A program made the position numbers and the translations under genes. Under the pieces are notes generated by a model, which saw only the letters and a list, made by a program, of their open reading frames with translations, did no database searches and was not told where the DNA came from. From the NCBI RefSeq assembly GCF_029433105.1, contig NZ_JARNTW010000008.1, positions 124,001 through 188,000 of the forward strand: 64,000 bases of DNA, in the 5' to 3' direction. Origin of the DNA: Runella sp. MFBS21. GTDB lineage: Bacteria > Bacteroidota > Bacteroidia > Cytophagales > Spirosomataceae. Positions 1 through 64,000 of this stretch are shown piece by piece. Position 1 is the stretch's first letter, and each line of letters opens with the position of its first letter.

Positions 1-2427
1 GGTATTTACTTTGGCCGCATTTACCGACAAGTCCCATTGTAATTGCGAAGTAGGAGGCAATACCCTAACATTGATTGCGGCTTCTATTCCTTTGTTTTGT
101 AACGTTCCTAAATTGGTAAATACTGAGCTATAACCCGACGAAACAGGCAAACTTACCGTAGTGAGCAAATCGCTCGTGGTTCGATTATAATAATCAAACA
201 TAATGCTCACCCGCTGTTTGAACAAGGCTGCGTCGAATCCAACATCTACGGTTTTGGATTTTTCCCATTTCAAATCGGCATTGGGCAACACTGAAGGAAT
301 GACCGCCGCGCCATTGGAATAGCGACTACCCACGGCGTAGTTGCCCATGGCCTGGAAGTCGCCCAAACCGCTGATATTTCCATTTACTCCATAACTGGCT
401 CTTAATTTTAACTCCAATAGATTTTCGGGAATGAGTTGACTCCAAAACGCTTCTTTGTGCAGATTCCAACCCGCCGAAATCCCAGGGAAGGTTCCAAAAC
501 GATTTTGAGAACCCAAATTTGAAGCTCCGTCATGACGAATGTTGAGCGAGAGTAAGTAGCGTTGTTTGTAATCATAATTCAGGCGGGCAAATACCCCTTC
601 AATGCGCAAATCTGATACCGACCCAGCCACTGAAGTAGGCGTAGCCGCTGCGTTGAGGGTAGGGATATTATCCGTTGCCGCGCCTTCTCCCGCCGCCGAT
701 TGGGTTAATAAATTTCTTGAATAATAAGAGTAGCCCGCTTTGGCTTCGATGTTATGCTCACCAAAAGATTTCGCATACGTAAATACACCTTCTGCTTGGT
801 ACTGCATGGTTTTGCTATAAGAAGCCGAAGCCGAACGCGTAGTGACTACTGCACCTACGCCATTGAGCAAAGCGGCAGGCTGGAAAGTATAAGCGTCAGC
901 GTCTACTTTGAGCAACGAAAGTTGAGGCTCAAAAGTAAAGTTAGGGAGGATTTCCCAGCGTCCATTGAGCGAAACCGTCAGGTTCGAAAGGTTGTTATCA
1001 CCTTTGGGAGCATAGGGTCCTCTCAAAAAATAATCGGGGTTTCCAATCGTACGGCTTTGACCCGGTGCCATAGTCCCGTCTTCAAACTGATACTTGGCTG
1101 TACCTGGCAAAGACGGGTAACGGTAAAACATATACGAATAATTGGAGACAGGGTTGTTTTTCCGGTTGCTAAACAGCATCCTTGCCCCAATGCTCAGATT
1201 TTTCTTAATGTTTAGATTTCCATTCAAGTTAAGATTTAATCTTTTGTAATCAGTAGCCACTACCGTACCAGCACCTGTTATGTAGCCCATAGCCGCATTA
1301 AATGATGCTTTTTCGGTACTACCGGAGGCACTGATGTTGTGTTGGTGAGTCATACTATTCTGATAAATCAAATCCGAATAGTTGGTCTCTTTGTAAATAA
1401 TGGTTTTGGAAGGGTCTACAGGGTCAGGCATACTGGTCCAGCCTTCATTGAGTTTGTGTTGATTGTCGGGCGACAAATACATCACCGTATAGGCTGTATT
1501 ATTGCTAAGGTCATTGCCAGTACCTGAGCCATTGGCTTGCTGGTTTCGTGCTGCCAAAGCCGCGTTTTTATTGGCTGCCGCCACCGTCCCCAACCGGTTG
1601 TAGTAGATGTAATCATGTGCCGAAGCATATTCGGTACGTCTTCCGGGTTGTGAATTGGTAAAAGCATAGGAATAATTCACAACCGTTTTGCCTGACTTAC
1701 CCGATTTAGTGGTAATCAAAATAACCCCATTAGAACCTCTAGCTCCATAAATCGCCGTAGCAGCGGCATCCTTCAAAACCTGCATTGTTTCGATGTCATT
1801 GGGATTCAAATCCGTAAAACCCGCATCTCTTATCACCCCGTCAACGATGTAGAGAGGGGAGGCACCGTTGGGGTTGTTGATAGAAGTGCCGCCACGTAAT
1901 ATAATCCGAGAAGCGGCGCCTGGCTCTCCAGAGGTAGTCTGTACGCGCAAGCCAGGTACAGCTCCCTGCAAAGCCGCACCCACATTGGTGTAGGGAGCAT
2001 TCTGCAATACCTTGGTATCTACTTTAGAAATAGACGTTGTGACCGTCTCGCGTGACTGCGTTCCGTATCCTACGACCAGCACTTCACTTAGTGTAGATAT
2101 GTCTGGTTGCATTTCAACGTCCAGTTGCGTTCGACCCCCGATTTTTACTTCTTGGGTTTTGTACCCAATAAACGAGACAACCAACACATCCGCATTGCTA
2201 ATCTTGAGCGAAAATCGTCCTTGCGCGTCGCTGGTTGTACCAACGCTCGTTCCTTTTAGGAGCACATTCACGCCGGGCATTTCTCCTCCCTTTTCGTCAA
2301 GAATTTTACCAGAAATCGTTCCAGTGGTCTGTGCTGTTACAGCAAGACAGAATCGGACGAAAACAACAGCAAAAATCAACACGACTCGCACGAGCCGTCG
2401 GCACAATGGTAAAGCTTTGTTTTTCAT
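1..2427 (-). CDS. SusC/RagA-family TonB-linked outer membrane transporter (C-terminus beyond window)
   Basis: The frame is open from an ATG at 2427 to the window edge, giving 809 codons with the C-terminus missing. The N-terminus is a basic, hydrophobic signal peptide ending near AVTAQ. A CarboxypepD_reg-like domain follows (GTISGKILDEKGGEMPGVNV), then the TonB-box-like VLVVGYGTQ, then the plug signature PLYIVDGV and VLKDAAATAIYGARGSNGVI. These mark SusC/RagA proteins, which import oligosaccharides or peptides across the outer membrane with a SusD partner and TonB energy. There is no N-terminal STN domain, so direct FecR signalling is unlikely, unlike the SusC at 5092. The SusD partner should lie to the left of the window. 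Family call is secure; substrate unknown. Confidence 0.93.
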   Translation of the reverse strand, partial: MKNKALPLCRRLVRVVLIFAVVFVRFCLAVTAQTTGTISGKILDEKGGEMPGVNVLLKGTSVGTTSDAQGRFSLKISNADVLVVSFIGYKTQEVKIGGRTQLDVEMQPDISTLSEVLVVGYGTQSRETVTTSISKVDTKVLQNAPYTNVGAALQGAVPGLRVQTTSGEPGAASRIILRGGTSINNPNGASPLYIVDGVIRDAGFTDLNPNDIETMQVLKDAAATAIYGARGSNGVILITTKSGKSGKTVVNYSYAFTNSQPGRRTEYASAHDYIYYNRLGTVAAANKNAALAARNQQANGSGTGNDLSNNTAYTVMYLSPDNQHKLNEGWTSMPDPVDPSKTIIYKETNYSDLIYQNSMTHQHNISASGSTEKASFNAAMGYITGAGTVVATDYKRLNLNLNGNLNIKKNLSIGARMLFSNRKNNPVSNYSYMFYRYPSLPGTAKYQFEDGTMAPGQSRTIGNPDYFLRGPYAPKGDNNLSNLTVSLNGRWEILPNFTFEPQLSLLKVDADAYTFQPAALLNGVGAVVTTRSASASYSKTMQYQAEGVFTYAKSFGEHNIEAKAGYSYYSRNLLTQSAAGEGAATDNIPTLNAAATPTSVAGSVSDLRIEGVFARLNYDYKQRYLLSLNIRHDGASNLGSQNRFGTFPGISAGWNLHKEAFWSQLIPENLLELKLRASYGVNGNISGLGDFQAMGNYAVGSRYSNGAAVIPSVLPNADLKWEKSKTVDVGFDAALFKQRVSIMFDYYNRTTSDLLTTVSLPVSSGYSSVFTNLGTLQNKGIEAAINVRVLPPTSQLQWDLSVNAAKVNT

Positions 2428-2955
2428 AAAGACATGATAATAGATTATTAAAACTGGATTCAAATGTACTCTAAACAAAGGGCGGCCTGAGGGAATCAAT
2501 ATTTCACAATACCGAAATGACTCGGTATATAATTTTGAGAAATTTATCTTTCACAAAATTATTTTACACCCAAGGACACTTCCTCTACTTTCATTTGATT
2601 TTATAATACTATTTTTCAAAAGGGCAATATTATATCCCATAAGGCCTGAAAATCCTTAAATCAAAAGGTATAAAATGCGAAAACTAAAAGAAGATAGGAA
2701 TGAAAACGTAAAGCCAGCTAACTTAAAGAATTGATTTGTGCAGATGCGAAGCTTGGTATTGTTTGGGAGTGATACCAGCACATTTTAAGATACTATTGTT
2801 CCAATAAATTCCCTTTTCAATTCTAGCCCTTGCTTTGCCACTATTAACCTTCAATCCCTTAAAAACAAAAAAATATCTAACAAAAACCATAAAATATCCT
2901 TACCTTCATAGGCGTCATTGGTAAGTTGATTACCTTTGCTACTTTAAACATCGCT
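2428..2955. other. Divergent intergenic region between susC and the ECF sigma gene
   Basis: No complete gene is visible. On the minus strand, 2723-2833 translates to a stretch ending GITPKQYQASHLHKSIL and a stop. This resembles the extreme C-terminus of an AraC-type regulator, and no helix-turn-helix precedes it, so it may be a decayed remnant; this is weak. The region should hold the promoters of both flanking genes, but I could not place either confidently. Confidence 0.3.
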
Positions 2956-3546
2956 ATGTTAGAGTATAGCCGTCATCCAGAAGAAGCCCTCACCGCCCTA
3001 CTCCGCGAAGGCGACGAAGCGGCTTTTGTGGAAATATACCGACGCAACTGGCAACGAATGTACAATACCGCCTATAAAAGGCTCAAAGACCCTTTTCAGT
3101 GCGAAGACCTTGTTCAAAATATCTTCACAGATATCTGGGAAAGACGCACCAATCTCCTCATCGGAAACCTTCAGGCTTATCTTCAAACAGCAGTCAGGTT
3201 TCAAGTCATAAAATACAGCACACGAATGTCGGATGTAGCTCCTTTTGCCGACATTCTGGAATCGTCTTTAGCGTCGGCTATAGGAACCGATGACCCTCTC
3301 ATCGAAAATGAACTTCTGGATTTGGTAAAATTGTGGATAGCGGCTCTTCCCGCAAAACGCCGTGAGATATTTGTACTTTATTACCTTGAAGACCTATCTT
3401 CTGACCAAATCGCCGAAAGAATAGGAATTTCTCAAAAAACAGTTCAAAATCAACTAGCAACCGCCACCAATACGCTTCGTGAACAATTGTCTAAAGTATT
3501 AATGTTGTGCTTGGCATTACAGCTCCCAATCCGAATAATGGAATAG
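2956..3546 (+). CDS. RNA polymerase ECF-type sigma factor (FecI-like)
   Basis: Protein of 196 residues from ATG 2956 (MLEYSRHPEEALTALL). A TTG ten codons upstream is possible but less likely. Region 2 is seen in DEAAFVEIYRRNWQRMYNTA and QCEDLVQNIFTDIWERR. Region 4 is seen in LPAKRREIFVLYYLEDLSSD followed by the helix-turn-helix IAERIGISQKTVQNQL. Length and layout fit Bacteroidota ECF sigma factors paired with FecR. The next gene is a FecR anti-sigma factor, and the SusC at 5092 carries an STN signalling domain. Inferred role: substrate in the SusC signals through FecR and frees this sigma to transcribe the downstream susCD genes. Confidence 0.9.
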   Translation: MLEYSRHPEEALTALLREGDEAAFVEIYRRNWQRMYNTAYKRLKDPFQCEDLVQNIFTDIWERRTNLLIGNLQAYLQTAVRFQVIKYSTRMSDVAPFADILESSLASAIGTDDPLIENELLDLVKLWIAALPAKRREIFVLYYLEDLSSDQIAERIGISQKTVQNQLATATNTLREQLSKVLMLCLALQLPIRIME

Positions 3547-3661
3547 GCAAACAACGCTCTCTGAGCCTTTTTTGTAGGAGTTAAAGATTTTTTTTTATTT
3601 TTTTCATCTTGCTTTTGGGAGTTTTACTTGGTTAGGGTACATAGTATTATAAAGCAAAACT

Positions 3662-4867
3662 ATGAAACCTTACAATAGCCAGCCAGACTTGCAAAGTATG
3701 TTCAGAAAATACCTGAACGGCACCGCTACGCCCGAAGAAAAACGTTTGGTGGAGGCATTGTATGACCGTTTTGAAGAACAACCCGATATTCTCAACAGCT
3801 ACTCCGAGCAAGAAAAGCAATCGTTGGAATACCGCATGGAGAGTTATCTCAAAAACCACATTCAACACCCAACGCCTACGCTCCCTTTGACAGGGTGGGC
3901 ACGTTGGCGGCAGCGGCTTTCATGGCGCCATATCGCCGCTGCTTCGGTTTTGGTCGCTTGCTTAGGAGGTGGCTATTTTTATCTCAATACTCACAAACAA
4001 CCCACTCTCCAAACCCAAATTACCTCCCAAGACCTCACTCCTGGTGGCGACCATGCTATCCTTACCCTTAGCGATGGCTCAAAAATCATGCTTGATAATG
4101 TCTCCAACGGGATGTTAGCCAAACAGGGTGAAATGACCATCCACAAAGTGGAGCAGGGATTGGTGGCTTATTCTGGAAAGGGCTTGTTTGCTGAAAACCA
4201 GTTCAATACCATTACCGCCCCTACAGGTGGCAAATACAGTGTGGTATTGCCTGACGGTAGCCGCGCTTGGCTCAACGCCGAGTCTTCGCTCAAATTTCCT
4301 ACCGCCTTTGCCCAAAACGAACGCAAAGTCGCCATTACGGGGGAGGTTTATTTTGAAATTGCGCCTGATAAACAAAAACCTTTTTTGGTGGATGTTCAAG
4401 GGGTTCAAACCATAAAAGTACTGGGCACTCACTTCAACGTCAATGCCTATGGCGACGAAGCGGCGGTAACCACTACACTTCTCGAAGGGAGCGTCATCAT
4501 ATCATCAGCCCACACAGATGCAAAAGCGATTCGGTTGAAACCCGGCGACCAAGCGTCGCTCTCTAGCAAAGGTGCCATTCAGGTAGAAAAAGATGTAAAT
4601 ACCGAGAAGGTGATTGCGTGGAAAAATGGTTTTTTTCAATTTGAAAAAGCCAACATAAAAACAGTAATGCGACAACTCTCCCGCTGGTACAATGTGGAAG
4701 TTGCCTACGAAGGAGCCCCTTCCGACCGCACTTTTTCTGGGAAAATTGCGCGTAATGTCAATGCCTCAGAAGCCTTAGAAATATTACAATTTACGGGGGT
4801 CAATTTTCGAGTTGAGCAAGTCGGCAACGGTGCTAAAAGGGGCCGTATCGTGGTCACTACCCCTTAA
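3662..4867 (+). CDS. FecR-family anti-sigma factor
   Basis: Protein of 401 residues. The N-terminal cytoplasmic region (1-88) would hold the sigma factor. One membrane segment lies at about 91-108 (IAAASVLVACLGGGYFYL). The periplasmic FecR domain follows, with the typical TAPTGGKYSVVLPDGSRAWL, FPTAFAQNERKVAITGEVYF and VLGTHFNVNAYGDE. A C-terminal DUF4974-like secretin/TonB short domain ends in FTGVNFRVEQ. It sits 115 bp after the sigma gene and upstream of an STN-bearing SusC, the usual trans-envelope signalling set. It should act in the inner membrane, relaying the SusC state to the sigma factor. No defects seen. Confidence 0.93.
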   Translation: MKPYNSQPDLQSMFRKYLNGTATPEEKRLVEALYDRFEEQPDILNSYSEQEKQSLEYRMESYLKNHIQHPTPTLPLTGWARWRQRLSWRHIAAASVLVACLGGGYFYLNTHKQPTLQTQITSQDLTPGGDHAILTLSDGSKIMLDNVSNGMLAKQGEMTIHKVEQGLVAYSGKGLFAENQFNTITAPTGGKYSVVLPDGSRAWLNAESSLKFPTAFAQNERKVAITGEVYFEIAPDKQKPFLVDVQGVQTIKVLGTHFNVNAYGDEAAVTTTLLEGSVIISSAHTDAKAIRLKPGDQASLSSKGAIQVEKDVNTEKVIAWKNGFFQFEKANIKTVMRQLSRWYNVEVAYEGAPSDRTFSGKIARNVNASEALEILQFTGVNFRVEQVGNGAKRGRIVVTTP

Positions 4868-4972
4868 TGACAAGCTCCCCTTTACCCAAATCAATCATCC
4901 ATTTTTTAAGCTTTATCTTATGTAAAAAAACTACAAATCTCTTAAAGAAGAGCGAAGCCTAAAAATAAAAAA

Positions 4973-5003
4973 GCCGTAGAAGTGTTGGAGCCACTTTTAC
5001 GGC
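4973..5003 (-). terminator. Hairpin with T-run on the minus strand in the fecR-susC gap
   Basis: GCCGTA-g-AAGTG pairs with CACTT-t-TACGGC around a 7-nt loop (12 positions, one G-T). On the minus strand it is followed by a T-rich tail (complement of 4957-4972), so it looks like an intrinsic terminator for leftward transcription, although no leftward gene is visible. It could also fold in the rightward fecR-susC transcript. Confidence 0.45.
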
Positions 5004-5091
5004 GAAGTCTGGGCATCGTCTCCTCCGCTATTGCGGATGTGACCATTGTGTATCTAGTACTTATTGTTCAACCCAAACCTGTACAAAGTTA

Positions 5092-8000
5092 ATGAAAATT
5101 TGTGCGATAGTAAAACGCATGCCCCTACTTGGGCAAAAGGCCAATGAATGTTTCACATGGCCCCCTTCCCTCACCCGGAAACTGATAAAACAAATGAAAT
5201 TGATTGCTATCCTTTTGACCATAGTTTTTGTTCAAGCAAGTGCCGCCGGCTATAGCCAAAAAGTCACCTTGCGCGAAAAAAATGTTTCCGTACAAACCCT
5301 CTTTAGGTCAATCGAAAAACAGACCGGCTACGTATTTTTTTACAATAGTGAAGATATTCCCAATACCCGTGTAAGTATCCATCTAAAAAGCAGCTCTTTG
5401 ACGGAAGCGCTTGACCAATGTTTCAGCAACTTACCACTTACTTATAAGGTCATTGGAAATACCATAGCGGTTAAGAAAAAGGAGCGAACTTCTACCGAAA
5501 AACCCAAAGAAACAGGGCTGCTCACTCCTACCCCTTCGCCCAAAGCAGATTGGCATACTACGGATGTTTCTCCCCAAAAGGAGGTTTTGCAACTCCCCCT
5601 TCCTCTCTCACAACGTATAGTGGGGAAAGTGACTGACGAAAAAGGAGAAGGGCTGCCAGGAGTTAGCATTTTGATTAAAGGCACCCAACAAGGTACAATC
5701 ACCGATGTGCAAGGTGCCTATGCCCTTGAAGTACCTGACAACAAAGCAGTATTGGTATTTTCTTTTGTAGGCTATGTACCACAAGAAGTAGCGATCGGTA
5801 GTCGGCTGTCGTTGGATATCGTTCTAAAAGTAGATGAAAAAAACTTGGACGAAGTAGTGGTAGTAGGGTATGGCGAACAAAAAAAGGTCAATCTGACAGG
5901 GGCAGTTGACCAAGTGACTGCCAAGCAGTTAGAAAACAAATCGGTGGCAACCATTGGGCAGGCTTTACAGGGGTTGGTTCCTAACCTTAATATTACCTTT
6001 CCCGACGGAAATCCCGTCAAAAACCCTTCTTTCAATGTACGCGGTGGGACTTCGTTCTCAGGGGGAAGTTTCAGAAGCGGCGCACCGCTCATTTTGGTTG
6101 ACGGAATCCCGATGGAAATCAACAATCTAAACCCCTCCGACATCGAAAGCTTGTCGGTGCTCAAAGATGCAGCATCTTCTGCCATTTATGGTGCAAGAGC
6201 TGCCTATGGGGTCATTTTGATTACGACCAAAAAAGGACGGAGAAATTCGACTCCCAAAATTTCTTATTCTACCAATTATCAAATCCAACAGGCGGTCAGA
6301 CAACCAAAACAGTTGAATTCGGTAGAATACCAAGAAGCGGTCATTAATGCCCAAGTATTGGAAGGGGGAGTTGCGTCAAATGACGACCTTTTCAAACTCG
6401 AACAAGTCAAAAAATACTTCAACAACCCCACTACCGCCCCCAGCTACTATGTAGCAGGAGGTACCAATATTTGGGTAGCAAACATTGACCCCTTCGATGA
6501 GTTTTTGAAAAATTCAGCCCCTTTGAAATCCCACAATCTCTCCGTTTCGGGTGGATCTGAGAAAAGCAACTATTATGCCTCTGTGGGCTACCGCAACCAA
6601 GAAGGAATGGTAGCATTGGGTGAAGATTGGCGCAAGATTTATAACGCTACCCTGGGATTTTCGACCGATGTCAACAAATGGCTCAATATTGATTCCAAGA
6701 TATTATACACCCGCTCCGACACCAAAACCCCACACGGACAAGGCGGCTACTCGGCTTATTCCGACGGCTATTTTGCCTTTTTGGCACGGATAGGCTGGCG
6801 AAGCCTCATGACTCCGCGCTTTACACCTGCTGATTCTCCCGTAGGAGTAATGCCAACCCATACACCTCTCAATGCTTTCTTGAATAATGGTAATATCACC
6901 ACCCAAAATTCCAACTTATTTGCCCGCATAGAAGCCACTGTAAAGCTCATGGAGGGACTTAATTTTAAAACCAACTTTGCTTACAGAACCATCGACGAAA
7001 ACACCAAAATGTTTTTACCCTTGGTATGGCGCGTGGAAAAAACGTGGGTTCCGTTTGTGGAAGGCTTCAGTACCGTGAGCAAGACCTTTTCTAAAAGCGA
7101 CTACACGGTCTTTAATTCCTACTTTGATTTTTCACGTACTTTTGGTAGCAAACACGAAGTGGGGGCAGTCGCAGGTTTCAACCAAGAACTATCGACCTAC
7201 AAAGACCTTACCACCCAAGGAAACGATTTAGTCACCGACGCTGTTCCCGCTTTGAAACTAACTACCGGTGGCAAAACCTACGCCGACAACGAATCTCATT
7301 GGGCGATTCGGGGAGCGTTTGTTAGGTTTAATTATATCTACAACAGTAAGTATTTGTTTGAAATGAACGGACGCTACGACGGTACTTCCAAGTTTCCGAT
7401 GGGGCGTCGCTTCAAATTTTTCCCGTCTTTTTCGGCAGGTTGGCGCATTTCGGAAGAAAACTTCATGAAAGCTACACAATCCGTGCTTTCGAGTCTCAAA
7501 TTACGCGCTTCATACGGAAGTCTGGGCAATCAAGACGTAAACAACTACGCTTATATTGCTTCTTATGGACTTATCCCACAAGTAGCTTATCTCATGAATG
7601 GCGCAAGACCTATCGGCATCAACCCGCCGGGGTTGGTAAGTGCCGACTTGACTTGGGAAACGGCCACTACTATCAATTTCGGAGCCGACCTCACCCTCTG
7701 GAATCGATTCAATATTACTTACGATTGGTACAAAAGAACAACTAGCGACATTTTGACTTCTGCCGAACAACTTCCCTCGGTGTTGGGAACGAGTGTACCC
7801 AACAAAAACGCGGGAGCTTTGGAAACAAAAGGCTGGGAACTTTCTACCAAATGGATAGATCGTCTCAAAAATGGACTCAGTTATGATGTTACGTTGGTAG
7901 TCTCTGATAATCAGTCGAAAGTAACCAAGTTTTCGGGCAATCCGCAGCAAATCATTTCGTCGCTTTATGAAGGCAAACAAATGGGAGAAATTTGGGGTTT

Positions 8001-8664
8001 TGAAACCCAAGGCCTCTTCCAATCTTACGACGAAATCACTAACGCGCCCAAACAAACCCAAATCAACGGAGGAGTATGGCGCCCTGGAGATGTAAGATAC
8101 GCCGACCTCAATGGCGACGGTAAAATAGACAATGGCAATTCGACCGTAGCAAACCCTGGCGACCGCAAAATCATTGGCAATGCGATGCCTCGCTACCAAT
8201 TTGGCATCGGAGCCAATGTAGCTTGGAAAGGATTTGATTTTAATATGTTTTGGCAAGGCACGGGCAAACGAGACTATTGGACGGAAAGTTACCTGTATTG
8301 GGGATTAATCAACGGCACCAATATCAACGGCGGCAGCGGCACACCCGATGTGTATTACAACTCTTGGACTCCCGAACGAACTGACGCCTTTTACCCTGCT
8401 TTTAAACCCGCCCTCAAAAACAAACAAGTACAGTCGCGGTATTTGCTCAATGCGGCTTTCGTGAGATTAAGAAACATCACGCTAGGCTATTCGCTCTCTA
8501 CTTCTTTGCTTAGAAAAATCAAAATAGACAAAGTACGGGTCTATGCGTCGGGTTTCAATCTACTGTCGATTTCGAAAGTGCCGCGTTTCCTTGACCCCGA
8601 AAATATGGAAGACGCCTACCCTTTGATGCGTTCTACTACTCTTGGTCTCCAAATCAACTTTTAA
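5092..8664 (+). CDS. SusC/RagA-family TonB-linked transporter with N-terminal STN signalling domain
   Basis: Protein of 1190 residues. A long pre-sequence leads into a signal peptide (about 35-52, MKLIAILLTIVFVQASAAGY). The STN domain (about 56-128) contains VQTLFRSIEKQTGYVFFYN. A low-complexity linker is followed by a CarboxypepD_reg-like domain (about 175-245, GKVTDEKGEGLPGVSILIKG), a TonB-box-like VVVGYGEQKKVNLTGAV, the plug motif LILVDGIPM and VLKDAASSAIYGARAAYGVI, and a long beta-barrel ending in LGLQINF. The STN domain plus the upstream sigma/FecR pair indicates a transporter that also signals. The SusD partner follows 14 bp downstream. M35 could be a start, but long pre-sequences are common in this family, so the upstream ATG is kept. 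Confidence 0.94.
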   Translation: MKICAIVKRMPLLGQKANECFTWPPSLTRKLIKQMKLIAILLTIVFVQASAAGYSQKVTLREKNVSVQTLFRSIEKQTGYVFFYNSEDIPNTRVSIHLKSSSLTEALDQCFSNLPLTYKVIGNTIAVKKKERTSTEKPKETGLLTPTPSPKADWHTTDVSPQKEVLQLPLPLSQRIVGKVTDEKGEGLPGVSILIKGTQQGTITDVQGAYALEVPDNKAVLVFSFVGYVPQEVAIGSRLSLDIVLKVDEKNLDEVVVVGYGEQKKVNLTGAVDQVTAKQLENKSVATIGQALQGLVPNLNITFPDGNPVKNPSFNVRGGTSFSGGSFRSGAPLILVDGIPMEINNLNPSDIESLSVLKDAASSAIYGARAAYGVILITTKKGRRNSTPKISYSTNYQIQQAVRQPKQLNSVEYQEAVINAQVLEGGVASNDDLFKLEQVKKYFNNPTTAPSYYVAGGTNIWVANIDPFDEFLKNSAPLKSHNLSVSGGSEKSNYYASVGYRNQEGMVALGEDWRKIYNATLGFSTDVNKWLNIDSKILYTRSDTKTPHGQGGYSAYSDGYFAFLARIGWRSLMTPRFTPADSPVGVMPTHTPLNAFLNNGNITTQNSNLFARIEATVKLMEGLNFKTNFAYRTIDENTKMFLPLVWRVEKTWVPFVEGFSTVSKTFSKSDYTVFNSYFDFSRTFGSKHEVGAVAGFNQELSTYKDLTTQGNDLVTDAVPALKLTTGGKTYADNESHWAIRGAFVRFNYIYNSKYLFEMNGRYDGTSKFPMGRRFKFFPSFSAGWRISEENFMKATQSVLSSLKLRASYGSLGNQDVNNYAYIASYGLIPQVAYLMNGARPIGINPPGLVSADLTWETATTINFGADLTLWNRFNITYDWYKRTTSDILTSAEQLPSVLGTSVPNKNAGALETKGWELSTKWIDRLKNGLSYDVTLVVSDNQSKVTKFSGNPQQIISSLYEGKQMGEIWGFETQGLFQSYDEITNAPKQTQINGGVWRPGDVRYADLNGDGKIDNGNSTVANPGDRKIIGNAMPRYQFGIGANVAWKGFDFNMFWQGTGKRDYWTESYLYWGLINGTNINGGSGTPDVYYNSWTPERTDAFYPAFKPALKNKQVQSRYLLNAAFVRLRNITLGYSLSTSLLRKIKIDKVRVYASGFNLLSISKVPRFLDPENMEDAYPLMRSTTLGLQINF

Positions 8665-8678
8665 AACAAGTTTACAAT

Positions 8679-10493
8679 ATGCGCTTTATTTTAAACTATC
8701 GATATATAGCAGCTCTGCTTGCATTTTTTCTTTTCTCAGGCTGTGACGACTCCTTTATGGAACGCTACCCGCTTGATAGCATCGTTGACCAAAATTTTTG
8801 GGCAAGTGAGTCGGATTTGAAATTGTATGCCAATCGCTTTTATCCTACTTACATCGAAGGCTTCGACAATGCTTTGACCATCAGAACACCTTATGGCTAC
8901 GAAGGCTCACCTATTCCCTACGGAGATTTACATTCTGACAATGCGCTGCCCGAAAATGTCAACCGAGCGCCGATGATCAATGGCGTGTATGTCATTCCTA
9001 ATGCCGCTGGAAGTGGCGGTTGGAACTGGGGAAATGTGAGGGCACTCAACTATTTTTTGGTCAATTATAACCGCGCCAACATAGCCCAAAATATCAAAAA
9101 TAGCTACGCTGGCGAAATATTGTTTTTCAAAACAATGGAGTACTTCGACAAAATCAAACTTTTTGGGGAAGTTCCTTGGTACAGCAAGCCACTAGAAACT
9201 ACCTCTCCCGAATTGTATGATTCACGTACACCAAGAGCCGTTTTGATGGACTCCGTTTTGACAAGCATCAACAAAGCCATAAGTTGGCTACCCGAAAAAG
9301 GAAAAGAAGCAAACGGGCGCATCACCAAAGAAATGGCTTTGTTGCTCAAGGCTCGCGTTTGCTTATACGAAGGCACCTTTCGCAAATACCACACAGAAGT
9401 AGGGCTGTCGGGTCAAAAGTTTTTGGAAGAAGCAGTAAGTGCCTCCCAAGCCCTCATGAATTCGGGAAAGTTTAATATCTGGACTACGGGCGATACCAAC
9501 AACGACTATCATAATCTTTTCATTCAGAATGATTATAAAACCAATCCTGAGGTTATTCTTTGGAAAGAATATAGTAACGGCCTTTTGATGCATGGTTTCT
9601 TAAGGTATTTTTTGTGGAATCAAGGCGAAAACGTAGCAGGTTTTTCAAAATCATTGGTAGAAGAATATCTCTGCTCTGATGGATTACCTATTTCGGCCAG
9701 CCCGCTTTATATGGGCGACGATAGTCTTCAGAGCGAAATGAAAAACCGAGACCCACGTTTACGACAAACCGTCTGCTATCCAGGCCAATACGCCCTTGAC
9801 CCTAAAATGATCGGGAGTTTTATGGCACGAGGCAAAGGCTACAACAAACTCATGCCCGGCATCAGAGGCAGCGGAGAAGAATACCCCTCCCCTACGGGTT
9901 ATTGGCCGGTCAAATTCTGGAAAAATGACCAAGTAGAAGCCAATGCCTTACAAACAGGCACCATGCCCTGCCCTATTTTTAGATACGCAGAAGCCTTGTT
10001 GATTCAGGCCGAAGCCCATGCCGAACTTGGCACTTGTACGCAAGGAATCCTCGACCAAACCATCAACAAACTACGCAAACGTGCAGGAATGCCTGATTTG
10101 AATCTTACCAAATTACCACAAGACCCTAAACTAGATGCTCGATACGCTCAGTACTGCGGCTATGTACCCGCTGCTTTGATAAGGGAAATCAGACGCGAGC
10201 GCCGAGTTGAATTAGCTTGGGAAAATTTCCGTTGGGACGATTTGGTACGGTGGAAAGCCGGAAAATTACTGACTGTTCCTGAAGCTATTTTAGGGATGAA
10301 ATTCAACCAATTTCAATATCCGAGTGTAGTCGTAGGCAAAGATGTGTTCTTAGATAGTCGAGGTTATTTAGCTCCCTACAAAAACGCCCTTCCTTCGGGA
10401 CGAAGGTTTGAGGAGCCCAAACAGTACTATTATCCGCTCCCTACCGAAGATGTGGTCATAAACTCCTCCTTAAAACAAAGTGCTGGATGGTAG
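8679..10493 (+). CDS. RagB/SusD-family outer membrane lipoprotein
   Basis: Protein of 604 residues. A lipoprotein signal ends in LFSGC with the acylated Cys at 22. It continues DDSFMERYPLDSIVDQNFWASE, a typical SusD N-terminus, and has TPR-like helices such as EILFFKTMEYFDKIKLFGEVPW and FRYAEALLIQAEAHAELG. The C-terminal RREIRRERRVELAWE-type region (seen as LIREIRRERRVELAWENFRW) and the end YYYPLPTEDVVINSSLKQSAGW are family hallmarks. It binds glycans at the cell surface and caps the SusC encoded 14 bp upstream, almost certainly in one transcript. Confidence 0.94.
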   Translation: MRFILNYRYIAALLAFFLFSGCDDSFMERYPLDSIVDQNFWASESDLKLYANRFYPTYIEGFDNALTIRTPYGYEGSPIPYGDLHSDNALPENVNRAPMINGVYVIPNAAGSGGWNWGNVRALNYFLVNYNRANIAQNIKNSYAGEILFFKTMEYFDKIKLFGEVPWYSKPLETTSPELYDSRTPRAVLMDSVLTSINKAISWLPEKGKEANGRITKEMALLLKARVCLYEGTFRKYHTEVGLSGQKFLEEAVSASQALMNSGKFNIWTTGDTNNDYHNLFIQNDYKTNPEVILWKEYSNGLLMHGFLRYFLWNQGENVAGFSKSLVEEYLCSDGLPISASPLYMGDDSLQSEMKNRDPRLRQTVCYPGQYALDPKMIGSFMARGKGYNKLMPGIRGSGEEYPSPTGYWPVKFWKNDQVEANALQTGTMPCPIFRYAEALLIQAEAHAELGTCTQGILDQTINKLRKRAGMPDLNLTKLPQDPKLDARYAQYCGYVPAALIREIRRERRVELAWENFRWDDLVRWKAGKLLTVPEAILGMKFNQFQYPSVVVGKDVFLDSRGYLAPYKNALPSGRRFEEPKQYYYPLPTEDVVINSSLKQSAGW

Positions 10494-10532
10494 TCGCGGC
10501 TTTTTTGCAACCCTTAAAAATGATATTTTCTG

Positions 10533-11801
10533 ATGAATTTTCTTTATAAAAGCAAAGCTCTCATCTGCTTGGCGGCCTTTCTACTGGTACAGTTGGCACA
10601 CGCCCAACCTACGCCAGAGACGGCCATACAACAAGCCAACCATGCCCTTTGGACAAAGTTTATTGATAAATACGGAATCGTCAATGACTTTGTAGGCGAG
10701 CGCCCCACGGCCAACGATTGTCGGCTGTCTCGCCCAAACGCCTTTGGCTGGTGGACACCCATTGAAGACGGCGCATTTTTTACAGGACTCTACCTGATAG
10801 CAGCCTGTGACCGCGCCAAAACAACCAAAAACGAAACAGACCGAGACAAAGCGCGGATACTCGCCCAAGGGCTACTCAAACTTTCTTTGGTCTCGGATGT
10901 ACCCGGATTTATCGCACGGGGAGTCAGTACTGATGGCAAAACTCACTATCCCAACGGCTCTAATGACCAAACGATTCCGTGGGTGTATGGGCTGTATTAT
11001 TACCTCAAAACCGACATTCCTACTCCCACGGAAAGTAAAATCATGAGGGACAAAATCGTCGAAGTCATCCAAGCATTGCAGATTGCAGATTGGCGGTTTC
11101 CAAGTGATGGCATGTTCACAGGCAAATTTCGTGACGATTTACGCGACAATCGGTTTTTAGAAGCGCCTTGTTATTTGCTTCTGTTGAAAATAATGCACCA
11201 GCTTACCAACGATGGCAAATGGGCGTCGCTTTATCATAGCGCCGCCCACGAAAAACCCGAAGGTTCTCTCAAGACAAGAGGAGAAGTTTGCGCAGAAGGT
11301 ATCGAATACGATGTAAAAATGTGGGGCGAAAGCAAGTCCTACCTTTGGATCTATGTCATGAAACAGGCGGCCTTGGTAGAACTCGCCTCTTCCGAAACCG
11401 ATGCAGCGCTCAAAGCACATTTTCAAACTGGGCTAAAACGAAACCGAGATTTTGTAATGAAGTTTGCACAGCGATATACCGAATTCAATAATCACGATGA
11501 AAAGGTATTTGGCAATGCCGATTGGCGCGCTTGCTATACGGATTGGTATCCACAATTTACGATTGAGGAAGCGATTGCCGTTTCAAAGCTGAAAAACGAC
11601 GCAAAAATCGGCAAGCGCAAAGGATATGAACGTGAACTGATGACCACTCCTTTGGCAGCCGCGAGCATCATGGCACTGTTTGGAAACAAAGCCGACTGCG
11701 ATTTTATTCGAAAAGTGGTGGCCCACTATGATTATTCCAAATTGTATTTGGGAGAATTTCTCTATGCCGAATTTGCTTATTATAAAACAGTCTGCCAATA
11801 G
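10533..11801 (+). CDS. Secreted glycosidase-like protein, family not assigned
   Basis: Protein of 422 residues with a clear signal peptide (about 1-25, cleaved near AHAQ). The mature part is helical and rich in W, Y and F. Segments such as GWWTPIEDGAFFTGLYLIAA, WVYGLYYYLKTD and FRDDLRDNRFLEAPCYLLLL resemble alpha/alpha-barrel glycosidases or lyases. I cannot name the CAZy family or point to catalytic residues. It lies 39 bp after susD in the same direction and ahead of a terminator, so it is probably the last gene of the susCD operon and would act on the imported polysaccharide in the periplasm or at the surface. Function inferred mainly from context. Confidence 0.6.
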   Translation: MNFLYKSKALICLAAFLLVQLAHAQPTPETAIQQANHALWTKFIDKYGIVNDFVGERPTANDCRLSRPNAFGWWTPIEDGAFFTGLYLIAACDRAKTTKNETDRDKARILAQGLLKLSLVSDVPGFIARGVSTDGKTHYPNGSNDQTIPWVYGLYYYLKTDIPTPTESKIMRDKIVEVIQALQIADWRFPSDGMFTGKFRDDLRDNRFLEAPCYLLLLKIMHQLTNDGKWASLYHSAAHEKPEGSLKTRGEVCAEGIEYDVKMWGESKSYLWIYVMKQAALVELASSETDAALKAHFQTGLKRNRDFVMKFAQRYTEFNNHDEKVFGNADWRACYTDWYPQFTIEEAIAVSKLKNDAKIGKRKGYERELMTTPLAAASIMALFGNKADCDFIRKVVAHYDYSKLYLGEFLYAEFAYYKTVCQ

Positions 11802-11828
11802 CATTTTCAGAAATATCTCTTACGCTGC

Positions 11829-11871
11829 CCCCTCTACTGTCATAAGGTTGTCAGTAGAGGGGATTTTATTT
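11829..11871 (+). terminator. Intrinsic terminator after the first glycan locus
   Basis: CCCCTCTACTG (11829-11839) pairs perfectly with CAGTAGAGGGG (11852-11862) around a 12-nt loop, followed by ATTTTATTT. It lies 28 bp after the glycosidase-like gene and separates the susCD operon from the DNA repair gene. Confidence 0.85.
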
Positions 11872-11898
11872 GTGAACAAATCAAAAATCATCGTCTCT

Positions 11899-12996
11899 AT
11901 GAGTGCCCTGAAAGATGCCTATTCTCCCGCTTTTTATCAAAACTTTGCCAAACTCATGGCCGAAGTAGTCCCTGACTTTGATCAGCCACAATTCATATCT
12001 CTTATTTTCGATGAAAAGTTTGACCAAAAAGAACTCAAAGAACGTATGCGCCATACTACGGTGGTCTTGCACCAATTTTTGCCCACAGATTTTGGATTGG
12101 CAATGGACGCCATTGAAAAGTGTATCGTTTTGATTCGACAAAAAAGCGCATTTGCTAATAGCCTTGCCTACATTTTTTTACCAGATTATATCGAAGTATA
12201 CGGCTTAGATGAGTTTGAAAAAAGCATGAAAGCCATTGAAACCGTGACACAATTTATCAGTTGTGAGTTTGCGGTCAGGCCTTTTTTGCTAAAATATGGC
12301 GATCAAATGATGCAGCAAATGCTAAAATGGTCGCATCACCCCAATGATAAAGTGAGACGTTTGGCAAGTGAAGGTTGCCGCCCGCGTCTCCCTTGGGCGA
12401 TGGCAGTTCCAGCCCTCAAACAAACCCCCCAACCTATACTAGAACTGCTAGAAAACCTCAAAAATGACCCTTCTGAGTGGGTTCGCAGAAGCGTAGCCAA
12501 CAATCTCAACGATATATCGAAAGACCATCCCGAAATCGTGCTGCAAATAGCGCGTCGTTGGAAAGGCCACACCAAAGAAACCGATGCTATCGTCAAGCAC
12601 GCTTGCCGTACTTTGCTCAAAAAAGGGCAGTCCGACGTGTTAGAGCTATATGGGCTAGAAGGCACCAAAGTAGGTTATGACAATTTCAAGATTCTTACCC
12701 CCCAAGTACGCGTGGGCGAAAACCTCCTATTTGGCTTTCAATTGGTCAATCTACATGATCAAAAACTGAAAGTTCGGATAGAATATGCGGTGTATTATCG
12801 ACTACAAAATGGGAAACTTTCAAAAAAGGTTTTTAAGATAAGTGAAAGGGATTTTTTACCTGCCGAAACTGCCGAGCTTGTCCGAAAACAATCTTTTGCT
12901 CCTATCACAACCCGGAGATTTTACAAAGGTCAGCACCAACTTTCGTTGATAGTAAACGGAGAAGAAAAACAAATACTTGATTTTGAGCTGATTTAA
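11899..12996 (+). CDS. AlkC-type DNA alkylation repair protein (HEAT-like repeats)
   Basis: Protein of 365 residues from ATG 11899 (MSALKDAYSPAFYQNFAKLM). An upstream extension would run through the terminator at 11829-11862 and is rejected. Helical repeats dominate, including QMLKWSHHPNDKVRRLASEG, CRPRLPWAMAVPAL, DPSEWVRRSVANNLNDISKD and AIVKHACRTLLKKG; the WVRRSVANNLNDISKDHP pattern is typical of AlkC/AlkD glycosylases. The C-terminal 100 residues (from VGYDNFKILTPQVRVGENL) form an Ig-like beta domain known from AlkC. Expected role: removal of N-alkylated bases in the cytoplasm. Unlinked in function to its neighbours. Confidence 0.8.
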   Translation: MSALKDAYSPAFYQNFAKLMAEVVPDFDQPQFISLIFDEKFDQKELKERMRHTTVVLHQFLPTDFGLAMDAIEKCIVLIRQKSAFANSLAYIFLPDYIEVYGLDEFEKSMKAIETVTQFISCEFAVRPFLLKYGDQMMQQMLKWSHHPNDKVRRLASEGCRPRLPWAMAVPALKQTPQPILELLENLKNDPSEWVRRSVANNLNDISKDHPEIVLQIARRWKGHTKETDAIVKHACRTLLKKGQSDVLELYGLEGTKVGYDNFKILTPQVRVGENLLFGFQLVNLHDQKLKVRIEYAVYYRLQNGKLSKKVFKISERDFLPAETAELVRKQSFAPITTRRFYKGQHQLSLIVNGEEKQILDFELI

Positions 12997-13099
12997 ACAT
13001 ATGAAGTTATTCGTTAGTATGCTACTTTAACTGGGCTGTTACAAGGACAGTACGCCTCCGAGGGTATCTATTTTTAGTAAGTAGTATTTAAAAAAGGAT

Positions 13100-13339
13100 T
13101 TAATAACCTATTTCTCCACGCAATCTTTTAGCTTGAATAATTGCCCCAAAATCAAAACCTAGTCCAAATACATCATCTGATGAGGCAGTGCCAATATCAA
13201 TCGTTGCAAAAGTTACTTCCTGACAATCATCAATATCTATGATTTTAAAATTTGTCTTATGAGTGTCATTATAATTAGCGATGATTTTTTCAGGCAGCTC
13301 CCCATTGTCGCCTATCGGAATTCGAATAGTTTTTATCAT
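13100..13339 (-). CDS. Small hypothetical protein
   Basis: Protein of 79 residues from an ATG at 13339 (MIKTIRIPIGDNGELPEKII). An upstream in-frame ATG would add 18 residues. The sequence is mildly acidic, with FKIIDIDDCQEVTFATIDIG and a C-terminal GFDFGAIIQAKRLRGEIGY. No family recognised and no signal peptide. It lies at the edge of the toxin/immunity island and could be a remnant. Coding status is likely but not secure. Confidence 0.4.
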   Translation of the reverse strand: MIKTIRIPIGDNGELPEKIIANYNDTHKTNFKIIDIDDCQEVTFATIDIGTASSDDVFGLGFDFGAIIQAKRLRGEIGY

Positions 13340-13393
13340 ACATAACACATTTTGATTGCAATCCAGAGCCATGCTCTTCTGAATAAAACTCAA

Positions 13394-13689
13394 TATCAGT
13401 TACTAATTAGTAACTATCCGTCTCGCACATTAGCATATTTAAGAATGCTGCATTGATTTTTTTAAAATAGTTCATAAAATTTCACACTTTTTGTTAGCAA
13501 ATAACTCTATTCTCATTCTTTTGATTACGCCAACTTTATAAGCAACCTCAAACCTTATGGATTATGAATCTTATACCTACACCATATTTATTAAAATCTT
13601 AACATTTACCTTTTTGAGGCAAAGAACAAAGGGTTTCTTATTTTAAAATTTTAGCCCTTCTAGTTTCCATTCGCAGGTGAATGGGAATA
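13394..13689. other. Non-coding gap
   Basis: AT-rich sequence between two small minus-strand genes. I see no gene, clear hairpin or promoter. Confidence 0.4.
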
Positions 13690-14142
13690 TTATTCAACAC
13701 TTATTTTATCCATAAATGTTTGAAAATCTTGGAATACGTGATAAACTTCAAAAGGATACTTATTAAAATCTAGAAAGTAGATATCATTTTCAATTTCTTC
13801 TTTAATACGAAAAGCAAAAAAGGTGTTAGGACCCATAGTTGAACAAAATACTTTATAAGTATCTATTATATTTCTACACATTAAATATTCCTCTGACTCT
13901 AAGTAGTTAAGATAGCCAAGCAAATATTCATTACTTATCAATTGCTCAAAAGACATAAAAACATCTAAATACTCAATGATGACTTCAGTATGCAAATCAA
14001 TTAAAATAGTTGCATTTTCAACTCGTCCACCATCGGCATATCCCAAAAAATGAGCATATTGGCTTGGAATATTAGTAAATTCAATATTATTTTTGCACGG
14101 AATTAAACTGTCGAATCGAAGTTTTTCTAAATTTCCCAACAT
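13690..14142 (-). CDS. SMI1/KNR4 (SUKH)-like immunity protein candidate
   Basis: Protein of 150 residues with an acidic, single-domain layout. The segment IPSQYAHFLGYADGGRVENA matches the helix-turn signature of the SUKH fold, and the C-terminal DIYFLDFNKYPFEVYHVFQD and FQTFMDK fit the rest of the domain. SUKH proteins are known mainly as immunity proteins against polymorphic toxins. It is the most downstream gene of a minus-strand set of immunity genes, and a repeat lies just upstream at 14225-14385. Family call is moderate, function inferred. Confidence 0.55.
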   Translation of the reverse strand: MLGNLEKLRFDSLIPCKNNIEFTNIPSQYAHFLGYADGGRVENATILIDLHTEVIIEYLDVFMSFEQLISNEYLLGYLNYLESEEYLMCRNIIDTYKVFCSTMGPNTFFAFRIKEEIENDIYFLDFNKYPFEVYHVFQDFQTFMDKISVE

Positions 14143-14224
14143 TTACTTATTACATCTAGTTATAAACTTATTTCTCGTTTCTATTGAATCAGGGAGTATT
14201 ATTTTAAGAGCTTTACTTTTCAAT

Positions 14225-14385
14225 TAATAATTTGATACCTAATCGGTTCTATGCTCCGCAGCAGGCTCTATGGCGTTATTGTGTTCTCGGCTTTTGCTCC
14301 TTGTTTCAGTAGCCAACGAGAAAGATTGTTCTTTTAATGTATAAAAAAACGATTTGTTGAGGCTACTCACAACTGGGGGGCTTTG
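14225..14385 (+). repeat. Non-coding repeat, copy 1
   Basis: A stretch of about 160 bp matching 19255-19420 in the same orientation. Shared blocks include AATTAATAATTTGAT (or close), TCGGCTTTTGCTCCTTGTT, AGCCAACGAGAA and, at the end, TTGTTGAGGCTACTCACAAC (14354-14373) followed by TGGGG. No open frame. It lies between two immunity genes, so it may mark cassette borders. Confidence 0.7.
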
Positions 14386-14428
14386 CTATCTTAAACAAAG
14401 GAGAAATTATTCAATACACACCTTGTAA

Positions 14429-14860
14429 CTATATTTGTGGTAAAGCAAGTAGTGGGGGCAGTCTTTGTTGATCAGTTAATAACTTACTGAATTGTGAAAC
14501 CCAGCCATATTCTGTGGCAACTTCAGTACTTAAACCTTCACTTATAGATGCCAAATCTACGTCATTACCATCTTCTTTATATATAAGTCTAAACGGAGTA
14601 TCACTTTCAAAAATATGTAAAACACCTATTAGTTGTGTTATAAGTATGTGAGGTAAAAAATTTAAAAGCTTATCATACTCTTCACTTGACAAACTTTTTA
14701 AGTATTGTGTTGGTGGATCCTTTATTAGGAGAGGTTTTGAAAATGTTCTTAGATTTTCAACATCTGATAAGCTCCAATCGAAACTTTTTCCGACCAATAA
14801 CTTTCCAAATTCAATCAAAATTTCTTCATTAGTTTTCATTTTTTTTATTTTTTTATTCAT
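14429..14860 (-). CDS. Putative immunity protein overlapping a toxin tail
   Basis: Protein of 143 residues (MNKKIKKMKTNEEILIEFGK); M8 at 14839 is an alternative start. Acidic and cytoplasmic-looking, with no recognised family. Features include FDWSLSDVENLRTFSKPLLI and a C-terminal SEGLSTEVATEYGWVSQFSK. Its first ATG overlaps by 8 nt the end of an upstream toxin-tail frame (14853-15125), the usual translational coupling of toxin and immunity genes. Role as cognate immunity protein is inferred from that overlap only. Confidence 0.6.
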   Translation of the reverse strand: MNKKIKKMKTNEEILIEFGKLLVGKSFDWSLSDVENLRTFSKPLLIKDPPTQYLKSLSSEEYDKLLNFLPHILITQLIGVLHIFESDTPFRLIYKEDGNDVDLASISEGLSTEVATEYGWVSQFSKLLTDQQRLPPLLALPQI

Positions 14861-15125
14861 TCAATTTGTTCCAAGGGATATCCGTAATTGTGATTACACC
14901 TTGACTTTTTATATCCTCTAATGCCTTTATCACCTACCGAATAGCTATATCCTCCGGTATCTTAGCATCTATCATTGCTTTAATTTCTATTTCAGCCACT
15001 TTTTTTATGATGAATTTCTCTACTATTGCTTTAAAACGGGTATAGCCCTGTTTTTGTAAAGGTCTTATGACGTCAAGTTGTACATCAAGAGTTCCTAAAA
15101 TTCCATCAAGAGTTCCATTAGACAC
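14853..15125 (-). pseudogene. Toxin C-terminal tail fragment with an in-frame stop
   Basis: The frame from 15125 (MSNGTLDGILGTLDVQLDVI) meets TAG at 14934-14936 after EDIAIR. It then stays open and protein-like (VIKALEDIKSQGVITITDIP) to a TAA at 14853-14855. One base (for example CAG to TAG) would explain the stop. There is no signal peptide or upstream toxin body. The end overlaps the start of the immunity-like gene at 14860. I read it as an orphan toxin tip; the toxic activity is not recognised. Confidence 0.55.
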
Positions 15126-15136
15126 AGAGAATATTT

Positions 15137-15724
15137 CTACACATCTTCCCGTACCCGCCAGAAATCTTCTCCCCAGTTACGGTAGAGTCGATTGTATTTT
15201 ATATCATCCATGTCATCTCGAGTAATAAATGCAAAGCCCCTCACAAATTCAAATATATCATTCGCAATCAATGTGAATCTTTCTCCAGCCACAAAACTTT
15301 CATCACCAGATTCTATAAAAATTTTGTCTTGATTATCATTTCCGCATCCTACCATTATAATAAAATGTCCTGTACTATCTTCCCCAATCGGGAGTAGTTT
15401 CTTAGAAAATACATCATCATTTATATTATACAGTCTATTACGAATAGACAAAGATTCTTCTATAGAGAAAAAATCCCCTATTAAAAGCTTTTCCTTGTCA
15501 GGAAGGTAATAAACATGCCCTAGATAGCTTTTATAATTATGAACTTTGATAAAAACTTGTTCTGAAATAAGGTTTTCCTCTCGTGAAAAAGCGAAAGATT
15601 TAACAAATGCGCTATAAAGAGGTGGTAAAACAATGTCTATTTTTTTAATAAAAGCTTCCAGTTCAATAGATTCTTCTAAATCTCTAGGGCGAAAATTAGC
15701 GAAAGATCTCTTTAAAATTTCCAT
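15137..15724 (-). CDS. SUKH/SMI1-KNR4-like immunity protein, paralogue A
   Basis: Protein of 195 residues. IDIVLPPLYSAFVKSFAFSR, VYYLPDKEKLLIGDFFSIEE, PIGEDSTGHFIIMVGCG and GERFTLIANDIFEFVRGFAF form a SUKH-like pattern (the core 'lP..Y..f.k.fn', then 'iG.d..G..i'). The end NRLYRNWGEDFWRVREDV is shared almost exactly with the gene at 16103, so the two are paralogues, probably against related toxins. A 38-codon tail stub lies 11 bp upstream (15736-15852). Cytoplasmic; immunity role inferred from family and context. Confidence 0.7.
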   Translation of the reverse strand: MEILKRSFANFRPRDLEESIELEAFIKKIDIVLPPLYSAFVKSFAFSREENLISEQVFIKVHNYKSYLGHVYYLPDKEKLLIGDFFSIEESLSIRNRLYNINDDVFSKKLLPIGEDSTGHFIIMVGCGNDNQDKIFIESGDESFVAGERFTLIANDIFEFVRGFAFITRDDMDDIKYNRLYRNWGEDFWRVREDV

Positions 15725-15735
15725 GTTATTTCTTT

Positions 15736-15852
15736 TTAATTTATTGTTTCTATTCCAGCATCCCGCGCTCTGTCTCCCAAAAACCTATTCAAATTCGCTA
15801 ATTTTAAAACCAAGTTACACAATATATCAAAAATCCCAATACTACTTTTCAT
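15736..15852 (-). pseudogene. Short toxin-tail stub before a SUKH gene
   Basis: A 38-codon frame (MKSSIGIFDILCNLVLKLAN, then FLGDRARDAGIETIN and stop) ends 11 bp before the SUKH gene at 15724. The wording resembles the ends of polymorphic toxins, and its placement repeats the tail-then-immunity pattern seen at 14853, 17165 and 17639. It could instead be a chance frame; confidence is low to moderate. Confidence 0.35.
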
Positions 15853-16102
15853 TTTGACAAAATTTCACAAACGACCACAGGTTTGAAATCTATTCTTGAA
15901 TTAAGGCACCTGCTTTCTTGATGTTGATGATTCATTCTACTTGGTAACTGAAGTGAATATATTGTTTCTTCTTTTTCTATTCTCCTTAGATTAGGTCTAT
16001 GATGGCTTAGGCTACGGATTGAAGTGTAGAGAAGGATATACTCCAACACTCGTAAAGTATCATAACCCTACTGTGAGATAAACACTTACAAAAAATGTAT
16101 CA
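15853..16102. other. Non-coding gap inside the immunity island
   Basis: A 66-codon minus-strand frame (15849-16049) exists here but has no recognisable domain and an unusual composition, so I do not call it a gene. Nothing else seen. Confidence 0.35.
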
Positions 16103-16717
16103 TTACTTTACGGAGTGCTCTGATGATGAACTATCCTGCCCTTCTTCTCGTACTCGCCAAAAATCCTCTCCCCAGTTGCGGTAGAGTTGATTGTATTTTA
16201 TGTCATCACTTAACTTTTCTCTTTCGACATATTCAAATCCTCTGATAAATTCAAATATATTATTAGCAAGCAGCGTAAACCTTTCTCCTTCCTGAAAGGA
16301 TTTATCTGGTGATTCTACATATATTTTTTCAAGATTAGTTGCACCAATGCCCACCATTAAAATAAAATGCCCTGTCCCATCTTCTGCGAAAGGAAAATAA
16401 CCATGAGAAAAGACTTCATCTGCTACATCGTATAAACGATTTCTTACGTCTAACCCCTTTTCCAAACTAAATATCTCTCCTAAAAATAAATCCTCAATTT
16501 TGGGTAGGTAGTATAAACGTCCACTACCAAATGTATCTTTAAACTCAGATAAAAAATATACTTCTGGCAAAACTTTATCAATATGAAAAGATTTCAAAAA
16601 CTCTTTGAATAAAATAGGGAGTTTAATCTTGCTCTCTTTTTCAAAAAGTTCAACATCAAGATTTTCATTGATACCTCTTGGTTCAAACAAATGAAATGAT
16701 TTTTTAATGATTTTCAT
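16103..16717 (-). CDS. SUKH/SMI1-KNR4-like immunity protein, paralogue B
   Basis: Protein of 204 residues. It parallels the gene at 15137 throughout: IKLPILFKEFLKSFHIDKVL, LYYLPKIEDLFLGEIFSLEK, FAEDGTGHFILMVGIG, GERFTLLANNIFEFIRGFEY and NQLYRNWGEDFWRVREEG. The last 15 residues (serine-rich) are extra. It lies 25 bp downstream of a hypothetical immunity-like gene and may be co-transcribed with it. Acidic and cytoplasmic. Two diverged SUKH paralogues in tandem suggest accumulation of immunity genes rather than a single toxin pair. Confidence 0.7.
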   Translation of the reverse strand: MKIIKKSFHLFEPRGINENLDVELFEKESKIKLPILFKEFLKSFHIDKVLPEVYFLSEFKDTFGSGRLYYLPKIEDLFLGEIFSLEKGLDVRNRLYDVADEVFSHGYFPFAEDGTGHFILMVGIGATNLEKIYVESPDKSFQEGERFTLLANNIFEFIRGFEYVEREKLSDDIKYNQLYRNWGEDFWRVREEGQDSSSSEHSVK

Positions 16718-16742
16718 CGTTTTTACTTATTTGATTAAAAAC

Positions 16743-17141
16743 TTATTTCAAAACCACATCACCGGTTGATGGATGTTCTTTTTGTCCAGTCTCATTAATT
16801 TGTAGCGACAAAAAACGATTAACTAATTGCTCTAAGATAACTTGATCTTGTTCTGTAAGATAATTTAGGCGAGTGGCCTCTTGAATATCGTCAATATTTC
16901 CAAGAAAATCCTCATAATACTCCATCATTTCGGTGATTTTATCTAAAATTTCAAATTCTTCCTCTGTGTATATTTTATTCTTTTTTAGACAATCAACAGC
17001 TTCAAGATTATATTTGCCATATTTTATAAGCCAACCAGAAGTTTCTTCAAAAACACCATTTTCTTTAATCCATAAGCAAATACCCCTCAAGGTATTTGTG
17101 ATAACAATTTTATAATCTTTGCAATACTCTTCTTGTGTCAT
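16743..17141 (-). CDS. Hypothetical, immunity-like protein
   Basis: Protein of 132 residues (MTQEEYCKDYKIVITNTLRG). Helical and acidic, with YTEEEFEILDKITEMMEYYE and YLTEQDQVILEQLVNRFLSL. No family recognised, no signal peptide. A short toxin-tail-like frame ending KVRSVGAEKLYGL stops 23 bp upstream of its start, the same order as at the other toxin/immunity scars. Immunity role is inferred from context only. Confidence 0.5.
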   Translation of the reverse strand: MTQEEYCKDYKIVITNTLRGICLWIKENGVFEETSGWLIKYGKYNLEAVDCLKKNKIYTEEEFEILDKITEMMEYYEDFLGNIDDIQEATRLNYLTEQDQVILEQLVNRFLSLQINETGQKEHPSTGDVVLK

Positions 17142-17164
17142 AGTATTTTTACTTTCTGTACAAT

Positions 17165-17242
17165 TTAGAGGCCATACAACTTCTCTGCTCCAACACTTCT
17201 TACTTTTTTAATTAACAAAGCAATTATTTCATTTTTGGTTTT
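17165..17242 (-). pseudogene. Toxin-tail stub
   Basis: After a stop, 25 sense codons read KTKNEIIALLIKKVRSVGAE then KLYGL and TAA at 17165-17167, directly upstream of the gene at 17141. Too short to be a gene; interpreted as the residual C-terminus of a displaced toxin. Confidence 0.3.
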
Positions 17243-17315
17243 TTACCGGTTCATCGACAAATGCAACATTGGTAGTTATTTTGTTTTACAAAAAATTGTG
17301 TTACACCAAAGTAAA

Positions 17316-17648
17316 TCACAAAATCAAAAAATAAATTGACGGATTCTCTCCTACATAAATACATCTATTATTAACATCTTCAATAGCTATCAGTAAATTT
17401 TGTAAAACAACATTTTGAACAGAAGCTATACCTGTAATTTTCAATATTAAACATTCATTAGGCGAAATTGAAATACCACACATTTCATCTTCTGGATACC
17501 TTAGGCTTGACCAACAGTCAATTAAAGCATGAATATTTTTACCATAAAATTCAGGGAATCCAAATTTTTCCTTTAAATATAAATGCATATCATCCAACTC
17601 TTTGATAGTTGAAAAGTCAAAATCTAATTGTTTAAATTTTATTTCCAT
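17316..17648 (-). CDS. Barstar-like ribonuclease inhibitor (immunity protein)
   Basis: Protein of 110 residues. The layout matches the barstar fold: an N-terminal strand MEIKFKQLDFDF, then IKELDDMHLYLKEKFGFPEF followed by YGKNIHALIDCWSSL. The F(P)xxYGxNxxALxDC/WxxL motif is the barstar signature. Barstar proteins bind and block barnase-type RNases in the cytoplasm. Its ATG overlaps the end of a degraded toxin-tail frame (17639-17797), so the cognate toxin has been lost here. Family fairly secure. Confidence 0.75.
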   Translation of the reverse strand: MEIKFKQLDFDFSTIKELDDMHLYLKEKFGFPEFYGKNIHALIDCWSSLRYPEDEMCGISISPNECLILKITGIASVQNVVLQNLLIAIEDVNNRCIYVGENPSIYFLIL

Positions 17649-17797
17649 ACTATTAAATCTATTTTTATAAAATCGTCATAGCAATTATGTAAATAATAGG
17701 AACAACTCACAGATTTGGGTATTCCAAATACTCAAATGTTTTGTTTTGTCAGTATTTCATAAATATAATCAGGATCGCCGGTGTGGTTGATGACTGC
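17639..17797 (-). pseudogene. Degraded toxin tail overlapping the barstar-like gene
   Basis: In one frame: AVINHTGDPDYIYEILTKQN, I, in-frame TGA (17732-17734), VFGIPKSVSCSYYLHNCYDD, then FIKIDLIVWK and TAA at 17639-17641. The terminal codons overlap the barstar-like ATG by 10 nt. The overlap and protein-like composition on both sides of the TGA indicate the stub of the toxin once paired with this inhibitor. Confidence 0.5.
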
Positions 17798-17818
17798 TCA
17801 GTTTGATTATTGGTATTT

Positions 17819-18304
17819 TTAAGTGTCTAAGTTACCGAAGTCAAATCTGTCTAAGTCAGAATAATACATTTGAAATGGAGGGGAAGAACTTCTTAAAATT
17901 TGATTCTCTTTATAAAGTTCCTCCAATTCCTTAGATATAGTCTCTTTGCTATCTGAGTTCTTTAATAAATTATTCCTTTCGATGTAATTCCACAAAATAT
18001 TTACACCAAAATTAATTGAAAACTCATTGTATTTATTATAAAAATTTGAATCAATTTCAATATTATTATTCTTGAAAAAGCACCCACTCCCATGAAAATT
18101 ATACTCAATAATACCATCATCTAAAAAAAATAGGCCTTTTTTTTCTATTTTTTTTTCTACATACAACTTCCAGAATCTTTCTAAAAAAAAAGGTTTCTCC
18201 TCTTTTCCATCATAAGTTATATCATATTTTTTCAATATTTTAATAATTAACCCTATCAAGGCCTTATTGTATTCTTCAATAATATTGAATGTTCGTTTTT
18301 TCAT
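17819..18304 (-). CDS. Putative immunity protein, DUF6896-like
   Basis: Protein of 161 residues starting 3 bp after the stop of the Hint/ParB-like toxin fragment. The segment LDDGIIEYNFHGSGCFFKNN resembles the HGxGC motif of DUF6896, a family found next to polymorphic toxins; I give this from memory of the motif. The rest is helical and charged, with no signal peptide. The near-zero spacing makes it the cognate immunity protein of the upstream toxin by the usual gene order. Confidence 0.55.
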   Translation of the reverse strand: MKKRTFNIIEEYNKALIGLIIKILKKYDITYDGKEEKPFFLERFWKLYVEKKIEKKGLFFLDDGIIEYNFHGSGCFFKNNNIEIDSNFYNKYNEFSINFGVNILWNYIERNNLLKNSDSKETISKELEELYKENQILRSSSPPFQMYYSDLDRFDFGNLDT

Positions 18305-18307
18305 CAG

Positions 18308-18958
18308 TTAATGTATTTTCTTTGATGCAATTATTACGTCTTGTGCGTTTTTGTATTGACCGCCTCTGAATTTGGATATTTCAGCTATTGGTATTTCTGT
18401 AAATGGAATGTCTCCTGTAAAATTAATGTTTATTGCTGCTTGTATTCGATGATGTCCATCTAAAAGATATGTTTTACCATTGATAACTGTTGTGTAAACA
18501 TGTTCTTGCCAAACCCAAGGGTCATTCGCTAATAATTGTTGTTCAATCACTTTAATAATATCCACACTTTGAGCGTTAAATTCTGTATGTACCCATTTTT
18601 TTATATCAGACAAAAGTGCTGTGGAACAAGCATTATGCACCCAAATACTCTGACTCTCTACAAAATAGGTATGGAAATCTGATACTTCAAAATTGTAAAC
18701 ACTAACAGTACTGTCGAGCAATTGAATGCTTTCTACCGCTATACCGCTACGGGCTAAGTGCGGCAGTAATGCTAAGGATGCTTCAGTAGTAGCTACTGTA
18801 CTGAGCAAGTCGCCTTTGTGGAGAAATTGCGCTTGGGTCATTCCCTTACTCTCCACATAAAATGGGTGCTCGGGGGTAGTGAAAATGGTATCTATGCCCG
18901 CGACTACTTTCACCAAACGATGAGTCGTATTGCTAAGCTGCTTCGTAGTTATACCTAG
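18308..18958 (-). pseudogene. Truncated polymorphic toxin: Hint C-terminal half plus ParB-like nuclease tail
   Basis: An open frame begins right after a TGA, with LGITTKQLSNTTHRLVKVVA then FTTPEHPFYVESKGM and VYNFEVSDFHTYFVESQSIW-VHNA. This is the C-terminal half of a Hint (intein-like) pretoxin domain ending in the autocleavage-type VHN. The tail after it contains VINGKTYLLDGHHRIQAAIN, the DGHHR motif of ParB/Srx-type domains used as nuclease toxins. There is no signal, no N-terminal body and no good ATG (first usable start is TTG 18916). It looks like an orphan toxin tip, followed at once by its immunity gene. Domain calls are confident; activity untested. Confidence 0.75.
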
Positions 18959-19033
18959 TCAGCAGAACACTACGTTCAAGTAGCTGCGTAAAATAGCGTT
19001 TCATATATCCGGCGTTATGCTTTCTTTTCTACT

Positions 19034-19089
19034 GACTTTCCCAAACTTGGAAAGTCTTGGTGACTGCGATTAATGGACTTTCCAAGTTT
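19034..19089. repeat. Two overlapping, mutually exclusive hairpins
   Basis: GACTTTCC (19034-19041) can pair with GGAAAGTC (19049-19056). Alternatively AAACTTGGAAAGTC (19043-19056) pairs perfectly with GACTTTCCAAGTTT (19076-19089) over a 19-nt loop. The middle arm is shared, so only one can form. Confidence 0.6.
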
Positions 19090-19104
19090 TTAGATTGCCT
19101 TCAC

Positions 19105-19129
19105 TTGTTGAGGCTACTCACAACTGGGG
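19105..19129 (+). repeat. Isolated copy of the repeat terminus
   Basis: TTGTTGAGGCTACTCACAAC followed by TGGGG, identical over 25 nt to 14354-14378, without the rest of the repeat. Confidence 0.7.
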
Positions 19130-19254
19130 TTTTTCTTTTTTGCGCTTTCATAATTCCTCGTTTTTGTTTTGGTCATTCATAAAAACAAGGCCAAGTAGTT
19201 CTTTATCTTATACTCTTTCCAACGGGGTCTGATGTGTTTTACCACATTTGCCAC

Positions 19255-19420
19255 CAATTAATGATTTGATATCTACCTCGTGCCACGCTACGCATCAGGC
19301 TTTTAAGTGCCATTGTGTTTCTCGGCTTTTGCTCCTTGTTAAAGTAGTAGCCAACGAGAATGGTTGTTCCTTTAATGTGTAAAACCCCGTTTTGTTGAGG
19401 CTACGCACAACTGGGGGGAT
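19255..19420 (+). repeat. Non-coding repeat, copy 2
   Basis: Second copy of the element at 14225-14385, same orientation. It ends with TTGTTGAGGCTACGCACAAC (19392-19411) plus TGGGG, one mismatch from copy 1, and lies 11 bp beyond the stop of the candidate immunity gene at 19428. No open frame. Confidence 0.7.
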
Positions 19421-19427
19421 TTATAAG

Positions 19428-20170
19428 CTATTTTTGCCAAAAGCATTCTTTTTTAAAAGCAGGTATTTGTTTGATGTCAATACTCTCCATTTCATAATTT
19501 TCTTCTTTTTTGACAGTGTGTTTTATTCTTATTTTCTTACCTTTATATAAATTATAATTCCAATTTCCTCTTAAAAAACGTACCTGTATAGGAGTTGTAC
19601 TTTCATTAACTAACATAGTAGCTACTAACCCTTTTGACTCAGACACCAAATAAGATTCTTTAAAAGGGTAATTTTCTGATTCCAAAGGTTGTTCTGAAAC
19701 AAAATAATATAACGTATCTCCAATTGACGTATCGTAAAATTTTTGCGTTAAAATTTTATTAAACTGTTTTTTATGATACTTAAGCGTATCACCTAATGTT
19801 ATATTAAAATCAAAAAGTTTCATCACATAAATTTCTAAATCAAAATCATCATAACTATTCTTATATTCTTCGTCATACATAGAAATCCAGAAAGACTTAA
19901 CCTTTATATTCTTTTTTTTATATTAAAATTTTCATGAGGAAAAAATTTTAATATAAAAAAACTATTGTTTTCTAAGAAATAATACTTAAAAGAATCAATA
20001 TCTGAAAAAAATCTTTTATGTTCATAGATTTCGTACCCTAACCATGTATAACCCGTTTTGCGAGTTTCAAAATAGGAATTGAGCACTTGTGATGGCAAAA
20101 AACAAGTAATAACTTTATAGCACATTACTGTTGCTATAAGTATAACTACAATTACTAGTTTTCTTTTCAT
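19428..20170 (-). pseudogene. Membrane-anchored candidate immunity protein, split by a one-base frameshift
   Basis: Two frames read as one protein. The first (from 20170) starts MKRKLVIVVILIATVMCYKV, an N-terminal signal anchor, and runs to HENFNIKK at an A8 run (19912-19919). Adding one A continues as KNIKVKSFWISMYDEEYKNS into the second frame, which runs to 19428. The combined protein is about 248 residues, with one membrane anchor and an extracytoplasmic beta-rich domain. It follows the truncated toxin-like gene by 24 bp, so an immunity role against an exported toxin is inferred. The family is unknown. The frameshift may be a homopolymer sequencing error. Confidence 0.5.
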
Positions 20171-20194
20171 TGTTTATTTTGTTTTAAAGTAATT

Positions 20195-22038
20195 TTAAAT
20201 TATATTTTTAAAATAAAAAGCCCGACTAAGTTTTTTTATGACTTTATAGTCTGGAGAATCGGTTTGTGGTTGTGACAGATTATAGAAATTTTTATGATCC
20301 TCACCACCTGTGGTAGTTTTCATTAAATCATCTTTTACATAATATTTTGCATGAGCATCTATCTCATGACAAATAGTATGACATAGATCTTTCATTGCTT
20401 CTTCCGAAACAAGTGCTCCTTCAAGTACTCGTGAACAGATTGTAATAAAAATAGGGAACTTTTTTTCTTTAAGTCTCTGTTTTATGAAATTATCATAAAC
20501 AATGTTATAATCATCTGAAGCATCAGCCATTGGTCTATTAACAATGTCACGAAATTCAAAAGTGTCGTTTTTGTTGAAATAAAGGTCTGAAAGCTGCTCT
20601 TTTGTATCTGTAGGAGGCCCAAAGTCCGAAGTATTTTTCATTACATGAGTTATTGCATGATCACCCGAATCTACCGTACCATCTGCATTAAGCCCAGTAT
20701 TGCAATTACCCGTTAAGAAATATAAGTCTATGTAAGTATTCCCTCTCATATAGTCTATTTTCATTTCTTTCCAAAGTCCCATTTTAGTAAGTGCTTCGTA
20801 AGCCTTTTGCCAAGCTTGATATTGTTGCAACCTTTTTGAAATAAACCACTGCGGGGCAGGTATTTTATAATTTGAATCTAAATAGTTATTTGTTTCATTT
20901 AAATTGTCTTTAATTTTTTCAATCGTGGCCTCACAAGAGTTCATTACGGCAACTCTGGCTTGTTTTATATCAATTAGATTGGCGGGTATGCTACAGGTTT
21001 GGCCTTGTAGTTCGGTTAAATTACTTTTAGAGGGGCTAAAGAGCTTATATTACTATGAGCTTTCAACTTATTCATTTCTTCTGCTAGTTTAGCTTTTTCT
21101 TCTACAGTTCCAGTATAACTTTCAATAAGTGATGCTATATTACCCAAAATAATCTTTAGTTCTTGCATTATTAAATCTACATCTAACAATTCTTTATTAG
21201 CATCATACTCCGTTTCCACCGTTCCATTGGTCAACTCATAACAATCATTGATGGCAATACCTGAGAAAGTAACCGCCACGGTAGAGGTAACCCCTAAAGG
21301 CAACAACACCTCTACGTAGCCTTTGCCACTCCAACCTCCCACGCCACCGCTGGCTTCCGTTACATGGATGCTATAATCGGCAGCGTAAAATACATCTCCT
21401 GGGGCGAGGCTGCTGAGTTGGTTGGTAGCGGTGGGGTTGGTCACCGTCTGGCAAGAGGCACTGGTGTAGTCGCGTACCACGCAGGGCTTGGCGTTGAGCG
21501 TTACGTAGGCTTCACAAGTTCGGCCTTGCTTGCTTACCAAGAGCTTGTATGCTCCTATGCTGGAGGCCACCAAGGTATCGGTAGTAGTGGTGGTGCTGTC
21601 GGGGCGAGTCCATAGGTAAGTCACCCCCGTATTCCAAAAGCCTGAGCTATCCAAATCATCGGCTTGGAGTTTGAGGGGTTGCAGAGTCCCACCCAAACGA
21701 GGTAAACTTGTCGTTTCTTGTCCTTGCGCATTGGAGGCTTTGATATACACATAGCAGGCACTGTCACTCACTACCGTTGCCGTGTCACACAAGGCTTTTT
21801 TGACTACCAAAAGCGCATTGGAGTAGAGAGTGGCGGCACAAGTCCCCGCACAAGTAGCGCGGAAAGTAAGCGAGTCAGTCGGCGTCCCGGTGATGATATT
21901 GTAGGCAACAGTTACACTAGCCTCCGTAGCAGCGAGCGTGCCCGTACTACCATTGGCGCGGGTATAGTGCCAGTTTAGGGTAGTAGCACAACCGCTGGCG
22001 GTCAAGGTAACACTGCTATCGGGGCAAACAACGCTACT
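20195..22038 (-). pseudogene. Truncated Ig-like surface/toxin protein with possible metal-binding tail, frameshifted
   Basis: The frame opens after a TAG at 22039-22041 with SVVCPDSSVTLTASGC, an Ig-like repeat ending, then further Ig-like segments (GAYKLLVSKQGRTCEAYVTL). A conserved beta domain follows (SSLAPGDVFYAADYSIHVTE ... GYVEVLLPLG) as seen before toxin tails in Bacteroidota. It shifts by one base near 21030-21045 (ISSLAPLKVI-stop versus FSPSKSNLTELQGQTC in the other frame). The tail (about 250 residues from MNSCEATIEKIKDNLNETNN) contains DLCHTICHEIDAHAKYYVKD, a His/Glu-rich helix that could bind metal, though the spacing is not a standard HExxH. The start is lost. A membrane-anchored gene follows. 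Confidence 0.6.
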
Positions 22039-22319
22039 CTAATGATAGGTAAGACGGCGGGTTAGTTGAGGTTAAGCACACGCATCTCTGTGTAACTCCG
22101 TCGCTAGTTTGACCCGCTTGCTTTGTAGCTGCCCTCAAACAATGCCAAAACGCTTGTGCCACTACAAAACACAAAATTGTATTTATTCAAGAACACCTCT
22201 CACCAAAACAATATACAAAATATGTCTTTTATCATTGTTTTGGTATAAAAAAACCTACTTTTATTGAATATAATTTTAGATTTCGTCGTAACTTTGGCCA
22301 TACCCTACTTAGATAAATA
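22039..22319. other. Non-coding gap
   Basis: Left border is the point where the Ig-like protein is cut off. GCGGGT (22057-22062) and ACCCGC (22112-22117) could pair weakly. No gene seen. Confidence 0.35.
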
Positions 22320-22598
22320 ATGAAAATGCCTAACCATCCCCCACTTTGCCCTATTACAGGGCTAGAAGCTGTTATGTACAAGGCTACTGATGAACACTTT
22401 CACGGACTTCGTTACAAAATTCCGAGCGTTAGTGACAATCTTGTGGTCTCAATTACGGAAAATGTGCTTCAAAACACAGAAAGCCGTAATTCGCTCATTG
22501 AGCATCGTGACAAGTTTATAAAAAATCTTAGAATGATTGCAGAGCTGAGAGAAGAAACCGTTATTTCGATAGGAAATTGGTGGCTTTTTTTGAGATAA
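22320..22598 (+). CDS. Small hypothetical protein
   Basis: Protein of 92 residues (MKMPNHPPLCPITGLEAVMY). The CPITG turn resembles half of a zinc knuckle but no second Cys pair is present. The rest is charged and helical (LIEHRDKFIKNLRMIAELRE). The stop falls inside the left arm of a 12-bp terminator hairpin, which supports it being a real transcription unit. No family recognised. Confidence 0.5.
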   Translation: MKMPNHPPLCPITGLEAVMYKATDEHFHGLRYKIPSVSDNLVVSITENVLQNTESRNSLIEHRDKFIKNLRMIAELREETVISIGNWWLFLR

Positions 22599-22624
22599 GG
22601 TAGACTTGTATGCTTATCTCAAAA
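22588..22624. terminator. Bidirectional hairpin terminator
   Basis: TTTTGAGATAAG (22588-22599) pairs perfectly with CTTATCTCAAAA (22613-22624) over a 13-nt loop, overlapping the stop of the small gene before it. Confidence 0.6.
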
Positions 22625-22669
22625 GTCACTCTTTTTTCATTTAAGATAAGCAGTTGTTGGAGCAATTTT

Positions 22670-22707
22670 AAGCCATAGCTTTGCGGAAAGCTGTGGCTTT
22701 TATTTTT
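22670..22707 (+). terminator. Intrinsic terminator
   Basis: AAGCCATAGCTTT (22670-22682) pairs with AAAGCTGTGGCTT (22687-22699) with one wobble and a 4-nt loop, followed by TTATTTTTA. It insulates the CE15 gene from upstream transcription. Confidence 0.8.
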
Positions 22708-22809
22708 AGGGGATTTACTTTATCAAAACCCATATTTACTTTTTGCAAGAATTAATAAAAACATACCGTTAAAAATGTCATTTTTGTAATAATATACAAA
22801 CATTACAAA

Positions 22810-24198
22810 ATGAAAAAATATGGGTTAGCTATTGCTGTAGTCTTCATGACTTTAAATGACAGCTTAGCACAGTTTGGACGACGCACTCCAGAGCAAGATA
22901 GCATTTTTGCTCGCTTACAACGCCAAACCCGTGCCGACCATCAAAATATGATGACTCAATTAAACATTCAGTCGCTTAGACCAGGCGTGTCAGGAAATCC
23001 ACAAGACGCCAACGCTGCCAATAGAGACGAAAGTAAAGTCAATTCTTACACACTTCCAGATCCGTTAGTATTGAAAAACGGCAAAAAAATTAAAACCCCT
23101 CAAGAATGGTGGCAGAAAAGAAGACCCGAAATTGTGGAGGACTTTGAAAAAGAAATATATGGACGACTACCCACCCATATACCAACCGTACAGTGGAAGA
23201 TAGTATCTAGCAAGGATACAGTGATTGCAAACCTACCTATCAAAGAAAAAATTTTACGTGGCGTAGTCGACAACTCTTCTTTTCCTTCTATCAAAGTAGA
23301 AATCGAACTTTTAGTAGCTACTCCTCGTCTTGCGACGAAGCCTGTACCGATTGTTTTGGAGTTTGGTTTTATCCAATCACCCTTTGGCAATACTCCTCCT
23401 GTCATGCCTATTGGCTTGGGTTCAGCTGGCGAACCTACTTGGAAAGAGCAATTGATTTCGAGAGGATGGGGCTACGCTATCATTGTACCATCAAGTATCC
23501 AGGCCGACAATGGCGCCGGTTTGACAGAAGGTATCATCGGTTTGGTAAACCAAGGAAAACCACGAAAACCAGAAGACTGGGGGGCTTTGCGTGCTTGGAG
23601 CTGGGGAGCAAGCAAAGCGTTGGATTATTTTGAAACAGACAAAGACATCGACACCAAACGGGTGGCGATTGAGGGTCTTTCAAGATATGGCAAAGCCACC
23701 GTAGTAGCGATGGCTTTTGAACCAAGATTTTCGTTAGCATTTATTGGTTCGTCGGGTGCAGGAGGCACCAAAATTTTACGACGAGTGTTTGGGGAACAAG
23801 TCGAAAACTTAGCCTCTTCGGGTGAATATCACTGGTTTTGTGGAAATTTCATCAAATACGCAGGCCCCCTCACCCCCTCCGATATGCCCGTCGATGCCCA
23901 CGAATTGGTGGCACTTTGTGCACCTCGGCCAGTATTTATTAGTTCAGGTTCTCCCCAAGTCGAAGGCCAATGGGTAGACGCCAAAGGAATGTTTTTGGGG
24001 GGAGTTTATGCCGACCCTGTTTATCGGTTGTTTGGCAAAAAAGGCTTAGGGACTACCCAATTCCCTAGCCTTGGTACGCCCTTAGTAGAAGGCGACATCG
24101 CCTATCGCCAACATGCGGGAGGGCATAGCACTGGCCCCAATTGGAGTACTTGGATTGCTTGGGCTTGTAGGTATTGGGGAGAATGTAAATATTTTTAA
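22810..24198 (+). CDS. CE15 glucuronoyl esterase (4-O-methyl-glucuronoyl methylesterase family)
   Basis: Protein of 462 residues with a signal peptide (cleaved near SLAQ). It has an alpha/beta-hydrolase fold, with PEIVEDFEKEIYGRLPTHIP typical of CE15. The nucleophile is in GLSRYGKATVV (Ser291); most CE15 members have Cys before this Ser (GCSRxGK), here it is Leu. The region EYHWFCGNFIKYAG, the VDAHELVALCAPRPVFIS strand and the catalytic His in QHAGGHSTGPNW (His439) complete the pattern. It cleaves ester bonds between lignin and glucuronic acid on xylan in the periplasm or outside the cell. The next gene is an amidohydrolase, not an obvious partner. Confidence 0.88.
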   Translation: MKKYGLAIAVVFMTLNDSLAQFGRRTPEQDSIFARLQRQTRADHQNMMTQLNIQSLRPGVSGNPQDANAANRDESKVNSYTLPDPLVLKNGKKIKTPQEWWQKRRPEIVEDFEKEIYGRLPTHIPTVQWKIVSSKDTVIANLPIKEKILRGVVDNSSFPSIKVEIELLVATPRLATKPVPIVLEFGFIQSPFGNTPPVMPIGLGSAGEPTWKEQLISRGWGYAIIVPSSIQADNGAGLTEGIIGLVNQGKPRKPEDWGALRAWSWGASKALDYFETDKDIDTKRVAIEGLSRYGKATVVAMAFEPRFSLAFIGSSGAGGTKILRRVFGEQVENLASSGEYHWFCGNFIKYAGPLTPSDMPVDAHELVALCAPRPVFISSGSPQVEGQWVDAKGMFLGGVYADPVYRLFGKKGLGTTQFPSLGTPLVEGDIAYRQHAGGHSTGPNWSTWIAWACRYWGECKYF

Positions 24199-24213
24199 TG
24201 TTTACAAAAAAAT

Positions 24214-24221
24214 TACTTTTG
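24214..24221 (+). promoter_or_regulatory. Candidate -7 element for the amidohydrolase
   Basis: TACTTTTG matches the Bacteroidota -7 box TAnnTTTG, 25 nt before ATG 24246. A -33 TTTG is not clear, so the call is tentative. Confidence 0.35.
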
Positions 24222-24245
24222 TAGTTTTCAAAACCTCAATAACTC

Positions 24246-25564
24246 ATGGCTACGCAATCCCTCTCTCGTAAAGATTTTATTAAAAATGCCTCAATGATGC
24301 TTAGCAGTGGAATGCTCGCCGTCGACAATGATAATCTATGGCAAGATTTAGAGGAGGCTCAAGCCTCAAAATTGACGCTAAAAAATGTCAGATTGGAAAC
24401 GGGTTTTGAATACGAGGAAGGGGAAGTCGTAGCTACCAAAACAGAACTGTTTACGATTGAAATAAACGATGGTAAAATAAGTGCGGTTTTACCTAACCAA
24501 CCCACTACCAAGGCAATAGATGCGAAAGGGCTTTTGATGTTGCCCGCTTTTAGGGATATGCACATTCACCTAGACAAAACCTACTATGGAGGTGCTTGGA
24601 AAGCTCGTTCAAAAAAAACCGAACGGTGAAAGATATGATTGCGTTTGAGCAAAAAGTAATCCCCGAATTACTCAAAACGTCTACCTACCGAGCCGAGAAA
24701 CTCATTGAATTGTTGCAGTCGCGCGGCAGCAATTTTGCACGTAGTCATGTCAATATTGATTCCACCTCTAAGCTCGACTCTCTTTATCATCTTCAGCAAG
24801 CTCTTCAAAACAAAAAAGACTCTTTTGGAGCAGAGCTCGTGGCGTTTCCGCAACATGGGCTTTTTTATACCGAATCAGCGCAGTGGATGAAAGAAGCAGC
24901 CAAAACAAACATTGATTTCATCGGAGGCCTTGATCCTACCTCTATCGATGGCAGTATACCGAAAAGCCTCGATTTTGTGGTACAATTGGCCCTCGAACAC
25001 CAAAAAGGAATCGATATTCACTTGCATGAAGGAGGAGAAACCGGGCTCCAAGCCGTGGAATTTTTGATTGATAGAGTCAACGAACATCCTGTACTCAAAG
25101 GTAAAACCTACTTGAGTCATTGTTTTGTACTGGCTCGGCTCGAAAAGCCCAAGCTTGAAGAAATGGCGGACAAACTCGCCCATGCCAAAATCGGCGTTGT
25201 ATCAACGATTCCGTTTGGTAACACTATAATGCCAATTCCTACCTTGTATCAGTATGGAGTAGAGGTTATGACTGGTAATGATAGCATTATTGACCATTGG
25301 AATACCTTTGGTACAGGCAGTGTTTTACACAAAGCCAATCTCATGGCTCAGCTTTATGGCTATTCGTCGGAGTTGGAATTGTCGCGTTGTCTTAAACTTG
25401 CCACCCGCAATGTATTGCCCTTAGATGAACGAGGAAGTCGTCAATGGCCCAAAACCAACGATACTGCAGATGTAGTGCTGGTAGAGGCGAGTTGTTCAGC
25501 TGAAGCAGTGGCACGCGTTTCACCTATTAAATCTTTAATTCATCAGGGGAAAGTCGTGTATTGA
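24246..25564 (+). pseudogene. Amidohydrolase (cytosine deaminase-like), interrupted by a one-base frameshift
   Basis: The first part (24246-24629) starts MATQSLSRKDFIKNASMMLS and reaches the metal site FRDMHIHLDKTYYGGAWKAR. It then goes out of frame at an A8 run (24611-24618) and stops. The second frame continues as NRTVKDMIAFEQKVIPELLK and has RSHVNID, GIDIHLHEGG, KTYLSHCFVL and VEVMTGNDSI, the metal and catalytic motifs of CodA-like amidohydrolases, to a stop at 25564. Nine A residues would join the two parts into about 440 residues. Expected action: zinc-dependent hydrolytic deamination or ring opening of a heterocycle; substrate unknown. The shift may be real or a homopolymer error. Confidence 0.75.
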
Positions 25565-25590
25565 TTGCAAGACAGGATTGTATAAAAACA

Positions 25591-25625
25591 AAACCTCCCA
25601 ACCGAAATACTCGATTGGGAGGTTT
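25591..25625. terminator. Bidirectional terminator between converging genes
   Basis: AAACCTCCCAA (25591-25601) pairs with TTGGGAGGTTT (25615-25625), with a further CGA/TCG pairing inside. It lies between the plus-strand amidohydrolase and the minus-strand surface protein and can serve both. Confidence 0.75.
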
Positions 25626-25686
25626 AATCATTATGAGGGTAAAGTGTATTTATTTTTGTCGATGATTACACCCATTTCACTCTACT

Positions 25687-28600
25687 TTATTTCATCTTTT
25701 TCTTCTTAATCGTAACCGGTATACAAATATCAGTAGGACAGCAGTTGGTACCTTCCTCAATTATTACTGGACAACAACCTCCCGCTGGACAGGCCTGATT
25801 CGTTGCAGTGAAGGTGTAAATTCCCGCTTCACCCAACAATACTATATTGCCCGTTGCTACTGCTGTGGTACTACCCTCTTTATACCATACTACATTTGTG
25901 TAATGTGCAGGAATTTTTATTTCCAATTGCTCTCCTTCACACAAACCAATAGGCACTGTGAAACATTGACGATCTATGTCATCTTCGCCCTCCTTGTCGT
26001 TGTTTGGAGTGCTATCCACATCTTTTTCGTTGACCTTGCTTATTTCAGCCGTATTGAAGTGAACCCCTTGTTGTGTGACTTTTATACGGTAAGTCAATGT
26101 GACAGTATCTCCATTGTTACCTGAATTAGCAGCTATATTTCCAATAATCCACTTGATAACGTTATTGGTAATTGTAGCACTACCCCGACTAGCCACAAAA
26201 CTTCCAGGAATGAACCCTACCGTCGTCGCTATGGAATCCACAACTTCTACCCCCGTAGCTCCTGTTGATGACTGATTGAAGACCTGAATCGTGTATGTCA
26301 AGGTATCTCCTAGTTTGGCTATCTTTTTATTGATGGACTTCTTTAGGGCTAAATCCACCTCTGGGGACACACAACTTTTGGTTTCTACTGCAACTGTATC
26401 AATACAGCCATTGAGGCTATAAATAAACTGATATATTCCAACAGTTGTCATTCCTGAAACCGAACCTGACGGTGCAATAGTGGCAACACTAGGGCTTGTC
26501 CCTAATTGAGACCATGCTCCTCCAGCAGGGCTTCCACTCAATTGGGCTGTTCCTACAGTTGTACAAATGGCATTGGTGCTCAATATATCAGCACCGGCAT
26601 TTGGCTTAGCATTGCGAATGACTTGAGCGGTATCTGTACAAGTTTGGCCTCCCGCACTTACTGTATAGACAAAGCGATAGATTCCGTTGGCTGTCAATCC
26701 GCTTACATTTCCACTAGAATTTATCGTGGCAGTGGCTGGATTAGCAGGGCTACCTATCGGTGACCAAGTTCCACCTGCTGTCACTGCTGTCAACTTCGCT
26801 GTGGTAGCCGGAGCACAGATAGATACATCTGAGCCTGCGTTAGGTTTGGTACAGCCAGCACAAGCTTCTACTGTTATAGCGACTGTATCAGAGCAAGTTT
26901 GTCCACCTGCTGTTACAGAGTAAATAAACTTATAGGTTCCTGCAACAGTCATTCCACTTACGACTCCCGCGTTAGTAACAGTAGCTGCAGCTGGATTGCC
27001 CGACTGTGCAGTCCATGTACCTTCCGAAGGTGTAGCGCTCAAAGTAGTAGTAGTAACTAAATTTCCAGCATTACAGGCAAGGGTTTTATCTGAACCTGCG
27101 TTAGGTTTAGTACAGCCAGTACAAGCCTGAACGGTTACTGAAACTGTATCACCGCAACCCTGATTTACAGTATAAATAAACTTATAGGTTCCTGCAACAG
27201 TCATTCCACTTACGACTCCCGCGTTAGTAACAGTAGCTGCGGCTGGATTGCCCGACTGTGCAGTCCAAGTACCTCCTGAAGGAGAACCTGTCAGCGAAGT
27301 TGTTGTGACCAGGTTACCAGCATTACAAGCAAGGGTTTTATCTGCTCCAGCATTCGATTTAGAGGTAATAGTCACGCTTTTACTAGTAGTAGCCGAACAA
27401 GTAGTAGCTGGATCTGTGTATGCGTAGCTAAAGGTAATACTTGAAATGCCAAATCCTGAATGGATAGTCAAGGTATTAGCGTTTTGAGTCACGGCACCTG
27501 TAGGGAGTCCAGCAGGTAATGAAAAACTGCCATTTGCTGGTGTAGCTGTATAGGTTACAGGAAGTTCGCTTGAGCATAGGGCACTAGGTCCAGCGATTGT
27601 TACCGTAGGGCGTGGATTAACATACACAAAGGCGCTATCTTTCCGTGAGCAAGAACCACTAGTTTGGGTGTAATAAATGTAAAAACCAACAGGTGCCGTT
27701 TTTCCCAAGGCAGTTAAAGCGTTAGCTGCATTTAAGCTACCTGCTGTTCCGGTATCCGTTACGCCAGGTCCGCTCCAAGTACCATTTGTACCCGAAGGAT
27801 CATTATAGGTAGAAGTCTGATTAACACAAAGGGTATCTGCCGTGATATTAACTTTTGGCCCACCATTATTTATAGTCACCTCATGGCTGCCCGTACCTTC
27901 ACAACCATTTACCGTTACTTTGTAGCTAAAAGTTATACTAGAAATATTACTGACAGGATTTAAAGTTAGTACATTTCCGTTGGTAGTAATCGTGCCAGTG
28001 GGAAGTCCGTTTGGCAAAGTAAAAGTTCCACCTGCGGGGGTAGCGGTAAACTGGACAGGGAGATCATTTCCACACACTGTAGAAGGTCCACTAATATCTA
28101 CTGCCACATTTCCACGCGTTACGGCTACCGTATCACTACAAGTTTGACCACCAGAAGTTACTGAATAAATAAAGTGATATACTCCATTAGCAGTAGCTCC
28201 AGAAATTGCTCCCGTATTGGTAATGGTAGCAGCAGCAGGATTGCCAGCAGCGGCAGTCCACGTACCACCTGAAGGGCTGAATCCAGTCAGGTTTGTAGAA
28301 CTGAGTGGAGCACATATACGGGTATCTGTTCCAGCATTTGGCTTGGTACAGGGGGTACAAGCTTGTACCGTCACTGCTACCGTGTCAGCACATTCGCCTA
28401 CACTGTAAATAAAATGATACGTTCCTGCTACAGTCATTCCACTTACAGCTCCGTTACCAGTAACAGTAGCAGTGGCAGGATTACCTGCTTGGGCAACCCA
28501 GCTCCCTCCCGATGGAGCGCCTGTTAAGGTAGTTGAGGTCGTCAGGGTATTGGTGGTGGGGTTAGCACAAGCTAGGGTTTGGTCTGTCCCAGCGTTAGGT

Positions 28601-29619
28601 TTCGTATTTATTGTCGCCGACACCAACACTCCCTCACTCTTACAACTTGCATCTTTTACGCATGCCACATAATAATTTGTCGTTGTACTTATATTTGGAG
28701 TTGTAAAACTATTTCCCGTCCCTACTTGGGTAGCTAAAGCAGCATCGCTATACCAAACAGCCGGATGAGTAGCATCACAACCCGAAGCCGTTAATGTGAG
28801 ACTTCCAGGATTGCATCGTGCCGCCCCAACTCCCGTGGGGGTTGGGGGGGTACAAGTAGGAGTACAAGTATTGGGTGCTACAGAGACGTTATCCAAGAAA
28901 AATGCCCAAATCGCGCCTTGAAATATAACACTTCTGTCTGCTGTGGCCAAAAAACTTAATTCAACACTACCGGTAGAGTTTGCCACAAATGAAACAACTT
29001 GCTTAGTCCAATTTCTGGGATTGGGGAGAGTGTGATCAGTTGTGGCATCATTGGGATTAGAGGCAAAGTAATTATTATAAGAATGAGCACCAGTCATACT
29101 GACAGTCCAACCTCCTTCTGTCGGAATATCTACCCAAGCGAGAGGAGTACCAGATGCATTACAAACGATTTTACCTCCAGGAGCCATATGAAAACAAAGA
29201 GTATATTCTTTTCCCGCTACTACGTTAAAAGAAGTTTTTATAATACTTGATGCATGAAATCCTGCTCCGCTATTAATGGACGGCACATATCCTCCAAAAA
29301 ATGTATTCCCATCTTGTGGAACATATCTACTACCGTTGTTCCGAAAAATACTACCGTTAAAGTAACCCTCGTTGGTGTTGTTTCTTGTAACAACCCAGTT
29401 AGGTATATTGAGAGGCAAGGGCTGTTCATCGCCAAAGAAAACATCAGGAAAATCGGGTGCTCCATGAGTCCCGCCCGACCAATTTTCAAAACTTCCGTTG
29501 CTATTTACTTTTTCAGCCTCGCAACCACAGTTTTGTGCGTTTGAAACATTATAAGTCCTTAACAATATTAGAATTATCAAGAACGCACAGCGACAAATGA
29601 TAGGTATTATTCTTTTCAT
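25687..29619 (-). CDS. Giant Ig-like/DUF11 surface protein 1
   Basis: Protein of 1310 residues from ATG 29619 (MKRIIPIICRCAFLIILILL, signal peptide); an ATG 13 codons upstream is less likely. The first 250 residues form a carbohydrate-binding-like beta domain (SNGSFENWSGG, ... SVELSFLATADRSVIFQGAI). Then come Ig-like units of about 80-90 residues starting KPNAGxD and containing SGGTWxxxxGNPAxATV, GTYxFIYSV and CxDTVAVTV. A DUF11 domain follows (KSINKKIAKLGDTLTYTIQV). The last 90 residues are Cys-rich (CPAGGCCPVIIEEGTNCCPT) and end in a lysine run. Likely a secreted or cell-surface adhesin. The last 400 residues are shared with the proteins at 30841 and 41590. Confidence 0.85.
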   Translation of the reverse strand: MKRIIPIICRCAFLIILILLRTYNVSNAQNCGCEAEKVNSNGSFENWSGGTHGAPDFPDVFFGDEQPLPLNIPNWVVTRNNTNEGYFNGSIFRNNGSRYVPQDGNTFFGGYVPSINSGAGFHASSIIKTSFNVVAGKEYTLCFHMAPGGKIVCNASGTPLAWVDIPTEGGWTVSMTGAHSYNNYFASNPNDATTDHTLPNPRNWTKQVVSFVANSTGSVELSFLATADRSVIFQGAIWAFFLDNVSVAPNTCTPTCTPPTPTGVGAARCNPGSLTLTASGCDATHPAVWYSDAALATQVGTGNSFTTPNISTTTNYYVACVKDASCKSEGVLVSATINTKPNAGTDQTLACANPTTNTLTTSTTLTGAPSGGSWVAQAGNPATATVTGNGAVSGMTVAGTYHFIYSVGECADTVAVTVQACTPCTKPNAGTDTRICAPLSSTNLTGFSPSGGTWTAAAGNPAAATITNTGAISGATANGVYHFIYSVTSGGQTCSDTVAVTRGNVAVDISGPSTVCGNDLPVQFTATPAGGTFTLPNGLPTGTITTNGNVLTLNPVSNISSITFSYKVTVNGCEGTGSHEVTINNGGPKVNITADTLCVNQTSTYNDPSGTNGTWSGPGVTDTGTAGSLNAANALTALGKTAPVGFYIYYTQTSGSCSRKDSAFVYVNPRPTVTIAGPSALCSSELPVTYTATPANGSFSLPAGLPTGAVTQNANTLTIHSGFGISSITFSYAYTDPATTCSATTSKSVTITSKSNAGADKTLACNAGNLVTTTSLTGSPSGGTWTAQSGNPAAATVTNAGVVSGMTVAGTYKFIYTVNQGCGDTVSVTVQACTGCTKPNAGSDKTLACNAGNLVTTTTLSATPSEGTWTAQSGNPAAATVTNAGVVSGMTVAGTYKFIYSVTAGGQTCSDTVAITVEACAGCTKPNAGSDVSICAPATTAKLTAVTAGGTWSPIGSPANPATATINSSGNVSGLTANGIYRFVYTVSAGGQTCTDTAQVIRNAKPNAGADILSTNAICTTVGTAQLSGSPAGGAWSQLGTSPSVATIAPSGSVSGMTTVGIYQFIYSLNGCIDTVAVETKSCVSPEVDLALKKSINKKIAKLGDTLTYTIQVFNQSSTGATGVEVVDSIATTVGFIPGSFVASRGSATITNNVIKWIIGNIAANSGNNGDTVTLTYRIKVTQQGVHFNTAEISKVNEKDVDSTPNNDKEGEDDIDRQCFTVPIGLCEGEQLEIKIPAHYTNVVWYKEGSTTAVATGNIVLLGEAGIYTFTATNQACPAGGCCPVIIEEGTNCCPTDICIPVTIKKKKMK

Positions 29620-29970
29620 TTTTTTATTTATGATTACATATGTAGGGTTTAACTGCAAAACAAGCCCACATACTATTTGTGGTGGAATTGATTACAAAAT
29701 GGGCATAAACACAACGCTGAGCTTACTACCCAAAATAGAGCTATATATACCCATTTCAATTATTAGATTAGACTTATTCATAGGTGATAGTTAAACACAT
29801 ATTCAACTTTTATTTTTTTGAATATCGCATATTAACATCAAGCTGAATCATTGTCGATTATGTATGTTTTTTATATTATTTACAAGACACAAACAATTGA
29901 CAATCAATGAAAAAACAAGATTTATCAGCAATAAATCAACAGGTATAAGCAAACTCTAAAAGAAATAAAT
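29620..29970. other. Upstream region of surface protein 1
   Basis: AT-rich and without a gene; expected to hold the promoter of the minus-strand surface protein, which I could not place. Confidence 0.35.
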
Positions 29971-30228
29971 CTACGGCGGCAAGCTACTATTTCCTTCAAG
30001 AATGAGAATAGTTTTATAGCGTTCGTTTATTTCGATGACAACATCTTCACCGATAAAAATCGAAGTCGATAATAAAAAGAAAAATGCATTGATGATAATG
30101 TTAAGTGGCTTCAACAAAAACCAAATTAGCTTCCGAATGTCAGCGTATTTACGAACCCATGTTATCCAACAATAAAATATATATACCAAAATACATTTTT
30201 GACATATACCTAAAATTTTATTTTTCAT
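29971..30228 (-). CDS. Possible small membrane protein
   Basis: Frame of 85 residues with two hydrophobic stretches (ILVYIFYCWITWV and LLKPLNIIINAFFFLLSTSI). No family recognised. Its start lies inside the left arm of a long inverted repeat (30227-30283). It could be a real small protein or a chance frame in AT-rich DNA. Confidence 0.3.
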   Translation of the reverse strand: MKNKILGICQKCILVYIFYCWITWVRKYADIRKLIWFLLKPLNIIINAFFFLLSTSIFIGEDVVIEINERYKTILILEGNSSLPP

Positions 30229-30283
30229 TTGGATTTAATTATCTTATCAAAACTGATTCTTGATAACATAATTAAATCCAAAT
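30227..30283. repeat. Long near-perfect inverted repeat
   Basis: Arms of 24 bp (30227-30250 and 30260-30283) match at 23 positions around a 9-nt loop; the outer part is ATTTGGATTTAATTAT. AT-rich, without a flanking T-run. It overlaps the start of the small frame at 30228. Confidence 0.7.
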
Positions 30284-30780
30284 ACTATACCAAACTCTTT
30301 CTTTTTAATTTAAAACAATAAAAATCACCTCCAAAACATACAATTCAAAGCAAAACAGAACATCTACAAATAGATATATCACAATTACAAATTCAACAAA
30401 AATCGTACTAGAAAATAAATTACATTACCTACCTAAAATAAACAAACAAAACACAAAATCAATAATATACTATTGCAATAAAAAATATACCATACATTAT
30501 TTTTTCATTACAATTGACTCATTTTTAAAAAATTTCATACAAAAAAACAAAGACATTTATTTAATCATGTATTGATTTTTAAAAAACTTAAAGGACTTAA
30601 TTCATATTTATGAAGTCAGAGTTCAGAGCAATCAGGCAAAATACTTCAATTGGTAAAATACCCTAATTATACTAGCTATCCCCTTACATTCGGGGCTGAT
30701 TAAACCACTATCGATTCAGAATGGCTCATATGCGTTTATGGGATTCAAGAGTTCTCCTAAAGCACGCTCTGAACATACCT
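30284..30780. other. AT-rich intergenic stretch
   Basis: About 500 bp of very AT-rich DNA between the small frame and the terminator of surface protein 2. No gene, repeat or promoter identified. Confidence 0.4.
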
Positions 30781-30816
30781 AAAAAAAAAGAGGCTCATTG
30801 AATCAATGAACCTCTC
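30781..30816 (-). terminator. Intrinsic terminator of surface protein 2
   Basis: On the minus strand AGAGGTTCATT-gattc-AATGAGCCTCT (one G-T) is followed by nine T. It lies 25 bp past the stop of the gene at 30841. Confidence 0.85.
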
Positions 30817-30840
30817 TAATACTCTATCTCAAAATTTAAC

Positions 30841-33800
30841 TTATTTCTTTTTCTGCTTTTGAATCATGAAGGGTATACAAATATCTGTAGGACAGCAGCT
30901 GGTACCTTCCTCGATTATCACTGGACAACAACCGCCCGCTGGACAGGTTTGATTCGATGCACTGAAGGTGTAAGTCCCTACTTCACCCAACAATACTACA
31001 TTGCCCATTGCTATTGCTGTGGCACTCCCCTCTTTATACCATACTACATTGGTATAACGTGACGGGACAGTTACCTCTAATTTTTGACCTACACAAAGCT
31101 GAAGCGGGACTGAAAAACACGCTCCATCAATATCATCTTCACTTTCTTTGCCATTGCCAGGGGTGCTATCCACATCTTTTTCGTTGACCTTACTTATTTC
31201 GGCTGTATTGAAGTGAATTCCTTCAGAGATAGCTTTCACTTTATAGATCAATCGAACCGTATCACCAGGGGCTCCAATGTTGCCAATGGTCCATTTAATC
31301 ACATTGCCTGTGATACTCGCACTACCCCGACTAGCCACAAAGCTTCCAGAAATGAATCCTACCGTCGTCGCTATGGAATCCACAACTTCTACCCCCGTAG
31401 CTCCTGTTGATGACTGATTGAAGACTTGAATCGTGTATGTCAAGGTATCTCCTAGTTTGGCTATCTTTTTATTGATGGACTTCTTTAGGGCTAAATCCAC
31501 CTCTGGGGACACACAACTTTTGGTTTCTACTGCAACTGTATCAATACAGCCATTGAGGCTATAAATAAACTGATATATTCCAACAGTTGTCATTCCTGAA
31601 ACCGAACCTGACGGTGCAATAGTGGCAACACTAGGGCTTGTCCCTAATTGAGACCATGCTCCTCCAGCAGGGCTTCCACTCAATTGGGCTGTTCCTACAG
31701 TTGTACAAATGGCATTGGTGCTCAATATATCAGCACCGGCATTTGGCTTAGCCTTCACTACTACTTGTGCTGTATCTGTACAAGTCTGACCGCCAGAAGT
31801 CACCGAATACACAAATCGGTAGGTGCCTGCCGCATTCAGCCCACTGATGTTACCACTCGCATCTATCGTCGCCGACGACGGATTCGAAGGACTACCTATC
31901 ACCGACCACGTTCCACCGGATGTCACGGCGGTCAACTTCGCTGTACTCGTCGGCTGACATACCGACGCCGCATCTGCTCCTGCATTAGGCTTTACACAAC
32001 CAGCACACGATTGTACTGTCACCGAGACCGTGTCTTTACAGCCATTCAAGCTGTATACAAATTGGTACGTGCCTGCTACTGTCATATTCGTCACATTATT
32101 ACCACTTATCGTCGCCGTCGCAGGGGTGGTGCCGAGTTGTGACCACGTTCCGCCAGAGGGGCTTGGTACTAAGGTTGCACTTGTCGTCAGCGTATTGGTC
32201 GAGGGATTCGCACACGCCAACGTCTGGTCGGTGCCTGCACTTGGTTTGGCATTGACCGTCACCACCACCTGGGCGGTATCTTTACAGCCTGACGCATTTT
32301 GGGCTACTAATACATAGGTCGTTGTAGAACTCGGTTTTACCGAGGTTGGGGTCGCTACAGCTGTACCGCCTGCCGTCGTTAGCGTCCACACTGGACTTAA
32401 ATAGGTCCCATAATTCGTGATTTGTGTCGTCAAATTCACTGACTCTCCAGCACAGATTGTCGCACTACCATTGGCAATGTTTGGCTTGGCATTCACTACT
32501 ACTTGTGCCGTATCTGTACAGGTCTGACCGCCAGAAGTCACCGAATACACAAATCTGTAAGTGCCTGCCGCATTCAGCCCACTGATGTTTCCACTCGCAT
32601 CTATCGTCGCGACCGAGGGATTCGAAGGACTACCTATCACCGACCACGTCCCGCCTGATGTTACGGCGGTCAACTTCGCTGTTTTGGTCGGCTGACAGAC
32701 CGACGCCGCATCTGCTCCTGCATTAGGCTTTACACAACCAACACACGCTTGTACTGTCACCGATACCGTGTCTTTGCAGCCATTCAAGCTGTATACAAAT
32801 TGATAGGTTCCCACTACATTCATCCCTGTCACATTATTGCCACTTATCGTCGCCGTCACAGGGGTGGTGCCGAGTTGTGACCACGTTCCGCCGGAGGGGC
32901 TTGGTACTAAGGTTGCACTTGTCGTCAGCGTATTGGTCGAGGGGTTCGCACACGCCAACGTCTGATTACTTCCAGCATTTGGCTTGGCATTGACCGTTAC
33001 CACCACCTGAGCGGTATCTTTACAGCCTGATGCATTTTGCGCTACTAATACATAGGTCGTTGTAGAGCTCGGTTTTACCGAGGTTGGGGTCGCTACAGCT
33101 GTACCGCCTGCCGTCGTTAGCGTCCACACTGGACTTAAATAGGTCCCATAATTCGTGATTTGTGTCGTCAAATTCACTGACTCTCCAGCACAGATTGTCG
33201 CACTACCATTGGCAATGTTTGGCTTGGCATTCACTACCAATCTCACAAAGGCTGTATCGGCACAAGCAGCCTCCCCTGTGGTATTCACTACAACAGCATA
33301 ATATTTTGTACCTGCCGTCGTCAAGGCTGTTCCGGTTGGCGTATAGCTTGCATTAGTTGCTCCGCTAATGGCTGTACCCAAGCTGCTCGTCGTATCTGCC
33401 AAGGGGCCATACCATTTGTAGGCAACACCTGTACTTGGAGTCGCTGTGTAGGCTGTAACCGTACCTCCCACACAAATGGTTTGTGTTTTGGAGGTTGCAT
33501 TAGCAATAGGTGGTGTGCAGGCTTTATACCCTACGTCAAAGCTATGGTTATTTTCCCCAGCCTCACCTGTTGTAAAGGTAATTTGACCCGAAGCATTAGC
33601 ATCTGAATCAATTAAATCATTACTGCCACTATTAGCTGTGGTTAACGATTTTGTGCCGGAGGTAGTTGGGAATTTTAATATATAGCTTGTATTGGACAAT
33701 AGATTCAGATTATATTTAACAGACGCAGTATTAGTGCCACTACCAGATGAAAAATAATAGTTTCCATTTGCATCAGTTACGGCTGTTGCGATTGGAGTAG

Positions 33801-35784
33801 AGGGATTAGAAGCTAGACATAAGGTCACAGTAATACCACTAATTGGTGCTTCTCCTGCATCCTGAATTCCATTTTGATTTTCATCCACCCATACCCGGTT
33901 TCCTATCTCTATCGGTGCAGGGTCAGATAAAAGCTCTATGTCACCCAAACCATTGGCCTTTCCGCTCGTTCCTAATTCTCCACCCGAATTAGGTGCAGAA
34001 TTATACAATAAATATCTTGAGTTCCAGTTTCCTGTCGTGTTACTAAGCCAGATAATCCCTCCCGATAAGGCTGCTACCGGATCTGAAATGGTACTTACTA
34101 CTTCACTACGACCAGGTAACAATGCCAAGGCTCCCATTGTGGCATCAAAGCCAATAAGATTGAAGTTGTTGTCAACGGCAAAATCACCATAATAAAATTC
34201 TCCTCTACCACTACTTGGGCCATTTTGGCCATAATTATTATTGGCTCCGGCGGTAGTAATAGGTCCAGCAGTACCATTCGACTCTATAACGAAAGTACCA
34301 TTATTATTGTAAGCTCGTAAAATATCTCCAAAAGCAACTCCATTATTAAGTGAACTACTATTAACGTCTATGCCAAAATTTTGATATCCGCTTTTATTTC
34401 CGAATAAGTCTGTAATACCAATAATCATTGAACCATCTACATCAAACTCTATATCACTTATTAAAGGTTGACTATTCTCCCAAAAAGAAGCCGAACCTTG
34501 GTTCCAAAAATCAAACTTATCATTCCATCCTTTCCAAGTCTTTCTTTGAGGTAGATTGAATGTTAATACTGGAGTTGTATTGAACCCACTGCTTGGTTTC
34601 ATCTTGTAGATATAAACTACTAAATTATTATAACCTTGAGGCCAACTTTCATCTTCTCCTGAGCAAACACCTCCTACATATACCTCTCCTCTGTAGTACT
34701 TTAATGCCCATGGCCTAAATTTACCACTTACACAATTTGGTGATGGAATAGTATATGAGCCTAAGGCCGCAGTAGGAGGCGAATTTGGATTACTTACATC
34801 AAGACTATATACTTTTTTATCTTTAAGGTTTACAAAGAATAGTGTATCTCCATTAGCAGAAATATCTAAATCTCCAATTCCCAATTTGCCGGTATTGTTA
34901 AAGCCTGGCAAATCATAGCTTGGTAAGTCCTTACTATTGGGCAGCCCTCTGCTTGCGTTTGTCCCAATAGTTCCAACATCAATTCCTATTGAGCTCACAT
35001 TTACAAAATTTGAAGCAACAGGAGTTCCTCCTGAAAGATCTATCTTATAAATTCCACCTATGCCTAAAGAACCTAAACCGATATGTCTTTTTATAAAAGC
35101 AGAGGTAAATAACACTTTGGCATCTTTCTTATAGGCTACCCCCCATACCGCGCCTATTTCATTTGCACTTGCTGCATGAACTGGGACGGTCGCTGTTCCT
35201 TGAACATCACCTACATTCATACCCTGAGGAACTGCGGAAGCTAGGGTGGTTCCTCCTGCTGTATTATTAAATAATACAAATGCATCGCCTCCTCCTGCGG
35301 TTCCTCCTCCCAGTGGATTTCCATTAATATAGCAAGGTACTGCTATTTTAGGATTCTCCGAACTTACATAATCCTCGGGATGGTTTACTCCTAAGTTTGC
35401 TGTAGTCGTCGATGAAGAATAAAACTGTACTGTAGAATTACCTATACCACCCCTTGATGCATAGTATCCGGAGGGAAGCGTAAATTCAAGCCTGACGGGA
35501 AGTGTCAGCCCCGTAAAGGAGTATGCACCAGTAGATGATGTAGTTTGTGTTCCACCTACTTGTGTGCCGGAAGAATTATATGCTTTAATAACAACTCCTC
35601 CTAATCCTATCTCATTAAAGCTAGATGTGTTATCCTTAATTCCACTTCCGTTAAAATCTCTGAAAACTGATCCAGATATTTGGCTAAAGCTGGAAAAAGA
35701 ATTAAACAAAAACAATAAAACACAGAGTTGCTTATTCAACACAGAAAAAGAGCTCTCAATTAGGTATTTTTTTCTACAATACAT
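30841..35784 (-). CDS. Giant SdrD-B/Ig-like/DUF11 surface protein 2
   Basis: Protein of 1647 residues. The signal peptide ends near FSSFSQ. A SdrD B-like domain follows (ISGSVFRDFNGSGIKDNTSS), then a region of about 500 residues with beta-propeller-like features (GKLGIGDLDISANGDTLFFV). A second SdrD B-like domain has NRVWVDENQNGIQDAGEAPI with the Ca-binding D/N pattern. Ig-like units alternate between NGSATICAGESVNLTTQITN and KPNAGxD types, with two near-identical tandem blocks. DUF11 and the Cys-rich C-terminus with terminal KQKKK close the protein. The start could be the ATG 16 codons in. Likely surface adhesin; closely related to 41590. Confidence 0.85.
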   Translation of the reverse strand: MYCRKKYLIESSFSVLNKQLCVLLFLFNSFSSFSQISGSVFRDFNGSGIKDNTSSFNEIGLGGVVIKAYNSSGTQVGGTQTTSSTGAYSFTGLTLPVRLEFTLPSGYYASRGGIGNSTVQFYSSSTTTANLGVNHPEDYVSSENPKIAVPCYINGNPLGGGTAGGGDAFVLFNNTAGGTTLASAVPQGMNVGDVQGTATVPVHAASANEIGAVWGVAYKKDAKVLFTSAFIKRHIGLGSLGIGGIYKIDLSGGTPVASNFVNVSSIGIDVGTIGTNASRGLPNSKDLPSYDLPGFNNTGKLGIGDLDISANGDTLFFVNLKDKKVYSLDVSNPNSPPTAALGSYTIPSPNCVSGKFRPWALKYYRGEVYVGGVCSGEDESWPQGYNNLVVYIYKMKPSSGFNTTPVLTFNLPQRKTWKGWNDKFDFWNQGSASFWENSQPLISDIEFDVDGSMIIGITDLFGNKSGYQNFGIDVNSSSLNNGVAFGDILRAYNNNGTFVIESNGTAGPITTAGANNNYGQNGPSSGRGEFYYGDFAVDNNFNLIGFDATMGALALLPGRSEVVSTISDPVAALSGGIIWLSNTTGNWNSRYLLYNSAPNSGGELGTSGKANGLGDIELLSDPAPIEIGNRVWVDENQNGIQDAGEAPISGITVTLCLASNPSTPIATAVTDANGNYYFSSGSGTNTASVKYNLNLLSNTSYILKFPTTSGTKSLTTANSGSNDLIDSDANASGQITFTTGEAGENNHSFDVGYKACTPPIANATSKTQTICVGGTVTAYTATPSTGVAYKWYGPLADTTSSLGTAISGATNASYTPTGTALTTAGTKYYAVVVNTTGEAACADTAFVRLVVNAKPNIANGSATICAGESVNLTTQITNYGTYLSPVWTLTTAGGTAVATPTSVKPSSTTTYVLVAQNASGCKDTAQVVVTVNAKPNAGSNQTLACANPSTNTLTTSATLVPSPSGGTWSQLGTTPVTATISGNNVTGMNVVGTYQFVYSLNGCKDTVSVTVQACVGCVKPNAGADAASVCQPTKTAKLTAVTSGGTWSVIGSPSNPSVATIDASGNISGLNAAGTYRFVYSVTSGGQTCTDTAQVVVNAKPNIANGSATICAGESVNLTTQITNYGTYLSPVWTLTTAGGTAVATPTSVKPSSTTTYVLVAQNASGCKDTAQVVVTVNAKPSAGTDQTLACANPSTNTLTTSATLVPSPSGGTWSQLGTTPATATISGNNVTNMTVAGTYQFVYSLNGCKDTVSVTVQSCAGCVKPNAGADAASVCQPTSTAKLTAVTSGGTWSVIGSPSNPSSATIDASGNISGLNAAGTYRFVYSVTSGGQTCTDTAQVVVKAKPNAGADILSTNAICTTVGTAQLSGSPAGGAWSQLGTSPSVATIAPSGSVSGMTTVGIYQFIYSLNGCIDTVAVETKSCVSPEVDLALKKSINKKIAKLGDTLTYTIQVFNQSSTGATGVEVVDSIATTVGFISGSFVASRGSASITGNVIKWTIGNIGAPGDTVRLIYKVKAISEGIHFNTAEISKVNEKDVDSTPGNGKESEDDIDGACFSVPLQLCVGQKLEVTVPSRYTNVVWYKEGSATAIAMGNVVLLGEVGTYTFSASNQTCPAGGCCPVIIEEGTSCCPTDICIPFMIQKQKKK

Positions 35785-36247
35785 AAGAGTTTTCGTTTAT
35801 AAAATGTTCATTATAAACCATATAAACAAAAATCTAGCCAAAACAACAAACAAAATAATTTCAATCATTTATCAAAAAAAATCCCATAATTAAGTGAACA
35901 TTTAACTCTATACCATTTTTATTAATATGTATTTTTATTTTATTTTTATACCAATTAAAATAAAAATATATTCTTTAAAATAACACAAAATATACCAATA
36001 AAATATACCAATATTTTAAATATATTTATCAACCTATTCTATATTTTTCTTCAAAACAAGCATCTTGTTTTTTTATCACAAGTGGCACGCAAATTGCAAG
36101 GCAACATTCAATATCGTTTTCTTATTAATAGGTAGGGATTTCTCGTAAAACTCTCCATTGAATCATAAATGAAGTTATAGTGTTAATATTGTAGGCAAAT
36201 TAATTGATTTGTGCTGGGGTTACGGATTTGTATAATGAAGCTAAAGA
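35785..36247. other. Upstream region of surface protein 2
   Basis: AT-rich gap up to the left end of the ISL3 element. No gene seen. The promoter of surface protein 2 must lie here, and the IS sits about 460 bp upstream of its start. Confidence 0.4.
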
Positions 36248-37931
36248 GGTTCATCGTCACATTTGGTGAAAGTCGGGGTTTGAGTTGTAATTTTGAAGAA
36301 GGGACTCTCCCTTTCTTTTGCCTTCCGAGCTCGACTTAGAATTACTTGATTACGAACTTTACCCCGACCGGATTGATTTACATGTGATAAGCACTGCTGC
36401 TAATATCTGCTGTCCCGTTTGTGGAGAGCTTAGCCACAAAATCCATAGCTGCTACCATCGAATTATTCATGATTTGCCCGCCGGTGGCCGAAGAGTTCAA
36501 TTACAGCTTCAGGTCAGGAAATACTTTTGTAAAAATACCGACTGCCCGCGCAAAATATTCACCGAAAGATTTGTCACCGGTTTAGCCAGTTATGCTCGTC
36601 GATTTGAGCGTTTGAATCAGGCACTTATGGGGATAGGTCTGGAATCCGGGGTAATTCTTCTACCCGCTCACTCTTTCTCCGTTAAGATAAGTGCTTCTAC
36701 TGTTCTGAGGTTTATCAAAAAATGTAATATCCCTGCCATTTCCAGTCCTAAAATAATTGGCGTTGATGATTGGGCGTTTAAAAAAGGGCGTAAGTATGGA
36801 ACCATTATCGTCGATTTGGAAAAGCACCAAGTGATTGATTTATTGCCTGACTGAGAAGCCGAGACCTTATCTGCCTCGCTTTTAGAGCACCCCGGTATTG
36901 AAATTGTCAGTCGGGATCGTTCAAATACGTACGCCGCTGCCATTACAGAAGCCTGTCCACAGGCAGAACAGATTGCCGACCGATGGCATATTCTGAAAAA
37001 TCTCTCGGAAACTTTTGAGCGATTTTTAGATACTCAACGGGGAGAAATTAAAGAAACAGCCCTCAAACTAAGCCAACAACAAAAGTCTGTTAATGAGGAT
37101 ATTACTGCTGACAAGTCGAAAACTCTTCCTATAGAATCTCAGCTGCAAAAACCTGTTTTTGTCGGAAAGTATCAAGACAATTTTCTAAAAGTTAAAGAGT
37201 TACAATCCAAAGGGTACAGTATTAGAAAGATAGCAGTTACTTTAAAAATGTCTCGCAGGACGGTGGCAAAATATTGGAATCGGATAGAGTTTGTCCCTAA
37301 AACTTCTCGTAAACGAAGTACTATTCTTGATTTTGAGACCTATCTGCAACAGCGTTGGCAGCAAGGACAGCAGTCGGCCAAAGCATTGTATGAAGAAATT
37401 AGCGATCAAGGATTCACCTATTCTCAAGCTACCGTCTATAACACGGTAAGAAATTATCCCAAATCGGTTTTGGAACCACTGCCGGCGTCGGTAAAAGCAG
37501 CCTACTATTCTTCCAAACAATTGAGTATTTGGTTAGGGATGTATCAAAATGATTGGGAAGAGTATATGCCAATTGAATTTTTAAGGAAATTATTGGAAGA
37601 AAACCCGCTCATCAAAGCTGTCAGAGAAATGGCTTTAGAATTCAGACAACTCATGAAGATGAAGCAAGGGGATCAACTTCAGACTTGGTGTAATAACGCG
37701 CTTGATTTGGGAGTGGATGCGCTGAAAGGATTTGTCAGGGGAATTAAACAGGATTTTAAAGCCATTTTCCAAGCCTTCACCTGCGAATGGAGCAATGGAC
37801 AGGTCGAAGGGCAGGTGAACCGGCTCAAAAACATCAAGCGTCAAATGTATGGGAGAGCGAGTTTTGAACTACTCCGCAAAAGAGTCATCCTGATGGGGAT
37901 TCCCGACTTTCACCAAATGTGACGATGAACC
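36248..37931 (+). mobile_element. ISL3-family insertion sequence
   Basis: Element of 1684 bp with perfect 30-bp terminal inverted repeats (36248-36277 and 37902-37931) beginning GGTTCATCGTCACATTTGGT. It encloses one transposase frame. No 8-bp target duplication is seen at the ends (GCTAAAGA versus ACTTTATA), so one flank has probably been rearranged since insertion. Confidence 0.85.
36318..37922 (+). pseudogene. ISL3-family transposase with one in-frame stop
   Basis: One frame of 535 codons broken only by TGA at 36852-36854 (after QVIDLLPD, where Arg from CGA is expected). N-terminal zinc-binding region CCPVCGELSHKIHSCYHR and KYFCKNTDCPRKIFTERF; then IIGVDDWAFKKGRKYGTIIV (first catalytic D), EIVSRDRSNTYAAAI (second D) and EWSNGQVEGQVNRLKNIKRQ (catalytic E), the ISL3 DDE pattern. 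A helix-turn-helix lies mid-protein (GYSIRKIAVTLKMSRRTVAK). Start assigned at TTG 36318. Very recent inactivation, or a suppressible stop. Confidence 0.88.
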
Positions 37932-38360
37932 ACTTTATAGAAATTTACAGCTGACTGCATAAGCGTATGACAAATAGCATATCGGTACAAGACTGACTCT
38001 TTCAGAGCCACGAAAAAGCTACCGCCAGTTAAGGTGGCAGGGCTCATAGGGCGTCAATTTCTATTCTGCTGCCCGAGATCAGATACAATATAATCTTATT
38101 GGCGCTGCAAACAGCGTTTCCATCACGATTGCTTTTAATACAGTCTGTTGTTGAGGTTTTATCCGCTATCACCAGGCCACGGGGCACCCCACTTGGCTAA
38201 TAAAATTTCTATCGCTGCCCCCCGTTGAGGTTTGGATAAAGACAGGATATAGGTCGGAGTGCCGATGCACTTCAATCCCATGGTGAGTTTGCGGCCCCCT
38301 TAAAATACCTATATCCTGCTCAACAACTGAAAAGTAAACTTACCAGTTTCTTGATTTTGT
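37932..38360. other. Decayed insertion-sequence debris
   Basis: No intact gene. Contains a small hairpin (CTACCGCC ... GGTGGCAG) and several isolated GC-rich blocks in AT-rich DNA. One of these, CCACGGGGCACCCCAC (38177-38192), matches the 16-mer at 40466-40481 at 14 of 16 positions. Confidence 0.4.
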
Positions 38361-38690
38361 TCAATCACACAAATCTAAAGGCCACCCCGTCCTTTTGGCA
38401 AGATCAATCATCATATCAATAAAGAATCGCTTCAAAGGTCTCCACCTACTTTTGCAGCAAGGCTTTTTGCTCCAACTATAAAATCGTTTGCTTAGGAGTT
38501 TTAAGCATGTTCGAAGGCATTTGGTTTTGCCAATCAAAGATACCACATTTACGCAACCACGTCGTGACTATAGAAGGTTTTTGTATACCATACTTTCTAG
38601 CCGCAGCTCTGAACGATAATTCTCCTCATTCAACTTCTTAACCGCCAATTTAAAAGACATTGAGTAGCCCTTTTGAGGACACTTATACAT
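38361..38690 (-). pseudogene. Decayed IS3-family orfA
   Basis: Minus-strand segments in different frames spell an IS3 OrfA: MYKCPQKGYSMSFKLAVKKL, then AAARKYGIQKPSIVTTWLRK and CGIFDWQNQMPSN, then QKALLQK and FFIDMMIDLAK. At least one frameshift and several stops separate them. No orfB was found nearby. A GC-rich block (38377-38390) interrupts the end of the homology. Confidence 0.7.
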
Positions 38691-38861
38691 ACTTTACTTT
38701 CAGTTTCCTCGTGCATAGCTTTACATTTTGTGCATCGCTATTTCAGGACGTGACATTTGTACAAAAAAACATGAGTCATCCCTAATTTTTCGGATTTGAT
38801 TAAAAAATCAAAAACCTCCTGAACTTTGTGGTCGCTAAACTACAAGACAGGAGGTTTTCTT

Positions 38862-40020
38862 ATGAATACTACTACAAAACAAACAAATTCTGAGCAAGAA
38901 TGGCCTCATTCTGTGGGTCTTTTTTATCAACAACGCCTAACCGAATTTACCCTCGAGATTCTCCAAGAATTAACAGCCTTGATCGATGTTCGCCTGGTGC
39001 GCACCTTTAGCCAGTTGCTGATCACCTTGTTACGCTTCCGGCATCGAAATAACGGGCTGCTTTTAAGTGAATTAGGGGAACATCTGCTTTCAGCCCGTCA
39101 AGCTCCTGCGGACACTAAACGAATCTCTAACCTACTTCGATGCCCCCATTGGAACCATACCCTAATTCAGAAAGGTATTCAGGCCAAAGCCCGTACGTTT
39201 TATGAGCAGCTCCATCAACAAGGGCAACCCGTGTTGGTTCTCTGGCCGGGCGGCCGGTGCCGATGAGAGTGTGATGGAAAAACCCGAAACCTTAGCTAAT
39301 AATGACTTGGGAGCCGTTCGCAGTAGTAAAGCCCGCCGACTCAAGCGTATTCGACCGGGCTATTTCAATCCCCCCGGTGGCAAACCGGTCTGCGTGCCCG
39401 GATTGGAATGGCTGGCTCTGTTACTAGCAGGACCAAGTGGAGCTCCTTGTCTGTATCAGTTTGAGTGGTGGACTCGCCGCGGTGAACACGCTCGTCGGCG
39501 CGCAGACGTAGTCAATGATGCCTTAGTTGAGCTTAGCCATCGTTTTGGTTCAACGGTTTTACATGTCTTTGATCGGGGCTATGCCTCCCAGGCTTGGTTA
39601 GGGAAGTTAGTGAACGCTAACTTGAAAGGCCTGATTCGGTGGCAAACCCACTATCAACTTCTCAATCAGGCCAGTCAAGCGGTAAAGACTTGGGAACTAA
39701 CACGTGGTAAACGCTCAATTGATTATCGACTCGTGTATGATACCGTCCACAAGTGTAATCGAAAAACAGGGCTTATCTACCAACCGGTATGGCATCCGGC
39801 TTACCCTGATGTACCCCTGTATCTGATTGTATCACGGCCCGGTCAAGGGCGAACACCTTGGTATCTGCTTACTAATGAAGCTATTGGTTCGGCGGAGGAC
39901 GCCTGGAGAATGGTGTTTGCTTATGCCCGTCGTTGGCAGATTGAGATGGCCTTCCGTTATACTAAATCGGAATTGGCTTTGGAATCACCTCGCTTATGGT
40001 TTTGCGGGGTGGCCCTTTAG
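38862..40020 (+). pseudogene. IS4-family transposase, N-terminal and central part (C-terminus at 41342-41557)
   Basis: From ATG 38862 (MNTTTKQTNSEQEWPHSVGL) the frame runs to PVLVLW, then a 16-nt GC-rich block (39246-39261) shifts it. Dropping the block gives LW-DESVMEKPETLANNDLG, the conserved first catalytic Asp region. It continues VRSSKARRLKRIRPGYFNPP, STVLHVFDRGYASQAWLGKL (second Asp) and WYLLTNEAIGSAEDAWRMVF with RRWQIEMAFRYTKSELALES. The IS110 insertion follows PRLW. Across it the protein resumes as KSVRENRLKLMMIVALLYAF to a stop at 41557. Doubly inactivated, although otherwise well conserved. Confidence 0.88.
39246..39261. repeat. 16-nt GC-rich insertion 1 (IS4 transposase)
   Basis: CCGGGCGGCCGGTGCC sits between codon TGG (W) and GAT (D) of the conserved WDES motif. 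Excision restores the frame exactly. GC 15/16. Confidence 0.85.
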
Positions 40021-40257
40021 ATTTGAGACATGGTAGGATTCTAAGATTTAGTAGCTTGCCAACAAGTAAACAGGGTGGGTTTACCTATGGGGGTGGTGCG
40101 CCACTGCGACGCAGAGTGGTTGCTCTATGCACGGATTCAGGCCCCGCCCTGTCTTACTTGCTTTAGGCTCAAATGGAAATTCGGGTATGGTGGCCCATTA
40201 GTAAGGGTTTGAGCAGTGAAGCAAGCAACTTGTTGAACCCCTAAATTATTATTTCTT
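40021..40257 (+). ncRNA. Candidate bridge RNA region of the IS110 element
   Basis: IS110-group elements are known to encode a guide (bridge) RNA in the non-coding end upstream of the transposase. This 237-bp region has no frame and contains possible stems, for example AAGTAAACAGGG (40064-40075) with CCCTGTCTTACTT. Loop assignments could not be made by eye. The call rests on family knowledge and position. Confidence 0.45.
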
Positions 40258-40287
40258 ATGGACATTCGCTATTTTATCGGTGTTGAC

Positions 40288-40304
40288 CGGGGGTGCCCGT
40301 GCAC
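40288..40304. repeat. 16-nt GC-rich insertion 2 (IS110 transposase)
   Basis: Between GAC (D) and TCT AAA GCT (SKA) there are 19 nt, that is one codon plus 16. Removing CGGGGGTGCCCGTGCA leaves CTT and restores IGVDLSKATLD. The exact edge is ambiguous by one base. Confidence 0.8.
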
Positions 40305-40465
40305 TTTCTAAAGCTACGTTAGATTGGGCCGTTTTCGATGGCAAGCACATCGTCTTGCAAAGTCAGTCGGCTAACTCAGAGGCGGGTATTAAAACCACCC
40401 TCAAACTCATACAGGCCTTGCCTGACTTTAGGATAAACGAGTCGGTGTGTTGCATGGAACATACG

Positions 40466-40481
40466 CCACGGGGCGCCCCGC
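40466..40481. repeat. 16-nt GC-rich insertion 3 (IS110 transposase)
   Basis: CCACGGGGCGCCCCGC interrupts the conserved MEHTGIY motif; excision gives ACG-GGT-ATT-TAC in frame. It contains the 10-bp palindrome GGGGCGCCCC. A 14/16 match lies at 38177-38192. Confidence 0.85.
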
Positions 40482-40550
40482 GGTATTTACAACATACACC
40501 TGTTAAGCTATTTACGCAAATTCTCTCTTCCCATTTGGTTAGAAAACAGC

Positions 40551-40566
40551 GGCGTCGGCCGTCCGA
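40551..40566. repeat. 16-nt GC-rich insertion 4 (IS110 transposase)
   Basis: GGCGTCGGCCGTCCGA interrupts WLENS-LQIKKSGGLQRGKND, one of the best conserved IS110 segments; excision restores it. Contains CGGCCG. Confidence 0.85.
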
Positions 40567-40752
40567 TTGCAGATTAAAAAATCGGGTGGTCTGCAACGCG
40601 GCAAAAACGATGCTATTGATGCCCAACGCATCGCTGAGTACGCCTTTCGCTTCCGTGACCGAATGCGGCTGTGGCAACCACCCCGCCCTGTTTTACAAAA
40701 GTTGGCGGCTCTCAGTGCGCTTCGTCAACGCCTTTTACGGGTTCGGCAGCAA

Positions 40753-40768
40753 TCGCACCGGCGACCCG
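40753..40768. repeat. 16-nt GC-rich insertion 5 (IS110 transposase)
   Basis: TCGCACCGGCGACCCG follows RLLRVRQQ; excision returns to the frame of PISEQQGFLDSTLQKQL. It matches the block at 41244 at 15 of 16 positions. A TAG at 40775 remains in the restored frame. Confidence 0.8.
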
Positions 40769-41243
40769 GTTCAATAGCCCATTAGCGAACAACAGGGATT
40801 CCTGGATTCAACCTTGCAAAAGCAACTTACTAAAAGTTGTCAGGCCTCCCTAAAAGCAATCAATGCGGATTTAGAAACGACTGACAAAAAAATTAATGAC
40901 CTCATTCAGCAGGATGCACGACTCAAAGAGCTCTTTGAGTGGATTACCTCTGTACCGGGCGTTGGTAGTGCCACCGCTACGGAACTCATCGTGGCTACCA
41001 ATGAGTTCAAGGACATTACTGATCCCAAAAAATTAGCGTGCCATGCGGGTGTTGCGCCCTTTGCTTATAGTTCGGGCAGTAGTGTCCGAGGCAAAACACG
41101 GGTTAATCAACATGCACGTTTACGCTTGAAATCTCTTTTCCACTTGGGAGCCATGTCGGCCAGGCGAACTACAAGACTATTATAAACGAAAAGTTGAGCA
41201 AGGTAAAAATAAGATGCTGGTGTTGAACGCGGTTCGTAACAAA

Positions 41244-41259
41244 TCGCACCGGCGACCCA
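41244..41259. repeat. 16-nt GC-rich insertion 6 (IS110 transposase)
   Basis: TCGCACCGGCGACCCA lies between NAVRNK and VIHRVCSVVHRQQKYDK; excision restores the conserved C-terminal IS110 segment. 15/16 identical to the block at 40753. Confidence 0.85.
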
Positions 41260-41589
41260 GTCATTCATCGAGTTTGCTCGGTTGTTCACCGCCAGCAGAA
41301 ATATGATAAAAATTATACGTCGATGCTTGTTTAAACCATGGAAATCCGTGCGGGAAAACCGACTTAAGTTGATGATGATTGTCGCTTTATTATACGCCTT
41401 TTTACTCTCCTTACTCCGTGCTGAGTTTAGTCATTGGCAGCAATTACTCTTGCGATTGGGCTGCCACCGAACGGGAAAGCGGTGCCGGGAAGCCTCAGCA
41501 CCGCTTTATCGTATCCGAATTGCTTTCACCCACTTATGGACTCAAAATTCGGGATGACTCATCTCTAATACTCTATCTCAAAATTTCAC

Positions 41590-44500
41590 TTATTTCTTTT
41601 TCTGCTTTTGAATCGTAAAGGGTATACAAATATCCACAGGACAGCAGTTGGTGCCTTCCTCGATTATCACTGGACAACAACCGCCCGCTGGACAGGTTTG
41701 ATTCGATGCACTGAAGGTGTAAGTTCCTACTTCACCCAACAATACTACATTGCCCATTGCTATTGCTGTGGCACTCCCCTCTTTATACCATACTACATTG
41801 GTATAACGTGACGGGACAGTTACCTCTAATTTTTGACCTACACAAAGCTGAAGCGGGACTGAAAAACACGCTCCATCAATATCATCTTCACTTTCTTTGC
41901 CATTGCCAGGGGTGCTATCCACATCTTTTTCGTTGACCTTACTTATTTCGGCTGTATTGAAGTGAATTCCTTCAGAGATAGCTTTCACTTTATAGATCAA
42001 TCGAACCGTATCACCAGGGGCTCCAATGTTGCCAATGGTCCACTTGATAACGTTATTGGTAATTGTAGCACTACCACGACTAGCCACAAAACTTCCAGGA
42101 ATAAACCCTACCGTCGTCGCTATGGAATCCACAACTTCTACCCCCGTAGCTCCTGTTGATGACTGATTGAAGACCTGGATCGTGTATGTCAAGGTATCTC
42201 CTAGTTTGGCTATCTTTTTATTGATAGACTTCTTTAGGGCTAAATCCACATTTACTTCGCAATTTTGTGCCTCAATAAAAGCTCCTACTCGAGTCGTACT
42301 TATCGCTGCTGGACAACTCGGGTCAGTACTCCGTGCTTGTGCGTAAAATACAGTGTCTTTGCTCACCAAACCGCTTGGCTTGAAGTTCAATCCTGTAAAG
42401 ATAACACTACCTCCCGATGATTGGCTAAACCACTCTACGGTCGCTAATCCTACAACTGTCGCTTTCAAAGTAGGGAAAGTATCCCCAATACATACCGTCG
42501 TACTCGGGGTTAACAACTGGGGTAAGGCGGGATTACAGTTACAGTTTACTCCTGCTACCGTAGTATCTACTTTACACACTGCACTTAAACTATCTACAAT
42601 TAGCACACTCTGGCCTGAGGGAATCCCTGACACTGTGTAAGGATTGTTACCACTTAACGTACCCTTGTTGACTTTTACAACACCCAACTTGTTAGACACC
42701 GTAAAGGTAAAACTATACGTCTGGACATCAGGGGAGCAAACAGGGTCGTTGACTGTTATCGTCGACTCGATGCATGGGGATGAACATACAGGCACTATCA
42801 CCTTCACCGTATCTTGGCAACCATTTACCGAGTAAACAAAATTAAACGATTTGCCTTGTGCAGTCGAATTGGTAATATTTACCAAACCTGAACTATTTAC
42901 CGTTGCTCCCGTTGGATTATCTGTCAAGGCTGACCAGCTTCCGCCATTTGGGGTTGCCGATAACTGAACGCTTGAGGGCACATTCCCATTCACACAAACA
43001 AAGGTCGTGTCTTTACCTGCATTTGGCTTAGCCTTCACTACCACTTGTGCCGTATCTGTACAGGTCTGACCGCCAGAAGTCACCGAATACACAAATCTGT
43101 AGGTTCCTGCCGTATTCAGCCCATTGATGTTACCACTCGCCTCTATCGTCGCCGACGACGGATTCGAAGGACTACCTATCGGTGACCATGTTCCACCGGA
43201 TGTCACTGCGGTCAACTTCGCTGTTTTAGTCGGCTGGCATACCGAGGCCGCATCTGCACCTGCATTCGGTTTCACGCACCCTGTGCAGGCTTGTACTGTT
43301 ACAGCTACGGTATCGCTGCAACCTGCTGCACTCGTGTAGATGAATTTGTAGGTTCCCGCTATGCTCATGCCTGTTACGGCTCCCGCATTGGTTACCGTCG
43401 CCGAAGCGGGGTTGCCGGCTTGTGCCGCCCAGTTTCCGCTTGTAGGAGTGCCTGTCAGGGTGGTACTCGTCGTCAACTCGTTGGTCGAGGGGTTGGCACA
43501 GGTTAGCGTCTGGTCGGTGCCTGCACTTGGTTTTTGATTGACCGTCACCACCACCTGAGCGGTATCTTTACATCCTGCGGCATTTTGAGCTACTAAAACG
43601 TAAGTAGTCATTGTCGTTAGGTGTACCGATGCCGGTGTTGCTACGGCTGTTCCCCCTGCGGTGCTTAGGGTCCAGACTGGACTTTGGTAGCTGGCATAGC
43701 CCGTGATTTTAGAAGTCAAATCGACACTTTCCCCCACACAGATGCTGGCACTGCCATCGGCGATACTCGGTTTGGCATTGACTACTACTTGTGCCGTATC
43801 GGTACAGGTTTGACCGCCACTGGTTACGGAGTAAATGAATTTATAGGTGCCTGCGGCCGATAAGCCTGTGATGTTACCATTGGCATCGATGCTGGCGGCT
43901 GAAGGATTGCCCACTTGAGCTGCCCAGGTGCCTCCCGCTGTCAAGGCTGTCAATTTTGCTGTACTTGTCGGCTGACATACCGAGGCTGCGTCAGAACCTG
44001 CATCGGGTTTGGTACAGCCCTGGCAGGCTTGTACCGTTACGGCTACTGTATCACTGCAACCTGCTGCACTCGTGTAGATGAATTTGTAGGTTCCCGCTAC
44101 ACTCATGCCTGTTACGGCTCCCGCATTGGTTACCGTCGCCGAAGCGGGGTTGCCGGCTTGTGCCGCCCAGTTTCCGCTTGTAGGAGTGCCTGTCAGGGTG
44201 GTACTCGTCGTCAACTCGTTGGTCGAGGGGTTGGCACAGGTTAACGTCTGGTCGGTGCCTGCACTTGGTTTTTGATTGACCGTCACCACCACCTGAGCGG
44301 TATCTTTACATCCTGCGGCATTTTGAGCTACCAACACATAGGTCGTTGTCGAGGTCGGTTTTACCGAGGTGGGTGTCGCTACGGCTGTTCCCCCTACGGT
44401 GCTTACTGTCCACACCGGACTTTGGTAGTTGGCATAGCCCGTGATTTTAGAGGTCAGATCGACACTTTCCCCCACACAGATGCTGGCACTGCCATCGGCG

Positions 44501-47500
44501 ATACTCGGTTTGGCATTCACCACCAATCTCACAAAGGCTGTATCGGCACAGGCCGCATCTCCTGTTGTGTTTACCACCACTGCATAATATTTTGTCCCTG
44601 CCGTCGTCAAAGCTGTTCCTGTTGGCGTATAGCTTGCATTGGTTGCTCCGCTAATCGCCGTACCCAAGCTGCTCGTCGTATCTGCCAAGGGGCCATACCA
44701 TTTGTAGGCCACTTCCGAACTTGGAGTCGCTGTATAAGCTGTGACGGCTCCTCCCACACAAATGGTTTGTGTTTTGGGCGTTACGGCTGCTAAGGGTTTC
44801 GTACAGGCTGAACCGATTTTAATGCCTGTTGTCAAACTTGCACGGCAAGCTCCTACCTCAATATTGACAACATAACTACCTGTATCAGCAGGAGTGACCG
44901 GATTAATGGTGATAGAAGCCGTAGAGGCGGTAAATCCATTCGGTCCCGACCATAGGTAGGTAGTTCCACCGCTAGCTGTAAGGGTTACAAAGCTATTAGC
45001 AGCCACTGTTTGGATAGGGGTTACGGCAGGCGTAAATTCACAGAATATGCCTTGATCCCAGGTGAGATCTTCTTCATTGGCAGTTAGATTGGTGATCGGA
45101 ACAATCGTGGCCAGTTCTCCATTGTAAGTAGTTTGGGTTCCGTCAGAATCTTCCGCATCGTTCGTGGCATCTTTGGGTGAAATGCTATATCCTGTGGGTA
45201 AACAGAATACCGCATAGTAATCACCCGGCTTCAGGTTAGAGAATTTATACAAACCTCCGTTGCCTGTAATGGTGAAGTTGACGAGGGAGTCGGTTGCAGG
45301 GTTTTGAGTACCCACTACCCGTGGAGTAAATAATTTGACCTTGATTCCATCCACACCACCTTCTCCGGCATCCTGAACCCCGTTTTTATTGGTATCAAAC
45401 CATACGCGATCTCCATAGTAAGCGGGAGCTCCGGCCTGTACTTTGATTCCCACTTTGATTGGTTCGGCAGCGATAAGGGCTTCGTCATTGTCGCTGCGAG
45501 TAGCTACAAAGGCAAAAGAGTTCCAGGCAATTTCACCATTTGTAGGAGCGTTTACGGGAGCACGCATCGGCCAGTTGAATACCAATGAATCACCTCCGGC
45601 CAGTTGGGTTGCCCCAAAGTCAATTTTAACGGATTGCACTTTGGTAATGTCAGAAGGCGGGGTCGTACTCCAGTTAGGAGCCGCACAGCCCGCTGGGAAA
45701 GGCGAAGGGTCGGCGGGTTGTTTTACTTCATCACGGCATGGATTTCCTACCGTTGAATAATAAACGGTAATACCTGCCGGGGCCGAAATAGGGTCTGCTA
45801 AGTTAGGACGCCATTCAGTATTACGAGCCTGAGGATCAATGACCCCCCGGTCACCGATGAAGGGAAGAATATCAATAATTTTGATATCTTTCATCGTTAC
45901 GTTTCCTGTGTTCTTTACAATCAGTTTGTAATCAGCATTACCGCCGGGTACGGTCAGACCAGAATTGGGGTATCGTGAATATTCACTATCAAGTAAGCCC
46001 TTAACCCATTTGATGGACTCCATGGAAGTAGAAGCCTGTATCTTTAAATCACAACCATAGTTAGAGGTATGAGCAGCCTTAGCCTGCTCGGTGGTATTGC
46101 CATCACCGTCCCAGTCGTTGGTATCTGTATAGGTGTAGCCATACGTATCGCCTGCCTTCACAGAGGTGTTGGATCCATCTGCCAAAAACAGGATATTTTG
46201 CAAAACACCCGCTGGCACACCACTTGTGATTTTAACATTTACAGTGACTTTAAAAAAGCCAGGAGCAGTTCCTATTGTACCAGAGGGAAACGTCCAACGA
46301 TACAAAGCATACGTAACGCCACTTATTACAACAAAATTGGGGGTAATGGTCAACGTTGGCGTGGTAGTTATTTGGGATGAACTTGGATCGAATGTTTCAC
46401 TACCCGGTATATACTGAAATCCCGGCGGCACTAAAAAAGCTACCGTAGGGTCTTGTATATTCGCATAGCCCGACTTTATCTCCACATTTCCGCTTAGGGT
46501 GAGTGTTTGGCCGAGTGTCCAGGTAGTACACCCTGGAGAATGGTTTGCAGAATAAGCTACGCTGGAAGTAGTAGGAGTTGGATTAAGTACTATTTGACTG
46601 TTACAGCTTTCTCGATTGCTTGGGAGGTTGGAGGTTGTACTGTTCCATTCTATACAGTTTGTAACGGGTGTAGAGGCAGATACGCTATTCCCGGTAAAAA
46701 CGATGAAACAACCATTAGCCAGAACTCTTCCCGCTTCAAAAGGCGTGGCTAATAAAAACTTGACTTTGGTAATTTTTTCGCCAGAGCCTAAGCTGGGAGA
46801 ACCTATATTATAAGGGTCTGATATGGTAAAGTTTGTCCACGAAGCATTGAGGTTGGTTTGATATTGCAAGCCAATGATATCAGACGAAGCATTGCCAAAA
46901 GATATACGATGAAGGGTGAAGTCTGCAGGAACGGTTTCAATAATCTCTGTATTTTCCAAGGGTACCGACCCTGTATTCTGGAAACTAATATAATAACCAA
47001 TGTCCGATCCTGAAGTGGCAGGAATAGGGTCATTGTTCCCATCTATCCACTTTCTTATGGTGGCATTTGCCGTAGGTGTCGTCAGAGTATGCGTTTCTAT
47101 CAAATCGCTGGTGCATCCTGACGCAGTGCTGCCGTCAACGAATGTCACAGGACTCTTACCTAATGGAGTCAGGGTAACGGTAGCTGCATTGGTAACCGAT
47201 TGCCCAGAACTAAAGCCGGGAGAATCGTACTTCACCGTGACCTCCAAGATATACAAAGGAATTTGGAAATATAAGGTGTATGCAGTAGCATATACCATAT
47301 CTGGAAATGTAGCAGTGACCGTATTGCCACTTTGGTTAATGGTGCTTGAGACCGTATTTCCAGTTCCATCTACCACTTTAGCACTAACAAAGGTGGCTCC
47401 TGCGGGGTAAGTATCGGTAATACTTATGTTGGTTAGGTTGAGTCCTCCTGTATTAACATTCTGTGGATAATTTATATCAGGTCCACTCAACAGAATTTGG

Positions 47501-48072
47501 TAGGTAATGGGTGTTCCTACAGCAGGTGTAGAGGCATATTTCATTTTTTTAAGTCCACAAACACCAAGGGTAGCCGTAATACCCATATCATGACACTTAT
47601 CCCCAGAGGTATTTCCAGCTCCATCCGTCAGGGTAGCACAGGTGTGTATGACCGTGCCATCGGGCGTGTACCCATTTCGAGAACGCATCTGAAATTCCAG
47701 TACCCCTGTTGAACCCGACGGTACGGGATCAATGAAGTTAATGGTCAGTTTTTTGGCTCCAGGAGTAGTTGTAAATACAAAATTGCCCGCTGGAGCATGG
47801 GTAGTCCCGCTAATTCCCGATAACTCATCGTCGACGTAGTCAGGCATAGGAATTGTAATCTTCACCCCCGAAGCCGAGCCTGTAGTACTGGACACTGAGT
47901 AGTTCAGTTTCATAGTCCAATACTGACCCGAAGGAACACTGGTTGGCGTACCCGCGGCAGCCTGATAATCTAGTGTCAGAACAACTTGGCTTTGTGCCCC
48001 AATTGCCAGCAGCCAAAATAACAGCATACAATAAGTAGGCTTGAGATAGTAGAGTAAAATGTAATGTTTCAT
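41590..48072 (-). CDS. Giant DUF11/SdrD-B/Ig-like surface protein 3
   Basis: Protein of 2160 residues. The signal peptide ends near AIGAQSQ. The N-terminal half consists of DUF11-type conserved-repeat domains (for example YQILLSGPDINYPQNVNTGG, NADYKLIVKNTGNVTMKDIK), then a SdrD B-like domain (DRVWFDTNKNGVQDAGEGGV). Ig-like units follow (KPSIADGSASICVGESVDLT and KPSAGTDQTLTCANP types, some near-identical in tandem), then a final DUF11 domain and the Cys-rich C-terminus (CPAGGCCPVIIEEGTNCCPV, end KQKKK). Probably a fibrous secreted or surface adhesin. The IS4 element ends 27 bp past its stop, so its own terminator is missing. Confidence 0.85.
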   Translation of the reverse strand: MKHYILLYYLKPTYCMLLFWLLAIGAQSQVVLTLDYQAAAGTPTSVPSGQYWTMKLNYSVSSTTGSASGVKITIPMPDYVDDELSGISGTTHAPAGNFVFTTTPGAKKLTINFIDPVPSGSTGVLEFQMRSRNGYTPDGTVIHTCATLTDGAGNTSGDKCHDMGITATLGVCGLKKMKYASTPAVGTPITYQILLSGPDINYPQNVNTGGLNLTNISITDTYPAGATFVSAKVVDGTGNTVSSTINQSGNTVTATFPDMVYATAYTLYFQIPLYILEVTVKYDSPGFSSGQSVTNAATVTLTPLGKSPVTFVDGSTASGCTSDLIETHTLTTPTANATIRKWIDGNNDPIPATSGSDIGYYISFQNTGSVPLENTEIIETVPADFTLHRISFGNASSDIIGLQYQTNLNASWTNFTISDPYNIGSPSLGSGEKITKVKFLLATPFEAGRVLANGCFIVFTGNSVSASTPVTNCIEWNSTTSNLPSNRESCNSQIVLNPTPTTSSVAYSANHSPGCTTWTLGQTLTLSGNVEIKSGYANIQDPTVAFLVPPGFQYIPGSETFDPSSSQITTTPTLTITPNFVVISGVTYALYRWTFPSGTIGTAPGFFKVTVNVKITSGVPAGVLQNILFLADGSNTSVKAGDTYGYTYTDTNDWDGDGNTTEQAKAAHTSNYGCDLKIQASTSMESIKWVKGLLDSEYSRYPNSGLTVPGGNADYKLIVKNTGNVTMKDIKIIDILPFIGDRGVIDPQARNTEWRPNLADPISAPAGITVYYSTVGNPCRDEVKQPADPSPFPAGCAAPNWSTTPPSDITKVQSVKIDFGATQLAGGDSLVFNWPMRAPVNAPTNGEIAWNSFAFVATRSDNDEALIAAEPIKVGIKVQAGAPAYYGDRVWFDTNKNGVQDAGEGGVDGIKVKLFTPRVVGTQNPATDSLVNFTITGNGGLYKFSNLKPGDYYAVFCLPTGYSISPKDATNDAEDSDGTQTTYNGELATIVPITNLTANEEDLTWDQGIFCEFTPAVTPIQTVAANSFVTLTASGGTTYLWSGPNGFTASTASITINPVTPADTGSYVVNIEVGACRASLTTGIKIGSACTKPLAAVTPKTQTICVGGAVTAYTATPSSEVAYKWYGPLADTTSSLGTAISGATNASYTPTGTALTTAGTKYYAVVVNTTGDAACADTAFVRLVVNAKPSIADGSASICVGESVDLTSKITGYANYQSPVWTVSTVGGTAVATPTSVKPTSTTTYVLVAQNAAGCKDTAQVVVTVNQKPSAGTDQTLTCANPSTNELTTSTTLTGTPTSGNWAAQAGNPASATVTNAGAVTGMSVAGTYKFIYTSAAGCSDTVAVTVQACQGCTKPDAGSDAASVCQPTSTAKLTALTAGGTWAAQVGNPSAASIDANGNITGLSAAGTYKFIYSVTSGGQTCTDTAQVVVNAKPSIADGSASICVGESVDLTSKITGYASYQSPVWTLSTAGGTAVATPASVHLTTMTTYVLVAQNAAGCKDTAQVVVTVNQKPSAGTDQTLTCANPSTNELTTSTTLTGTPTSGNWAAQAGNPASATVTNAGAVTGMSIAGTYKFIYTSAAGCSDTVAVTVQACTGCVKPNAGADAASVCQPTKTAKLTAVTSGGTWSPIGSPSNPSSATIEASGNINGLNTAGTYRFVYSVTSGGQTCTDTAQVVVKAKPNAGKDTTFVCVNGNVPSSVQLSATPNGGSWSALTDNPTGATVNSSGLVNITNSTAQGKSFNFVYSVNGCQDTVKVIVPVCSSPCIESTITVNDPVCSPDVQTYSFTFTVSNKLGVVKVNKGTLSGNNPYTVSGIPSGQSVLIVDSLSAVCKVDTTVAGVNCNCNPALPQLLTPSTTVCIGDTFPTLKATVVGLATVEWFSQSSGGSVIFTGLNFKPSGLVSKDTVFYAQARSTDPSCPAAISTTRVGAFIEAQNCEVNVDLALKKSINKKIAKLGDTLTYTIQVFNQSSTGATGVEVVDSIATTVGFIPGSFVASRGSATITNNVIKWTIGNIGAPGDTVRLIYKVKAISEGIHFNTAEISKVNEKDVDSTPGNGKESEDDIDGACFSVPLQLCVGQKLEVTVPSRYTNVVWYKEGSATAIAMGNVVLLGEVGTYTFSASNQTCPAGGCCPVIIEEGTNCCPVDICIPFTIQKQKKK

Positions 48073-48526
48073 TTTTTATAGCGATTAAGCGGAGAATTTT
48101 CAAAAATATACCAACTATAAGGCAACGGATAACCTGCCCTGAATGGGTGGTTTTTCAGGAAGAATTAAGCCTAAAAACAAAAGAATTAAACGCGCAGAGC
48201 ATAGGTAGACTGTTGAAGATTTATTACAGTCTTGGTTCAAAATAGGTGCCAAAGCAGAGATTAAAGGTGATATATGTCCGAATGAAACAAGAAGCAGTCT
48301 CTTTGGGTTTACATAAATGAAAAAGCGAGTTTATACAGTTTCTACAAAAAGTATACCTTCTCTTTTGTAAGAAAAATTTTCGTTACTATTTCAAGGAAAG
48401 TAAGTCTAATCTGTATACCATTTACCAGTACAAGAATCTTATTTGGAATACTTTCAACACATACCAATTTAATATACTTAAACGACATTTATCTTCTATA
48501 ACATTGGCTCAACATTTTACTCTACC
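48073..48526. other. Divergent intergenic region
   Basis: Lies between surface protein 3 (minus) and an AraC-type gene (plus). No gene; promoters for both are expected but not placed. Confidence 0.4.
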
Positions 48527-49558
48527 ATGAAAGTTAACACTTACGACATCTTGCTCAATCCAACCGCAAAATCTTTTGGAGATTTTATTTCACTCCACGA
48601 TACCACCCAAATGGAAATCAGGGAAAACCAAATTATTTATCAATTTGAAAACGAAAATAAAATAGGTAGCTTGTCGGTTATGAAGTTTCAATTACCTATG
48701 CTCGCTTTATCTCAAGAAGAAAAAGAAATATATGTCTTCAAGTCTCATTATTTTTTCCAACTTGAAACGTTGCTCCGTTATCTTCCTGACCCTACTCAAC
48801 AATACCTCATTCTCTTTTACCTATCCTCCAACAGTGATTTTAAGGAAATTGATAATGAAAGATATTCAATCCATAAAAAAGGTGATTGGATTATTGCTAC
48901 CTCTAATAGCAATCCAAAGCCTTACAGTTTACTTTTTTCTAAAAATACCGAATTTAGGGGGGTTAGTATTTTTATCCCAATTATAGGAATCCAAAGTTTT
49001 ATCAATGCTCCCGAAGAATCTTATCTAAAACACTTTGAAGAGCCTGTATTGGTTTATGATTCTGTCAGTCCTAGAACGAGGACATTATTTGAGTCGCTCA
49101 TGTCAAACAGCATGAAAACCTTCTGGGAAATGATGGATTTCCAAGAAAACCTTTATGCAATCTTGAAAACAATCTTTGACCAACTGAGCCAAAACAATAC
49201 CAACGCCATAAAGTATTTATTAAAGAAAGGCGACTTAGAAGCTATTACTAGAGCTCGAACGCTACTGTTGAAAGATGTGACACAACCGCCCACTATTCAA
49301 CAACTTGCAACTGAAGCCGCTATGTCCCCCACTAAATTCAAAAGCACGTTTAAAAAAGTATATGGAGAAAGTGTATATCAGTACTTCTTACAATACCGTA
49401 TGGAGCTTGCCCACAAATGGCTTACCGACAACAAAATGAACATCTCAACGATTGCACATCAATTAGGCTACAAAAACTTAACTCATTTTTCGCGGATATT
49501 TAAAGAATATTTCGGAGAGTTACCAAGCAAATATCAACAAACCTCTAAAGCATTATAA
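48527..49558 (+). CDS. AraC-family transcriptional regulator
   Basis: Protein of 343 residues. The N-terminal 230 residues are a ligand-type domain without a recognised name. The C-terminus holds two helix-turn-helix units: TIQQLATEAAMSPTKFKSTF and ISTIAHQLGYKNLTHFSRIF, closing with KEYFGELPSKYQQ, the AraC signature. It faces away from surface protein 3 and lies upstream of two more AraC-type genes and a GH95 gene, so it may regulate either. Single gene, no clear operon. Confidence 0.85.
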   Translation: MKVNTYDILLNPTAKSFGDFISLHDTTQMEIRENQIIYQFENENKIGSLSVMKFQLPMLALSQEEKEIYVFKSHYFFQLETLLRYLPDPTQQYLILFYLSSNSDFKEIDNERYSIHKKGDWIIATSNSNPKPYSLLFSKNTEFRGVSIFIPIIGIQSFINAPEESYLKHFEEPVLVYDSVSPRTRTLFESLMSNSMKTFWEMMDFQENLYAILKTIFDQLSQNNTNAIKYLLKKGDLEAITRARTLLLKDVTQPPTIQQLATEAAMSPTKFKSTFKKVYGESVYQYFLQYRMELAHKWLTDNKMNISTIAHQLGYKNLTHFSRIFKEYFGELPSKYQQTSKAL

Positions 49559-49905
49559 AACTTTTTAAGGTTTTAGTATAAATATATTACTATACCATTA
49601 GACATATACACACTTAATGTCTAACGGTTCATTTTTATATTTTTCTCATCGCAACTAACTTAATCCGATTTATTTTTATGCCGTTTAGTCAAAATATATT
49701 CCAATAACAAAAAAATGATTCTTACTTTATTCGAAAATAAACATAAACAATGAGGCTATTTTTTTATTTTTCTTACATATGTGACTTTCAATCCCTAAAT
49801 ACGTCTTTTATATACATATCCATTGTATATGTCTACTAAAATTTAAACATTTAGTCTTATTTATTCGATACCCTACATATTTTAACAATCTAAATCTAAC
49901 TGATT
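49559..49905. other. AT-rich gap
   Basis: Between two AraC-type genes; no gene or clear hairpin seen. Confidence 0.4.
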
Positions 49906-50484
49906 ATGAACGCTAACCCTATTCCCTCTTTGAATGATACTGCTAAAATGCAGTCACAAACAGTATGCATACAGATTGACCAGAAAGATACACCTATGTT
50001 GCTTTCGTTTTTGTTGTCAAAACAAATTTCTTTTGATTTAATATACCAGCCACCTCACCCTAAAACAAGCCTAATACCCGACCAGCAAGAGGAGCCAGTA
50101 GCAACTCAAGATAGAGAAATGCTAAATAAAGAGATGCTTCTCTCAATGAGTGTACGCCAAAAAATAGAATGGGCTTATGAATATTATATTCAACAAAAGT
50201 GTAACGAGGCTATTCCCTCTGAGGATGAAATCGCTTCACAAATAGACATGGCATCAAGCCAATTTAGGTCATTATTTAAGCGCATTTATGGCCAGGGGTT
50301 CTATCAACTGTATTTGGCCAAACGCATGGAACACGCAAGCAAATTGTTGCGAAAAGGCTTCAAATGTAATGAAGTTGCAAAAGCAGTAGGATATGGGACT
50401 AATTCTGCCATTAAATTCAATAAAATGTTTCAAAAGCATTTTGGCATTACTCCTAAAAAGTACCAACTTAAATATGTCCAATAA
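49906..50484 (+). CDS. Short AraC-type HTH protein
   Basis: Protein of 192 residues. The N-terminus (about 90 residues) is short and has no clear ligand domain. The C-terminal AraC HTH is intact: DEIASQIDMASSQFRSLFKR, YGQGFYQLYLAKRMEHASKL and NEVAKAVGYGTNSAIKFNKM with FGITPKKYQ. DNA binding is likely, but the effector domain is reduced, so it may respond to little besides its own level or a protein partner. A 12-bp hairpin (50573-50616) follows. Confidence 0.8.
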   Translation: MNANPIPSLNDTAKMQSQTVCIQIDQKDTPMLLSFLLSKQISFDLIYQPPHPKTSLIPDQQEEPVATQDREMLNKEMLLSMSVRQKIEWAYEYYIQQKCNEAIPSEDEIASQIDMASSQFRSLFKRIYGQGFYQLYLAKRMEHASKLLRKGFKCNEVAKAVGYGTNSAIKFNKMFQKHFGITPKKYQLKYVQ

Positions 50485-50572
50485 TACCCCCTATTATGTC
50501 TTATAAAGATCTTTACTCATTACCTTTTGCCCAATATGGCTTTTTTGTTAATAAAATGAATGTATTATTTAC

Positions 50573-50616
50573 TGCCAAAACGAGGTGATTCTTCTGGAAA
50601 TTAACTCGTTTTGGCA
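50573..50616 (+). repeat. Hairpin after the short AraC gene
   Basis: TGCCAAAACGAG (50573-50584) pairs perfectly with CTCGTTTTGGCA (50605-50616) over a 20-nt loop. It may act as a terminator, although the T-run is weak. Confidence 0.55.
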
Positions 50617-50676
50617 ATCGTTTCTACTTAAAGGGTTAAGCTCCCTTATAAAAAAGTAGAACTACCCCTCTCCGTC

Positions 50677-50792
50677 AGTACTTAACTTTCTAATTTTCAA
50701 TAATTAAGTACTAAATCAATTACCACATCTTCAAATTAGCACATTAAGCAGCAACGGCATACCGTGACTTGCTACGCTTTAGTACTTAATTA
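50677..50792. repeat. Triple AGTACTTAA palindromic motif
   Basis: AGTACTTAA occurs at 50677-50685 and 50781-50789, with its complement at 50704-50712. The outer sequences TAATTAAGTACTAAA (50701-50715) and TTTAGTACTTAATTA (50778-50792) pair over 15 bp. The last copy overlaps the stop of the AraC gene at 50790. A converging terminator or a binding site are both possible. Confidence 0.45.
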
Positions 50793-51668
50793 ATTAGAAA
50801 TATGGGCTTTTTGATAAGAAAATGGACTCATGCCCGTTGCCGCTTTAAATTTTTTGTAAAAACAAGTAAAGTTGTTGAAACCACTTTCAAAGCATATTTG
50901 CTTGATATTCATTTTGGTATTGATAAGTAACTTGCAAGCATTACCGATTCTGATTTCTAGTAGAAATTGTGAATAAGACTTGCCCGTTCGGTGCTTAAAA
51001 TACCGACAAAACGAATTAGGAGCCAATCCCGCCAAGGAAGCTATTTCTTGGAGTTTGATTTTATCGTGGAAATTTTGGAGTGTGTATTTATAAATAGAAT
51101 GAAGCCGCTCATTTTCAAATTCAGAAGAATCATACTGAAAACCAAGCGAAGACAAATAGTCGGATTCGTCGCAGTGTTGAGCCAACAATAAACACTGAAT
51201 AAGGGCGATTAGTTGGAAAGTACCTTCGGTATTAAAAACATTCTCTATTTGCGTACCTACTTCCTGCCTTATCCTCCCTTGCAACACCACCCCTCTCTTG
51301 GCTTTTTCGAGTATACTTTTTAACATCTTATTTTCGGGTAATAACAGAAATTGAGTTCCCCAAAAATCTTCAGTAAAATGAATAACAGAAGAATAAGGCG
51401 ACAAATTGGGCTGAAGTGATGCATCTGCTTTGTCTTCTTGGTCAAAATGCCAATAATGTGGCAAGTTTGCCCCTACCAACACAATATCTCCCGCTTTAAA
51501 CCTCCTGATGCTATCCCCCACAAACTGAGTGCCACTACCTCTATGAATATGCACTAGCTCCACTTCTTTATGGCAATGCCAGCGACTGTTCACATTGGGA
51601 ACTGCATCTTTACGAATGCTAAAGGAACGATTGGGATTAGTTGCAACTTGTAAAACTTGAGGTTTCAT
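50790..51668 (-). CDS. AraC-family regulator with cupin-like sensor domain
   Basis: Protein of 292 residues from ATG 51668 (MKPQVLQVATNPNRSFSIRK); an upstream start would add 25 atypical residues. The N-terminal cupin has NSRWHCHKEVELVHIHRGSG and GDIVLVGANLPHYW, a sugar-sensing AraC arm. The C-terminal HTH pair is LQEIASLAGLAPNSFCRYFK and IKQICFESGFNNFTCFYKKF with MSPFSYQ. It is divergent from the GH95 gene across 174 bp, so it is the likely regulator of that gene. Confidence 0.88.
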   Translation of the reverse strand: MKPQVLQVATNPNRSFSIRKDAVPNVNSRWHCHKEVELVHIHRGSGTQFVGDSIRRFKAGDIVLVGANLPHYWHFDQEDKADASLQPNLSPYSSVIHFTEDFWGTQFLLLPENKMLKSILEKAKRGVVLQGRIRQEVGTQIENVFNTEGTFQLIALIQCLLLAQHCDESDYLSSLGFQYDSSEFENERLHSIYKYTLQNFHDKIKLQEIASLAGLAPNSFCRYFKHRTGKSYSQFLLEIRIGNACKLLINTKMNIKQICFESGFNNFTCFYKKFKAATGMSPFSYQKAHISN

Positions 51669-51842
51669 ATTAAAAATTACTATAAACTTTTCAGCTTTTG
51701 GTATTTTATAGTTAAAATAGCTTATAATCTTGGTAATTTCCAAAATTATAATCGATAAGAAACATATTTACTTTGCAAGTGCCAACATAGCATTCTCTTA
51801 CCTGTTAATAAAACTCAACTCAGCACGTTAACCTACCTAATC

Positions 51843-54314
51843 ATGAAGCAATTTTTACATTTTTCTTTGGTATTTCTATTTTATACTACCCAAGTATGGA
51901 GTCAATCGACTCAAAAGCTCTGGTATTCAAAACCCGCAGATAGATGGGTAGAGGCATTGCCACTAGGAAATGGACAAATCGGGGCGATGCTTTTTGGGGG
52001 TGTGAATGAAGAACTTATACAGCTCAATGAAGCCACTTTATGGTCGGGAGGCCCACGCAAAAAAAATGTAAACCCTGATGCTCATACTTATTTAAGCCAA
52101 ATTCGTGAAGAGCTCTTGGAAAAACAAGATTATTCGAAAGCTAACGAATTGACCAAAAAAATGCAGGGTTTTTATACCGAATCCTACTTACCCTTGGCCG
52201 ATTTACTCATCAAACATCGGTTTTCTACGAAGACTCCTACCTCCTACTACCGTGATTTAGACATTTCCAATGCCATAGCTAGCACTCGTTTTAAGGTGGA
52301 TGATGTAGAGTATGTTCGCGAAGCATTTATATCGGCCCCAGCCAATGTATTTATAGTACGACTAAGTGCCAATAAACCCAAACAATTGAGTCTCGATATC
52401 AGTACCCAATCTAAATTAAGAATCCAGAAACAGGCCTTTAGCACGAGCGAGTTGGTCATCAATGGCAAAGCTCCGGCTAAGGTTGACCCTTCTTATTATA
52501 ATATTAAAGGCCGTCAGCCAATTATTTATGAAGATTCTTTGGGCTGCAATGGCATGAGATTTCAGTACCGTATCAAAGCAATCGCCAAAGACGGCTCTGT
52601 AAAAACCGATACCGCAGGCATACACATTGATGGAGCTTCGGAGGTGATTTTGTATGTAGTAGCCGCTACTAGTTTCAATGGCTTTGACAAATGTCCCGAC
52701 AAAGACGGGAAAAACGAAAAACAAATTGCTGAAAACACCTTAAAAGCAGCCGCCAAACAATCGTTTGCTGCCTTACTAAAAGCCCATCAAAATGATTATC
52801 ACTCTTATTTTAATCGTTGTCAGCTTGTCATTAAAGATACGACCACTACCCAACCCCAATCCCTTCCCACTGATGAGCAGCTTATCGCTTATACGAGTGG
52901 GAAGTATAACCCTGCTCTAGAGGTGCTTTACTTTCAGTATGGTCGCTATCTGCTGATTTCGTCTTCTCGCCCTGGCGGTCCTCCAGCCAACTTACAGGGA
53001 ATTTGGAACAAAGAATTGAGAGCGCCTTGGAGTTCAAATTATACCATCAATATCAACACCGAGATGAATTATTGGCCTGCGGAGGTTACTAACCTTTCGG
53101 AAATGCATCAGCCTCTACTAGATTGGATTCAACATTTGGCCAAAACCGGAAAAGAAACCGCGCAAGAATACTACAAAACCAAAGGATGGGTAGCACATCA
53201 TAATGCTGATATATGGGCTTTGAGCAATGCCGTAGGAGACCGAGGCGCGGGCGACCCGGTATGGGCCAACTGGTATATGGGAGGCAATTGGCTATGCCAA
53301 CACCTATGGGAGCATTATCGATTTACGGGCGACAAAAACTTCCTCAGAGAAAAAGCTTACCCTGTGATGAAAGAAGCGGCGCTTTTTTCGCTTGATTGGC
53401 TAGTGACCGATAAAGATGGCTATTTGGTAACCGCCCCTTCTACTACCCCCGAAAATAAGTTTATCGATGCCAATGGCAAACAACAGGGTGTATCGGTAGC
53501 TACCACGATGGATATGTCTATCATTTGGGATTTGTTTACCAATATTATCGATGCCTCCACTGTGTTGAACCAAGACCCCGAATTTAGAGAATTGCTTATC
53601 GCTAAAAGAAGCAAACTCTTCCCCTTACAAGTAGGAAGCAAAGGTCAATTACTAGAGTGGTACAAAGATTTTCCAGAAGCAGATCCTCGCCACCGCCACG
53701 TATCGCACTTATTTGGCTTACATCCTGGACGCCAAATCACTAAAAATACCCCCACTTATTTTAATGCCGCTAAAAAGACCCTAGAATTGCGCGGCGACGA
53801 CGGAACGGGATGGAGCAAAGGCTGGAAAATCAATTTTTGGACGAGATTATTGGACGGCGACCACGCTTATACGCTTATTCGTCAGTTGTTGAAATATACC
53901 AATGAAACTGGAACCATCATGAGCAGAGGCGGTGGTACTTACCCCAACTTGTTTGATGCCCACCCACCTTTCCAAATTGATGGCAATTTTGCCGGAACCG
54001 CCGGTATGGCCGAAATGCTTTTGCAAAGTCACCAAGATAAGATTCATTTATTGCCTGCCTTGCCAAGTGCTTGGCCCGAAGGACAAGTAAAGGGACTAAA
54101 GGCACGAGGAGGATTTGAGGTCTCTCTCAATTGGGCTAAACAAAAATTGGTTAACGCCCAAATCAAATCCCTCAACGGCGAAGATTTGAGTCTCTTGACT
54201 TCTCAACCTGTAAAATTGCAAGGCACAAATCTCGAATCAACAAAAACCGAAGATGGATATTTGTTGCAGTTAAAAACTCAAAAAAACAAGACCTATCTTC
54301 TTAGTACAAAATAG
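51843..54314 (+). CDS. GH95 alpha-L-fucosidase family protein
   Basis: Protein of 823 residues with a signal peptide (cleaved near VWSQ). N-terminal GH95 domain: [20 protein letters not shown] and [20 protein letters not shown], the entry signature. Catalytic (alpha/alpha)6 region: [36 protein letters not shown], then [10 protein letters not shown] and [21 protein letters not shown]-terminal part: [36 protein letters not shown] and [20 protein letters not shown]. It cleaves terminal alpha-1,2-fucose (or related L-galactose) from glycans such as xyloglucan by inversion. No defects. It probably works with the susCD pair that follows. Confidence 0.93.
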
Positions 54315-54530
54315 CACACTTTATAATCTGTCATTTTAGTATATCGTAATCCATTAATCATCATATAAGATGCCACACTACATACCCTAAAAATGACACA
54401 TAATTTATTAGTGTTTTTCATATAGTGTTTCTACTATTTACCTTAAACCCACAACATAATTGACGAAGAAGACAAATTGTGTTAATTATTTAAACCCTGT
54501 CATATTTTCTGTTTAAATGTGATAAGCTAG

Positions 54531-54560
54531 CTAAAAGCCCTTTTTTTAAGAGGCTTTTAG
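54531..54560 (+). terminator. Possible terminator hairpin
   Basis: CTAAAAGCC (54531-54539) pairs perfectly with GGCTTTTAG (54552-54560) over a 12-nt T-rich loop. The following bases are GTAAAAAAT, so it is not a classic T-run. Confidence 0.4.
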
Positions 54561-54752
54561 GTAAAAAATACCATAAGCTTAATGCATTTGATAATCATTC
54601 TTTTTTTGACAATGGCTTTTGCTGTTGTCACAGGAATTGTTTTGTATCCTATTATAATAAGTACAAAAAAACGTTTTTTTATATCTCAAAAAAAGTCGGA
54701 TTTATGCAAAAATAGAGCGTATTTCTCTATTCTTTCTCAGACCTCTTCATCT

Positions 54753-54760
54753 TACTTTTG
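54753..54760 (+). promoter_or_regulatory. Candidate -7 element of the second susC
   Basis: TACTTTTG matches TAnnTTTG about 95 nt before ATG 54856. No exact TTTG at -33, so tentative. Confidence 0.35.
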
Positions 54761-54855
54761 TTTAATTAATTCACTGAATTAGGCTATAAGCTTGGGCGTC
54801 TTCCATTATAAGTAAGTACGTGTACTAAATTTTACATTTTTAACCCTTCATATTT

Positions 54856-57800
54856 ATGACAATTCATTCTACGCTCTTTAAGAGGAGTAATTCTAGTTCT
54901 CTAATCTCCAAAAGATTAGTATATGATACTAGATACAATCCTGCAAAAATTGGCTCCCAATCAAGCCATCTGCGGACGATTTTATCGGTATTGCTAGGTG
55001 TAATCCTGAGTTTTCAAGTTGCAGTCTCTCAAAACCGAGCTATTACGGGTACGGTTTATGATTCAAACGGCTCTCCTCTGCCTGGGACAAGCATTCAAGT
55101 AAAAGGCACGACCACGGGAAGCATCTCCGACGTAAACGGCAAATACAGTGTCCAAGCCTCTAATACCGCTACTTTGGTTTTTAGCTACATCGGATATATT
55201 ACCCAAGAAGTAGCGATCGAAAGTCGTAGTGTAGTGGATGTGACCCTCAAAGCCGACGCCGCTGCCTTGTCAGAAGTAGTAGTAGTAGGATATGGAACCC
55301 AAAAGAAAGTCAACTTGTCGGGTTCGGTAGCGACTGTGTCGGGAGCTGAACTTACCCAACGCCCTGTACCCAACATGCAAAACTTATTGCAAGGTCGCGT
55401 GGCGGGTTTGGATATTATTCAAAGTACGGGTGAGCCAGGTCGCGATGATGCCTCTTTTCAATTGCGGGGATTTGGCTCGTTTGGAGCATCGTCAGCTCCT
55501 TTGATATTGGTCGATGGAGTGATTGCATCTATCAAAAACCTTTCACCCCAAGATATTGAGAGTGTCACTGTACTTAAAGATGCCGCCTCTGCTTCTATCT
55601 ATGGAGCAAGAGCCGCCAATGGTGTAATTTTGATTACTACTAAAAAAGGAAAAGCAGGTAGAACCCAAATCGAATACAATGGAAGTATGGGTGTCAGTGA
55701 GGCCACGAAGTACCCCGAACTGATTACCAATTCAGCGACGTACATGGAAATGTACAATTCGGCACGTCTCAGAAGTGGGCAGCCGGCGCTTTATACCCAA
55801 GCTCAAATTGATTTGTACAAAAACAACCCCAACAGCGATAAGTACCCCAATTTTAATTGGTTAGACTATGTGCTAGGCAAAGGGCCGATTCAAAATCACC
55901 ACATTGGATTTTCGGGTGGAAACGAACAGACGATTTACAATGCTTCTTTTAATTATTTGGACCAACAAAGTATTACTAAAGGTTACAAATACAAAAGATA
56001 CAATGGCTTGATTGACTTTTCGTCGCAAGTGCACAAGCGTGTACGGATTGGGACAAACATCAACTTATCGTTTCAAGATGCCAAAGCACCTTGGTTGACC
56101 AACGACAACCTCCTACTTCTCGCCTATGCTTCAGCTCCTACGATGATGCCCTTTTTGCCCGACGGAAGTGGAAGAGCTACCAACCGCGATTTTACCACTA
56201 ATGGTACTGGAAACCGAAGCGTAGAAGAGGTATATGCTACGGGCGGTCAGTTTACCAAAACCTACAATGCCAACGCACAGGCATTTGCAGAAGTAACCAT
56301 CTTGAAAAATTTGAAGTGGATGAATAAAGCGGCAATTACGTATTATAATGAACAATACAAAAATCGTCAGTATCCTTCACCTTCTTTTGCTTATCAACCT
56401 GACGCATCAGGAAACTACGTACAAGTGGCCAACGGCAATCCTAACTTCAACGGCTTGCAACAAAATGAAACACGGTCGCTTACCAAAACTTTCTTCAGTA
56501 CGCTTAATTATAATACACAATTTGGCACCGATCATAACCTGAACGTACTCGCCGGATATGAACAACAAGACAACCTGACCGAAAACGTAGGAGGCGCTCG
56601 ATACGACTTCCCGACCACTTCTATCATGGTACTTGACGGTAGCGGCCCTACCAACCAAACCACCAACGGAAATGCATCTGAATGGGCATTACAGTCGTTG
56701 TTTGGAAGGGTCAATTATGATTTCAAAAACAAATACTTCCTCGAAGGTAACATTCGCTACGACGGAACCTCTCGCGTGGGTATCGACAATCGTTGGGGTA
56801 TTTTTGGGGGTGGCTCTGCCGCTTGGAAACTTTCTGAAGAAAATTTTATTAAAAACAATCTCTCGTGGGTAGACAATCTAAAACTGCGCGCATCGTATGG
56901 TACGCTTGGTAACCAAGAAATCGGTAACTACCCTTACCAAGATGTACTTAATCTAACGGCCTATCCTTGGGGTTCTTCGCTTACCACAGGCGCTCAGTTG
57001 ACTCGATTAGTAACCAAAGACTTAAAATGGGAAAAAACCTCTATGTTGGATTTTGGGGTTGATATCGATTTGTTTAAAGGGCTTTTTGGTGCCACTATCG
57101 ACTGGTACAAACGTGATACTAGGGATATCCTCACTCAGCGTCAGGACTTACCTGCCAGCGTAGGGCTTACAGCGCCTATCGTAAATGCAGGAGCCATGCA
57201 AAACAAAGGGATAGAACTTGAATTGAGACACAACAAATCAATCAATGATTTCAATTATGGAGTGAGTGTGCTTTTCCACCGCTATCGCAACAAAGTGACC
57301 AAAGTACTAGCCGAGACGTTGGGAACCATCGAAGTAGGGCAGCCTTACAACAACTTCTTCATGTATGAATGGGCGGGAATTTTCCAAAGCCAAGATGAAA
57401 TCAACGCCTCCCCTAAGCAGCCTAGTTCAGGAACTCTCAAACCTGGTGATTTGAAAATCAGAGACGTAGACGGAAACGGCACCGTAGGACCCGAAGATAG
57501 AGTTCGTATCAGTCGTTTTCCTTCTTACAATTATTCATTTAATCTAAACGCAGGCTGGAAAGGATTTAACTTAACGGCCTTCTTCCAAGGCGTACAAGGC
57601 ATCAAAACCCAAGTAAGTGGCTGGGGCTATGAGCCATTCCAACAAGGTTCAGCACCTCCGTTGAGATTCCTAAATGCATGGTCGCCTACCAATCCAAGCA
57701 CTACCGTACCTGCCGTATATCAAGTAGGATACCCTGGCGTAGCGGGCTATACCTCTACCTATTTCTTACAAGATGCCTCTTACTTGCGTTTAAAGAACCT

Positions 57801-57996
57801 TTACTTATCTTATACTTTCGGCCAAGACCTTATCGGTAAGCTTGGAGCCAAAGGGTTGATTGTGTATTTCTCAGGCGACAATTTGATTACGTGGACTAAA
57901 TACGAAGGCAATGACCCCGAAAGAGCTGGCTCAGGTAGATTTGCTCAATTCCCTCAGCTGAAAATTTTCACGGGAGGCTTAAACATCAAGTTTTAA
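54856..57996 (+). CDS. SusC/RagA-family TonB-linked transporter
   Basis: Protein of 1046 residues. A long N-terminal leader ends in the signal segment TILSVLLGVILSFQVAVSQ. The CarboxypepD_reg-like domain has ITGTVYDSNGSPLPGTSIQV and VFSYIGYITQEVAI. TonB-box-like VVVGYGTQKKVNLSGSVATV, plug PLILVDGVIASIKNLSPQDI and VLKDAASASIYGARAANGVI follow, then a barrel ending in IFTGGLNIKF. No STN domain, so regulation is by the nearby AraC proteins rather than FecR. The SusD partner starts 41 bp downstream. Confidence 0.94.
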   Translation: MTIHSTLFKRSNSSSLISKRLVYDTRYNPAKIGSQSSHLRTILSVLLGVILSFQVAVSQNRAITGTVYDSNGSPLPGTSIQVKGTTTGSISDVNGKYSVQASNTATLVFSYIGYITQEVAIESRSVVDVTLKADAAALSEVVVVGYGTQKKVNLSGSVATVSGAELTQRPVPNMQNLLQGRVAGLDIIQSTGEPGRDDASFQLRGFGSFGASSAPLILVDGVIASIKNLSPQDIESVTVLKDAASASIYGARAANGVILITTKKGKAGRTQIEYNGSMGVSEATKYPELITNSATYMEMYNSARLRSGQPALYTQAQIDLYKNNPNSDKYPNFNWLDYVLGKGPIQNHHIGFSGGNEQTIYNASFNYLDQQSITKGYKYKRYNGLIDFSSQVHKRVRIGTNINLSFQDAKAPWLTNDNLLLLAYASAPTMMPFLPDGSGRATNRDFTTNGTGNRSVEEVYATGGQFTKTYNANAQAFAEVTILKNLKWMNKAAITYYNEQYKNRQYPSPSFAYQPDASGNYVQVANGNPNFNGLQQNETRSLTKTFFSTLNYNTQFGTDHNLNVLAGYEQQDNLTENVGGARYDFPTTSIMVLDGSGPTNQTTNGNASEWALQSLFGRVNYDFKNKYFLEGNIRYDGTSRVGIDNRWGIFGGGSAAWKLSEENFIKNNLSWVDNLKLRASYGTLGNQEIGNYPYQDVLNLTAYPWGSSLTTGAQLTRLVTKDLKWEKTSMLDFGVDIDLFKGLFGATIDWYKRDTRDILTQRQDLPASVGLTAPIVNAGAMQNKGIELELRHNKSINDFNYGVSVLFHRYRNKVTKVLAETLGTIEVGQPYNNFFMYEWAGIFQSQDEINASPKQPSSGTLKPGDLKIRDVDGNGTVGPEDRVRISRFPSYNYSFNLNAGWKGFNLTAFFQGVQGIKTQVSGWGYEPFQQGSAPPLRFLNAWSPTNPSTTVPAVYQVGYPGVAGYTSTYFLQDASYLRLKNLYLSYTFGQDLIGKLGAKGLIVYFSGDNLITWTKYEGNDPERAGSGRFAQFPQLKIFTGGLNIKF

Positions 57997-58037
57997 TCCA
58001 AATAGTAAGATTTTCATTTTTAACTTTTTTGACGACA

Positions 58038-59555
58038 ATGAAATTAAATATAAAACAAATCATACCGTGCTTAGTAGCTGCGATGAGTCTAGGTACGCTA
58101 AGTTCTTGTGATAAGGACTTTTTAGACAAAAATCCACTGAATGCTATCTCAGGAGCTACATTCTGGAAAACCGAAACCGATGTCAACATGGCCTTAGCGG
58201 GGGTTTATCGTACCCTTCAAAATGGTATATATGGTCATCGAAAGCCGTTTTTTGATGCATATTCTGACAATGCCTATGACCGACATAATTATTTTGGCTA
58301 TCAGGCCGTGACCCTGGGCGTTGTCAATCCAAGTAGTGTCAATTCAGGGCTTTACAGCCAGCCTTATGCGGGAATTGCAGCTTGTAACTATTTCTTAGAA
58401 AACGTGGGTTCGGTCGCTGCGGTATCACAAGCCAACAAAGATATTTACTCAGCCGAAGTGCGGTTCTTGCGAGCTATGTACTATTTTGATTTGGTACAAA
58501 TGTTTGGAGGAGTGGTCTTGTACAAAGTAGCCCCCAAAACCGCCGAAGAAGCCAAAATCAAACAAAGTACCAAAGAAGAAGTATTGGCGTTTGTACTGGA
58601 AGATTTAGACTATGCCATTTCTAAATTACCATCTACTGCTTATACGGGCCGGGCAGTAAAGGCAGGGGCGCAGTTTTTGAAAGCCAAGGTTCGACTTTAC
58701 CAACAAAACTGGGCAGAGGCCGCTTCAATCACCAACGAAATCATCAATTCAAAACTGTTTTCGATTTATCAAGGTGGCTTCGCTAATCTTTTCTTGGCAA
58801 GCACTCAGCAAAACAACCCCGAAATTATATTTTCTACCAAATATTTGGCTCCTAACAACCCACAAGGCAACGAAGGGATGTTGGTAGAAATTGGCTGGTA
58901 TGGCTGTATTGCGCCGTACAAAAATCTCTTGGACGAATATGAAATGGCCAATGGAAAAATGATTTCGGAAGCAGGCTCAGGCTATGACGCTGCCAATCCT
59001 TATGCTAACCGAGACCCCCGCTTACGTATGACTATCGAAACGCCAGGCGATCCCGAGACTGCCAACCTGATACATACAGACCCCCTTCTCACTGGGTTTT
59101 CGCAGAAGAAGTACATGGATTTGTCAAAATTGCCATACGATAGAACCAAGATTCCACTGACCGACATGAACGTCGTACATATGCGCTATGCTGAAGTACT
59201 TTTGGCGTATGCCGAAGCCAAAAATGAAGTGTCAGGACCAGATGCTAGTATTTATGAAGCCCTCAATAGTATCCGGTCACGGACAGGAGTAAAATTGCCA
59301 GCGGTGGATCAGGCTAAATACAATACCAAAGAGTCGCTACGGGAATTTATACGTCACGAACGACGGGTAGAATTGGCCTTAGAAGGGCATCGTTATTTTG
59401 ACCTAAAACGTTGGAATATTATGGCATCAAAATTAGCGGCAACCAAAAACCCTGCGGGTCAAGCATTGATTTTTGGTGAGAAAAACAATGTATTACCTTT
59501 TCCGCAGTCGGAAGTAGATAGAAACAAGAGTTTGACCCAAAACTCTGGATATTAG
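58038..59555 (+). CDS. RagB/SusD-family outer membrane lipoprotein
   Basis: Protein of 505 residues from ATG 58038 (a TTG three codons upstream is rejected). Lipoprotein signal MKLNIKQIIPCLVAAMSLGT then LSSC with Cys24. SusD features: DKDFLDKNPLNAISGATFWK, VRFLRAMYYFDLVQMFGGVV, VVHMRYAEVLLAYAEAKNEV and REFIRHERRVELALEGHRYF with end PFPQSEVDRNKSLTQNSGY. Surface glycan-binding partner of the SusC before it. A terminator follows at 59574. Confidence 0.94.
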   Translation: MKLNIKQIIPCLVAAMSLGTLSSCDKDFLDKNPLNAISGATFWKTETDVNMALAGVYRTLQNGIYGHRKPFFDAYSDNAYDRHNYFGYQAVTLGVVNPSSVNSGLYSQPYAGIAACNYFLENVGSVAAVSQANKDIYSAEVRFLRAMYYFDLVQMFGGVVLYKVAPKTAEEAKIKQSTKEEVLAFVLEDLDYAISKLPSTAYTGRAVKAGAQFLKAKVRLYQQNWAEAASITNEIINSKLFSIYQGGFANLFLASTQQNNPEIIFSTKYLAPNNPQGNEGMLVEIGWYGCIAPYKNLLDEYEMANGKMISEAGSGYDAANPYANRDPRLRMTIETPGDPETANLIHTDPLLTGFSQKKYMDLSKLPYDRTKIPLTDMNVVHMRYAEVLLAYAEAKNEVSGPDASIYEALNSIRSRTGVKLPAVDQAKYNTKESLREFIRHERRVELALEGHRYFDLKRWNIMASKLAATKNPAGQALIFGEKNNVLPFPQSEVDRNKSLTQNSGY

Positions 59556-59573
59556 TCTTTTGAATGCTCTTTT

Positions 59574-59615
59574 AAAAGTGGTATTTCTACGCTGTAGCAA
59601 TACCACTTTTATTTA
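59574..59615 (+). terminator. Intrinsic terminator of the second susCD operon
   Basis: AAAAGTGGTATT (59574-59585) pairs perfectly with AATACCACTTTT (59599-59610) over a 13-nt loop, followed by ATTTA. Confidence 0.85.
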
Positions 59616-59862
59616 AATAATTAGAAAATTGCCTTAAATAGCCTAAAGTCCATGACAGTAACCTCATAAAATATCGTTAATTTATAAGCATAAACAGCTA
59701 AATAGCAACCCCTCAACTTAGTAAGTACCTGATAAACAATCAACTAATTCACCCAAAATTTAAAATAACATCTACATAAGCCATAAAAATAGAGCTATAC
59801 TCTATACAAAGTACTTTTTCACTATATCCCATTTCGATTTTCATAAATAATATCCTACCACC

Positions 59863-60732
59863 ATGATTAATACCCTTTATACACTCAAATTACATCTTTT
59901 GCATATTGGGTACGCCTCTCTCGGTACCAATTGGCAATATGATGGAGTGTTAAGCCCATTTTCTCGTTTGTACTTGATTACGGAAGGCGAAGCGTGGGTT
60001 TATCATAATCAGCAGAAGTATCTGCTAAAACCAGGATATATGTATCTTATACCCAAGTTTTCGGTGAGCCGTTATCATTGTGATACCAAAATGGAACAAT
60101 ACTATGTATCGTTTTTGGATGAATCAGAAAATGGCCTCTCCGTTTTTGATATGCTCCCTTTTGTGTATGAAGCTAAGGCTTCGCATTTTGACAAAGCTTT
60201 GTTCCAACGTTTGCTAGACCTGCACCCCGGCCGAGCTATCCTCAAAGCAGACCCTAAAGCTTATGACAACCGTGCTGAACTCCTGAGTTTTAATCAAAAT
60301 TATTCCCAAGCAGAAGACAATCGACTGGTAGAGACGCACGGAATTTTACTTCAATTAGTATCCCGTTTTATCTCTTCTCAATACCCCGTAAAACCCAAAG
60401 AAAAACGCCCTCCTACTGAATTTGGTTTAGTGCTTCGATATATTCATACGCATTTAGACAAAAAACTAACGGTAGAACAACTAGCTGAATTACAGGGACT
60501 AAACTGCGATTATTTCTCTAGACAGTTTTTAAAAGTACTTGGAATAAGACCCCTCGACTATATTATCAACAAACGACTCGAACGGGCAAAAGTACTCATG
60601 ACTACCTCCTCGCTTTCTTTGCAGGAAATCGCCGACCGGGTAGGTATATTTGATATGTACTATTTTTCGAGACTTTTCAAAAGCCGCTTTGGGGTTCCAC
60701 CTAGCCGCTATCGCAAACAAGTTTTTGACTGA
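59863..60732 (+). CDS. AraC-family regulator with cupin-like sensor domain
   Basis: Protein of 289 residues. The N-terminal cupin arm contains LYLITEGEAWVYHNQQKYLL and GYMYLIPKFSVSRYHCDTKM. The C-terminal AraC HTH pair is LTVEQLAELQGLNCDYFSRQ and LQEIADRVGIFDMYYFSRLF with FGVPPSRYRK. It follows the susCD terminator and precedes the beta-propeller gene by 88 bp. A regulator of the susCD operon or of the next gene is likely. Confidence 0.88.
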   Translation: MINTLYTLKLHLLHIGYASLGTNWQYDGVLSPFSRLYLITEGEAWVYHNQQKYLLKPGYMYLIPKFSVSRYHCDTKMEQYYVSFLDESENGLSVFDMLPFVYEAKASHFDKALFQRLLDLHPGRAILKADPKAYDNRAELLSFNQNYSQAEDNRLVETHGILLQLVSRFISSQYPVKPKEKRPPTEFGLVLRYIHTHLDKKLTVEQLAELQGLNCDYFSRQFLKVLGIRPLDYIINKRLERAKVLMTTSSLSLQEIADRVGIFDMYYFSRLFKSRFGVPPSRYRKQVFD

Positions 60733-60820
60733 AATAGCTTGACTTGACCTCTTCAATGCACAGCACTTGTGAGTGCATTTTTTGATAAAATTTTGAAGTT
60801 AATAGCTATCCCAACCTAAC

Positions 60821-61924
60821 ATGACCACCCGAAGAGATTTTCTCCGTAAAACTGCCCTAGCCACTACCCTTGGACTTGGAGCGTCCGACATTTTAACTCA
60901 TGCACACCCTCATACCTTAGCTGCCGACTTAGTAATTGGACACCAGGGCTTTACGTACAAAGTAGATAAAAATTGGGCTAAAATCAGTGTAAATAGTACT
61001 CCCCTTTTCAATTGTCATGAGATGGTACAAGACAGTAAGGGACGTCTCATTATGCTAGGGGATAATGTGCGGAACAATATCCTCATATTCGATAAATCGG
61101 GAAAATTATTAGATAGTTGGGGAACTGCCTACGCAGGTGGGCATGGGTTGACGTTGGCCAAAGAAGGCGAAGAAGATTTTTTGTATATCGTGGATTGTGG
61201 ATGGTACCAAGACCGCACAGGCAAATGGAATCGACAAGCAGGACAAGTGGTGAAAACTGACTTGAATGGACGTATTATATTTACCCTAGGTCACCCGCAA
61301 ACGATTGGCATTTATAAGCACGATGAGCCATTTATGCCTACCGAAACAGCGGTCGCACCCAACGGAGATATTTATGTAGCCGACGGATATGGGTCAGATT
61401 ATATTATTCAATACAATGCCAAAGGACAATATATACGTCATTTTGGAGGGCATCACAATGCCAATCCAGAGCATAATTTGCAAAATGCTCACGGTGTAGC
61501 TATTGACACTCGCAATAAAGCCAACCCAACCCTCATCTGTACCTCACGCGATGAAAATTGTTTCAAAATCTTTACCCTCGACGGCAAATACATCAAACGG
61601 ATTGATTTGCCCGGAATGTACGTTTGTCGCCCTGTGATAGCGGGTCAAAATGTATATGCAGGCGTTTGTTGGTCTAAAGACAAAGAAGGCAAACGCAATG
61701 CTAATTCGGGTTTTGTTACGATTTTAGACAAAGACAACAAAGTAGTTTCGTGCCCAGGAGGACAAGCTCCTATGTACAAAAGTGGTATTTTACAACCTAC
61801 ACTTCAAGCCGAAGTACCCGTTTTCCAGCACGGCCATGACGTTTGTGTAGATGAAGACGAAAATCTCTACATATGCCAATGGAACGCCAACTATACACCG
61901 CCTGTTAAGTTGACCAGAGTATAA
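60821..61924 (+). CDS. Tat-exported NHL/six-bladed beta-propeller protein
   Basis: Protein of 367 residues. The N-terminus TTRRDFLRKTALATTLGLGA is a Tat signal (RR followed by F and L). The mature part has repeated blade-like units: RLIMLGDNVRNNILIFDKSG, FMPTETAVAPNGDIYVADGY with GSDYIIQYNAKGQYIRHFGG, and HDVCVDEDENLYICQWNANY. NHL-type propellers act as binding scaffolds or lyases; no catalytic set can be named here. Tat export implies folding with a cofactor in the cytoplasm, or simply a periplasmic site. Function unknown; position suggests the second glycan locus. Confidence 0.75.
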   Translation: MTTRRDFLRKTALATTLGLGASDILTHAHPHTLAADLVIGHQGFTYKVDKNWAKISVNSTPLFNCHEMVQDSKGRLIMLGDNVRNNILIFDKSGKLLDSWGTAYAGGHGLTLAKEGEEDFLYIVDCGWYQDRTGKWNRQAGQVVKTDLNGRIIFTLGHPQTIGIYKHDEPFMPTETAVAPNGDIYVADGYGSDYIIQYNAKGQYIRHFGGHHNANPEHNLQNAHGVAIDTRNKANPTLICTSRDENCFKIFTLDGKYIKRIDLPGMYVCRPVIAGQNVYAGVCWSKDKEGKRNANSGFVTILDKDNKVVSCPGGQAPMYKSGILQPTLQAEVPVFQHGHDVCVDEDENLYICQWNANYTPPVKLTRV

Positions 61925-61944
61925 GCCAGAATCCAGAGATGATT

Positions 61945-62307
61945 TTATAAGCTTTTTTTTATTTTCTCTTCTAACCTATACTTTACGATTTTTGTAATCA
62001 AATCCAACGGCATGGGTTTATCAAGAGGAAATTGGATAGAGCCTTTTCCTGTTTTAAAATCCTTAAAATCAGACTCAAACCTCTTATCGTTCATGGGAAT
62101 GGGATAAAACCCAATGTGTTTTTTGAAAGCCGCAAAATATACCAAGTTGCCATTGAGTACAAAGGTAGGCATGGCATACTTAATGGCTTCTTGGGCAGTA
62201 GGTGCAGCAGCCCTAACGGTAGCGCGTATTTGTTGTAAAATCACTTGTACTTCAAGAGGCTGCCAAGCGATGTATTCGTCTATATTTTTGGCTACTTTTT
62301 TCTCCAT
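61945..62307 (-). CDS. DUF1801-family protein (YdhG/YdeI-like)
   Basis: Protein of 120 residues. Signature segments: NIDEYIAWQPLEVQVILQQI, AAPTAQEAIKYAMPTFVLNG and FAAFKKHIGFYPIPMNDKRF, with GKGSIQFPLDKPMPLDLITK. The family has a frataxin-like fold; its function is not settled. The gene starts 14 bp after the stop of the SRPBCC gene and is in one operon with it, a pairing seen in many bacteria. Confidence 0.88.
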   Translation of the reverse strand: MEKKVAKNIDEYIAWQPLEVQVILQQIRATVRAAAPTAQEAIKYAMPTFVLNGNLVYFAAFKKHIGFYPIPMNDKRFESDFKDFKTGKGSIQFPLDKPMPLDLITKIVKYRLEEKIKKSL

Positions 62308-62321
62308 GACTTAAAGCTTGC

Positions 62322-62825
62322 TTAAATAGTAATTGCTGAAGTTTGAAGCAAATCGTCCAAATTCTCAAAAATCGAAACTACCCCTCCTTCCATTCCACTT
62401 TCTATCATGGCATCGCGGTCGTCTACTGAGCGGCATACGTCGTGAATAGTAAGTTTTGTTCTATCATCAGACAATGCTTCAAATAGCATCACCTCCAGCA
62501 CCACGTGACCCCGCTCTGGAAGGGCTTCAAATTCAGACGTTTGAACAATTCGCTCAGGTGCAGTAAGTTCGTGAATTACGCCACTAAATACACACAATAC
62601 CTTCCCCTGTGCATTGGTATGAGTATATCTATATTGACCTCCTTCGCAATAATCGTGGGTATTGAAGTGCATAGTGACACCTTTGGGAGCAAAAAATTGA
62701 ACCAAAATCTCAGGTTGGCTAAAAGCTCTAAACACCAACTCCCGAGGCGCGTCAAATTCGCGATAAATAAAAAGCTCTTGCTTTCCTTTTTCTGCTACAA
62801 TCTGTGTTTTGTTTTTACTAGCCAT
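62322..62825 (-). CDS. SRPBCC/AHSA1-domain protein
   Basis: Protein of 167 residues. ELFIYREFDAPRELVFRAFS, QFFAPKGVTMHFNTHDYCEG, GGQYRYTHTNAQGKVLCVFS and GVIHELTAPERIVQTSEFEA form the AHSA1 (Activator of Hsp90 ATPase 1-like) hydrophobic-cavity domain. These small cytoplasmic proteins usually sit with an ArsR regulator. Here only an ArsR stub remains; the stub's stop overlaps this ATG (ATGGCTAG). The ligand is unknown. Confidence 0.88.
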   Translation of the reverse strand: MASKNKTQIVAEKGKQELFIYREFDAPRELVFRAFSQPEILVQFFAPKGVTMHFNTHDYCEGGQYRYTHTNAQGKVLCVFSGVIHELTAPERIVQTSEFEALPERGHVVLEVMLFEALSDDRTKLTIHDVCRSVDDRDAMIESGMEGGVVSIFENLDDLLQTSAITI

Positions 62826-62925
62826 TTTGTTTCAATTTAAGTTGTCGTAGTAATTCATCCAATTGTAAAAAACGCTCTTGCCAAATCTGACGGAAGGCTT
62901 CGAGCCAATACCTATTTGTTTTCAT
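62818..62925 (-). pseudogene. ArsR-family regulator stub (C-terminal 35 codons)
   Basis: ATG 62925 opens MKTNRYWLEAFRQIWQERFL-QLDELLRQLKLKQNG, which matches the C-terminal helix of ArsR regulators that pair with AHSA1 genes (the 'WL..yr.fW.e.ldrLd..L' pattern). The winged-helix domain is missing, although the promoter lies only about 50 bp upstream. An internal deletion therefore removed the DNA-binding part. It overlaps the next gene by 8 nt. Confidence 0.7.
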
Positions 62926-62961
62926 TGTACAAAAATTAAGAGGAGAGAAGAATGTTTTAAG

Positions 62962-63003
62962 GCAACCAATCAGTTGCAAATATACAAGCAACTGATTGGT
63001 TGC
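62962..63003. promoter_or_regulatory. 16-bp inverted repeat, operator candidate
   Basis: GCAACCAATCAGTTGC (62962-62977) and GCAACTGATTGGTTGC (62988-63003) are perfect complements around AAATATACAA. It overlaps the promoter below; the AACCAAT/ATTGGTT form is typical of ArsR-type operators near AHSA1 genes. Confidence 0.8.
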
Positions 63004-63008
63004 GCAAA
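62977..63008 (-). promoter_or_regulatory. Bacteroidota-type promoter of the SRPBCC operon
   Basis: On the minus strand TTTG (63008-63005), 20 nt, TATATTTG (62984-62977). Both boxes match TTTG/TAnnTTTG and the spacing is in the usual 17-23 range. The operator arms cover the -7 box and the spacer, so a bound repressor would block it. Confidence 0.75.
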
Positions 63009-63267
63009 TTTTTTAAACAAAATTTATCCCTTAACTATTTTTTAGGTGCTATCTAGCTACCCAAACACAAGTTTATCCTTGTCCAAAGGAATCATATTAT
63101 AAAAATGGTTGTGGCCTATCTCCTCAAAATAATATTGTTTCCATTTTTTGGTTTAGGTATCTAGTTGGAGTAGCCCTGTATGCCAACATCTCCTCTACGC
63201 CGTTGCGGGTGGAGCCTACTAGACTGGTTGAATAAGTCGCTATTTTGAGTAAATGGAGAAAAGGGAT

Positions 63268-63319
63268 GTTATTATTTGTAAAAAGGCTGCCTAAAAAGGT
63301 AGCCTTTTTACAAATAATA
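63268..63319. terminator. Long hairpin terminator of the PAP2-like gene
   Basis: Arms of 23 nt (63268-63290 and 63297-63319) match at 22 positions around TAAAAA; inner part AAAAAGGCTGCC with GGTAGCCTTTTT. It abuts the stop of the minus-strand gene at 63321. Confidence 0.85.
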
Positions 63320-63320
63320 A

Positions 63321-64000
63321 TTACTGCGCCTTACTCAACCTATTTTCTTTTCTGGTTTTGGCCACTTGTAGTACATTTTTACCGATATTGATACCACAAC
63401 GTAAGCCTTCGTCACAGCCCGAACGATAGTGAATTCCTCCATATACTCGGCTGATACCTGCCATTTCAGCGGCTTCTCGGAAAGATTTAAAAGACATAAC
63501 ACCGTGTCCGTGTTTAAATTCGGTAGAGTCTGTAAAAGCTACATTGTCACCATGCACAAAACTCAAAACCTCTGCCGCTGCTGCCGAGATAGTACTATGC
63601 CCACTGGTATATTCTGGAAAAGGAGGCGTTTGTAAATAGGGTCTCCACTTGGGGTCAATATCAGAATTGATGACGGTTTCAGGACGGATTTTGTTGCTCC
63701 GATATTTTTCATCCCAGCAGCTTATGAACGCATCAAACAAAGCAATAGAGCCTAGCAAATACCCTTCTACACTTTTTTCAAAGGAAGCCTTGGTAGTTTT
63801 GCTAGCGGTTTCGTTGATGGCAAGCCAATGTCCTCCGGGAGTCATTTTTTTGTTGGCAAACATAACGTGCCCTACTACATTCATTACAAAGGGATTGTCG
63901 TCCCAAAACCACGCTATGCGCTTTTGCTCTTCCGTTAGGTTTGTTCCAATATCATATACTTCTCTGGTTTCTTTCCAAAATTCGCTGTTTTTATCCGTGT
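63321..64000 (-). CDS. PAP2/vanadium haloperoxidase-like protein (N-terminus beyond window)
   Basis: The frame is open to the window edge; 226 codons are visible. Motifs of the PAP2/chloroperoxidase fold: KYRSNKIRPETVIN (K...RP), FPEYTSGHSTISAAAAEVLS (the PSGH loop with Thr before Ser) and SRVYGGIHYRSGCDEG (SR...H...D). The catalytic His and the phosphate/vanadate ligands are all present. Upstream residues DDNPFVMNVVGHVMFANKKM are typical of secreted vanadium haloperoxidase-like proteins in Bacteroidota. Phosphatase or haloperoxidase activity cannot be told apart here. Confidence 0.85.
   Translation of the reverse strand, partial: TDKNSEFWKETREVYDIGTNLTEEQKRIAWFWDDNPFVMNVVGHVMFANKKMTPGGHWLAINETASKTTKASFEKSVEGYLLGSIALFDAFISCWDEKYRSNKIRPETVINSDIDPKWRPYLQTPPFPEYTSGHSTISAAAAEVLSFVHGDNVAFTDSTEFKHGHGVMSFKSFREAAEMAGISRVYGGIHYRSGCDEGLRCGINIGKNVLQVAKTRKENRLSKAQ

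Follow-up and report, generated by a model that had tools for sequence, protein, structure and literature searches.

Why are two nested transposase genes of one bacterial chromosome broken repeatedly by GC-rich blocks of constant size, and what are these blocks? The original prediction had placed one block in an IS4-type transposase gene and five in an IS110-type gene. It had named a micro mobile element, a programmed bypass or recoding signal, an unusual polymerase activity, and an assembly artefact as candidate explanations. The locus was analyzed in a 64-kb window, which is the whole stretch of DNA under study and part of a 7.88-Mb genome (G000, contig C71), and was compared with 12 relatives of the same genus, most likely Runella.

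Blocks in a nest of dead insertion sequences

The blocks are set in a nest of dead insertion sequences, where an IS110-type element (PF02371) interrupts an IS4-type gene (PF01609). They follow a unit plan of 17 nt, in which nucleotides 1–4 pair with 9–12 and nucleotides 6–9 pair with 14–17. Both loops are 4 nt, nucleotide 9 is common to both hairpins, and the plan is identical on both strands. Because nucleotide 9 is shared, the two overlapping 4-bp hairpins can never both be fully formed. Five of the six blocks have all eight pairs of the plan and the sixth has seven. The features of the window are as follows.

38175..38191, minus strand: decayed element GGCCACGGGGCACCCCA; 6 of 8 pairs; a G004 locus (L061) carries CGCCACGGGGCGCCCCG in similar flanks
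38254..38270, plus strand: further element TCGGAGTGCCGATGCAC, 5' of IS4 amid other repeated debris; 8 of 8 pairs; also at C3:157977 and in G004
38919..40002, plus strand: IS4-family (DDE) transposase (PF01609), interrupted at 39246 by a block and truncated by IS110
39246..39262, plus strand: 17-nt double-hairpin element CCGGGCGGCCGGTGCCG in the IS4 transposase; net +16; 8 of 8 pairs; two homologues place 16 nt between adjacent residues
40093..40109, plus strand: further element GTGGTGCGCCACTGCGA in the non-coding stretch 5' of the IS110 frame; 7 of 8 pairs; common to the related C3 copy
40258..41328, plus strand: IS110-family transposase (PF02371) with five blocks, one TAG stop, and one block-free frame change
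40288..40304, plus strand: element CGGGGGTGCCCGTGCAC in the IS110 transposase between GVD and LSK; 8 of 8 pairs; one-base empty site
40464..40480, minus strand: element, reverse complement CGGGGCGCCCCGTGGCG, in IS110 between MEHT and GIY; 8 of 8 pairs; empty site; recovered as a 16-nt insertion without use of structure
40550..40566, minus strand: element, reverse complement TCGGACGGCCGACGCCG, in IS110 within WLENS..LQIKK; 8 of 8 pairs; empty site; identical 17 nt at the identical site in G011
40753..40769, minus strand: element, reverse complement CCGGGTCGCCGGTGCGA, in IS110 after LLRVRQQ; 8 of 8 pairs; empty site
41244..41260, minus strand: element, reverse complement CTGGGTCGCCGGTGCGA, in IS110 between NK and VIH; 7 of 8 pairs; empty site

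All six blocks were confirmed at the predicted positions to within one base, and alignment of both transposases to uninterrupted relatives gave a net gain of 16 nt for each of them. For the five IS110 blocks (40288, 40464, 40550, 40753, and 41244), the relatives carry one base between the same flanks where the window carries 17. For the IS4 block, eight homologous loci were tried. In two of them (L276 and L278), adjacent residues align up to 39245 and again from 39262, and the block therefore measures exactly 16 nt. Three others (L279, L280, and L283) resume at 39262, with a first alignment that extends four residues into the block; one further locus spans the later part alone, and two gave no match. 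A search of plasmids for a relative of the IS4 gene returned one weak match.

The last two IS110 blocks were correctly described as identical at 15 of 16 positions. The element at 40753 also has an exact copy at C16:72957, in an IS66 transposase gene (PF03050). The count of six was incomplete: six blocks are present, and the copies at 38254 and 40093 and the decayed one at 38175 had been overlooked. Removal of 16 nt per block had been said to restore conserved motifs and frame, but the IS110 gene would still not be whole after it. It carries an in-frame TAG at 40775–40777, after the fourth block, and a block-free frame change near 41163–41170, and the blocks are therefore not its sole lesions.

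Anatomy, length, and target site of the unit

The unit plan was counted against other loop and gap geometries. Within 464 kb of G000, a sample partly picked around hits, the plan with at least 10 G/C occurred 14 times, compared with 0–4 times for 31 other geometries. In 400 kb of contig 12, picked regardless of hits, no perfect copy was found. Eleven copies with one mispair and at least 12 G/C were present there, with no excess over other geometries (2–17), and two of them, each with one T-G mispair, look like true family members. Seven perfect copies with at least 12 G/C were present in 313 kb of G070, compared with 0–4 for 12 other geometries; looser settings gave no excess (perfect copies with at least 9 G/C, 9 vs. 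1–10; one mispair, 25 vs. 13–57). On these counts, the units are rare in ordinary DNA.

A pattern with four free S positions gave 26 matches in G040 and G070 together, two genomes of another genus (g8), against no reversed-control match. Both variable pairs were kept in 24 of the 26, all four paired combinations were present, and one of the two exceptions (L199) looks like chance coding sequence. The varied sequence of the blocks, which had been noted from the window, was thus borne out and accounted for, since members keep their pairing while the letters change. The predicted single-stranded DNA folds formed the first hairpin in four blocks and the second in two, and the folding energies of single blocks were hardly better than those of shuffles (z from −0.2 to −2.1). 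Among members of the consensus list, judged by eye, G-T versus A-C mispairs gave a mixed picture as a sign of RNA. Three Rfam matches were obtained, all below gathering scores and none on a block. When the flanks of 141 elements were examined as inverted repeats, they did not pair with each other clearly more often than with shuffled partners: positions 5 and 7 stood 1.6 and 1.8 sd above shuffled and the others at or below. A flank stem of at least six was seen in 3 of the 141 elements, two of these in the GTAGAGACGC palindrome.

The length was surveyed without any structural rule, by comparing non-tandem insertions with the empty homologue at 216 short loci. Among insertions with at least 75% G/C, length 16 occurred in 19 cases and every other length in at most 3. 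No peak was seen at 60–75% G/C (2 at length 16) or below 60% G/C (27 at 16 nt, 20 at 15, 18 at 17, 26 at 18, and 31 at 21). An earlier listing with longer flanks and no GC filter also had no peak at 16 (14 of 196, vs. 19 at 21). Fourteen of the 19 GC-rich insertions had eight pairs, two had seven, and one each had six, five, and four; the shuffled expectation for the 19 was 0.014 with eight pairs and 0.29 with seven. The constant length proposed earlier holds with few exceptions, these being 15-nt variants; an open IS110 gene in a Spirosomataceae MAG (L069) has two of them, both in frame.

Empty sites were surveyed for 139 elements, with two in a toxin gene left out, and a match was called close at no more than 4 mismatches in 28. 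Close empty sites were found for 54 elements, weak ones with scattered spacing for 73, and none for 12. As a control, random 17-nt windows of the same loci gave close matches in 3 of 139, at other spacings. Exactly one base stood between the flanks in 53 of the 54 close sites (net +16), and two bases in one. Repeats occur among the 53: L217 and L218 fall within simple repeats, and the match of L207 is to a GC repeat of its own. The target reads A-R-[G]-Y, with A at −2 in 32, R at −1 in 44, G in the middle in 41, and Y at +1 in 44 of the 53 sites. Nucleotide 17 equals the target base at 41 sites (36 G and 5 A) and differs at 12. These counts allow two descriptions: one base gives way to the 17-nt unit, or 16 nt are inserted ahead of a base that is often identical to nucleotide 17. 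No target-site duplication was found, one base being replaced at 53 of the 54 close empty sites, and the net gain is therefore +16.

A unit common to G000 and G008 lies 5' of a presumed SppA-like gene, whose first 140 residues had no Pfam match, and another lies 5' of what we take to be a kinase gene. These regions were rejected as empty sites, as the other Runella regions were not alignable there; several reverse-strand loci had entered the sppA alignment unturned.

Distribution across genomes and genes

Block A, at no more than one mismatch, was matched in 13 of 13 genomes of the genus and in 0 of 6 others; of the 13, six also gave a single reversed-control match. This spread is due partly to one conserved site 5' of a thioredoxin gene (PF00085). 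The consensus CCGGGCCGCCGGTGCGG, at no more than two mismatches, matched 29 of 118 genomes of the order. In family f1, presumably Spirosomataceae, it matched 8 of 9 genomes, with 43/0, 42/3, 47/7, 26/8, 19/9, 8/0, 5/0, 3/1, and 0/0 matches/reversed controls. Outside this family, matches were mostly absent or near the control, apart from G028 (33/15), G107 (94/47), and a few smaller exceptions; consensus counts are confounded by GC content, and the pattern signal in G040 and G070 has no control matches. Named loci with units belong to Runella, Spirosoma, Larkinella, two MAGs (Cytophagales and Spirosomataceae), and one record labelled Flavobacterium. Identical units occur at separate sites within one genome, and units are found in IS1, IS4, and IS66 genes and between unrelated genes. 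Among the literature matches listed, mainly from open-access journals, no title dealt with such units in Runella or Spirosoma.

The gene context was examined for the 24 fully paired copies of G040 and G070. Twenty are outside any frame of 100 aa or longer, except that one of them covers the final codons of pdxJ (PF03740), and 14 of these 20 lie within 60 nt of the start or end of such a frame. The other four are in transposase-type genes: one in an IS1 transposase region (PF03400) and three in a gene wreck (L210) with nine units in 0.9 kb. We take this wreck to be an IS3-like element; two Pfam scans of its pieces gave no family, and the label therefore rests on recall. Save for the last codons of pdxJ, none of the 24 copies lies in the interior of an ordinary gene. 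Furthermore, a block occupies the same site of the YoeB gene (PF06769 in the intact G011 relative) in G000 and G006, and is absent from G011, G001, and G004.

Probable mobile element and alternative explanations

A dispersed, mobile-like unit fits the identical copies at separate sites, the exact empty sites, and the spread through the family. We therefore read the blocks, with a probability of about 0.68, as a family of ultra-short dispersed micro-mobile elements that are kept where insertion is tolerated, with a presumed mover in trans. Among the candidates named at the outset, the micro mobile element is thus the supported one, since units of one family occupy numerous unrelated positions across many genomes and have exact empty sites. 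In such a process, the 17-nt unit would insert at A-R-[G]-Y in place of one target base; described differently, 16 nt would enter ahead of the target base, which would often serve as nucleotide 17. Copies would be moved in trans by a putative activity and would persist where tolerated, as in IS elements, intergenic DNA, and the YoeB toxin gene. The units would break genes, with no removal from the message.

The exact gain without duplication and the conservation of the hairpins suggest single-strand capture. For the movement step, capture of a single-stranded hairpin, much as in IS200/IS605 or REP systems, is tentatively favoured over other routes. It is also conceivable, if somewhat doubtful, that a dedicated, so far undescribed enzyme of this bacterial family inserts the 16–17 nt unit exactly at A-R-G-Y without duplication, with the two alternative hairpins as substrate and a bias to other mobile elements. 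In that case, the unit would be among the smallest mobile DNA units known. No mobilizing enzyme was found, and no insertion between near-identical strains was caught. The units account for a class of transposase pseudogenes in a bacterial family and are markers of insertion history. If the unit moves, it would show how little a mobile DNA element requires and would offer a simple, sequenceable system for the spread of hairpins.

The units were placed in no known family, and the closest working likeness is to the mitochondrial GC clusters, which are themselves unexplained and of which the units would be a bacterial counterpart. In the part of the source available, the yeast clusters (GC42 and kin) are short GC-rich hairpin units, dispersed and patchy, with changes mostly in the loops and an unsettled transposition mechanism (PMC4478555). 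The 17-nt units likewise have conserved hairpins and dispersed, patchy copies. They differ in length, two-hairpin plan, and site chemistry: the same part of the source gives 42 bp for GC42 and flanking AG or ACT repeats read as target duplications (PMC4478555), whereas the 17-nt units have two overlapping hairpins, replace one target base, and reside in bacterial chromosomes. No AG or ACT repeats were found beside the units in the empty-site survey, and 17 nt are too short to trace homology by descent with the clusters. Double-hairpin elements of Allomyces mitochondria are reportedly also short, GC-rich, dispersed, and patchy. MITE-like bacterial repeats (RPE, NEMIS, and ERIC) are roughly 100 nt or more and often have terminal inverted repeats. 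They share with the units a non-autonomous, dispersed presence between and within genes, according to the part of the source available (PMC2229807); the unit here differs in its 17 nt and in its lack of target duplication.

REP-like elements moved by a Y1 transposase of the RAYT/TnpA-REP kind are an unlikely alternative on balance. REPs and the units share short, dispersed, mostly intergenic hairpins and the absence of target duplication, and single-strand processing would fit the exact insertion. Y1_Tnp genes were present in 8 of 8 genomes searched, yet Y1_Tnp also occurs in G097, where the consensus had no match. Among 26 Y1_Tnp loci, a perfect unit precedes the matched domain by about 210 nt at L259, and at L262 a 7-pair unit stands at a distance of about 900 nt. 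Against these, 23 loci had no unit in the fetched flanks, the match at L251 was weak and distant, and a unit directly adjoined the gene in 0 of 26, so the link was rejected for want of a clear association across the loci. The part of the source available gives 21–65 nt for REPs, with a canonical GT[AG]G foot and often a position flanking their own transposase gene; it also describes classes 2.6 (mostly Bacteroidetes) and 3 as atypical in structure and without GT[AG]G (PMC6006769). The unit is below this length range, and GT[AG]G at the hairpin foot is absent from the consensus and the A-R-[G]-Y flanks.

Selection on RNA structure, for example within the guide RNA or as a brake on transposase expression, could have retained old insertions in IS110 lineages with little present mobility. 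The recurrence of blocks at the same sites, with compensating changes, both in diverged IS110 copies and in the non-coding stretch of IS110, speaks for this. Units also lie in genes of other IS families and between unrelated genes, and in the related IS110 copy on C3 two changes have removed pairs from the block matching 40288, which is what decay without selection would produce. Such retention is improbable. The same grade applies to a polymerase or repair product, that is, GC-rich filler copied from existing units at breaks with no dedicated enzyme. The replacement or matching of one target base resembles repair at a nick, and 15-nt variants are in keeping with such filler; the sharp length of 16 and the site preference better fit a defined enzyme.

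Programmed bypass or splicing, in which the ribosome would skip the blocks or they would be spliced out of the RNA and the transposases would still function, has a low probability. The model is Magnusiomyces mitochondria, with short blocks at many in-frame sites; in the part of the source available, 12 of 15 protein genes there are disrupted by bypassed inserts, at 81 positions in all (PMC5009743). In favour of bypass, an IS110 gene of Spirosoma fluviale (L071) has four blocks, every frame change at a block, and five segments without a stop. Over the aligned part, three other loci are likewise broken at blocks alone: L044 with three blocks in a part of the gene, the forward copy of L078 with two, and L064 with one. 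Sites also recur in diverged copies with pairing kept. The four-block gene has no near-identical second copy in its genome, a second S. fluviale IS110 copy has one frame change that no unit accounts for, and open block-free IS110 copies coexist in G131, G132, and G133. Ordinary lesions are also present in L068, L079, L080, and L081, as in the window copy. Magnusiomyces blocks disrupt most protein genes, whereas in the sample of 24 copies from G040 and G070 the 17-nt units avoid ordinary genes, and tolerance inside needed genes was not seen there apart from the last codons of pdxJ. Bypass or recoding, as put forward in the original prediction, is therefore disfavoured because ordinary genes are avoided, because frames contain blocks in both orientations (although the unit has the same plan on either strand), and because of the additional lesions in the window copy of IS110.

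Nothing was found in the assembled sequence to suggest an assembly or sequencing artefact. Such an origin is very unlikely, since many independently assembled genomes carry members of the family, at private as well as shared sites; among them are G040, G010, G003, and G009, whose assemblies consist of one to seven contigs.

Two points weigh against the micro-mobile element reading. Certain IS110 sites are reused across genera, namely MEHT, KLA/CHAG, SAIRMK, and CTCRA; this reuse could reflect hot spots or shared ancestry with compensating changes. By a rough estimate, IS110 genes seem far more loaded with units than intergenic DNA, and neutral accumulation may therefore not suffice to explain their load.

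Units upstream of genes

The unit CCGGGTCGCCGGTACGA, which carries one fixed mispair, was found upstream of a thioredoxin gene in five Runella genomes, and the thioredoxin start codon lies exactly 14 nt past its end. The flanks of this unit were of two kinds across the five genomes. The unit was perhaps co-opted to serve as a 5' leader element.

In the genome of the window, another unit precedes a gene that we take to be SppA-like. This unit was common to only one other genome, G008, of the same genus. The spacing between unit and start codon was identical for the SppA-like and thioredoxin genes.

The same rhodanese-type gene starts 8-9 nt after a unit in G040 and G070, two genomes of another genus. 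The flanks of these two units differ, and the unit letters are slightly different.

Units upstream of genes, by fetched locus
Thioredoxin gene: near 1500 of L031 (G012), L032 (G001), L034 (G009), L036 (G010) and L038 (G007)
SppA-like gene: L007:1501-1517 (contig position C17:49095), ending exactly 14 nt before the gene start
Rhodanese-type gene: at 1501 of L195 (G040, gene of 344 aa) and L204 (G070, gene of 353 aa)

Units in IS110 copies

In a record labelled Flavobacterium sp. SUN052 (L080), an IS110 copy with two units adjoins an open IS110 without units. The presence of units under this label may reflect either horizontal transfer or a misassigned record. A 15-nt variant, in which one base of the unit plan is missing, was located in the non-coding region of a further IS110 copy (L003:1449-1463), which is otherwise open.

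Clusters, palindromes and a genome outside the family

One gene wreck in G070 contains nine units within about 0.9 kb, each with 7 or 8 pairs, and at two places of the same genome a palindrome of the GTAGAGACGC type carries a unit in its loop. Outside the unit-bearing family f1, CCGGTCCGCCGGTGCGG occurred seven times among the matches listed for G028 (family f17).

Units in G070
Nine-unit gene wreck: L210:1501-2418 (G070:C19:57539 onward)
Units in palindrome loops: near 1501 of L131 and L206
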